A stretch of 35,428 nucleotides of DNA from Ktedonobacteria bacterium (lineage in GTDB: Bacteria > Chloroflexota > Ktedonobacteria > Ktedonobacterales > JACDGC01), in assembly GCA_027459705.1 (NCBI GenBank), contig DAIDHM010000085.1, positions 1 to 35,428 of the forward strand, written 5' to 3'. Numbering within the stretch: position 1 is the first letter of the stretch; every line of letters begins with the position of its first letter. Positions 1-35,428 of this stretch are shown one piece after another. A model generated the notes under the pieces. That model searched no databases. It was not told the origin of the DNA and saw only the letters and a program-made list of their open reading frames with translations. The translations under genes were made by a program, and so were the position numbers.

Positions 1-3000
1 CTGATCCTCACTGGCGCCATCGAAGACTGAGGTCCCTACCTTGATACCCATCGCTTCGGCAGCCCAACCCAGGTGAGTCTCCATGATCTGGCCGATATTC
101 ATACGATGCGGCACACCCAACGGATTCAGAATGATATCGACTGGCGTGCCATCGGGCAGATAGGGCATATCTTCGATAGGCAGCACGCGACTGATGACAC
201 CCTTGTTGCCATGACGGCCGGCCATCTTGTCGCCCGCGCCGATCTTGCGCTTCTGCGCGATGCTCACGCGCACAATCTGATTGACGCCAGGGGGCAACTC
301 ATCGTTATTGTCGCGAGAGAAGACCTTGACCTCGACCACCTTACCGTGCTCACCATGTGGCACGCGCAAAGAGGTATCCTTCACCTCACGCGCCTTCTCG
401 CCAAAGATCGCGCGCAACAGCTTCTCTTCAGCCGTCAACTCCGTCTCGCCCTTAGGGGTAATTTTCCCAACCAGGATATCGCCCGGCCCCACCTGTGCAC
501 CAACGTAGATGATGCCGCGCTCATCCAGGTTCCGCAGTCCATCTTCGCCAACGTTGGGAATATCGCGGGTAATCTCTTCCTGACCAAGTTTGGTCTCACG
601 TGCATCCGTCTCATGTTTCTCGATATGGATGCTCGTGAAGAAATCCTCGCGGACGATCTTCTCGCTGATCAGGATGGCGTCCTCATAGTTGCCGCCTTCC
701 CACGCCATGAAGGCCACCAGGATGTTCTGCCCCAGCGCAAGTTCACCATTCTCTGTCGATGAGCTGTCCGCGATCGGATCGCCACGTGTGATGCGGTCTC
801 CCTTGTTGACGATCGGGCGCTGATTGATGCAGGTACCCTGGTTCGATCGAATGAACTTGCGGAGCCGGTGGCTAAACAACGCCCCCTGATCGTCCATGAT
901 GACAATCTCGCGCGCCGTGCAGCTCACGACCTCGCCACTGGCCTTCGCCAGAACCACCTGGCCAGAATCCAACGCCACCTGGCGTTCGATACCCGTTCCT
1001 ACTATTGGGGACTGTGGACGCAAGAGCGGCACTGCCTGGCGTTGCATGTTGGCGCCCATCAGTGCGCGGTTCACGTCATCATGCTCCAGGAACGGAATCA
1101 AAGCCGCCGCGACACTCACCATCTGCGACGGTGAGATATCCATGTACTCTACACGGTCGGTTGAAGTCTCGACGAACTCGCCGAGATGACGGCCCGTGAC
1201 GCGTTCCGCCGAGAAATGGTTATCGGCGTCGAGCGGCGCATTGGCCTGCGCAAGCGTGAAACGCTCCTCGTCATCGGCCGTCAGATATTCCACCTCCAGT
1301 GAGATCCACGGCACGATTGCCACTTCGCGTACGGCGCCTGTCTCCGTCAAGGCCGCGGATCGCAGACGATCCAGCCAGGGCTGATCGATGCGGGTCCCTG
1401 CAGGAAGCACCTCCGCCACGGCGGTGGTATTGGACTTCGCACCAGCACTGGCACCATCACCCAGTCTGAACTCACGGCGCACCACACGTCCCAGCAATCG
1501 CGGATCATCCGCTGCCAGACTATGGTAGACACGACGATAGGGTGTCTCGATGAATCCATAGGGATTGATCGTCGAGAACGTTGCCATGTTTCCAATCAAG
1601 CCGATGTTGGGACCCTCAGGGGTCTCGATCGGGCAGATGCGGCCATAGTGCGAACTGTGCACATCGCGCACCTCAAAACCCGCACGTTCACGCGAGAGGC
1701 CACCGGGACCCAGCGCGGAAAGCCGACGCTTGTGACCTATCTCCGCCAGGGGATTGGTCTGGTCCATGAATTGCGATAACTGGCTGCCACCGAAGAACTC
1801 TTTCATCGCCGCAACCACGGGCCGAATATTGATCAACTGGTTAGGCGAAACCTGGCCCGGATCCTGCACCACCGAGATACGTTCGCGCACCACACGTTCC
1901 ATACGCATCAAACCGACACGGAACTGCTGCTGGATCAACTCACCGACGCTACGGACACGGCGATTACCGAGATGGTCAATATCATCTGGGCGCCCTTTGC
2001 CGTTATTCAGGTTGATCAGGTGGGTGACAATCGCAACCATATCGACGCGCGACAACGTACGCACGGTCTGGGGAATACTCGTCTGCAGCTTGCGATTAAG
2101 CTTGTATCTGCCGACATTTCCCAGATCATAGCGACGTGGGTGGTAAAACAGTGTATAGACCAACTGGCGAGCATTTTCCAGATTCGCTGGATCGCCCGGC
2201 CGCAATTTTTTATACACTTCCATCAACGCATCTTCCGGCGTGCGGATGGGATCTTTATCAAGGGTCAACTGAATGAACGCATGTGGACCAGTATCCACTT
2301 CAGCGAACGCCGCCAGCAGACCATCATCAGTGCGCATATCTGGCAGATTGGGCACCTGCCATGGGTCTCGGTCGCCAATCGCCGCCATCGCACGCAACAA
2401 CGTCGTAATCGGAATTTTACGTTTGCGGTCGATCTTCACGGCGATCAGATGTTTCGCGCTGGTCTCGAATTCGAGCCAGGCACCGCGATTTGGAATCACT
2501 TTGGCCGCAAACAGTCCCTGCCCGGTGGCGTCTTCTTCTTGCGTGAAGTAGGCACCAGGAGAGCGCACCAACTGACTCACCACCACACGCTCGGCGCCAT
2601 TGATGATGAAGGTGCCATCGTGCGTCATGAGCGGGAAATCGCCCATGAAGATGTCCTTCTCAACAATCTGCCCACTCTCTTTATTGATGAGCCGGGCTTT
2701 AATTGTGAGGGGCGCGGCATAGGTCGCATCGCGATCGCGACATTCTTCTTCGTCGTATTTTGGCGTCCCGAAAGGTTCATCGGGCACGATGAATTCAAGT
2801 TTGAGGCTCTTGTTCGTGAAATCCTCGATCGGCGAGATCTCAGCAAACAGTTCTCGCAGACCTTCGCGCTGAAACCAGGCAAATGAATCCAGCTGAACCT
2901 GGATCATGTTGGGCATATGGAGGATGGACGGTATGCGAGCGTAGCTCACACGCCCCGTCGGATTCTCGTGCGTGACAGTCGCATGCATCCCGTTCCCATT

Positions 3001-3093
3001 GAACGAGTCCTTCGCTGTGCCAGTAAACGATGCGGATGGTCCGCTGTCGGCAGATGCTCCGCTACCGCCAGTACGATCAGTACCAATGACCAT
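1..3093 (-). CDS. rpoB: RNA polymerase beta subunit, N-terminal 1031 residues (3' end outside window)
   Basis: Beta subunit of DNA-directed RNA polymerase. The minus-strand frame is open from an ATG at 3093 to the window edge, so the stop and roughly the last 10-15% are missing. A GAGGAGAAA Shine-Dalgarno precedes the ATG. Recognisable blocks include the early beta-lobe motif [18 protein letters not shown], the rifampicin region near residues 430-500 ([17 protein letters not shown], then [12 protein letters not shown] and [13 protein letters not shown]), and near the edge the active-site-side blocks [15 protein letters not shown] and [19 protein letters not shown]. The Asp, His and Ser positions whose mutation gives rifampicin resistance in other bacteria are present, so the enzyme looks rifampicin-sensitive by sequence. 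The usual upstream neighbours rplJ and rplL are absent; a long non-coding stretch precedes the gene. rpoC would be expected just off the window. Confidence 0.98.
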
Positions 3094-4234
3094 GCGTCAG
3101 TTTCTCCTCTCGTCGTATGTCGGTACGACGTGGGTACGACGTGTTCCAGCAATGTTCGATGTCCATGGTGACGGGGTAATTTTCCTGAGATCCGGGTAGC
3201 TCGGTGCCTCCAGGTGACCCGCGGCCACCAGGTGGTCCGTTGCCAGTGGGTGGCCTGCCTCGCGGCGCAGTCGGTTGCTGGGATCCGACAGACGCGCATC
3301 AACGATATGGCAAGCGGCGCGAAACTGTTAAAGTAGACGCCAACCCACGAGAGACCTCACCCTGGTTCAGGCGTAGCTTCTGGAATCGTCGCCCTCCTTT
3401 CACTGATTGGACCTGTGTTGACCACAATAGAAAGAATCACGAGAAATCCAATACCTGTCGATCTGTGGCGTCTGGAGAAAGAATTCTTGGCCTGCCACAT
3501 GCGTTACAGTCCGCTGACTTCAGCCCGATGTAAACCGGGCGCCTGGTCGGATGCGCCAGTCCAGGGCTGCTCACATCGCACATAACGGGCGCTCTGGTGG
3601 ACCGGGACAAAACGCCAGGCCAGTGGAAAGACACTTGACGCTGTTGCCAGCATCGGTAGCTACTGCGCAAGGTGGTGTGCCGTTCATCCGGGTGTCGCGT
3701 GCCAGGCGGCCCATAACCAGCCCGGTAACGACCCGATTCCACACTCTGGAAAAAATCTTGCGATAAATCTCACGCTCCCCTGTCGCAGGTTATCCTTGAC
3801 CACTTGACTGTAAGGACAAGAGAATGACTTCAATGATTGTGTTCATCCGTCCTGGGGGCGGATGGCTTGCTGCCCTTCGCCAGTTTGACGCGGCACCCTC
3901 ACTCGCCTTTAGGACGCCACTATATATTCTTGGGAACGATGTGCGCTGAACGCTTCCTCTCATGGTGCGCAAAAGTTATGCCACAAACCACGAAAAATTG
4001 ACTATGCCCATCAGATTGATGTGTATCTCCTGGAACTCAATCTTATGGTTAGTCTTCACGTTGGGGATTCTCGCAGGTTGTTGTTGGCACCGAACCGTCC
4101 GCCTCTCGGCTCTCGCCCCCATTGAATAGTGACTGTATGCTTAACGTGGACGCTACGAAATCGCTGACGTTTTGCACGACCATTGTCAGCGGCAAGAGCA
4201 GCATCGCTCTTTCGATTTTGCCTTAGAGAATGAT
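3094..4234 (-). other. rpoB leader / intergenic region, no convincing gene
   Basis: About 1.1 kb between rpoB and the nearest candidate promoter. Short open frames occur on both strands, but none has a good ribosome binding site or protein-like composition. Near rpoB (3110-3290) there are short imperfect direct repeats such as GGTACGACGTG in tandem and several GGTGG/CCACC words. A small hairpin (CATCCG/CGGATG) lies near 3845-3862. If the promoter at 4235-4263 drives rpoB, this is an unusually long 5' untranslated region; a weaker internal promoter-like pair (TTGGAT, 16 nt, TATTGT, around 3417-3444) could shorten it. Confidence 0.5.
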
Positions 4235-4263
4235 ATCGTACCATGAATTCATCACTCTGTCAA
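4235..4263 (-). promoter_or_regulatory. Candidate sigma70-type promoter facing rpoB
   Basis: On the minus strand a perfect -35 TTGACA (4258-4263) is followed by a 17-nt spacer and the -10 hexamer TACGAT (4235-4240). It lies just after the terminator-like hairpin of the upstream oxidoreductase gene, which fits the start of a new transcription unit. It is about 1.1 kb from the rpoB start codon. Confidence 0.5.
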
Positions 4264-4351
4264 GGGTATATGGCACGATATTTGCACTACATTGGGAGAG
4301 GTCGAAGGAATTCGCCGGACCCAAAAGTCCTCCCTCCCCTCTGATGCCTGT

Positions 4352-4385
4352 AGACGCCACCCACATCTCCCTTTGGGCGGCGTCT
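4352..4385 (-). terminator. Terminator-like hairpin after the FAD oxidoreductase gene
   Basis: Eleven-bp stem (4352-4362 with 4375-4385) with one G-U pair when read on the minus strand and a 12-nt loop. It is 53 nt past the stop codon of the minus-strand gene. No clear U-tract follows, so termination is inferred from position and stem strength. Confidence 0.4.
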
Positions 4386-4437
4386 TTGGCCAGTGCTCGG
4401 TAGCCGTCGGAATCATTCCCTGAACTGGAGGCGATCT

Positions 4438-5862
4438 TCAGACCTGTGGTGGTGCGCTACGCTCGTCGGGTGGTGGCGGCCCCACCAACCAGTGCATCGC
4501 TCGACGGCGACCGGGGATCGCATGGGCAGGCAATGGATCCATCATGCCAGGGAGCGCACGATCGAGCGCTGCAAGCATATCATTCACGCTCTGCGCCACT
4601 CCCTCGACCATCAAATATCCCGATGGCTTGACGGCATCACCTACCAGGTATAGGCCGCGCGCGGTCGTCTCTGGAAGGCTGTCCCGCCCCTGGATCGCGC
4701 GGTTGACCGGCCAGGCATCATGGTATTGTCCCATCGTTAAGACGCGCCACCTATCGCCCTCCCCCGGACCCAGCACGTTTGCCAGATCTGCCCGGGCGTG
4801 CGCGCGCGCCTCGGCAATGCTCTCGTGATCTGGTCGCCAGAGTTGGTGGGTGATGATCAAATGCTGGCCAGGGGGAGCTAGCGAACGATCGCTATTACTG
4901 GGTTGCACAATACCTGCGATGCGTTCGGTATCCAGGCAGTAGAGGATACCCTGGTGATCAATGAGACTGTTTTCACTGAGGATGTGCGTTTTCAGGCCAG
5001 TGGCGACTGCTTTGAACGGGGACGCGATGCTGTCCGGTCCGGTTGCTGTGGCGGGCATGAGTTGGGCAGTGGCCGCTGGTCCGATATCACTCACCAGCAG
5101 CGTCGTCTGCAATTCCCATGTTGCGCCACTCATGCGGTCAATTCCGGTGACACCCGTGACAGCGCCAGCATGTGTCTGAATCGCGTGGGCTTCCTGGCTC
5201 AGTAGGAGATCGACTCCCGCGGCCTGCAATCGATCTGCAAGCGCATTGGCCACGGCAGCACAACCACCAGCAACGATGCCCGGCGGCCCGTAGCGCAGCA
5301 TGTTCTTCAGAATTGCGGCAACCTCGGTATAGGCAACTTGATCAAGATCGACACTGAGGGTGAAATGGGCCACACGCTCGAAGAATAGCACCATCTCGCG
5401 ATGAGACGCGCGTGTTATTCCCTGAGTTATCAGCCATTGGGCGAACGTCAGGTCGGTCTCGGCCGCGCGCGGAGGCCGCAATAGAATGGCATATCCCAGC
5501 CGGACCAGTTCCGGAAACTGACGCGGCCCGACAACCCGCGCCAATCCGATCAGAGACCGCGCCCGCACCTGGCGTCCATGAACCAGGAAGGATCCGAAGA
5601 CTTCGGCGTCATGAATCGCGTGAGGAATTTTCAGGTCGCGCAACATAGCCGCGACGATGCCATTCGTCCCGAAGGGCAGCATGTGGACAGCGCCGGTCGA
5701 AACCTGCGCGCCCTGAAAAGTTTTGGCGGTGAAGCGACCACCGACATGGTCCAGCCGTTCGATAACCGCCACGCGCTGCCCGCGTCGCGCCAACCTTGCG
5801 GCAGCCAACAATCCTCCCAGTCCGGCGCCAAGGACGACTGCATCATATCTCTGTGTTGTCAT
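4438..5862 (-). CDS. FAD-dependent oxidoreductase, phytoene desaturase (CrtI)-like
   Basis: Probably a flavin amine-oxidase/CrtI-fold oxidoreductase of 474 residues. The N-terminus has the Rossmann dinucleotide-binding signature VVLGAGLGGLLAAARLARRG followed by VAVIERLDHVGGR, which binds FAD. The C-terminus has the usual FAD-closing block GLYLVGDAVKPSGYLMVEG. The substrate cannot be read from sequence; carotenoid desaturation or isomerisation, or a related isoprenoid step, is possible, but no other carotenoid gene is nearby. The start is taken at the ATG at 5862, which places the nucleotide-binding strand at the very N-terminus. An ATG at 5877 would add five residues; neither has a strong Shine-Dalgarno. 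The gene begins about 40 nt after the stop of the hydrolase, so the two are probably co-transcribed. Confidence 0.85.
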   Translation of the reverse strand: MTTQRYDAVVLGAGLGGLLAAARLARRGQRVAVIERLDHVGGRFTAKTFQGAQVSTGAVHMLPFGTNGIVAAMLRDLKIPHAIHDAEVFGSFLVHGRQVRARSLIGLARVVGPRQFPELVRLGYAILLRPPRAAETDLTFAQWLITQGITRASHREMVLFFERVAHFTLSVDLDQVAYTEVAAILKNMLRYGPPGIVAGGCAAVANALADRLQAAGVDLLLSQEAHAIQTHAGAVTGVTGIDRMSGATWELQTTLLVSDIGPAATAQLMPATATGPDSIASPFKAVATGLKTHILSENSLIDHQGILYCLDTERIAGIVQPSNSDRSLAPPGQHLIITHQLWRPDHESIAEARAHARADLANVLGPGEGDRWRVLTMGQYHDAWPVNRAIQGRDSLPETTARGLYLVGDAVKPSGYLMVEGVAQSVNDMLAALDRALPGMMDPLPAHAIPGRRRAMHWLVGPPPPDERSAPPQV

Positions 5863-5901
5863 TATACCCGAAATCATAGCATATCGATCGAGCGCGATGC
5901 G

Positions 5902-6984
5902 CTAGGCCGGGCGGCGATAGCGCAGAACTCGCCGTCGACCTCGCGCCCCCAGTAGCAAGCCCAACCCCGCTGGGACGGTCATCGCCAGCGCGGCGGGAGC
6001 CAGCCGACGGATGCGTTCCTGGCGCATGACACGACGAACGCGTTGTGGCAGGCTCACCATATCCGGCGGCCATTCCTCGGCCTGCAGAAAGCGCAGCACT
6101 AGTTCATTGAATTCAGCAGGCGCTTCGATCTGCGGACGATGGAAGCAGCGATCCAACACCTCCAGATGCGCGGATGGGATGATACTCGCGGCATGCAGTC
6201 CATGCTCAATGGGGATCGTGCGATCGCGTGCGCCCCAGATCAACAGGACGGGGACGTGGATATCCCCCAGATGATCGAGAGCACTCTGGCGCTGGCCGCC
6301 GAGATCAGCGACATTGCGTAAAATACTCAAGAAGGCATAGCGCGCGCCAGGATCACGCAGACGGTCCAGCACGGTCATGATCTGTTGCTCTTCGGTGCTG
6401 ACCTGGAGGCGGCGCAGACGACGCTGCTCCATCGCGCGGCTGGCGGCAGCCACACGGAAGCGAGGCTGGCTTAACGCTCCGAGAACCCCATGCGCACCTG
6501 GCAGGGTGCTCATCCGCAATAGCCAGTGTACCTGGCGTCCCATGCCACCACTGTCTACGAGCACAACGCGGGCGATGCGCGTTGGGATATTCGTATAGAC
6601 CTGCAACGCCACACCCCCGCCAAGCGAATGGCCGATCAAGGCCACCTCGCGCAGGTCCAGTGTCTCCATGGCCTCCGTGATCGTGGCCGCCAGGCGTTCA
6701 ACCGTATATTCGACGCGAGGTTTATCAGACTCACCACAACCCAGCAGATCGAACGCATACACAGTGTAGTGTTTGGTCAGAACTGGAAGTGTGTAGCGCC
6801 AGGCATAACTACAGGCACCCAGGCCATGGAGCAGCACGACGGTCGGACCGCTCCCACCACGCACATAACTGATACGCGTGTCGCCAAGCATCACGAAGTG
6901 ACGTGTCAACTCCAGAGAAGGCGCCGGCCAATCTACTGGCGCTTCCTCAACAATAGGCAATTCTGGGAACGGGTTCTCCCGCAT
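5902..6984 (-). CDS. Alpha/beta-fold hydrolase
   Basis: Alpha/beta hydrolase of 360 residues. An oxyanion-hole motif LLHGLG (about residues 51-56), the nucleophile elbow GHSLGGG with Ser120, an acid at Asp254 (WGARDRTIP) and a candidate His282 make a complete catalytic triad. The best match is to the small-molecule esterase/C-C hydrolase type rather than to a peptidase. The C-terminal 35 residues are unusual: a short hydrophobic stretch (about 340-350) flanked by arginines, which might associate with membrane. The start at 6984 is chosen because TGAGGAGGGA lies just upstream; an in-frame ATG at 7026 lacks such a site. It is followed by the FAD oxidoreductase in the same direction, suggesting a two-gene operon with a shared lipid or isoprenoid substrate (inference). 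Confidence 0.88.
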   Translation of the reverse strand: MRENPFPELPIVEEAPVDWPAPSLELTRHFVMLGDTRISYVRGGSGPTVVLLHGLGACSYAWRYTLPVLTKHYTVYAFDLLGCGESDKPRVEYTVERLAATITEAMETLDLREVALIGHSLGGGVALQVYTNIPTRIARVVLVDSGGMGRQVHWLLRMSTLPGAHGVLGALSQPRFRVAAASRAMEQRRLRRLQVSTEEQQIMTVLDRLRDPGARYAFLSILRNVADLGGQRQSALDHLGDIHVPVLLIWGARDRTIPIEHGLHAASIIPSAHLEVLDRCFHRPQIEAPAEFNELVLRFLQAEEWPPDMVSLPQRVRRVMRQERIRRLAPAALAMTVPAGLGLLLGARGRRRVLRYRRPA

Positions 6985-7072
6985 CGTGAGTCCCTCCTCA
7001 AATGATACTGGGCTGCCCGCGTCCATACTTACGCTTGTGCGAGCACGCTACTCGCCAGATACATTATTGTAT

Positions 7073-7100
7073 ATTATACAGACCTAACGTTGAGATGCAA
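7073..7100 (-). promoter_or_regulatory. Promoter for the hydrolase/oxidoreductase operon
   Basis: Perfect -10 TATAAT (7073-7078 on the minus strand), 16-nt spacer and a weak -35 TTGCAT (7095-7100). The predicted transcript starts about 80 nt before the ATG at 6984. This would exclude little of the leader and is divergent from the promoter of the LLM oxidoreductase. Confidence 0.5.
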
Positions 7101-7173
7101 CGTATGGCAAAGGCTGCCAGTATGTCCTTTTTCCTTCACATATCCGTCTTCTCCGCGCTCCTCGCTTTGAAAG

Positions 7174-7204
7174 TTGCAAAGCAGTGGGTGATTGAACCTA
7201 TAAT
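7174..7204 (+). promoter_or_regulatory. Promoter for the F420-dependent oxidoreductase
   Basis: Perfect -10 TATAAT at 7199-7204 with a -35-like TTGCAA at 7174-7179 (spacer 19 nt, longer than ideal). It lies about 40 nt upstream of the ATG at 7243, with AGGAG at 7227-7231 between them. Confidence 0.5.
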
Positions 7205-7242
7205 GAGGTAGACCCCATTCAACCTCAGGAGAAGAAATATTC

Positions 7243-8223
7243 ATGGCGATGCGTTACGGCGTCTTCGTGCCACAGGGGTGGCGCATGGATCTGGTCGACA
7301 TCAAGGATCCCGTCGCACAGTATGAGGCGATGACGAATGTCGCCCATACAGCGGATGCTCTCGAGATCTTTGACTCCATCTGGTTATATGACCATTTTCA
7401 CACCGTCCCTACCCCGACCGCGAATTCAGTTTTCGAATGCTGGACGACGACTGCCGCATTGACCCGCGATACGAAGCGCGTCAAGGTTGGCCAGATGGTC
7501 ACTTGCAATGGCTACCGCAACCCTTCACTCCTGGCGAAGATGGCCTCGACCGTCGACGTCATGAGCCATGGTCGGCTCTATTGTGGTCTGGGCGCTGGTT
7601 GGTATGAGCATGAGTGGCTGGCGTATGGCTATGGCTTCCCCGAGACCCGTGAACGTATGCGCGCGTTCCGCGAGGCGGTCGAAATCGTCTCAAAAATGTG
7701 GACTGAGGACCAGCCAACATTCAAGGGTGAATATTACTCGATCACAGCGCCCTACAACGAGCCTAAAACCGCGCGCCAACCCCATCCATCTCTCTGGATC
7801 GGCGGTGGCGGCGAGCAGGTGACGCTGAAATTGGTGGCGAAATATGGTGACGCTTGCAATGTTGGCGGCGATACTGCGACCATCAAGCATAAGCTAGAGG
7901 TCTTGCGCGGCCACTGCGAGAAGATCGGCCGACCATACGAAGAGATCACGCGTTCCACGCAACTCGGTAATCTCTTCATCGTCCATGAGGGCGAAGACGC
8001 GCGCGCGTTGATCGAGCCGGTTGCCAAGACCCAGGGCCTAACCTATGAAGAGTTTGTACCCCGTGCCCAAATTGGGACACCCCAACAGATCGCGGAGAAG
8101 ATCCGTGAGATGGCGGATGTGGGCATTGATTACATTATTACGTACTTCCCCCGTGCGGCATATGATCATGAGCAGCTCTATCGTTTTGCAAACGAAGTCG
8201 CGCCACTTGTGAGCGACCTGTAA
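7243..8223 (+). CDS. LLM-class F420-dependent oxidoreductase
   Basis: Luciferase-like (beta/alpha)8-barrel oxidoreductase of 326 residues, close in pattern to the F420-dependent subfamily TIGR03560 (Rv1855c-like). Typical blocks are MRYGVFVPQGW at the N-terminus, DSIWLYDHFHT near residue 45, VMSHGRLYCGLGAGWYEHE near residue 107 and LWIGGGGEQVTLKLVAKYGDACNVGG near residue 185. The family transfers hydride from reduced cofactor F420 to an unknown substrate. An AGGAG Shine-Dalgarno precedes the ATG. The genes for the F420 chromophore (cofG, cofH) are a few hundred bases downstream on the same strand, which strongly supports F420 rather than FMN as cofactor. Confidence 0.92.
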   Translation: MAMRYGVFVPQGWRMDLVDIKDPVAQYEAMTNVAHTADALEIFDSIWLYDHFHTVPTPTANSVFECWTTTAALTRDTKRVKVGQMVTCNGYRNPSLLAKMASTVDVMSHGRLYCGLGAGWYEHEWLAYGYGFPETRERMRAFREAVEIVSKMWTEDQPTFKGEYYSITAPYNEPKTARQPHPSLWIGGGGEQVTLKLVAKYGDACNVGGDTATIKHKLEVLRGHCEKIGRPYEEITRSTQLGNLFIVHEGEDARALIEPVAKTQGLTYEEFVPRAQIGTPQQIAEKIREMADVGIDYIITYFPRAAYDHEQLYRFANEVAPLVSDL

Positions 8224-8527
8224 CGCTACACCAAAGGTAAGGCGTTCTGAGTATCTCTAGGCCGGACGGTAGAGAGCGGCAAGCGCAGTGCCGTCCGGCA
8301 CGCCCCCTCGCATCAATGCAGATGCTGAGAGTTAACCAGATCGAGTATCCATGTTCCGGCCACTGTCTGGGCAATCCACGACCGCGTTGGCCTTGAGATC
8401 GCGCTATCGGTGCGCGTAGGCTCATGCTCCGCATCATCAATCGTTGGCGATCGATCGCGCGGAGCGGCCAGAGAATGAGCGGCGGGACCATCCGCACAAT
8501 GCGGATCCATTGCGAATAGGAAGACAG
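8224..8527 (+). other. Intergenic region with a 9-bp hairpin at 8261-8299
   Basis: About 300 nt without a supported gene. The only clear structure is a perfect inverted repeat GCCGGACGG/CCGTCCGGC (8261-8269 and 8291-8299) with a 21-nt loop, starting 37 nt after the LLM oxidoreductase stop. It could end or attenuate transcription, but has no U-tract. Confidence 0.4.
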
Positions 8528-8818
8528 ATGCAACCGGAAGACCATTCCCAATCAACACCGAACCTCCAAAATCCCCCACAAGCGGAGAATGAGGCAGAGG
8601 TTCTGGGCGGTGCCCTCCGCATCGCCGCGTTCGGCTGCATTCCAATGATCGTCATCATCATCGGTATCGTACTGGTGACGAGTGGCTCCTTGCGCGCGAT
8701 CGCCCAGGGGGTCAACGACTTTCTCTTCTCATTAGGTGGCCTCCCGCTCGTCCTTGTCATCGTCGGCGCGTTCATGGCGGTCGCGGCTATTGGCAGCCGC
8801 GTCACGCGCCAGAGGTGA
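8528..8818 (+). CDS. Small membrane protein, two predicted transmembrane segments
   Basis: 96-residue protein not recognised by family. The first 35 residues are polar and rich in Gln, Asn, Pro and Glu. Two hydrophobic segments follow: one centred on IPMIVIIIGIVLVTSG (about residues 43-58) and a second on LPLVLVIVGAFMAVAAI (about 72-90), ending in a short basic tail. The ATG at 8528 is preceded by AGGAAGA; longer in-frame extensions run into unlikely sequence. It sits between the F420 oxidoreductase and cofG on the same strand and ends about 55 nt before cofG, so it may be part of that operon. Function unknown. Confidence 0.65.
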   Translation: MQPEDHSQSTPNLQNPPQAENEAEVLGGALRIAAFGCIPMIVIIIGIVLVTSGSLRAIAQGVNDFLFSLGGLPLVLVIVGAFMAVAAIGSRVTRQR

Positions 8819-8876
8819 ACGAAGCACCGCGTCGGCACTGCCCCTGGGGCGGAGAGGGATAACATACATCGTGACC

Positions 8877-10082
8877 ATGACATTCACCAGCGCGGACAGT
8901 GAGGCGCTGGCAGCGGCGGCGTTGGGGGGCGGTCTGCCCGCGGAGAGTGCCAGGCGGCTGATCCGCGCGGAGGACGCCGATCTGGCCGCCCTATTGGCGG
9001 CGGCCAGCACCCTGCGCGATCGCCGTACCGGGCGGACTATTACCTATTCGCGCAAAGTTTTCATCCCCTTGACGAATCTCTGCCGCGACACCTGCGGCTA
9101 TTGCACTTTCGTCCGCCAGCCACGGGATCCGCTGGCAAAGACGCTGATGCCTGAGGAGGTACTGGCGATCGCGCGCGCCGGGCAGGCGGCGGGTTGCAAA
9201 GAAGCGCTCTTCAGCCTGGGTGACAAACCCGAATTGAAATATGCTACGTACCGGACGCACCTCAATCATCTGGGCTACACCACGACGCTGGCCTATCTCC
9301 ACGATATGGCGGAACTGGTCTTTCGCGAGACGGGGCTGTTGCCACACCTCAATCCGGGTGTAATGACCGCCGAAGATATCGCCATGTTGCGGCCTGTCGC
9401 CGTCAGCATGGGCATTATGTTGGAGGGCATCAGCCCGGCATTGCTGGCGAAAGGCGGCGCGCATCGCGGCTCACCTGACAAGACGCCCGCGGTGCGCCTG
9501 GCGACGCTGGCCGCCGCTGGTGAGCAGCGCGTGCCCTTCACCACAGGCATCTTGATCGGCATTGGTGAAGCGCCAGAGGAGCGCGTGGATGCTTTGCTGG
9601 CCATTCGCGACCTGCACCAGCGCTATGGGCATATCCAGGAGGTCATCATCCAGAATTTTCGCGCCAAGCCCGACATCCGCATGCGCGACTGGCCAGAACC
9701 CGGACCGCTGGAGATGCTGCGCACGATCGCCGTCGCGCGACTGATCTTTGGTGACGCTATCGATGTCCAGGCGCCACCCAATCTGGCGCTGACCGATCTG
9801 GAGCGCTATCTGTCGTCCGGCCTAAACGACTGGGGCGGCATCTCACCCGTCACCCGCGACCACATCAATCCCGAGCGCGCCTGGCCCGATCTGGACCGCC
9901 TGCGCGAGCAGATGGTCGCGACGGGCTACACGTTGCGTGAGCGCCTGGGGATCTATCCCCACTATCTCCAGGATCCCGAACATTGGCTCGACCCCACGCT
10001 TCAGGGCGCAGTCGCGCGCCTGACCGACGCGACCGGGCTGGTCCACGCCAATTTTGAAATTCGCCAGAAGGAGCACCAGTAA
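8877..10082 (+). CDS. cofG: FO synthase subunit 1 (7,8-didemethyl-8-hydroxy-5-deazariboflavin synthase CofG)
   Basis: Radical SAM enzyme that acts with CofH to form FO, the deazaflavin core of coenzyme F420. The [4Fe-4S] cluster motif is CRDTCGYC with cysteines at residues 69, 73 and 76, preceded by TYSRKVFIPLTNL. Family blocks ALFSLGDKPE, YLHDMAELVFRETGLLPHLNPG, HRGSPDK and IIQNFRAKP follow. The C-terminus contains LNDWGGISPVTRDHINPE, typical of this family. Length is 401 residues. The start is uncertain: ATG at 8877 or GTG at 8871, both after GGAGAGGG at 8851; the longer frame starting at 8736 would overlap the upstream gene and is unlikely. The stop overlaps the cofH start by one base, so the two subunits are translationally coupled. 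In actinobacteria the two are fused as FbiC; here they are separate. Confidence 0.95.
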   Translation: MTFTSADSEALAAAALGGGLPAESARRLIRAEDADLAALLAAASTLRDRRTGRTITYSRKVFIPLTNLCRDTCGYCTFVRQPRDPLAKTLMPEEVLAIARAGQAAGCKEALFSLGDKPELKYATYRTHLNHLGYTTTLAYLHDMAELVFRETGLLPHLNPGVMTAEDIAMLRPVAVSMGIMLEGISPALLAKGGAHRGSPDKTPAVRLATLAAAGEQRVPFTTGILIGIGEAPEERVDALLAIRDLHQRYGHIQEVIIQNFRAKPDIRMRDWPEPGPLEMLRTIAVARLIFGDAIDVQAPPNLALTDLERYLSSGLNDWGGISPVTRDHINPERAWPDLDRLREQMVATGYTLRERLGIYPHYLQDPEHWLDPTLQGAVARLTDATGLVHANFEIRQKEHQ

Positions 10083-11398
10083 TGGAAGATTTCCCGGCCC
10101 TCAGCGGCCTCTCCGCCCAGATGGCGGCGCGCCTGCGGCCTGACATCGCGCGCATCCTCGATGGCGCGCTCAGTGAGTCTCGCGAGGTCTCGGTTGATGA
10201 CGGCGAGTTGCTCTTTGGCGCCTATGGGGCAGACCTTTTCGCTCTGATTGCCACGGCCGATGAACTGCGGCGGCGCGCGGTAGGCGATGTCGTGACATAT
10301 GTCGTCAACCGCAATATCAATTTCACGAACGTCTGCATCAAGCATTGCGGCTTCTGTGCGTTCAGCCGAACACATAAAGACACCGAAGGGTACTTCCTGC
10401 CGACCAGCGAGATCATCCGCCGCGCCAAAGAGGCCTGGGATCTTGGCGCGACCGAGATCTGCGTCCAGGCCGGGCTGCCACCAAAGATGGATGGCGACAT
10501 GTACCCACGTCTGACACGCGCTATCAAGGCTGAATTACCCAACCTGCACATCCATGGCTTCTCGCCCGAAGAGGTGCTGTATGGGTCGATTCGCGCCAAC
10601 TGCTCGATCGAAGATTTTCTGGCGCGCCTGAAGGATGCCGGCGTTGGCTCGCTGCCGGGCACCAGTGCCGAGATCCTGGACGACGGACTGCGCCACACCA
10701 TCGCCCCTGGCCGCATCTCGGTCGCGGACTGGGTGCGCGTCATCAAGGGCGCGCATGCGCTGGGGATCCCGACGACCTCGACGATCATGTACGGCCATAT
10801 CGAGACGCCGCGCCAGCGCGCCGCGCACCTCGCGTTGCTCCGCGACATCCAGAAAGAGACCGGTGGTTTCACGGAGTTCGTCCCGCTCAGCCTGATCCAC
10901 GAAGAGGCGCCGATGTTCGCGGAGAAGACGGTCCCGGGCGTCCGTCCCGGCGCGACGGGTGACGAGGTCGTCAAGATGTACGCTATCGCGCGCCTCATGC
11001 TCTATCCCCACATCAAGAACATTCAGGTCTCGTGGGTCAAAGAGGGGCTGAAGATGGCACAGTGGTGCCTGAACGCGGGCGCCAATGATATGGGCGGGAC
11101 GCTCATCAATGAGAGCATCTCGACGGCGGCGGGCGCGCAATATGGCCAACTCGTCCCGCCAGGCGAACTGCGCCGCTGGATCCGCAACGCCGGGCGACTC
11201 CCCGCCGAACGCACGACGCGCTATGCCATCCACCGTCATTTCACAATGGACCCCGCTGACGACGGCGACCAGGAACCACTGGACCGCGCCGCCGCCGAAG
11301 GCCCGGAGCGCTTTGGCTCCTTTTTCAAACTGATCGCTGACGATCGCTTCAAGTTCCAGGACCATTATGTGCCGGTCGCCGTCCGGCCAGGGGTATAG
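10082..11398 (+). CDS. cofH: FO synthase subunit 2 (CofH)
   Basis: Second radical SAM subunit of FO synthase; in the family it joins tyrosine to 5-amino-6-ribitylaminouracil before CofG closes the deazaflavin ring. The cluster motif is CIKHCGFC (cysteines 85, 89, 92) in the context NRNINFTNVC. Further family blocks are GATEICVQAGLPP, HIHGFSPEEV, GVGSLPGTSAEIL and NDMGGTLINESISTAAG. Length is 438 residues, slightly longer than many CofH proteins because of the C-terminal region after about residue 390. The ATG overlaps the cofG stop (TAATG). A strong hairpin follows the stop codon. The genes for later F420 steps (cofC, cofD, cofE) are not in the window. Confidence 0.95.
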   Translation: MEDFPALSGLSAQMAARLRPDIARILDGALSESREVSVDDGELLFGAYGADLFALIATADELRRRAVGDVVTYVVNRNINFTNVCIKHCGFCAFSRTHKDTEGYFLPTSEIIRRAKEAWDLGATEICVQAGLPPKMDGDMYPRLTRAIKAELPNLHIHGFSPEEVLYGSIRANCSIEDFLARLKDAGVGSLPGTSAEILDDGLRHTIAPGRISVADWVRVIKGAHALGIPTTSTIMYGHIETPRQRAAHLALLRDIQKETGGFTEFVPLSLIHEEAPMFAEKTVPGVRPGATGDEVVKMYAIARLMLYPHIKNIQVSWVKEGLKMAQWCLNAGANDMGGTLINESISTAAGAQYGQLVPPGELRRWIRNAGRLPAERTTRYAIHRHFTMDPADDGDQEPLDRAAAEGPERFGSFFKLIADDRFKFQDHYVPVAVRPGV

Positions 11399-11415
11399 TC
11401 ACGGCCATCGCCCAA

Positions 11416-11453
11416 CGCGCCGCCGGAGATCACTCGCGATCTCTGGCGGCGCG
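11416..11453 (+). terminator. Hairpin ending the cofG-cofH operon
   Basis: Sixteen-bp stem (11416-11431 with 11438-11453), one G-U pair, 6-nt loop, starting 17 nt after the cofH stop. No U-tract follows, so it may work as a stable 3' end or with Rho. Confidence 0.6.
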
Positions 11454-11519
11454 CTGGCATGAGGTGACGCGATACGCATCTCACCATGCTCGCATGAGAA
11501 ACCTATCATGAAGACGTCA

Positions 11520-11642
11520 TTACTGTTTGGTTTTCTTTCTAAAAATCCACTTGTTCGTATACCAAAAATAAAGCAGGACAATCAGCACTAATATTCCAGG
11601 CAACGAAAGGTCCAGTGGATGTAAGCCAAAGAATCCGCTCAT
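11520..11642 (-). CDS. 40-residue single-pass membrane protein
   Basis: Short minus-strand ORF with ATG at 11642 and TAA at 11520. It begins MSGFFGLHPLDLSLPG, continues with one hydrophobic segment (about residues 15-29), and ends in a basic tail KWIFRKKTKQ. This is the layout of a small single-pass protein with the basic end in the cytoplasm. AGAGGAAG lies 4-11 nt before the ATG. The N-terminal motif F-G-[LI]-H-x-L-D-L is shared with another small protein at 18454-18615. Function unknown; the length is below usual annotation cut-offs. Confidence 0.55.
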   Translation of the reverse strand: MSGFFGLHPLDLSLPGILVLIVLLYFWYTNKWIFRKKTKQ

Positions 11643-11833
11643 GACTTCCTCTTTTCTAACCGAATACATGGATCGGCAAGTTATGAAGCGTTCATTTATC
11701 TTGCGGATCCATGCGTTTATCGAGATTCTATCCCTGGTCTGTGTGCCAATTACATTGGGTATGGTCGGTATAACATTCCCTCCTTTGCCAGACCCAATAG
11801 GCCCACCAGCCGCCTGTCCCCGTAATCCAGGCT

Positions 11834-12130
11834 TTAAGAATCATTTTTGAATTCGAATGGTTCAACAGCCCATACTTTAACAACAGTTGATTTTGTAGGA
11901 TCGTCTAATTCAAAATATTTCCTTCCGAGATATTCTCTTAGCTTATTTGCCTCAGCGATAATTTTAAAGAGAGTGAAGTCAGCTAATTTAGCAGTATCAT
12001 CATTCAATCCTTGAATTTGTGCAGTCAAAGTTATGGACTCTAAAAACTGTCTGGCGTTTTCACCACCTATCCATTTCTTCAACTGAGCTTCAATGTTCAG
12101 TAATATCTCAAGGGCCGACTCTGCTTCCAT
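11834..12130 (-). CDS. Hypothetical protein, 98 residues, mostly helical
   Basis: Not recognised. The protein is soluble and looks alpha-helical: ESALEILLNIEAQLKKWIGG at the N-terminus, then KLADFTLFKIIAEANKLREYLG in the middle, and a short strand-like end. A good Shine-Dalgarno (AAGGAG) is located 7-8 nt upstream of the ATG at 12130. Base composition is distinctly more AT-rich than the F420 block, which fits recent acquisition. A 13-nt palindrome lies 20 nt before the start codon and may be an operator. Confidence 0.6.
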   Translation of the reverse strand: MEAESALEILLNIEAQLKKWIGGENARQFLESITLTAQIQGLNDDTAKLADFTLFKIIAEANKLREYLGRKYFELDDPTKSTVVKVWAVEPFEFKNDS

Positions 12131-12149
12131 TTCGAGACTCCTTCAATTA

Positions 12150-12162
12150 CGTAAGACTTACG
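12150..12162. promoter_or_regulatory. Palindrome upstream of the 98-residue hypothetical gene
   Basis: CGTAAG-A-CTTACG, a 6+6 perfect dyad 20 nt upstream of the minus-strand ATG at 12130, just before its Shine-Dalgarno. Position suits an operator or leader element; no regulator is identified. Confidence 0.25.
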
Positions 12163-12199
12163 CTTGTACATAGATCAATCCTAAATCCCAGACTTGACG

Positions 12200-12937
12200 C
12201 TAGTCAATCTTAGCCTGGGCGATCGTCGGCAACGCTTCTATGTCGGGTTGCTGAAGCAATAGTTGAATCAGAATATTACTGCCACCTGCGAAGGTTGAAT
12301 CTAGATCTACATCTCCGCCAACAAACCAGGCTCGGCAAGCTGGCCACCAGAGGGTAGGTGCGTGTGGCGCACCCCGAGTAGCGAAAGTTGTAGTAGCCAT
12401 GACTGAACCTTTGTAGAGTAGGTAAGATCTCCCAAAAAGCCGCAAACGCTTCGGCCCACCGTCCGAGCCGATCCCGAGATCTCCAAGCCCGTCCCAAAGT
12501 GCGAACCAACATTCATTAGGGGTCGAGGTGGTGGCTTGCAGTACCCTTGCGAGCGAACTCATTTGTTCGACTGGAAGCTCACTTGCTGGATCACCAATGT
12601 ACATATTAGGAGTTTGGAGCTTTCGACCAGGCAGTGGTGTAGCAATCTGATGAAAATTCGATTCAGCGTGCAGTGCTGCCCGCTCCATTCCGCCACATCT
12701 GCCCACCGTAGCGTCAACGGATCTGGTGCCAGCGGTGTTCCATTCTCGTCTCCTCCCAGATACGTGGTACTGGGTGGAAAACACGGGCGTAGGAGGCAAA
12801 TCCAGCAGGTACCCATGAAGCTACGGTAGGGGAAACATCGCGATTCAGTACCCATCTGTGGTCAAGCGTGTCAATAAGCCACTGGGTCTCGGTCGAATCA
12901 ACGACCGATGCGACGCCGGGATATTCCCATCATCGTG
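12200..12937 (-). pseudogene. Frameshifted conserved hypothetical protein (WADVA.WSG / CWFALWDG / LWWP family)
   Basis: A broken gene whose pieces lie in different minus-strand frames. The first piece (about 12937-12780) reads ...DHRWVLNRD...VPAGFASYARVFHP. The next frame (about 12780-12690) gives DPLTLRWADVAEWSG. The third frame (12690 to stop at 12200) gives NECWFALWDGLGDL, LWWPACRAWFVGGDVDLDST and GGSNILIQLLLQQPDIEA. I recall this block order in conserved hypothetical proteins of actinobacteria and Chloroflexota, usually about 200-230 residues, with a canonical WWPADRAW where this copy has Cys for Asp. At least two frameshifts are needed, and an in-frame stop lies just upstream of the first piece. 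Function of the family is unknown to me. Confidence 0.6.
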
Positions 12938-13240
12938 ATCCACGGCCCATGAAGACTGGTGGCGCGTTACTTGAATCCTTTGCGAGTTCCTTCAAAGCAT
13001 CTCTCCGCCGAAACCAATGCGTAACATAGCCTCCATCCTGAGAAGACGTAGTGTCGAAATTGACACTACGGATACCTTCTAAAATTTCGCACACTCCGAG
13101 CAAGCTAATTATCCACAGATCCAGTTGACATCACTGCTGGTAACATATGTGTCATATACTCCACCAGCGGCGTTCTCTGCCCATGCATACTCATCAAGTT
13201 CGAAGGTATGCGACGAGTTACCATCATGTTTGCTCCTCAT
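12938..13240 (-). pseudogene. Broken ORF, unknown family
   Basis: Two protein-like stretches in different minus-strand frames. The first starts with ATG at 13240 and runs 43 codons to TAA at 13109 (contains HTFELDEYAWAENAAGGVYD). The second frame is open from about 13130 to a TGA near 12938, without a start codon (contains LLGVCEILEGIRSVNFD and GGYVTHWFRRRDALKELAKD). Joining them needs one frameshift near 13120, giving a protein of about 100 residues just upstream of the other broken gene. Alternatively the first piece is a real 43-residue protein. Neither is recognised. Confidence 0.35.
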
Positions 13241-13284
13241 CTTCGAGCGATCTATATTACTTTTCTCGGAGGAAATTCTTTAGT

Positions 13285-13387
13285 TAGGACTTTCGCTTAA
13301 GCTTGATCGCTTAATGATACGAGTGGTAACAACATGAATCAAATGCCATAAAAACAGCATAAGAAGCAACCATGAGCGAAAGTCCTA
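13285..13387. mobile_element. MITE-like element, 103 bp
   Basis: Perfect 13-bp terminal inverted repeats TAGGACTTTCGCT (13285-13297) and AGCGAAAGTCCTA (13375-13387) enclose 77 bp of AT-rich non-coding sequence. The element is flanked on both sides by the direct repeat TTTAGT (13279-13284 and 13388-13393), as expected for a 6-bp target duplication. The size and structure fit a non-autonomous miniature inverted-repeat element. No transposase with these ends is in the window, so the parent family is unknown. Confidence 0.6.
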
Positions 13388-13410
13388 TTTAGTGATAATA
13401 TAATAGACAG

Positions 13411-13821
13411 CTAGTCATAATGAGTTCTATGGAGGAAGCTTTGCGTTGAAAAAGAGTGTACCCAAATAAAAAAAGTAAACACTATAGAAAGCGTAGGAAA
13501 AACTGCTTCCGACAGGGAAGTCTTGGGGGTTTGAAGGCTCCAAAAAAGTATGACTATGAGTAGAGAAGCAAGAACAAAGTTCATTATTCCAAAAAAACCG
13601 AGGATGTTGCGAATATGAGTACGGCTGGTTCCTCGAAGAACAAAAAAGAGGGCAAACATACTGATGGATTGGGATATTATTTCAGAAAGAATTACTAGCA
13701 AAGGCACTCGAGAATGGAGAGTTGAAAGATGGACGAGAGAGTAGAGAAAGGTGAATATCATAATTCCTAATACTATCAAAAGCAAACGGAAATGTTTATG
13801 ACGAGAAGGTGGTATATCCAT
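13411..13821 (-). CDS. Membrane protein with four predicted transmembrane segments
   Basis: 136-residue integral membrane protein, not recognised. Hydrophobic segments fall at about residues 11-30 (FRLLLIVLGIMIFTFLYSLV), 38-62, 72-95 (LGFFGIMNFVLASLLIVILF) and 103-122. The N-terminus is basic and the C-terminus polar, ending STQSFLHRTHYD. GGGAGGG precedes the ATG at 13821 with good spacing. The gene is AT-rich and lies directly beside the MITE-like element. The 218 nt upstream (13822-14039) hold no supported gene. Confidence 0.65.
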   Translation of the reverse strand: MDIPPSRHKHFRLLLIVLGIMIFTFLYSLVHLSTLHSRVPLLVILSEIISQSISMFALFFVLRGTSRTHIRNILGFFGIMNFVLASLLIVILFWSLQTPKTSLSEAVFPTLSIVFTFFIWVHSFSTQSFLHRTHYD

Positions 13822-14039
13822 TCTTCAGCCCTCCCTGTTCCCATTTTTTGTACCGTTCAAGCAGAAAAGTGCCCAAAGGTAGTGAACACTTGTCTGCTTG
13901 ATGATGCAATTACAAGCAGTAGAAATTTGAGGCGGTAGAGAAGAACATTATGTAGATACCAGTTCCTGTTCCTCCACAAATATATCGAGATATAATATCC
14001 ATCTCAGCACAATACTGCTATCTTGCTGTATCAAAAAGC

Positions 14040-14186
14040 TTATTTTCGTATTGAAGTTGCTCGAATGAACCGATATATCAGAAAGATTACTAGGGCGGTT
14101 ACTCCTAGAACATATACTGTGTTTAGTACCAAAAACGGATCGAGACCCCCTATGACTGTAGCTATAATGTGTACTGGAAGTTGCAT
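14040..14186 (-). CDS. 48-residue single-pass membrane protein
   Basis: Short minus-strand ORF with the start at ATG 14186 chosen because GAAAGG (14195-14200) lies 8 nt upstream; an ATG two codons earlier is too close to it. The product starts MQLPVHIIATVIGGLDPF and has one long hydrophobic segment (about residues 20-40, including VLGVTALVIFLIYRF) and a basic tail RATSIRK. Unknown function. It follows the secreted-protein gene and a 12-bp hairpin on the same strand. Its last codons overlap a short sequence repeated near the IS982 remnant at 15131-15178, which slightly weakens the case. Confidence 0.45.
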   Translation of the reverse strand: MQLPVHIIATVIGGLDPFLVLNTVYVLGVTALVIFLIYRFIRATSIRK

Positions 14187-14209
14187 GTACATTACCTTTC
14201 TTGATAGGT

Positions 14210-14243
14210 GAGAACTATAATGGAATAATGCATTATAGTTCTC
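14210..14243 (-). terminator. 12-bp hairpin between secreted-protein and small membrane-protein genes
   Basis: Perfect stem GAGAACTATAAT/ATTATAGTTCTC (14210-14221 and 14232-14243) with a 10-nt loop, 46 nt downstream of the minus-strand stop at 14290 and just upstream of the next Shine-Dalgarno. AT-rich, no clear U-tract; it could be a terminator or an intergenic processing hairpin. Confidence 0.4.
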
Positions 14244-14289
14244 TTAGTTGTTGAATCTGCCCACGTGGAATGATGCTGGTATTATACGA

Positions 14290-14949
14290 TTAATGGGGAA
14301 TGTTGGTAGAGTAGGGGAAACTGCCATCAAGATTCAGAGTTCTCGAAGCGTAGTAATAATTGCTGAATGTCCATGGCCACACCCCACCTGTTATTTCTAC
14401 ATCCATATATGCTTCAGCGAAGGTGTATCCATCTGTAAAGTCATAAGCGGTGAGATTCACTGAGACAGTAAATGCCCAGTCAACAAAAGGAAGGGCTTTA
14501 AACACCGTTGGTGCTGATGAACACCCTGGACCGTGCCAAACAAAACCGGAGTCTAGTTCGACTTTGAAAAGGTAGGAGTCTTGGTAGGCGTCCTCTGCGT
14601 AAACATCGTAGTTGACGCATCCGGTAGCGGGTATGCTGGTAAAATGGGTTGAGGGGACTGGATTAGTCCACTTGTGTGTGAAGGTGTAGGTGCATAGATC
14701 AGAACGGGAGGCGTATTGGGGTAACTCGATCTTCTTTGCTGAGCAAACAGATGGAGAATCATTCCCTACTATTATCTGCGAATGAGTGTATACAATTGGC
14801 ACCTGAATCGGTAGTGTGTTTGTAGAGGGGAGAAGGGGAGTAATCGCTGTTGAGCTATGCATTATAAGCTGAGAAGTACTCGCATAAGCGGTCGATGGAA
14901 ACAGGGCGAGAAGCAAACCGAACATTGCTGTGAAGGCCACGAGCAACAT
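14290..14949 (-). CDS. Secreted protein with signal peptide
   Basis: Unrecognised exported protein, 219 residues if read from the ATG at 14949. It opens with a clear signal peptide: MLLVAFTAMFGLLLALFPST followed by a likely cleavage at AYA-S. The mature part is rich in Ser, Thr, Tyr and Phe with four cysteines (VCSAKK, DLCTYTF, TGCVNY, GPGCSS) that could form two disulfides, and it looks beta-rich. The frame extends upstream without a stop, but the promoter at 15045-15073 excludes the far end. A better Shine-Dalgarno (AGGAAAGGG) and ATG at 14990 lie in another frame, separated by a 7-mer tandem repeat (see repeat entry), so expression may depend on repeat number. Confidence 0.65.
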   Translation of the reverse strand: MLLVAFTAMFGLLLALFPSTAYASTSQLIMHSSTAITPLLPSTNTLPIQVPIVYTHSQIIVGNDSPSVCSAKKIELPQYASRSDLCTYTFTHKWTNPVPSTHFTSIPATGCVNYDVYAEDAYQDSYLFKVELDSGFVWHGPGCSSAPTVFKALPFVDWAFTVSVNLTAYDFTDGYTFAEAYMDVEITGGVWPWTFSNYYYASRTLNLDGSFPYSTNIPH

Positions 14950-14957
14950 TTTGCCTA

Positions 14958-14985
14958 GTGAGCCGTGAGCCGTGAGCCGTGAGCC
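14958..14985 (-). repeat. Heptanucleotide tandem repeat, four copies
   Basis: Four exact copies of GTGAGCC (plus-strand reading) between a well-placed start site (ATG 14990 on the minus strand) and the signal-peptide coding frame. Seven is not a multiple of three, so each gain or loss shifts the frame. With four copies the ATG at 14990 reaches a TAG after 11 codons; with two or five copies it would read into the secreted protein. Confidence 0.7.
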
Positions 14986-15015
14986 GTCATGGAGAGTATC
15001 CCTTTCCTGACTAAG

Positions 15016-15039
15016 TACGGTAACAGTTTGCTTACCGTA
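15016..15039. promoter_or_regulatory. Inverted repeat at the predicted transcription start of the secreted-protein gene
   Basis: TACGGTAA/TTACCGTA (15016-15023 and 15032-15039), 8-nt spacer. It begins within a few bases of the transcription start predicted from the promoter at 15045-15073, so it could be an operator or a 5' stem-loop of the mRNA. Confidence 0.35.
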
Positions 15040-15044
15040 TTGCA

Positions 15045-15073
15045 ATAGTAACCAACTTTGGCATTAAAGTCAA
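15045..15073 (-). promoter_or_regulatory. Promoter for the secreted-protein gene
   Basis: Minus-strand TTGACT (15068-15073), 17-nt spacer, TACTAT (15045-15050). It predicts a transcript start near 15038, about 48 nt before the ATG at 14990. Confidence 0.5.
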
Positions 15074-15183
15074 GTGAAATTTCATGTATTCTGAAAATTC
15101 AAAAAATCCTCGGTCCGAGTCTGCTCAATGCTGGTATCTTGCTGTTGCAAAATGTTTATTTTCGTATTAAACGTGAGTCTCGG

Positions 15184-15432
15184 TTAAGCGGCGAGGTCGA
15201 TGGAGCTCTCGCGGCTCATGGTAGGCTTGACTGGTTGGAGGCAATAGGCAATCAAGCTACAGAGCAGATTGACGAACAAATGAGAAGGTTTGCGGTGGTG
15301 GGAGGGCTCAATTTGACTGATATTCTTGAGTTGATCATTGATGGACTCAATGACCGCCCATTTGCGAATGAGAATCTTCTCCAGCAGCGACATCAACCGA
15401 TTTGCCCGGTTCTTGGGTAGACGAATCAGGAG
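15184..15432 (-). pseudogene. IS982-family transposase, C-terminal remnant
   Basis: An 82-codon open stretch with no proper start, bounded upstream by an in-frame TAG. It contains LLEKILIRKWAVIESINDQL, KNISQIEPSHHRKPSHLFVN and LLCSLIAYCLQPVKP, which match the conserved C-terminus of IS982-family transposases (typically RSIIETINDQLKNISQIEH...NLLAALIAYxxQPKKPS). The family enzyme is about 270-300 residues, so two thirds are missing. No matching N-terminal part or clear terminal repeats were found. The 240 nt upstream (15433-15670) hold only a short plus-strand protein-like frame ending near 15582 (contains MKLALDNFTEQLPDLVEHL) that I cannot assign. Confidence 0.8.
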
Positions 15433-15670
15433 CTACACTCTACAGTGGACCCCAATGTCAGGTCCAGTATACCGGCAAGGATACCATGAAGCTCGCGCTC
15501 GACAACTTCACCGAACAGTTACCGGATCTGGTTGAACATCTCAATGCAATGGTCGCAGCCCGGATCAGGTAAACAGACAGAGCCAGCTTTACGTTTTACG
15601 TGCAGCTCCCTACGCCGCTATTCTCAGCGGATGGATCCACGATGGACACGCGTCGAGTTTTCGTGCTATA

Positions 15671-15688
15671 TTGAGTATGTACTCACTC
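15671..15688. promoter_or_regulatory. Putative TetR operator O1
   Basis: TTGAGTATGTACTCACTC, containing the 14-bp dyad TGAGTA-TG-TACTCA, 36 nt upstream of the tetR start codon. The same 18-bp pattern (TTGAGTnnnTACTCACTC) recurs at 16399-16416 in front of the next gene. Such dyads are typical TetR-family binding sites. Confidence 0.65.
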
Positions 15689-15724
15689 AACTCCAATTAG
15701 TCTACAGCCAATGGAGCGATACCC

Positions 15725-16360
15725 ATGACGGACACGTCAGGATCGGTCAACTTGACGATGCGGCAACAGCAGGCTGCTGCCCGTCGTCAGCAGATCATTG
15801 ACACGGCGGCACGCCTCTTTGCTGAACAGGGGGTGGCCAAAACAACGACCCGTCACATTGCCCAGGAAGTTGGCGTCGCCGAGGGTCTGATCTTTCGGTA
15901 CTTCCCTACCAAGCTTGATCTGGTACGCGCGGTGACCAGCAGCGCCCATGTCTTTCTAGGCGGTCTGCGCATCATGCTGCAAGATCCCGCGACCACAGCA
16001 CACCCCCTGGCGGATGTCATGCAACGCGTGGCGACCGTCTGGCTCGATCTACTCCACCGTGAGGCCGCGCTCTCCTCCATCCTCTTTGGGGAGGCGCTGA
16101 TCAACCCGGATATCGGTGGTCTTCTCGACGAGGTTATCCACGAAGGAGCCTCTAACCTTGAGCACTTCTTGGAAGGACGCAAACAAAGGGGTGAGATTAC
16201 ACCACAGGTGGATACCAAGACGGTTGCCCACGTCTACATGGCGTCGACGCTGATGTTTTTTCTGCGTAATCGACGTTTAAGTGAGGAGGCCTGGCAGAAG
16301 GAAGCTGATGCCTTCGCCACGCACCTCACGACGGCCTGGCTACGGATGGTTGCGCACTAA
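15725..16360 (+). CDS. TetR/AcrR family transcriptional regulator
   Basis: One-component repressor of 211 residues. The N-terminal DNA-binding domain (about residues 14-62) shows RQQIIDTAARLFAEQGVAKT then the helix-turn-helix TTRHIAQEVGVAEGLIFRYF and the following TKLDLVRAV. The remaining helical part is the ligand and dimerisation domain; the ligand cannot be predicted. GGAG lies 9-10 nt before the ATG. Matching operator-like dyads sit upstream of this gene and of the adjacent NAD(P)-binding gene, so it probably represses itself and its neighbour, whose reading frame is broken. Confidence 0.92.
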   Translation: MTDTSGSVNLTMRQQQAAARRQQIIDTAARLFAEQGVAKTTTRHIAQEVGVAEGLIFRYFPTKLDLVRAVTSSAHVFLGGLRIMLQDPATTAHPLADVMQRVATVWLDLLHREAALSSILFGEALINPDIGGLLDEVIHEGASNLEHFLEGRKQRGEITPQVDTKTVAHVYMASTLMFFLRNRRLSEEAWQKEADAFATHLTTAWLRMVAH

Positions 16361-16398
16361 GCGGCACCTCGTTATTTTCCTTGTTTTTCGCCTAGTTG

Positions 16399-16416
16399 TT
16401 GAGTGAATACTCACTC
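16399..16416. promoter_or_regulatory. Putative TetR operator O2
   Basis: TTGAGTGAATACTCACTC, core TGAGTGAATACTCA, 37 nt upstream of the oxidoreductase start at 16453. It agrees with O1 at 15 of 18 positions and keeps both half-sites. Confidence 0.65.
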
Positions 16417-16452
16417 TGAAGTACGCACAACAGAAACAGAAAGGGAACAGGC

Positions 16453-17098
16453 ATGAACTTGGTCATCTTTGGGGCTAGTGGCCCTACAGGGCTCGAGCTT
16501 TGTCGGCAGGCACTCGCAGCAGGTCACCAGGTTATCGCGGCAGTGCGGCATCCAGACACGTTTCCGCTTCAGGATGACGCCTTGACGGGTTTACGCGGAT
16601 GTGCTGGACGGATCATCCCTTGCCCCTATCATCAATGACGCCGATGCTGTCCTGTCGACACTAGGGGCGAGTTACTCGCGGCATGAGGTCCGCGTGTATT
16701 CGGTCGGGACGAGGGCTATCGTTGATGGGATGCGTGCTAGCGGTCACTGCCGCCGAGTGATCGTGGTCAGCTCGGGCCTCTCCGCGCCGAACCTCCCCAA
16801 GGTGCGCGGGTTTGTTCAGGACCGTATCATGGTGCCGCTCTTACTCCACGTCATCGGGCGCACGTTGTACGAAGATATGCTGCGGATGGAGGACTACCTC
16901 GCGACCTGCAACGACATCGCCTGGACCATCATACGCCCAGGCCGCCTCATCAACGGCACAGGGATCTCGACGTATCGGCTCGACATCGACTTTCCTGTCG
17001 GCAATGTCACGACGCGCCCTGATCTCGCGGCCGCCATGCTCGCCGAACTTGGCCCGAACGGACATGTACACCAGAATGCATCCCCTACCACACGTTGA
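16453..17098 (+). pseudogene. NAD(P)-binding SDR/NmrA-like oxidoreductase, frameshifted
   Basis: Atypical short-chain reductase or NmrA-like NAD(P)H-binding protein of about 214 residues. The N-terminal piece starts MNLVIFGASGPTGLELCRQA, with the GxxGxxG nucleotide loop, and VIAAVRHPDTFP. The frame shifts near 16590: the natural continuation VYADVLDGSSLAPIINDADA is in another frame, which then runs to the stop at 17096-17098 and includes VLSTLGASYS, RVIVVSSGL and IIRPGRLINGTG. Total length (646 nt) equals a whole number of codons plus one, consistent with a single inserted base. GGGAACAGG precedes the ATG. This is either a true recent inactivation, programmed slippage or a sequencing error. 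It is the likely regulatory target of the upstream TetR. Confidence 0.8.
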
Positions 17099-17127
17099 TC
17101 CGTCTCAAAGTCGGCTTACCAGATAGC

Positions 17128-17143
17128 CAATTCGTACGAATTG
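17128..17143. promoter_or_regulatory. Perfect 16-bp palindrome 1
   Basis: CAATTCGTACGAATTG, a full 16-bp dyad with no spacer, 30 nt past the oxidoreductase stop. A second full 16-bp dyad follows 27 bp later. Candidate protein-binding site. Confidence 0.4.
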
Positions 17144-17170
17144 CGCCTGGGACTGTATCACTTCTGCTAT

Positions 17171-17186
17171 TTGGTAGGCCTACCAA
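17171..17186. promoter_or_regulatory. Perfect 16-bp palindrome 2
   Basis: TTGGTAGGCCTACCAA, directly abutting a possible ATG at 17186. With palindrome 1 the centres are 43 bp apart, about four helical turns, so the two could be contacted from one face of the DNA. Confidence 0.4.
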
Positions 17187-17401
17187 TGGAACACCGTGAT
17201 GGGGTGGACCGTGCTCAGAAACCGTTTGAAAAGCAAGGTCTGGATCCGAGCCAGGCGGCGAGCAGGATGAATACGACGCACTTTGAGAATGAACGATTGG
17301 ACCATTTAGGGCATTATGGGAGGCATCGTATACATCCCAGGAAGTGGGGAAAAGCGAAGCAAGCGGTGGGCAAGAGTAAGAAGAAGCAGAGGGTAGAGTA
17401 G
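17186..17401 (+). CDS. Possible small basic protein, 71 residues
   Basis: Open frame starting MEHRDGVDRAQKPFEKQGLD and ending in a lysine-rich tail GKAKQAVGKSKKKQRVE. It is polar and basic and could bind nucleic acid, but no family is recognised. The Shine-Dalgarno is weak (TAGG about 7 nt upstream, inside palindrome 2). The frame extends to a TTG at 17141. It may equally be a remnant of a decayed gene in this accessory zone. The 288 nt after it (17402-17689) hold nothing supported. Confidence 0.3.
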   Translation: MEHRDGVDRAQKPFEKQGLDPSQAASRMNTTHFENERLDHLGHYGRHRIHPRKWGKAKQAVGKSKKKQRVE

Positions 17402-17689
17402 CCCTGCAGAGCTAGTTCCTCTTTGCTTCCTTCCCATATCCATCGTTGCTTTGGTTTTCCTCATTTCCTGGCAATTCTACCCATGCTCAATACCCCGCAC
17501 CATACATTGATACAGTTTTGTGTGATCCTCTGTGTGCATAGGGATACATTTGAGAAGAAATGCAATTACCTTCTATAGAGAGCTTAATTCAAGTCATAAA
17601 AGACGAATAGCTAGAAGCCTTAAGTCAAGTGGATATCGATGCTGCCTCGTGCCGAGCACGCAGGTTGTACCCTGTGAAAGGAATTGACC

Positions 17690-18073
17690 ATGCCACAGGC
17701 CTCACTAACACAACCACCAAAGCAATCGTCTAATCAACGTATTGTAGGATGGCTCATACTGAGCTTACTTTCCTTTCTTTCGTTCGTTTTCTTAGTCTTG
17801 CCTGGAGATTTACTGCTCTTTCATTTCTCTGGGTTTCTCGCTTCAATCTCCCAAGCACTCTCCCCGCTAGCGTATGGGCCAGAGATCTACTTCTCACCAC
17901 TCGGATTTCTCGTTGCGGTGGGAGTTATTATCCGCAATAGTAGTAGATCATACCAACGTCATGGATTGGGTATGATAGTCCTGTTTATAAGTTGGATGAC
18001 TGTTGCCCTTTATCTTCTCAGTCTTAGTTTGTATCTTTTGTCCATATTGGGAATACTGCGGCCATTTATCTAG
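17690..18073 (+). CDS. Membrane protein with three predicted transmembrane segments
   Basis: 127-residue membrane protein, not recognised. A polar N-terminal 18 residues rich in Gln and Ser precede hydrophobic segments at about 21-50 (WLILSLLSFLSFVFLVLPGD and onward), 68-82 (FSPLGFLVAVGVII) and 94-120 (LGMIVLFISWMTVALYLLSL). The ATG at 17690 follows AAAGGA at good spacing; a TTG two codons earlier is less likely. AT-rich like its neighbours. Confidence 0.65.
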   Translation: MPQASLTQPPKQSSNQRIVGWLILSLLSFLSFVFLVLPGDLLLFHFSGFLASISQALSPLAYGPEIYFSPLGFLVAVGVIIRNSSRSYQRHGLGMIVLFISWMTVALYLLSLSLYLLSILGILRPFI

Positions 18074-18082
18074 TACCCAGTC

Positions 18083-18275
18083 TAACGGGTGTATGGCCCG
18101 TACTCATCCGGCAGCAGGCTTCATGATCCACCGCCGCGAAGGATATACGAGATTCCGTTGAGGATCTGCCGGATATTCACCGTACAGGGATGACCACCCG
18201 GTAATGCTGGGGATTCAATGTGGCGAGGATCTGCTATTCTGCGTCACTCACATCGTTTGGATACCCGAGAAGATA
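18083..18275 (-). pseudogene. IS5-type transposase, N-terminal remnant
   Basis: Minus-strand sequence reads GYPNDVSDAE then a stop where Trp is expected, and QILATLNPQH; after a frameshift it reads VNIRQILNGISYILRGGGS, a stop again at a Trp position, and SLLPDEYGPYT. This follows the N-terminal DUF4096-like pattern of IS5-family transposases (YPSDLTDEQW...[30 protein letters not shown]). It carries at least two stops and one frameshift and lacks the catalytic domain, so it is dead. Confidence 0.65.
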
Positions 18276-18453
18276 CATACAACTCCTGATCGGCATGCCG
18301 CTAGCTTTATGCGTAGCTGATCTCTTGATTTTACCACTTTCCATGCACTTGTGAGACGGATAGCAGGATTGCTTATGACGCATGTGCGATTGCACAGCGG
18401 GCGGTGATTCCGCCGCCATCGCGTCAAGGACGCGAATGATCGTTCAATGAGTG

Positions 18454-18615
18454 TTAGCTGGAAGGCGTATTCAATTTTTGATCGATACGTTCAAGCTTGG
18501 TCGATATGGCGCGCAATGTCACCACTAACCAAACGACAACGGCAATCCCCAGGGCGATGGGCAAGAAGAGGATTGGCAGCATCAAGAGATCCAGGAAATG
18601 GATGCCAAAGGGCAT
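18454..18615 (-). CDS. 53-residue single-pass membrane protein
   Basis: Small protein starting MPFGIHFLDLLMLP with a long hydrophobic segment to about residue 34, then a charged helix (AISTKLERIDQKLN) that could form a coiled coil or bind a partner. A strong CGGAGGAG Shine-Dalgarno lies 6-8 nt before the ATG at 18615, which fixes the start; the longer frame to 18651 lacks one. The first residues share F-G-I-H-x-L-D-L with the 40-residue protein at 11520-11642. Function unknown. It lies divergent from the envelope operon at 19030. Confidence 0.7.
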   Translation of the reverse strand: MPFGIHFLDLLMLPILFLPIALGIAVVVWLVVTLRAISTKLERIDQKLNTPSS

Positions 18616-18650
18616 GATGTTCTCCTCCGCATGATGTGACGCGTTCATCA

Positions 18651-18872
18651 TTATTCCGGTTTGCTATCGCCCGCGATGCGTTCGTTCGCAAACAATTGAA
18701 TATGCATATCAAAGAGGCGGGTTTTGATCAACCAACTGCATGCTAAGTATACCCATTGCCTGGCAAATGAGCAAGTGAAGACCGTCACATGTCGGATATC
18801 CAACATCTCTCTACCTGTATTCTTCAACATCATCCTGCCCACCCAGGTGATGAGCAAAATGACAGAGCGCAT
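18651..18872 (-). CDS. Possible 73-residue protein upstream of the small membrane protein
   Basis: Open frame starting MRSVILLITWVGRMMLKNTG after GGTGGAG, which is only 3 nt from the ATG at 18872. A TATAAT -10-like box lies at 18886-18891. The composition is mixed, with one hydrophobic start and an amphipathic remainder ending ANERIAGDSKPE. Not recognised. The stop is 35 nt before the next small gene, so the two could form an operon; it might also be only leader sequence. Confidence 0.3.
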   Translation of the reverse strand: MRSVILLITWVGRMMLKNTGREMLDIRHVTVFTCSFARQWVYLACSWLIKTRLFDMHIQLFANERIAGDSKPE

Positions 18873-18917
18873 CAGCTCCACCCTCATTATATAATTAACA
18901 TTGTGACGCAATACATA

Positions 18918-18946
18918 TTGACTTAATTAATATTATTGGCTATACT
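18918..18946 (+). promoter_or_regulatory. Strong promoter for the DUF2089/LiaF/DUF4097 operon
   Basis: TTGACT (18918-18923), exact 17-nt spacer, TATACT (18941-18946) in a very AT-rich segment. The transcript would start near 18953, about 77 nt upstream of the DUF2089 start codon. Confidence 0.7.
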
Positions 18947-19029
18947 CATTTCAGAGGTTGGGAATCGGGTAGATTCCACGTTGAGAGACCGCCACGACCC
19001 GACCGCGCACCCGTCTGAGGAGAGATGCC

Positions 19030-19512
19030 ATGGCCACTATTCGCGACACCTGCCCGCTCTGCGGCGGCGCGTTGACCCTGATCAGCCTGGAATGCCAGCA
19101 ATGCCATACCCATCTGGAGGGGCCGGTTACCGCGTTCGAATTGCCAACGCCGCCACCAGCACGCGCAGAAGCGGACCTGGCACGCTTTGGCGCGCTGGGA
19201 AAGCTCTCGACTGAGCAACTCGCCTTCGTCGAGACCTTCCTGCGCGCGCGCGGCATCATCAAAACGGTCGAAGCGATGTTGGGCATCTCCTACCCGACAG
19301 TGCGCAATCGCCTGGACGATGTCATCGCGACCATGGGCCTCTCCCCGGCAGACGAACCCATCGCCGGAGACGCGCGTCGTGAGCAACGCGAGATCCTGGC
19401 GGACCTCTCGGAGGGGCGCATCTCGACTGAGGAGGCGCATCATCTTTTGCGGAAAATGGTCCAGGGCGATTCGCCATCGGCCAATGGCGCGTCGCGAGCC
19501 ACTGAATCCTGA
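19030..19512 (+). CDS. DUF2089 family protein (zinc ribbon plus helix-turn-helix)
   Basis: 160-residue protein with an N-terminal zinc ribbon (CPLCG at residues 8-12 and CQQC at 22-25), then LSTEQLAFVETFLRARGIIK and EAMLGISYPTVRNRLDDVI, which reads as a helix-turn-helix. The family (DUF2089, PF09862) is thought to be regulatory. After about residue 115 there is an amphipathic helical hairpin REILADLSEGRISTEEAHHLL, like SHOCT or YvlB/LiaX N-terminal segments. The same kind of hairpin occurs in the next two proteins, suggesting mutual contacts. GAGGAGAG precedes the ATG. As first gene of the operon it is a good candidate for its regulator. A 25-bp tandem duplication covers its stop codon (19491-19540). 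Confidence 0.88.
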   Translation: MATIRDTCPLCGGALTLISLECQQCHTHLEGPVTAFELPTPPPARAEADLARFGALGKLSTEQLAFVETFLRARGIIKTVEAMLGISYPTVRNRLDDVIATMGLSPADEPIAGDARREQREILADLSEGRISTEEAHHLLRKMVQGDSPSANGASRATES

Positions 19513-19540
19513 TCAGTCGCGAGCCACCGAATCCCGATCA
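19491..19540 (+). repeat. 25-bp tandem duplication across a stop codon
   Basis: Two adjacent 25-bp units (19491-19515 and 19516-19540) starting GTCGCGAGCCAC, with two mismatches. The first unit encodes the C-terminus of the DUF2089 protein and its TGA; the second lies in the gap before the next gene. Confidence 0.6.
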
Positions 19541-19572
19541 CACGTTCAAAGAATCCATTGAGCACGGGGGAA

Positions 19573-20268
19573 ATGATGGACGACCAATCGGCCACGCTCA
19601 CAGCACAGCAGGCGGCATTGTTGGAATTACGGGCGCGCTATGAACGCGGCGCGATCACCTACGATGTCTTTCGTGCGGCGTTCCAGGATATCCTGAAGGC
19701 GCCGACGGCGTCGGCGTGCCAGCAAATCTTGGTGGATTTGCCAGTGCTAGCAATAACTCCGCTGGATAGCCTGGATCGTCCACCGACGCCCATCCGTCCC
19801 GCCGGCCGTGGTACCCACTGGCTCGTCATGGTGCTCGGCGAGTTGGCCAAGACACGGCGCCCCTGGCGCATGGGGCGCCGGACGATCGGGGTCATGGGGT
19901 TGGGCGAGATGACGCTCGACCTCTCGCTCGCGGAAATCCCCCGTCGTGGCACGTTGCGCATCGTTGGCGGCCTCGGGGAAGTGACGATCCGCGTTCCGCG
20001 TGGTCTGCCGGTCGAAGTGCAGGCGATGACGCTCCTCGGCGAATCAAACGCCCTGGGTGAGACTTCCAGCGGCTTTTTCACTCACCTCCATGAAGAAGAA
20101 GGAACGTCGGCCAGCGGATCAGATCGCTTGATTATCAGTGTTTTCCTGGCAATCGGCCAGGTCAATGTCGAATATACCGCTCGGCAGATCACAAGCCGGG
20201 ATGCATCATCTACGACTGTAATCCCCCAAGCGGTAAGTGAGCCCAAAACATTGGCTGCGGGCGAATAG
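19573..20268 (+). CDS. SHOCT-like plus LiaF C-terminal-like protein
   Basis: 231-residue protein. Near the N-terminus (about residues 16-40) is an amphipathic hairpin LLELRARYERGAITYDVFRA. The middle (about 80-160) resembles the C-terminal domain of LiaF/YvqF (cell-wall-active antibiotic response, PF09922): RTIGVMGLGEMTLDLSLAEI, TLRIVGGLGEVTIRVPRGL and LLGESNALGE. In Firmicutes LiaF restrains the LiaRS envelope-stress sensor. This protein lacks the membrane segments of LiaF, so it is a soluble or peripherally bound version. The start is one of two adjacent ATGs (19573, 19576) after GGGGGAA; a TTG at 19558 is less likely. Confidence 0.75.
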   Translation: MMDDQSATLTAQQAALLELRARYERGAITYDVFRAAFQDILKAPTASACQQILVDLPVLAITPLDSLDRPPTPIRPAGRGTHWLVMVLGELAKTRRPWRMGRRTIGVMGLGEMTLDLSLAEIPRRGTLRIVGGLGEVTIRVPRGLPVEVQAMTLLGESNALGETSSGFFTHLHEEEGTSASGSDRLIISVFLAIGQVNVEYTARQITSRDASSTTVIPQAVSEPKTLAAGE

Positions 20269-20367
20269 TCCAGGAAATACGTCGCCGAAGTGAGCGCTAC
20301 CCCTGCGGATTTCGCTCAATGAATTAGCTTACCTCCACTACGGGAGTGGGCAAGAAAGGAAACCATC

Positions 20368-21978
20368 ATGGAATCTGCGGAGGCCATGGCCACGGTCATC
20401 CGTTGGTCGCGGGTCAGCGGGGATCTCCATATAAAGAACTGGGAGAATGCGCCTGCGGACGCGACCGTGCGGCTGATGGTCGATGGGGAGGCGCGCGATC
20501 CCAGTGCGGTGGAGACGATTGCGGATGACGCGATCTTGCTCTTGGCCGTACCGGTCACGCTCACGATTGACCGTGTGGATGGTGATGTCACCATCCGGGG
20601 TATCCGCGGCGATATCACCATCGCGACCGTAGCGGGTGACACGTATTGTGAGGGTGTCCGGGGCGCCGTCACCTTGCGCCGCGTCGAAGGCGACCTGGTC
20701 ATCCTGAACCACACTGGACAGTTGCGAGCCGATGCCGTGCAGGGTGATACGATTGTGGACAGCGCGGATGGGTCCGTCACGCTGGGGAACACGAGCGGCG
20801 ATGTGACCATCCGGACGGCAGCGGCTATCGTAGCCGGACAGATTCAGGGTGATCTGCGTGTCCAGCACACGGAATCGCTGACCGTCACCGATCTCGTCGC
20901 TGGCGACGTCACGATCAGCGATCTGTTGCAATGCGTGCTGGGCAGCGTACGTGGCGATGCGACGATTGTGGATGTCACCGAGACCATGCAGTGCGCGCGC
21001 GTCGATGGCGACCTGTGGCTACGCGACCTACGGGCAGCGGCGAATATTGCGTCGGTGGGGGGAAATCTCGTCGCCCAGAACCTCACCAATGGCCTCACTG
21101 CTCACGGCACAGGCGACGCATTTCTGGAATCAGCCCTCACCGTGGGGTGTGTCTATGATCTCGAAGCCGCCGAGATCATCTTACGGGTGAAGAGTCCGAT
21201 CAGTGCCCAGTTTGTCGCCCAATCAGTCTCCGGCGAGGTCCGGACCCATCTGCCCCTGGCGATTGACCGACATCGGCGCAACCTGGTTGGAGTCATTGGC
21301 AAAGGTGAAGCCACCGTCACGCTCCACTCTCAAGGCGACATCGTCGTCGATGGCGCGGGCGCGCGGACTGAAGAGACCACCGAGAACCGTGAACAACGTT
21401 TCCATTTCCACATTCCCAACGGACCGGAGATCGACATCGATCTCTCAGGGTTGGATCAAATCGCCACCATGTGGCCATTCAGAGAGAGGACCCATATGAC
21501 AACGCCAGAACCGAACGACCAAGAATTTGAGCAGCGCATCCGTGATCTCGGAGAACGCTCCGGGCGCGCCGCACGCAAAGCCGCCGAGAAGATCCGCGAA
21601 GTGACAGACCGCGCCGCAGCCCGGGCAAGGGAAACCGATTGGGATGCCGTGAGCCGAGAGTTCCGGAGCATCATCGAGCGCGTGGTCTCAGAGCTGGACA
21701 CCACTGTGCGCGAGGTCGTCAAGGAGTTTCAAGCACCTGGTACACCAGGTGAGCAGACCACCAAAGCCAGAAGCGGCGCGACATCGCAGCGCATCCCCGT
21801 TGATCGCGAAGATGCCGTCGACGGATCAGCAACAATGATGGATTCGACGCCTGGCGCCGACATGGGTTCCGCGCCGACCATGGTGGAGCGAGACGCGCGC
21901 CGCCGCGCCATCCTGGAGCAGCTGCGAGCGGGCGACCTCACGCTGGATGAAGCCGAATCCCGGTTACGCGAACTGTAG
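20368..21978 (+). CDS. DUF4097-like beta-repeat protein with C-terminal helical and SHOCT-like region
   Basis: 536-residue protein. From about residue 60 to 340 it consists of short repeating beta strands of the form GDVTIRGIRGDITIATVAGD, typical of DUF4097/DUF4098 right-handed beta-helix folds. A highly charged helical region follows (about 385-460, rich in Arg, Glu and Ala), then a disordered Ser/Thr/Asp stretch and a final amphipathic hairpin RRAILEQLRAGDLTLDEAES. In Firmicutes, YvlB and LiaX combine a DUF4097 fold with a similar hairpin; LiaX senses daptomycin and antimicrobial peptides. AAAGGAAA precedes the ATG. An in-frame internal ATG at 21496 with its own GAGAGG site could give a separate helical product. 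Confidence 0.8.
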   Translation: MESAEAMATVIRWSRVSGDLHIKNWENAPADATVRLMVDGEARDPSAVETIADDAILLLAVPVTLTIDRVDGDVTIRGIRGDITIATVAGDTYCEGVRGAVTLRRVEGDLVILNHTGQLRADAVQGDTIVDSADGSVTLGNTSGDVTIRTAAAIVAGQIQGDLRVQHTESLTVTDLVAGDVTISDLLQCVLGSVRGDATIVDVTETMQCARVDGDLWLRDLRAAANIASVGGNLVAQNLTNGLTAHGTGDAFLESALTVGCVYDLEAAEIILRVKSPISAQFVAQSVSGEVRTHLPLAIDRHRRNLVGVIGKGEATVTLHSQGDIVVDGAGARTEETTENREQRFHFHIPNGPEIDIDLSGLDQIATMWPFRERTHMTTPEPNDQEFEQRIRDLGERSGRAARKAAEKIREVTDRAAARARETDWDAVSREFRSIIERVVSELDTTVREVVKEFQAPGTPGEQTTKARSGATSQRIPVDREDAVDGSATMMDSTPGADMGSAPTMVERDARRRAILEQLRAGDLTLDEAESRLREL

Positions 21979-22002
21979 ATCTACAGCCTACATGGCATAC
22001 AT

Positions 22003-22034
22003 GGAGGAGGCGTCGCTTGGCACTCGCCTTCTCC
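22003..22034 (+). terminator. Hairpin after the long DUF4097-like gene
   Basis: Ten-bp stem with one G-U pair (22003-22012 with 22025-22034), 12-nt loop, followed by CCTCCTTTC. It could partly end transcription before the last gene of the group. A perfect 14-bp palindrome CTGTAGATCTACAG (21973-21986) overlaps the stop codon just before it. Confidence 0.4.
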
Positions 22035-22212
22035 CCTCCTTTCATCACTGAACCTGACAATCCTATCCAAAAACAACTCCACTATGTAGCCGAACCTCGC
22101 AGGTCACAACACTGACCGATGGCGCTGCTTGTCACAACAGAATGGCGCGCGAGCACAGTCATCTCCTCAAGGATTGTCGTTGACAAGGAACACAAGCAAA
22201 AGGAGTGGTAAG

Positions 22213-22929
22213 ATGGCCGAAATTACAGAGAAACTCGTCAAGATCTTCCCGGTCGGTGCCATGCCAACCCTGATTGTCCGCCATAATGCTGGCACCATGC
22301 GCATCATCGGTGCCGCGATCGACCATATCGCCGTTGAAGCGAACAAAGTCGCCCGTGCCTCTAACGAGGTCACGGCGCAACGCGCTATCAGCACTCTGGA
22401 AGTGGCCATGGCACAGACCGGCGAGGCGGTGCGCATCGAGACGAAATATCACCACCTTCCTGATATGGTCTTCATGGGTGACCGCCATATTGATCTCGTG
22501 ATCACCGTGCCAACCGCATTGGCGCTCGATATCAATCTCAATGCTGGATCAGCGGAGATCGATGCGACCCGCGGCGTCGTCGAGTTGGAGATGAATGCCG
22601 GGCGCACGACCCTGCGTGATGTCGTCTTCGCGGGTGTCTCGCATGTGCGGGTCAACGCCGGCACGATTCAAGGATCCGCGGCATTGGCGGCGGCGACCTC
22701 GCTGGAGGTTGCAGTCAATACGGGCAATCTCGATCTGGCATTACCGGCCAGCACCTCCGCCCACATCGAGGCAACCATCAATGCTGGGAAGCTCACCCTT
22801 GATGGCTGGAATATACCTGTGCACCAACATTTCGTCCAGGCGACTGCTTCAGGCGATCTCGCCCCTGAACCCACCAGTACCATCGTCGTCCGCGCCAATG
22901 CCGGCCGCATCGCCTTCACCCAGCGTTGA
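22213..22929 (+). CDS. DUF4097-like beta-repeat protein
   Basis: 238-residue protein with repeated short beta strands (LIVRHNAGTMRIIGA, LDINLNAGSAEIDATRGVVE, EATINAGKLTLDGW), typical of DUF4097 beta-helix proteins. The word NAG recurs at strand turns. It has no signal peptide, membrane segment or terminal hairpin, unlike the preceding paralogue. AAAAGGAG precedes the ATG at 22213; upstream extensions to 22129 lack a ribosome site. It is separated from the upstream gene by 234 nt with a hairpin, so it may be a read-through or separately started member of the same group. Confidence 0.78.
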   Translation: MAEITEKLVKIFPVGAMPTLIVRHNAGTMRIIGAAIDHIAVEANKVARASNEVTAQRAISTLEVAMAQTGEAVRIETKYHHLPDMVFMGDRHIDLVITVPTALALDINLNAGSAEIDATRGVVELEMNAGRTTLRDVVFAGVSHVRVNAGTIQGSAALAAATSLEVAVNTGNLDLALPASTSAHIEATINAGKLTLDGWNIPVHQHFVQATASGDLAPEPTSTIVVRANAGRIAFTQR

Positions 22930-23020
22930 GAGCTTGAGATGTGCTTGCTTGCGATATGTTTGCATTAGACACCAATTGAAAGTCACCATTCAGTCAACGC
23001 TTGCTTGTACGACCTCATTT

Positions 23021-23053
23021 CAGGACCACGCGCCATAGGGACGCGTGGTCCTG
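23021..23053 (+). terminator. Terminator hairpin closing the envelope operon
   Basis: Perfect 12-bp stem CAGGACCACGCG/CGCGTGGTCCTG (23021-23032 and 23042-23053) with a 9-nt loop, followed by TGGTTCTGTG. It is 92 nt after the last DUF4097 gene. Confidence 0.6.
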
Positions 23054-23163
23054 TGGTTCTGTGTATCAATAGTTACGATGTATTCTGATCTCGTGACAGT
23101 TTCATGAGGGCGGGATGACATGCTCTTGGCAGATACCGGATTACCCCGAGAGGAGGCCATCCT

Positions 23164-24012
23164 ATGGCTTTATCCACCATGCATGGTATGCAGGTCGTCG
23201 GCGTGGAACATCAACCAATCGAAAAAATCCCCAACACAGTGGACCTCCCTACCGCGACGCGCGACACCGCGAGGCGACTCTACGCGGCGGTCGCCGAACC
23301 GTACCTTGCGTTTCGCCGCATTTACTATCATGATCCGAACCCCAGCCTGGCGACAGAACCACCCCAACATAACGGTGTGCAACAGGCATCGTTGGCACAA
23401 TTGGCTGATCGCATCCTGCAGGGGGTTCCGAAAGTCGTCAAAGAAATCCCATTACTGGGATCGCTGATCTCGCATCTCCAACAACTCGCGGATATTCATT
23501 CGCTCTCTGAGCAAGAACGCACGACCCTCCATAATCTGACGATGCTTTACCTGCATGGAGTGAAGGCAGGCATTCAACCATGGTTTGTCGAATGGTATCT
23601 GGCCTCAGCAGAGAACCTGGGACGGGTCTCACATCCCACGTATTTCATCGAGTTTCCGTTTGATGGATTGTTGTATTTGCCCGATGGCGATGTCCAAACG
23701 CTCAAGGAAGCCGTCATCAAAGGACAAGTTCCCGTCCTGGCACAGGCGATGCAATTGCTGGGGGAGAGATTGATTGGCGCGCTGCAACATCCCATTGATA
23801 CCCAGGTGGAACTGGCATTTACCGGACCAGATGGGAAAGAACATCGCACCGCGTTCGATTTGAAAACGGCAGCGGCACTCGCACTAGGCGGATTCCTGGT
23901 GCTCGAAGAGACACGCCATCTCTTGCACCCACCGCTCCAAGCGCAACCGCCGACCTCCCAGTTAGCGGCATTCCCACCAGAGGTAGACGCATTGATTGCT
24001 AGCCACGCATGA
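23164..24012 (+). CDS. Hypothetical protein, 282 residues
   Basis: Not recognised. The protein is soluble, with no signal peptide. The N-terminal third is helical and includes RRLYAAVAEPYLAFRRIYYH; the middle has a helix-loop pattern (LPLL-type KEIPLLGSLISHLQQLADIH, then EQERTTLHNLTMLYLHGVKA); a later part looks like a strand-rich segment (TYFIEFPFDGLLYLPDGDVQ). A strong GAGGAGG precedes the ATG. It stands alone between two hairpins. A structural or sensory role is possible, but nothing points to a function. Confidence 0.65.
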   Translation: MALSTMHGMQVVGVEHQPIEKIPNTVDLPTATRDTARRLYAAVAEPYLAFRRIYYHDPNPSLATEPPQHNGVQQASLAQLADRILQGVPKVVKEIPLLGSLISHLQQLADIHSLSEQERTTLHNLTMLYLHGVKAGIQPWFVEWYLASAENLGRVSHPTYFIEFPFDGLLYLPDGDVQTLKEAVIKGQVPVLAQAMQLLGERLIGALQHPIDTQVELAFTGPDGKEHRTAFDLKTAAALALGGFLVLEETRHLLHPPLQAQPPTSQLAAFPPEVDALIASHA

Positions 24013-24175
24013 AGTGATCGCTGCCGCATGGGCTCGCGGAATTGGGAGCGGATCATCCAGTTCACGTGCTTGGCCAGTCGACCGATACCAGCCACACCCT
24101 ATGACAGCCATCCATAGAGAATGCGCAACGATATACACTGAATGCCCGGCATACAGTTGTTATAACCTGAGTTCT

Positions 24176-24205
24176 GTGGTAGAGTTGGATGAAACACTCT
24201 ACCAC
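24176..24205 (+). other. Hairpin in the 294-nt gap after the hypothetical gene
   Basis: Perfect 10-bp inverted repeat GTGGTAGAGT/ACTCTACCAC (24176-24185 and 24196-24205) with a 10-nt loop, midway between genes. No U-tract; it could be an operator for the downstream gene or a weak terminator. The rest of 24013-24306 holds nothing supported. Confidence 0.35.
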
Positions 24206-24306
24206 AATATGTGGCGGAAAGAACATAGAACCGAACGTCGAAGCAGCGCAGCGTTCAGCATCGGGGCTGATTGGGTCCTTGATGAAGCACTCAGGGAGGA
24301 ATACGC

Positions 24307-24861
24307 ATGTCAACAGAGCAACCACCCCCACCTGATATGCCTCCATATTTGACGCAACCTCCGCCTGGTGTGCCTCCATATCTGACGCAATCTCTGCCTG
24401 GTGTGCCCCCTTACCTGACGCAATCTCCGCCTGGTGTGCCCCCTTACCTGACGCAAACCCCGCCTGGTACGCCTCCATATCTGACGCAATCTCCGCCTGG
24501 TACGCCTCCATATCTGACGCAACCAGCGGTAGTACCATCTCAAGCTGGTAATACATTGTCGATCATTGCCTTCCTGGCAAGTCTCTATGCTCCATTTGGG
24601 AGTGTTCTGAGTCAGTTCACGCGGATATTCCCACAGTCCATTTCGTTCATCGGATTCTTTGGTTTATTGACATTGCCAGCCATCATCATCGCCATCGTGC
24701 TCGGGCATATCGCCCTCAGTCAATCGAAACGCTACATACCCGCTAAGGCGTATCGCGGGTTAGCTATCACAGCGTTGGTTCTGGGCTACGTAGAAATCGC
24801 GTTTCTGGTCCTCGTGCTCGGGGCGATTATCCTCATCTTCAGTGTCACGCGCATCGGATGA
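24307..24861 (+). CDS. DUF4190-like membrane protein with a proline-rich 11-residue repeat
   Basis: 184-residue protein. Residues 7-72 are six near-identical 11-residue units of the form xPPG[VT]PPYLTQ, predicted to be an extended cytoplasmic segment. Then come membrane segments at about 82-98, 112-135 (ISFIGFFGLLTLPAIIIAIV) and 152-180 (LAITALVLGYVEIAFLVLVL). The middle block IVLGHIALSQSKRYIPAKAY RG resembles DUF4190 proteins, which often carry Pro/Gln-rich N-termini. GGGAGGAA precedes the ATG. Function unknown; the repeat could bind SH3- or WW-like partners or anchor in the cell wall region (inference). Confidence 0.75.
   Translation: MSTEQPPPPDMPPYLTQPPPGVPPYLTQSLPGVPPYLTQSPPGVPPYLTQTPPGTPPYLTQSPPGTPPYLTQPAVVPSQAGNTLSIIAFLASLYAPFGSVLSQFTRIFPQSISFIGFFGLLTLPAIIIAIVLGHIALSQSKRYIPAKAYRGLAITALVLGYVEIAFLVLVLGAIILIFSVTRIG
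24325..24522 (+). repeat. Six tandem 33-bp coding repeats
   Basis: Six 33-bp units inside the membrane-protein gene, each coding an 11-residue PPYLTQ-containing unit. Differences between units are mainly single bases (GTG/ACG for Val/Thr, TCT/CTG/ACC changes), implying recent expansion. Being a multiple of three, copy changes keep the frame. Confidence 0.85.
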
Positions 24862-24987
24862 TACGGCTCTGAGATCTGCGCAATATTGCCATCGCGAGCC
24901 ACCATACACGCAAAACGAGCAAGGAAGAAGAAACGAAGAAACAGGGAAGGATGGGAGCTATCGCAGCCCCCATCCTTCCTCAGCACT

Positions 24988-27516
24988 TCAATTGGCCACA
25001 AAACTGATCATTTTACCCGGGATATAGATCACCTTGCGGACCATCTTACCTTCCAGCGCGGCCATGACACGGGGATTGGCCTCAGCGGAGGCGCGGACCG
25101 TCGCTTCATCAGCGTCGGGCGTGGCTTCGATAGTGCCGCGCATCTTGCCATTGACCTGTACCGGGATGGTGACGATCGTGTCGATCGTCAGTGCGACGTC
25201 AAAAGTCGGCCAGTCCGACTGATGAATGCTGGTAGTATGTCCTCGACGGTGCCACAGCTCCTCCGTGATGAACGGCGCCAGAGGAGCCAGCATCTGAATC
25301 AGCGCGTCAACGGTGGCCGTGAAGGCGGCGGGCTCGCGCGCCGCGGTGCCATCTTCGCGTGCCGCATACAGCGCGTTGGTCAGTTCCATCGCCGCCGCCA
25401 GCGCGGTGTTGAAATGCAGCTTCCCATAATGCTCTGTCATACGCTGGATAATCTTGTGACGCAGGCGGACCAGGGATGTCACCACCTCCGGGGCATCCAC
25501 CGCAGGTACAACCTCCGGTTGCGAGATAATCCAGACACGCTGGATGAACCGTGAGATCCCTTCAATGCCCTGATCGTTCCAGGGACCACCCATATCGTAA
25601 GGGCCCATGAACATCAAATAACAGCGCACCGCATCGGCGCCATATTTGCCGACAACTGTATCAGGGGCGATGACATTGCCGCGAGATTTCGACATTTTCT
25701 GGTTATCTGGACCCAGCACGATGCCCTGGTGAAACAAGCGGGTGAAGGGCTCATCGAAGTGCAAGTAGCCCATATCGCGCAACCCTTTCACGAAGAAGCG
25801 CGCATACAGCAGATGCATCACCGTGTGCTCTGCGCCACCGTTGTACATATTCACTGGTAACCAGCGCTTGATATGCTCCTGATCCCAGGGCGCCGTCGCA
25901 TTATGTGGATCAGCATAGCGCAAGAAATACCACGATGAACATATGAAGCCGTCCAGCGTATCGGTCTCGCGCCGCGCCGGGCCACCACAGACCGGGCAGG
26001 TCGTATTGATGAACTCTGGTACATACTTCAGGGGCGATTCGCCAGTCGGTTTAAACTCGACATAGTCGGGCAGCAGCACGGGCAGCTGATCTTCAGGGAT
26101 CGGCACGGTGCCATGTTCTGGACAATAGACGATCGGGATCGGCGTTCCCCAGAAGCGTTGACGCGAGATCAACCAATCACGCAGGCGATATGTTACCTTC
26201 GCCGATCCGACACCGCGCTGTGTGATCGCCGCGATAGCCGCCGCTTTGGATTGATCACCGGGGGTTCCATCGAAGGGACCCGAGTTGACCATGCGGCCCA
26301 TTGCGGGGCGCGCCGCCGTCCAGGTCGCGGGATCAGACGGTGCCTCATCTTCGGGGCAGATGACCTGGGTGATAGGCAATCCAAAAATACGTGCGAATTC
26401 GAAATCGCGCTGATCATGGGCAGGCACGCCCATCACCGCGCCCGTGCCATAGCTCATCAGCACATAATCAGCGATCCAGACGGGCACTTTAGCGCCACTG
26501 ATGGGGTTTGTGACATACCCACCCGTAAAGACCCCTGTCTTCGTTCGATCCGTACTCAGCCGCTCAATCTCAGATTCGCGCCGTACCGCTTCCACATAAG
26601 CGCGGACCGCACGCTTCCGCCCGGCAGTGGTGATGCGCTCCACCAGTGGATGTTCTGGCGCCAGGACGAAGAAGGTCACGCCATAGATCGTGTCTGGTCG
26701 GGTCGTAAAGACTGGCACTTCCACAATCTCAGCGGGTTGCGGCGCGGCCCCTTTGGCACGCGATCGCTTTGCCGGGATTTCGGCCGTGAAGCGAATCTCA
26801 GCACCCTCGCTGCGGCCAATCCAATTCTTCTGCATCAGCATGGTCTTCTCGGGCCAATCCAGGCCGTCGAAGTGCAGCAGTTCTTCGGCGTACCTGGTGA
26901 TACGCAGCAGCCACTGATCGATTTCTTTACGGACCACGATGCTATCGCAGCGCTCACACCGCCCATCTTTGACCTGTTCATTGGCCAGTGTCGTATTGCA
27001 AGAGGGGCACCAATTGGCGGGCGCTTTCGTTCGGTATGCCAGCCCGGCCTTATAGAATTGCAGGAACAGCCATTGCGACCAGCGGTAATAGTCTGGTTCG
27101 CACGAGACCACCTCGCGCGACCAATCCCAATGCGCGCCCATCAGCCGCAATTGTTGGCGCATGTTGGCGATATTGGCCAGCGTCCAATCGCGCGGCTGGA
27201 TGTTGCGTTTTATCGCGGCATTTTCCGCCGGCAACCCGAATGCGTCGAAACCAATGGGTTGCATGACATTGTAGCCGCGCATGCGCATGAAGCGGCTGAA
27301 GGCATCGTGGCCAGTATAGTTGTACCAATGGCCGATATGCAGATCCCCGGATGGGTACGGCAACATGACCAGGCTATAGTAGTTCTCTTTGCCGGGCACT
27401 TCATCAGGCGTATCGCCCACGTGCTGTTCGGCCCAGGCAGTCCGCCAGTATTGCTCGACGGCTTGGTGAGGATATCGTCCCGGTGCTTCGACGGGGCGGG
27501 TGGAGGTGGAAGTCAT
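24988..27516 (-). CDS. leuS: Leucyl-tRNA synthetase
   Basis: Class I aminoacyl-tRNA synthetase that charges tRNA-Leu, 842 residues, the normal bacterial length. The HIGH signature is at residues 60-63 (SGDLHIGHW), KMSKS near residue 605 (DNQKMSKSRGNV). The CP1 editing domain has VFTTRPDTIYG and GVPAHDQRDFEFA; a zinc-like motif CPSC...CERC is near 160-180, and a second, CPVCGG, before the KMSKS domain. The C-terminal VQVNGKMRGTIE domain is present. The ATG at 27516 is chosen because the domain starts normally there; AAAGGA is 13 nt away, so initiation may be weak. A further in-frame start at 27573 is not supported. Expression is controlled by an upstream T-box with a Leu specifier. Confidence 0.97.
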   Translation of the reverse strand: MTSTSTRPVEAPGRYPHQAVEQYWRTAWAEQHVGDTPDEVPGKENYYSLVMLPYPSGDLHIGHWYNYTGHDAFSRFMRMRGYNVMQPIGFDAFGLPAENAAIKRNIQPRDWTLANIANMRQQLRLMGAHWDWSREVVSCEPDYYRWSQWLFLQFYKAGLAYRTKAPANWCPSCNTTLANEQVKDGRCERCDSIVVRKEIDQWLLRITRYAEELLHFDGLDWPEKTMLMQKNWIGRSEGAEIRFTAEIPAKRSRAKGAAPQPAEIVEVPVFTTRPDTIYGVTFFVLAPEHPLVERITTAGRKRAVRAYVEAVRRESEIERLSTDRTKTGVFTGGYVTNPISGAKVPVWIADYVLMSYGTGAVMGVPAHDQRDFEFARIFGLPITQVICPEDEAPSDPATWTAARPAMGRMVNSGPFDGTPGDQSKAAAIAAITQRGVGSAKVTYRLRDWLISRQRFWGTPIPIVYCPEHGTVPIPEDQLPVLLPDYVEFKPTGESPLKYVPEFINTTCPVCGGPARRETDTLDGFICSSWYFLRYADPHNATAPWDQEHIKRWLPVNMYNGGAEHTVMHLLYARFFVKGLRDMGYLHFDEPFTRLFHQGIVLGPDNQKMSKSRGNVIAPDTVVGKYGADAVRCYLMFMGPYDMGGPWNDQGIEGISRFIQRVWIISQPEVVPAVDAPEVVTSLVRLRHKIIQRMTEHYGKLHFNTALAAAMELTNALYAAREDGTAAREPAAFTATVDALIQMLAPLAPFITEELWHRRGHTTSIHQSDWPTFDVALTIDTIVTIPVQVNGKMRGTIEATPDADEATVRASAEANPRVMAALEGKMVRKVIYIPGKMISFVAN

Positions 27517-27630
27517 AGTATATGCGATCCTTTCAACGGCACGTGCAACGGGCCGGATAGCGAGGAATGACAACTCGTTGGATGATTGGCGTTGGGTGAA
27601 GGGCGGTAATACGGAGTACAGAGCAATCTG

Positions 27631-27668
27631 AGAGGTACGTCATACCGCCATGACAATGACGTACCTCT
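27631..27668 (-). promoter_or_regulatory. Perfect 13-bp hairpin in the leuS leader
   Basis: AGAGGTACGTCAT (27631-27643) pairs exactly with 27656-27668; 12-nt loop. It is between the T-box terminator and leuS, about 115 nt before the start codon. On the leuS transcript no U-tract follows. The stop codon of a small ORF falls within its 3' arm, so ribosomes on that ORF would open the hairpin. Confidence 0.55.
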
Positions 27669-27744
27669 TACTAAGAGTAGGCCCGAGGGTCAGAGAATCG
27701 ATCGCGGCGCGCGCGATCGGAGCAGACCAGCCAGAGCAACACAT
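27640..27744 (-). CDS. Possible 34-codon leader ORF upstream of leuS
   Basis: ATG at 27744 preceded by AAAGGAG with an ideal 8-nt spacer (27753-27759); TGA at 27640-27642. The product starts MCCSGWSAPIARAAIDSLTL and ends RYVIVMAV. It has only three leucines, so it is not a classic leucine attenuator peptide. Because its end lies inside the 13-bp hairpin, it might couple ribosome passage to leuS expression. No homologue is recognised; the evidence is the ribosome site and position. Confidence 0.4.
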   Translation of the reverse strand: MCCSGWSAPIARAAIDSLTLGPTLSKRYVIVMAV

Positions 27745-27854
27745 CACGGGCACTCCTTTCGTCGTAGCCAAGTCGGGCCAAATTCCACGGTAGCAGAGCA
27801 CACTCGTCGCAACGGTAGAAGCGTAACGCCGAGTAACCGATAAAACTTGCCAAT

Positions 27855-27892
27855 AAAAAAGCGCCTTTCGTCCTGATCGGGACGAAAGACGC
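27855..27892 (-). terminator. T-box intrinsic terminator
   Basis: Thirteen-bp stem with one G-U pair (27880-27892 with 27861-27873 on the minus strand), 6-nt loop, then six Ts. Its 5' arm (CTTTCGTCC) is the usual competitor of the T-box antiterminator. Confidence 0.9.
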
Positions 27893-27930
27893 AACGCTTT
27901 CGCGGTACCACCCCATGTTGGTGGGTGTCT

Positions 27931-28006
27931 TGGTGGACCTGAGGGGACTCGAACCCCTGACCTTCTGCATGCCATGCAGACGCGCTCCCGGCTGCGCCAC
28001 AGGCCC
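27931..28006 (-). tRNA. tRNA-Ala(GGC), embedded in the leuS T-box leader
   Basis: Complete cloverleaf on the minus strand: 7-bp acceptor GGGCCTG/CAGGTCC (one G-U), D-arm GCGC/GCGC, anticodon stem TCTGC/GCAGA with loop ATGGCAT (anticodon GGC, Ala), 5-nt variable loop, T-arm AGGGG/CCCCT with TTCGAGT. The discriminator is A and CCA is encoded (27931-27933), total 76 nt. There is no promoter of its own between it and the riboswitch Stem I, so it seems to be transcribed from the leuS promoter at 28194-28222. Ala identity pair G3-U70 is present (third acceptor pair is G-U), which supports real alanine charging. Confidence 0.95.
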
Positions 28007-28193
28007 AAGTGATGGATGACCCACCCGCTTGGCGATCCGCTAACGTGGATCAGACGGCCCCGACTACTTGATTCACCGGGCCAGGGAAAGACAAGCGAGT
28101 TCGGTCACTCATTGTCGCCTCGCACCAACCGGCGACTCGCTGTTTTTGGCGTGACGTACTACTCTTGCCGACCCAAGTCTCAATTGCTTCTCT

Positions 28194-28222
28194 ATTCTAC
28201 CACCACGGCGCACGAATTGCAA
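28194..28222 (-). promoter_or_regulatory. Promoter for the tRNA-Ala/leuS leader transcript
   Basis: Minus-strand TTGCAA (28217-28222), exact 17-nt spacer, TAGAAT (28194-28199). The transcript would begin near 28187, about 18 nt before the base of Stem I, as expected for a T-box leader. Confidence 0.6.
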
Positions 28223-28352
28223 GGGGCGATCGCTGCAAGGGCAGGGTGTTCATCAAAACCGATGGGGGAGGGATAAGAAGGTCCAATCGACCATAGCATC
28301 ATATTGACGCGCTAAGCTTTGCATAAGAAGCGCGGCTGTGAGTACCCTGGGA

Positions 28353-28380
28353 TTGACGCCGACACCTTTAGGCATATACT
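28353..28380 (+). promoter_or_regulatory. Promoter for the DUF929/VKOR pair
   Basis: TTGACG (28353-28358), 16-nt spacer, TATACT (28375-28380). The -10 is the left arm of the dyad TATACT-gtgt-AGTATA (28375-28390), which could be an overlapping operator. About 110 nt of leader follow before the ATG at 28494. Confidence 0.55.
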
Positions 28381-28493
28381 GTGTAGTATAAGTAAGGCGA
28401 ATTGCCGATAAGCACAACCTCGAGGTTTGATCATGCAGGCGAGACCATGACTCGCGCTGATCCTGACTCGATACGATCTAAAGGACAGAGACC

Positions 28494-29636
28494 ATGAGCA
28501 AGACCTCCCGAACGCCGCGCACGACCAATGGGCAGGCACCAAAACCGGCTTCTGCCACGGCGGGTGCCGCGACAAAAGCCGGGGTGACTTCCGCCGCGCG
28601 CACCTCCACACCGCTGACGAGTAGCACAAAAACGCCATCGCGACCCATCACAGCCGCGAGCGCAGTGCCACCCTCAACCACACCGACAGCTTCCGCAACG
28701 CCTGCGGCACGTACCGGTGAGCGCGCCAGCGGCCAGAACACGGTGCGTCCCGTGAGCAAAGCCACCCAACAAGCGATGAGCGCGGGACAACTGCGTCGAC
28801 TCAAAGCCAAGCGGGACGAACGGAATCGCCGACTGATGCCGCTCTATGGTGCGGGCGGAGTGCTGGTTATCGTCGTCGCGATCTTCATTATCTTCTCGCT
28901 CCTCAATACCGGCGGCTCAACCTCAGCCAATGCGAAGACGACTCAAGCGGTCGCCAATAGTGTCACGACGGTACCCCTCAGCATATACCAGGGGATTGGG
29001 ACAGGTGGCGTGACGAGCATTTTACAAAAAGTCACGCCGTCAGTCGCCGTCTTGAAGGACAGCGCTGGCAAGCCATTGATAGTCTATGTCGGCGGGGAAT
29101 TTTGCCCTTACTGCGCCGCATATCGCTGGTCGATTATTGCCGCCCTGAGCCGCTTTGGCACGTTCAAGAATCTGGCTTTAACGACCTCGTCCTCTACGGA
29201 TATCTATCCCGATACGAACACGTTTACGTTCGTTGGCAGTAGCTATACCAGCCAATACATTACCTACTCGGCGACGGAGATTGAAGATCGCAATCAGCAA
29301 GCCTTGCAGACGCTGAACGCGCAAGATCAACAACTCTTCAATACCTATGACGGCCCACCCTACTCACAATCTGCTGGTGGAATCCCGTTCTTAGATATTG
29401 CCAATCAATATGTCACCGAAGCGAGTCCGTACAATCCGCAAGACATCAATGGCATGACCTGGTCACAGATTGCGGCCGCCCTGGGCAACCCTGGAAGTAC
29501 GCCAGCGCGTGACATTATCGGCACAGCCAATTACCTGACCGCCGCCATCTGCAATGTCACGAATAATCAGCCAGCCTCGGTCTGCCAGGCCGCGCCGATC
29601 CCGACGATTCAACAACAAGTGAATAGTGGGAAATGA
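28494..29636 (+). CDS. DUF929 family membrane-anchored thioredoxin-fold protein
   Basis: 380-residue protein. The first 110 residues are low-complexity, rich in Thr, Ser, Ala and Pro, ending in a basic stretch [14 protein letters not shown]. One membrane segment (about 116-135, [16 protein letters not shown]) then puts the rest outside. The exported part has the redox motif CPYC in [15 protein letters not shown] (about residue 203), with a thioredoxin-like fold as in DUF929 proteins, including [12 protein letters not shown] as the cis-Pro loop. A further C-terminal cysteine pair (ICNVTN, VCQAAP) is present. It probably acts as an extracytoplasmic thiol-disulfide oxidoreductase. AAAGGAC precedes the ATG. 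The next gene overlaps by 4 nt and encodes a VKOR, its likely redox partner. Confidence 0.85.
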
Positions 29637-30214
29637 ACAACGCACGAGGTGAGATGATGGAAACATCAACTGGACCCTGGCAACGCGTCTGGGGTATTGC
29701 TCGCGCAGTACCACTGCAGAGCGTGATTATCCTCAGTGCGGTGATCGGGGTCGGGATCTCGCTTTATTTAACCGAGGTCCATTATCAGGCCGTACCGTTG
29801 ATCTGTTCAACAAGCGGCTATGTGGACTGCGCGTCCGTGCTCAAGAGCCGCTTTGGCGTGGTTCCGGGCACAGCGATCCCCATTACCTTTCCGGGTATTC
29901 TCTGGTTCCTGGTGAGTGGCGGGCTGGCGCTGACCGACCTGGTGGCACGCACCCGCAATCAAGCAGCACCAACCTGGCTTTACCGCGCGCAGGCCGCCTG
30001 GGGGGCAGTAGGGATCTTGAGTATCCTCTATCTCATTTACGCGGAGATCGTGGTCCTCCACCACCTCTGCGCCTGGTGCACTGGCGTGCATGTGCTAGTC
30101 GTCTTGACCTTCATGCTCGCACTCTATCAGATGCAGGATGATGTGCCTGCCCCGGTCAAACCAGCACCCGCCGCGCGTCGACCCGCTCCACGCGCGACCG
30201 CGCGTCGGCGCTGA
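29633..30214 (+). CDS. Vitamin K epoxide reductase (VKOR) family protein
   Basis: Integral membrane protein of 193 residues with about four membrane segments. Conserved VKOR cysteines are present: loop pair C58 and C66 ([10 protein letters not shown]) and the quinone-site CAWC motif (C146, C149), with the conserved Ser/Thr-rich loop between helices. Bacterial VKORs pass electrons from periplasmic Dsb-like thioredoxins to quinone, like DsbB. It overlaps the upstream DUF929 gene by ATGA, so the two are translationally coupled and probably form a disulfide-forming pair. An alternative start at 29654 follows GAGGTGAG. The Ala/Pro/Arg-rich C-terminal tail is unusual. Confidence 0.9.
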
Positions 30215-30235
30215 GTCGACTGTGAGAAAAGTTGG

Positions 30236-30269
30236 ACAGCCCGGACGATCATAGAATCGTCCGGGCTGT
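30236..30269. terminator. Bidirectional terminator between VKOR and S9 peptidase
   Basis: Perfect 14-bp stem ACAGCCCGGACGAT/ATCGTCCGGGCTGT (30236-30249 and 30256-30269) with a 6-nt loop between two convergent genes. The minus-strand side is followed by CCAACTTTTCTC. Confidence 0.75.
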
Positions 30270-30286
30270 TCTGATATTCGGCGGGA

Positions 30287-32404
30287 CTATCGCGCGTATG
30301 GAGCTGAGCCATCAATGACACCGGTATCCGCGCTAATGGTTGCGACAGGGTTATACTGCTCAATCCATTCCAGGATGGCACGTAACCACGCCACCCGTTG
30401 GCGCGGCGACCCCGTATTGATATTGTGGCTGACACCCGGAACACGCAAGAAATCAACCGGAGCATGACGCAAGAATGCCAGGGCCGTGAAGAACTCTTCA
30501 GACTGACTGATGGGACAGCGCCAGTCACGTTCCGCGCCGATGATGCGTGTCGGCGTTGTGATGGCAGGAGCATGGGTAATCGGCGATCGTTCGATGTAGT
30601 AGCCCATCCGTTCCCAGGGTGTTCCCCCATACTCGGGAATGCCAAACGTCGCGTCGATATCGCCGGTGCCAAAGCAACTGATGAGATTGGCGACACTATT
30701 GACGGTCACTGCAGCTTTGAAACGCCGCGTATGGCCGATAATCCAGTTGGTCATATAACCCCCATAACTCACCCCGGTGACCGCCATCCGCTGAGCATCC
30801 AGGCGGCCACGTGCCAGCGCCGCATCCAGCCCAGCGAGAAGGTCATGGTAATCAGCGCCACCCCAATCCCGATCACAGGCCTGGGCAAAATGGGCGCCAT
30901 AACCGACACTCCCGCGAGGGTTGACAAAGACCACCGCGTAGCCTGCGCCCGCGAAGACCTGATGGCGCGCGAAGTAGGCTGGCCCAAAAAATCCATGGGG
31001 GCCGCCATGGATATCCAGGATCACCGGATGGCGATGCTCATGTGATGACGCTGTGTCATTAGGTGGCCAGAGTATCCATCCTTCTAACCACCAATTATCC
31101 TCAGTAAAGAAATCGAAATGCTCGGGAATACCTCTGTATCGTTCCGCCAGCCATGGGTTTAAATCGCTCAGGTAACTCGTCGGCTGGGTTGACGGCCCAT
31201 CGATGCGCAGATCAAAACTCGCGACTTCAGGCGGGTGTTCTGGTGCATTGACGATCGCGACGATGCGATCGCCTTCGGGCAGCGCGGCAAATGGGCCGAT
31301 CTGCAGCGCGCCCGCTGTCACGCGATAAGGCGCGCCTGCCGCCGCGGGGAACCACCATAACGGGACGGTGCCGCGCTCATTGACGGGAGCATAGACGCCG
31401 CGCCCATCCGGCGACCAGGTCGGCGCGTTGACCTCGAAGCTCGCCAAATCCATACGCAACGCGCTTCCCACGGTCATATCTAACCCGGCCAGGATATCGC
31501 GAGGCGAAGACCACTGGCCGTCAGACCCAAACGCTACCACGGCAATGTGCGTATTATCGATTGAATGTTGCGTCGAGGTGGGCATGGCATACCAGGCAAT
31601 CATCTGACCATCAGGAGACCAGGCAGGGCGACTTACTTCACTCTCCCCCGTGCTGAGGCGAACGATCTCACCTGTCGCCAGTGTCAATAACCAGACATCC
31701 TCCGTAATGTTCGCGTCTCGATCCGCAGCGCGATCACTGATGAACACCAGGCGAGTGCCATCGGGAGACCAGGCTGCCGCGCTATGATCGAAATCACCAA
31801 ACGTGATCTGACGAGGAGTTGGCAATTCGCGCGCAGTCGGCATCTCCGCACGCATCAACCCAGCAACATCGACACACCAGAGATGCGTTCGCCCCTCCGC
31901 GATGTCGCTGCCATCGGATCGGTATTGCAAGCGCGTCACCTGCCGGATCCGTTCAGTCGCCTCAGGGGAAGATTCGGGTTTCTGCGCGTCCCCCGCAAGT
32001 AGCGGGGTTGACTCATCGCGAACTTCGGCTTGAAATACCAGGGTATGGCCATCCGGTGACCAGCGTGGTCGGCTGGCATCGTGGCGTAGACGTGTCACCT
32101 GGCGGGGTTCACCACCAGCGAGAGGCATAATCCATATCTGATTCCCATCAGCGCGATTACTGGTAAACGCCAACCAATCGCCATCTGGCGACCAGGCGGG
32201 ATGTCGATCCAGGTGGTGACCAGACGAGAGGAAGCGCGGGGCAATCGTTGATGCGCGCCCATCGATCAGAGCAATCAAGCTATATTTTGCGTTCTCGGCT
32301 TGCGCCGTGACCGTGACAGCGAGCAAGTGTCCATCAGGTGCGAGGACCAGTTCTGTTGGCAGAGCAAAGCGAGTCAGGTCATCAGGGGTGAGTGGGATCG
32401 ACAT
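30287..32404 (-). CDS. S9 family serine peptidase (prolyl oligopeptidase / acylaminoacyl-peptidase type)
   Basis: 705-residue peptidase. The N-terminal two thirds form a beta-propeller with many WSPDG repeats (for example HPAWSPDGDWLAF, RPRWSPDGHTLVF, SAAAWSPDGTRLVF). The C-terminal alpha/beta-hydrolase domain starts near residue 440 (ILDIHGGPHGFFGPAY). The catalytic Ser is in GVSYGGY (about residue 548), with the acid in GAERDWRCP (about 630) and His in GVSHNI (about 662). There is no signal peptide, so it is probably cytoplasmic. The family removes amino-acyl or dipeptide units from short peptides. GGAGGAC is about 12 nt upstream of the ATG at 32404. Monocistronic, ending at the bidirectional terminator. 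Confidence 0.92.
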   Translation of the reverse strand: MSIPLTPDDLTRFALPTELVLAPDGHLLAVTVTAQAENAKYSLIALIDGRASTIAPRFLSSGHHLDRHPAWSPDGDWLAFTSNRADGNQIWIMPLAGGEPRQVTRLRHDASRPRWSPDGHTLVFQAEVRDESTPLLAGDAQKPESSPEATERIRQVTRLQYRSDGSDIAEGRTHLWCVDVAGLMRAEMPTARELPTPRQITFGDFDHSAAAWSPDGTRLVFISDRAADRDANITEDVWLLTLATGEIVRLSTGESEVSRPAWSPDGQMIAWYAMPTSTQHSIDNTHIAVVAFGSDGQWSSPRDILAGLDMTVGSALRMDLASFEVNAPTWSPDGRGVYAPVNERGTVPLWWFPAAAGAPYRVTAGALQIGPFAALPEGDRIVAIVNAPEHPPEVASFDLRIDGPSTQPTSYLSDLNPWLAERYRGIPEHFDFFTEDNWWLEGWILWPPNDTASSHEHRHPVILDIHGGPHGFFGPAYFARHQVFAGAGYAVVFVNPRGSVGYGAHFAQACDRDWGGADYHDLLAGLDAALARGRLDAQRMAVTGVSYGGYMTNWIIGHTRRFKAAVTVNSVANLISCFGTGDIDATFGIPEYGGTPWERMGYYIERSPITHAPAITTPTRIIGAERDWRCPISQSEEFFTALAFLRHAPVDFLRVPGVSHNINTGSPRQRVAWLRAILEWIEQYNPVATISADTGVIDGSAPYAR

Positions 32405-32664
32405 ACGAGATCTCAGTCCTCCAAAGTTAGGAGATAAGGTCCAAGCGCGCCTGGTTCCAAATCACAACGGGCGAGCGCCGAGGCGGGCAAGGCGCTCGAC
32501 CATGGTGCTGCTATCTGCTATAACGCGTGGACTGGCGTGCGGGATACCGAATTCGCCTGTGAGCGCCAAACAACACGTCGCATGCGTCGGTGTCGTTACG
32601 CCCACAGCATGAAGCAAGTGTGCTAGCCGATAGCGGGCTTTTCCAGGGAGTTGACAAATAGCGC

Positions 32665-32693
32665 TTGCGATCGCGGTAGTAACAGTATATACT
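32665..32693 (+). promoter_or_regulatory. Promoter for the DUF3224 gene
   Basis: TTGCGA (32665-32670), 17-nt spacer, TATACT (32688-32693), about 43 nt upstream of the start at 32736. The remaining 32405-32664 between the divergent genes holds no supported gene. Confidence 0.5.
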
Positions 32694-32735
32694 GCACCAA
32701 GGAACATATATTCTACAGAAAGAGGGATTTATTCT

Positions 32736-33152
32736 ATGCCAGCAGCCCAGACTCAATTTGCCACTGCGACGTGGGGTGAAGAAACCTTCGAAGAGTCGCC
32801 CGGGCAACGTAAGATGACGCGCGTCAAAGCAACCTACACGTACACCGGTACCATCGAAGGGACCAGTACCGTTGAATACTTGATGGTGTATCGTGGTGAC
32901 GATTCGGGCCAATTCGTCGGCCTGGAGCGGCTGGATGGGCAGATTGCCGACAAGATCGGGAGCTGCATTCTGAAGCATGCCGGTACATTTGATGCGGCCG
33001 GGGTCACTTCTACCTGGTCCTTCGTGCCGGGCGCCAGCACCGGTGAATTGCGTGGCCTCAACGGGCAGGGCACCTATGCGCTCGCCGGCCATGGTCCCTA
33101 TACCATTGACTTCACCTACTCATTCGAGAATCCCGGATCTGAGACTCATTGA
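32736..33152 (+). CDS. DUF3224 domain-containing protein
   Basis: 138-residue protein matching DUF3224: an early ATATWGEETFEE strand, YTYTGTIEGTSTVEYLMVYR near residue 36, then GSCILKHAGTFDAAGVTSTW and VPGASTGELRGLNGQGTYA. The family forms a small beta-barrel similar to allene oxide cyclase-like folds; its biochemical role is unknown. No signal peptide. GAGGG is about 11 nt before the ATG. Monocistronic. Confidence 0.88.
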   Translation: MPAAQTQFATATWGEETFEESPGQRKMTRVKATYTYTGTIEGTSTVEYLMVYRGDDSGQFVGLERLDGQIADKIGSCILKHAGTFDAAGVTSTWSFVPGASTGELRGLNGQGTYALAGHGPYTIDFTYSFENPGSETH

Positions 33153-33162
33153 GTTACCTGCA

Positions 33163-33212
33163 GATCGCGATAGGCATCCAGGTGTTCTCACCTGCGGACG
33201 CCCGTCGCGATC
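33163..33212. terminator. Nested hairpin between convergent genes
   Basis: An outer GATCGCG/CGCGATC stem (33163-33169, 33206-33212) encloses an inner CAGGTG-ttct-CACCTG stem (33179-33194). It lies between the DUF3224 gene and the minus-strand TspO-like gene and may end both transcripts. Confidence 0.4.
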
Positions 33213-33260
33213 AGTCTCGCTTCCGCCAAGAAGACACGTCTAAGCAAGTGTTGATCGCTC

Positions 33261-34034
33261 TCAGGCCATCCCAACGGTGGTACGAGAATGGCCAACGCGC
33301 CGCCCCATGATGAGGCGAGCGACGAGCAAGACAACCAGAGCAATCGACAACCCAATGGCAGTGTCCGCGACTGAGGTGATACTTGCTTGTTTCATGGCGA
33401 TACCATAGAATGCCCAAACAATGACGGCGGTATAGGCCACATCGCGTCGCACCACTATGAAAGCGGCGGCGATCGCGGCGGCGACCCCTAACAAAATCAC
33501 CGTCCAGGTGGCGGCGCTGATCCCCCAACCATTCCAACCCGCATTGTAGAAAACATAGGTAAAATTCGCAATCGTTGCCACGCTAATCCAGGCGAGATAG
33601 AGGCTAAAGGGTACGCGTAGACTCCAGAAAGGCACACCCGGGGACGCGGCAATCCGCCGATAGATGACGATCAGGGCGACAAGCAGGGTCACCATAGCTA
33701 TGGTACTCGCGGGGAAGGCGAGATACTGAAAGAGGATGAGCCACCCCATGTTGGCGACACTGGTGAGCCAGAACAGCGGCGCGACGAAGCGTTGCGTCGG
33801 ATCATTGCGATGTACGGGTCGCAACTGATCGATGCTGTAGACGGCGAGGCCGAGATAGATGATGCCCCAGACGCCGAAAGTAACATTCGCGGGCAGAAAA
33901 ACAATCGGATAGCGATTGGCAATCTGCGCGGTGGTAAGGCCACCAATCGGGATGGCAACGGAAAGATAGTTGACGAGCACGGTGGCGAGATACGCCAACA
34001 GGGTGATCCCCTGGCGTACGGATGGGAAGCGCAT
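33261..34034 (-). CDS. TspO/MBR-related tryptophan-rich membrane protein
   Basis: 257-residue membrane protein with about seven hydrophobic segments. Typical blocks are NRYPIVFLPANVTFGVWGII near residue 40, FWLTSVANMGWLILFQY near residue 90 and VPFSLYLAWISVATIANFTY near residue 145, with Trp residues concentrated in the membrane. This is the longer bacterial relative of the TspO/peripheral benzodiazepine receptor family, often annotated as tryptophan-rich sensory protein. A role in binding tetrapyrroles or another hydrophobic ligand is family-level inference. AAGGAG is about 10 nt before the ATG. Confidence 0.8.
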   Translation of the reverse strand: MRFPSVRQGITLLAYLATVLVNYLSVAIPIGGLTTAQIANRYPIVFLPANVTFGVWGIIYLGLAVYSIDQLRPVHRNDPTQRFVAPLFWLTSVANMGWLILFQYLAFPASTIAMVTLLVALIVIYRRIAASPGVPFWSLRVPFSLYLAWISVATIANFTYVFYNAGWNGWGISAATWTVILLGVAAAIAAAFIVVRRDVAYTAVIVWAFYGIAMKQASITSVADTAIGLSIALVVLLVARLIMGRRVGHSRTTVGMA

Positions 34035-34207
34035 AGCGCGAAATCTCCTTTATCAACTGATAAACAGCGACTGATCTAAAACGTAGGCGGATTTTATTGG
34101 AAAAGTCAAGGCAGAGCATGGGCGTGAAGGTCACCAAAGGTGAGGTTATCTGCTGGTTGCTGTTTGATTGACAATACCGCCCAATGTGTCATACAATTGG
34201 CATATAC

Positions 34208-34279
34208 GCCGGCGTAGCTCAGCGGCAGAGCGCCCGCCTTGTAAGCGGGGGGTCAACGGTTCAATCCCGTTCGCCGGCT
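34208..34279 (+). tRNA. tRNA-Thr(TGT)
   Basis: Cloverleaf with acceptor GCCGGCG/CGCCGGC, D-arm GCTC/GAGC, anticodon stem CCCGC/GCGGG with loop CTTGTAA (anticodon TGT), 5-nt variable loop, T-arm AACGG/CCGTT with TTCAATC. 72 nt, discriminator T. CCA is not encoded (TCCT follows), unlike the tRNA-Ala above. Confidence 0.95.
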
Positions 34280-34418
34280 CCTTCCTCCTTGAAACCCGCT
34301 CCAGCACTCGATCCTTGCCGGTTTCTTGCTTCTTCGGCCGATCGAAATTGCCCGTGTAGAGCACCCGCCTCTTTTTTTGGTGGATCTGAAAGTGAGATCC
34401 CGCCACATGATCAGATGC

Positions 34419-35052
34419 TCATGGGATGAGCACCCGCCATTTTATTTGATGCCATTGATGCTCTCTCACTTCGATCACAGGAGCGTCGATATGACCGTTC
34501 GCTACCCGCATTCCTCTGCTTCGCCGCTTACGCAACCTGCAAAGCACCAAGGGCAAGGTAGCACAACAATTCCGCATGGGAATGTTCCCCCGCCAGGGGG
34601 CATTCGAACGTTTCAACACCACGGCAACGTTTTGGACGATCTCGGGCAGATACTTCGGCCTATCAAGTTGATCAAAGAGTGTGGCAATATACGGAATCGC
34701 TCTGAGAGCGATCGCATAGATCGCTCTCCCACGTCTCTTCCTCGCGTTGCCTGCGCATCGCGGATGGCCAGACCGATCCCGTGAGTGAAAACACAAGGGA
34801 TCGGAGACGCTCGACATCGATCGGCGCAGCGAGCAAATCCAGCACTTCATCGCAGTACCCGCCGTCGTAACAAGTCGAAGGACATACCGTGGTCGGACCT
34901 CCGCCCGTGTCCACACCCGTGCGCAGATTCAGTTGAAATCGAGTGAGGGGTGGAGTATCCCGGCGATTGCCCGGGCCTTCGAAGTGGCGGAATCCCCAGT
35001 CTCGCATACCGGCGCACGCTACCGAACCAGCGGACTGGACCTGGTGCTGCAT
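34419..35052 (-). pseudogene. Degraded helical protein, frameshifted
   Basis: Two helical protein-like pieces lie in different minus-strand frames. The upstream one contains DEVLDLLAAPIDVERLRSLV, FSLTGSVWPSAMRRQREEET; the other, after a shift near 34745, contains RAIPYIATLFDQLDRPKYLP and EIVQNVAVVLKR. Joined, they would read as one helical region of about 90 residues. Outside these pieces the sequence looks non-coding. No family is recognised. It lies directly after tRNA-Thr, a common site for integrated elements, but no integrase or attachment repeat is seen. Confidence 0.3.
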
Positions 35053-35121
35053 GACCGGGTGCAGGCCAATTCGATCTGCTCATGTCAGTAGGCCGATCGA
35101 TTGTTTTGATAACATACCTAA

Positions 35122-35259
35122 CTATATTGTGGGGATCTTGTTCGTGTCATAGATCGTCTCATTGTCAGCCACAGGGTCATCGATCATGAGGTAGTTGCCG
35201 ATGAGCATCACAGACTGTGGTTGTTGTGCGATGCTCACCTGTGGGGCAGTAATTGACAC
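35122..35259 (-). CDS. Possible small ORF or gene remnant, about 45 codons
   Basis: A minus-strand frame ending at TAG 35122-35124 reads protein-like (SVMLIGNYLMIDDPVADNET, then IYDTNKIPTI). The frame is closed upstream by a TAA near 35300 and has only GTG starts (35259 or 35235) with no good ribosome site. Probably a remnant. The rest of 35260-35428 shows nothing supported. Confidence 0.22.
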   Translation of the reverse strand: MSITAPQVSIAQQPQSVMLIGNYLMIDDPVADNETIYDTNKIPTI

Positions 35260-35428
35260 TCCGCATAGGCTAAAGCCGTAGCGGATGCTTAGTTCAACCT
35301 GTTAGCGCAACCGGTGCTATTGCTAGCGTCCGACTGGAGGCCATCAGTCCCTAAGCGTTGCGACCGGCGAACCGGCCCCGTTTCGGTCTGCCCGACCGTA
35401 CGGTGGTGTGCCAAAAGTTCCAGAGCCA

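Follow-up and report, generated by a model that had tools for sequence, protein, structure and literature searches.

In rRNA operons, the spacer between 16S and 23S rRNA carries genes for tRNA-Ala and tRNA-Ile, and a tRNA is thus nested among the parts of a larger structured RNA. The locus described here has the same nesting, but the host of its tRNA-Ala is a predicted riboswitch that would decide on termination and not an rRNA. Other tRNA genes in operons are also cotranscribed with different RNAs and excised by RNase P, and such an excision would be expected here as well; unlike those genes, however, this tRNA is enclosed in a regulatory RNA, between the halves of a decision unit. The closest described systems are T-box leaders of the leuS class (Rfam RF00230). 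The leader shares with them Stem I with a CUC specifier, Stem II, the IIA/B region, the RRRxG-Stem III-AA arrangement, the UGGU bulge, a competing terminator and leuS on the 3' side, but it differs by a whole tRNA-Ala gene in the loop of Stem III and by a score below the gathering threshold of the model.

The RRRxG...AA signature around Stem III is described for T-boxes in the accessible text of a T-box review, which also lists insertions in every T-box domain as curious and unexplained and cites a tandem of T-box and ppGpp riboswitch (PMC7583486). As far as that text describes it, the tandem is likewise a composite leader with a T-box, whereas the partner in the present leader is a housekeeping tRNA gene that is nested rather than arranged in series. 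The available portions of the TBDB paper (PMC7778990), of the review (PMC7583486) and of an older survey (PMC2494555) do not mention nested tRNAs. A T-box with a nested tRNA was not found described in the open-licence literature; subscription papers could contain one. The best reading is that the leader is a T-box variant not previously described, which doubles as a tRNA precursor.

Results

The window, the whole stretch of 35,428 nucleotides of Ktedonobacteria DNA that was analysed, contains a leuS leader on its minus strand with the following parts, given in the order of transcription:

28194..28222, minus strand: sigma-70-like promoter (TTGCAA, 17 nt, TAGAAT) 5' of Stem I; an identical site is present in the family member L140
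28089..28175, minus strand: T-box Stem I with AGUA bulge and distal GGUUGGUG loop (RF00230 alignment)
28097..28099, minus strand: specifier codon CUC (Leu) inside GAACUC (sequence and RF00230 alignment)
28056..28082, minus strand: Stem II with GAA/AGUA (S-turn) elements (RF00230 alignment)
28033..28055, minus strand: Stem IIA/B region with conserved CGUUA (RF00230 alignment)
28026..28030, minus strand: AAGCG, the RRRxG purine motif 5' of Stem III (flank analysis; motif as given in the accessible text of PMC7583486)
28019..28025, minus strand: Stem III 5' arm GGUGGGU (RF00230 alignment and flank-pairing tests)
27931..28006, minus strand: complete tRNA-Ala(GGC) that sits in the loop of Stem III; G3:U70 and A73 present, CCA encoded (Infernal, ARAGORN)
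27920..27926, minus strand: Stem III 3' arm ACCCACC (RF00230 alignment and flank-pairing tests)
27918..27919, minus strand: AA motif 3' of Stem III (flank analysis)
27901..27914, minus strand: T-box sequence GGGGTGGTACCGCG / GGGGUGGUACCGCG, 5' side of the antiterminator, with the UGGU bulge at 27910-27907 (sequence, RF00230 alignment)
27854..27892, minus strand: intrinsic terminator, 13-bp stem at 27892-27861 and U tract (sequence)
24988..27516, minus strand: leuS, leucyl-tRNA synthetase, ATG at 27516 (TIGR00396, 972 bits; Pfam)

The original prediction placed a full tRNA-Ala between the two domains of a leuS T-box, and this was borne out by two programs. Infernal aligned the leader with the full length of RF00230 (1-219/219, 28175-27875(-), 73.1 bits, E 8.1e-16) and placed an insert of 89 nt within the loop of Stem III; a tRNA match (RF00005, 28006-27934(-), 63.2 bits) was obtained there, and ARAGORN called tRNA-Ala(GGC) at 28006-27931 with the CCA encoded. 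The spacers between Stem III and the tRNA are 12 nt on the 5' side and 4 nt on the 3' side. The distance from the CCA to the T-box motif, predicted as 17 nt, is 16 nt when counted to GGGG. The leader has the UGGN bulge, and CUUUCGUCC is common to terminator and antiterminator, so that the two compete. The RRRxG-Stem III-AA discriminator motif is present, the CUC specifier agrees with the downstream leuS and with the genomic tRNA-Leu(GAG), and the tRNA has a cloverleaf with the anticodon, G3:U70 and A73 expected for tRNA-Ala. The minimum free energy fold of the 338-nt leader alone did not return the T-box fold, single-sequence folds being unreliable at such length.

The Rfam gathering score for RF00230 is 93, and a default Rfam scan of the window therefore reveals the tRNA alone. 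All 15 T-box matches in the own genome (15/15) are below this score; default scans thus overlook T-boxes in this lineage. The finding suggests that counts of T-boxes in Chloroflexota and deep Bacillota are too low in model-based surveys.

The surroundings of the leader have two further features. The 5' UTR of leuS, in the stretch from the terminator to the start codon, contains a perfect 13-bp inverted repeat, AGAGGTACGTCAT / ATGACGTACCTCT (27668-27631(-)), without U tract, and a divergent pair of genes for a DUF929 protein and a VKOR-family protein adjoins the leader at 28494-30214(+).

It had been proposed that the cloverleaf takes the place of Stem III. This idea had to be given up since a separate, covarying helix surrounds the tRNA: Stem III, GGUGGGU/ACCCACC, and its RRRxG...AA flanks are visible in both alignment and sequence, and the tRNA consequently occupies its apical loop. 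For a statistical assessment, the 60 nt 5' of the tRNA were searched for helices with the linker 3' of it in each element, and the 3' flanks were permuted among the elements as control. The mean score of flank pairing was 16.7 compared with 13.4 in the permutations (sd 0.23). With strict anchoring, in which the helix begins directly after RRRNG and stops directly before AA, a helix of at least 5 bp was found in 75 of 122 elements versus 14.1±3.1 after permutation (permuted maximum 23). The excess was seen in Chloroflexota (40/65 versus 5.1±1.9) as well as in Bacillota (33/52 versus 14.3±2.3) taken separately. At this anchoring, 47 of the 122 elements have no helix of 5 bp or more; most of them show some helix in a looser search. 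Altogether, 60 distinct pairs of Stem III arms were seen, in which several Watson-Crick types are seen at each of pairs 2 to 7; these counts are circular, as the helices were picked for pairing, and the permutation test is free of this circularity. Compensatory changes are many, and one is seen in the family of the window, where GGTGGGT/ACCCACC (L139) stands against GATGAGC/GCTCATC (L140). The sequences thus show a Stem III helix around the nested tRNA.

Relatives were searched with a pattern of a T-arm followed by the T-box motif, which was found in at least 120 stretches of genome contigs and in 18 of 101 relatives. Among the matches listed, every one with a genuine tRNA by ARAGORN was a tRNA-Ala(GGC). 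Pattern loci without an ARAGORN tRNA (for example L020, L021, L024, L035, L043 and L145) consist of T-arm-like sequences close to unrelated T-boxes and were left out. After loci around additional GGC tRNAs had been added, the nested set comprised 126 distinct elements. All 126 tRNAs are Ala(GGC), all 126 have G3:U70 and all 126 have A73; the CCA is encoded in 92 and missing in 34. GAACUC is present in 115 of the 126; seven of the other eleven have CUC in a variant context and four are cut at a contig end. CUC is thus the specifier in all nested elements whose Stem I can be read, and in all nested elements the tRNA is inserted in the loop of Stem III. A leuS match was found downstream at 123 of 139 places among the matches listed, and most of the remaining places either lack a tRNA or lie in records that stop too early; wherever the record extends far enough leuS follows, except for a few cases with a gap of the size of a gene. 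In L026, L092, L102 and L124, leuS begins only about 1.9 to 2.1 kb past the nested leader, which leaves room for a gene-sized item in between.

The nested form was found in 42 of 400 genomes of Chloroflexota, the phylum of the window, and in 65 of 300 genomes of the Syntrophomonas phylum; both counts come from a strict pattern and are lower bounds. According to the record labels, the Bacillota with this form include Syntrophomonadaceae, Desulfofundulus, Desulfovirgula, Thermaerobacter, Symbiobacterium and others, and further labels are Chloroflexota including Thermomicrobia, Armatimonadota, Coprothermobacterota, Caldisericota and a few more. It should be mentioned that phylum labels of metagenome-assembled genomes are partly unreliable: L036, labelled Proteobacteria, is on the same contig as G049, which is classed as Chloroflexota. 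Cultivable hosts with the nested form are Syntrophomonas wolfei (L076), Thermosyntropha lipolytica (L029) and Desulfovirgula thermocuniculi (L130). By these sequence comparisons, the nested tRNA-Ala in the leuS T-box is real and widespread across several phyla.

In the own genome, the pattern search found one tRNA with a GGC anticodon, the nested copy, and most relatives likewise have one. In 24 of 24 scored genomes reached via named records the nested copy is the sole GGC tRNA; four further genomes, outside the 24, have a G after the anticodon and were missed by the pattern. A second GGC tRNA-Ala is present in five Ktedonobacteria-like genomes (G019, G039, G040, G043 and G045). As to the own genome, tRNA-Leu(GAG), the cognate of the CUC specifier, is present there in a single copy. 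No tRNA-Ala(UGC) was found in the own genome, a draft of 245 contigs, the tRNA inventory of which is therefore incomplete. Given its usual single-copy status, the nested tRNA-Ala is likely processed and charged in the cell.

In the nested elements, the promoter-like score is raised in the 85 nt 5' of Stem I (9.7 versus 7.5 in shuffled sequences), and the 85 nt that precede the tRNA show no enrichment (7.3 versus 7.1). An internal start ahead of the tRNA had been named as an objection to a common transcript; the lack of promoter enrichment between Stem I and the tRNA speaks against it. In the window, no promoter-like site was found between specifier and tRNA, and the sole promoter-like site precedes Stem I. 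The terminator lies 3' of the tRNA and, therefore, terminated and read-through transcripts would both carry it. By its layout this is one transcription unit with tRNA-Ala in each transcript, regardless of whether leuS is read, and in this point the original prediction is upheld.

tRNA-Ala(GGC) and leuS are also found together in other arrangements. In the sister genome L265, tRNA-Ala(GGC) is followed by a leuS T-box whose Stem III is a plain hairpin, GGTGTCGC ACCA GCGACACC, within the same RRRxG...AA flanks; this is the same leader with the tRNA upstream, again at variance with a cloverleaf that replaces Stem III. Closest to L265 in the LeuS tree are the rows L037 and L085, both with the tRNA inside Stem III. 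In L176, L177, L178 and L271, tRNA-Ala(GGC) is immediately 5' of Stem I, and L264 and L268 have a leuS T-box without any tRNA. Family f4, in the order of the window, has tRNA-Ala(GGC) ahead of leuS with the T-box absent (L160, L162, L164, L166 and L167).

Some of these loci have peculiarities of their own. Tandem tRNA-Ala genes, first (CGC) and then (GGC), stand immediately 5' of the leuS T-box in L176, L177 and L271. In L087, a tRNA with a tRNA-Ala-like 3' half precedes a leader that itself nests tRNA-Ala(GGC). A terminator-like hairpin stays in front of leuS in the members of family f4 that were read.

Discussion

The leader has, in conserved form, the parts that a transcriptional T-box needs to work, and the nested tRNA has retained its identity as an alanine tRNA; the economical reading is, therefore, two functions on one RNA. 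Judged from sequence, we give a probability of about 80% to a transcriptional leucine T-box that controls leuS and whose Stem III holds a functional tRNA-Ala(GGC) gene in its apical loop. Transcription would begin 5' of Stem I, and Stem I and Stem II would recognise the anticodon of tRNA-Leu(GAG). Next, the polymerase would make tRNA-Ala, around which Stem III would shut, before the T-box bulge probes the 3' end of the bound tRNA-Leu. Either the antiterminator would form and leuS be read, or the terminator would form and the RNA stop. We infer that the attenuated leader would be a tRNA precursor rather than waste, and that the tRNA would be made at a rate independent of leucine. RNase P and 3' processing would free the tRNA-Ala, and the 7-bp Stem III could act as a splint that keeps the halves of the leader joined once the tRNA is excised. 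That the nested tRNA itself acts in cis on the T-box bulge is unlikely in view of the CUC specifier, the 34 of 126 elements without encoded CCA and a 3' end that is not free in the nascent RNA.

A trivial explanation would be an assembly error or a chance juxtaposition in a single draft genome, and the fragmentation of the own genome into 245 contigs could be taken in its favour. However, the same layout is present in more than 100 independent genomes of both phyla surveyed, among them contigs of several Mb; an assembly error is refuted by these relatives, the chance of such an accident is practically nil, and an accidental fusion of T-box and tRNA, which had been considered from the start, is not indicated. 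The tRNA and the T-box could also be two independent, adjacent units, the tRNA with its own promoter and the T-box either working separately or dead. Family f4, in which the tRNA-Ala(GGC) before leuS has its own promoter-like site and no T-box, is in line with this, but the nested elements lack promoter enrichment between specifier and tRNA, none was found in the window, and the arms of Stem III that flank the tRNA covary. We regard two separate units as very improbable.

It is tempting to speculate that the two functions are coupled and that folding of the tRNA-Ala or its processing by RNase P takes part in the switch. The tRNA could delay the polymerase for binding of tRNA-Leu, or the sensor could be cut from the platform, which would set the leuS output or free the mRNA from its leader. 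The same tRNA isotype and the same T-box are always paired across phyla, beyond the expectation for random hitchhiking, and the insertion is invariably at the Stem III loop. However, leuS leaders with the tRNA 5' of Stem I or with none keep an ordinary T-box (L265, L271, L264 and L268), and the nested tRNA is therefore, by all appearances, not required for switching; its retention is explained by the single-copy need for the tRNA plus descent. Coupling thus seems rather unlikely to us. Improbable as well is a new bifunctional class of RNA with riboswitch and housekeeping tRNA precursor in one fold, in which the regulatory decision, or else what becomes of the leuS mRNA, would be coupled to excision by RNase P and the Stem III splint would outlast the excision.

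With the preferred reading, a leucine T-box with a functional tRNA-Ala gene in Stem III, a natural regulatory RNA would carry in its sensing domain a tRNA that normally has no other copy in the cell. Attenuation by the T-box would yield a useful product at every initiation, and RNase P would meet a substrate whose excision opens a riboswitch. Some of the unexplained Stem III insertions listed in the accessible text of the review (PMC7583486) may thereby obtain a concrete identity. Whether tRNA maturation and riboswitch switching proceed on one transcript without interference or are coupled is a testable question.

A LeuS tree with 115 rows shows more clustering of the nested state than shuffles do; 18 changes are needed, at least 11 of them on well-supported branches. 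This fits an old link between tRNA-Ala(GGC) and leuS in which the tRNA may have moved into Stem III at an early time or several times and was often lost, with some transfer. Transfer is suggested by the nested elements of L034 (labelled Coprothermobacterota) and L055 (Caldisericota), which have a very short Stem I and a tRNA near-identical to the one in Desulfofundulus relatives.
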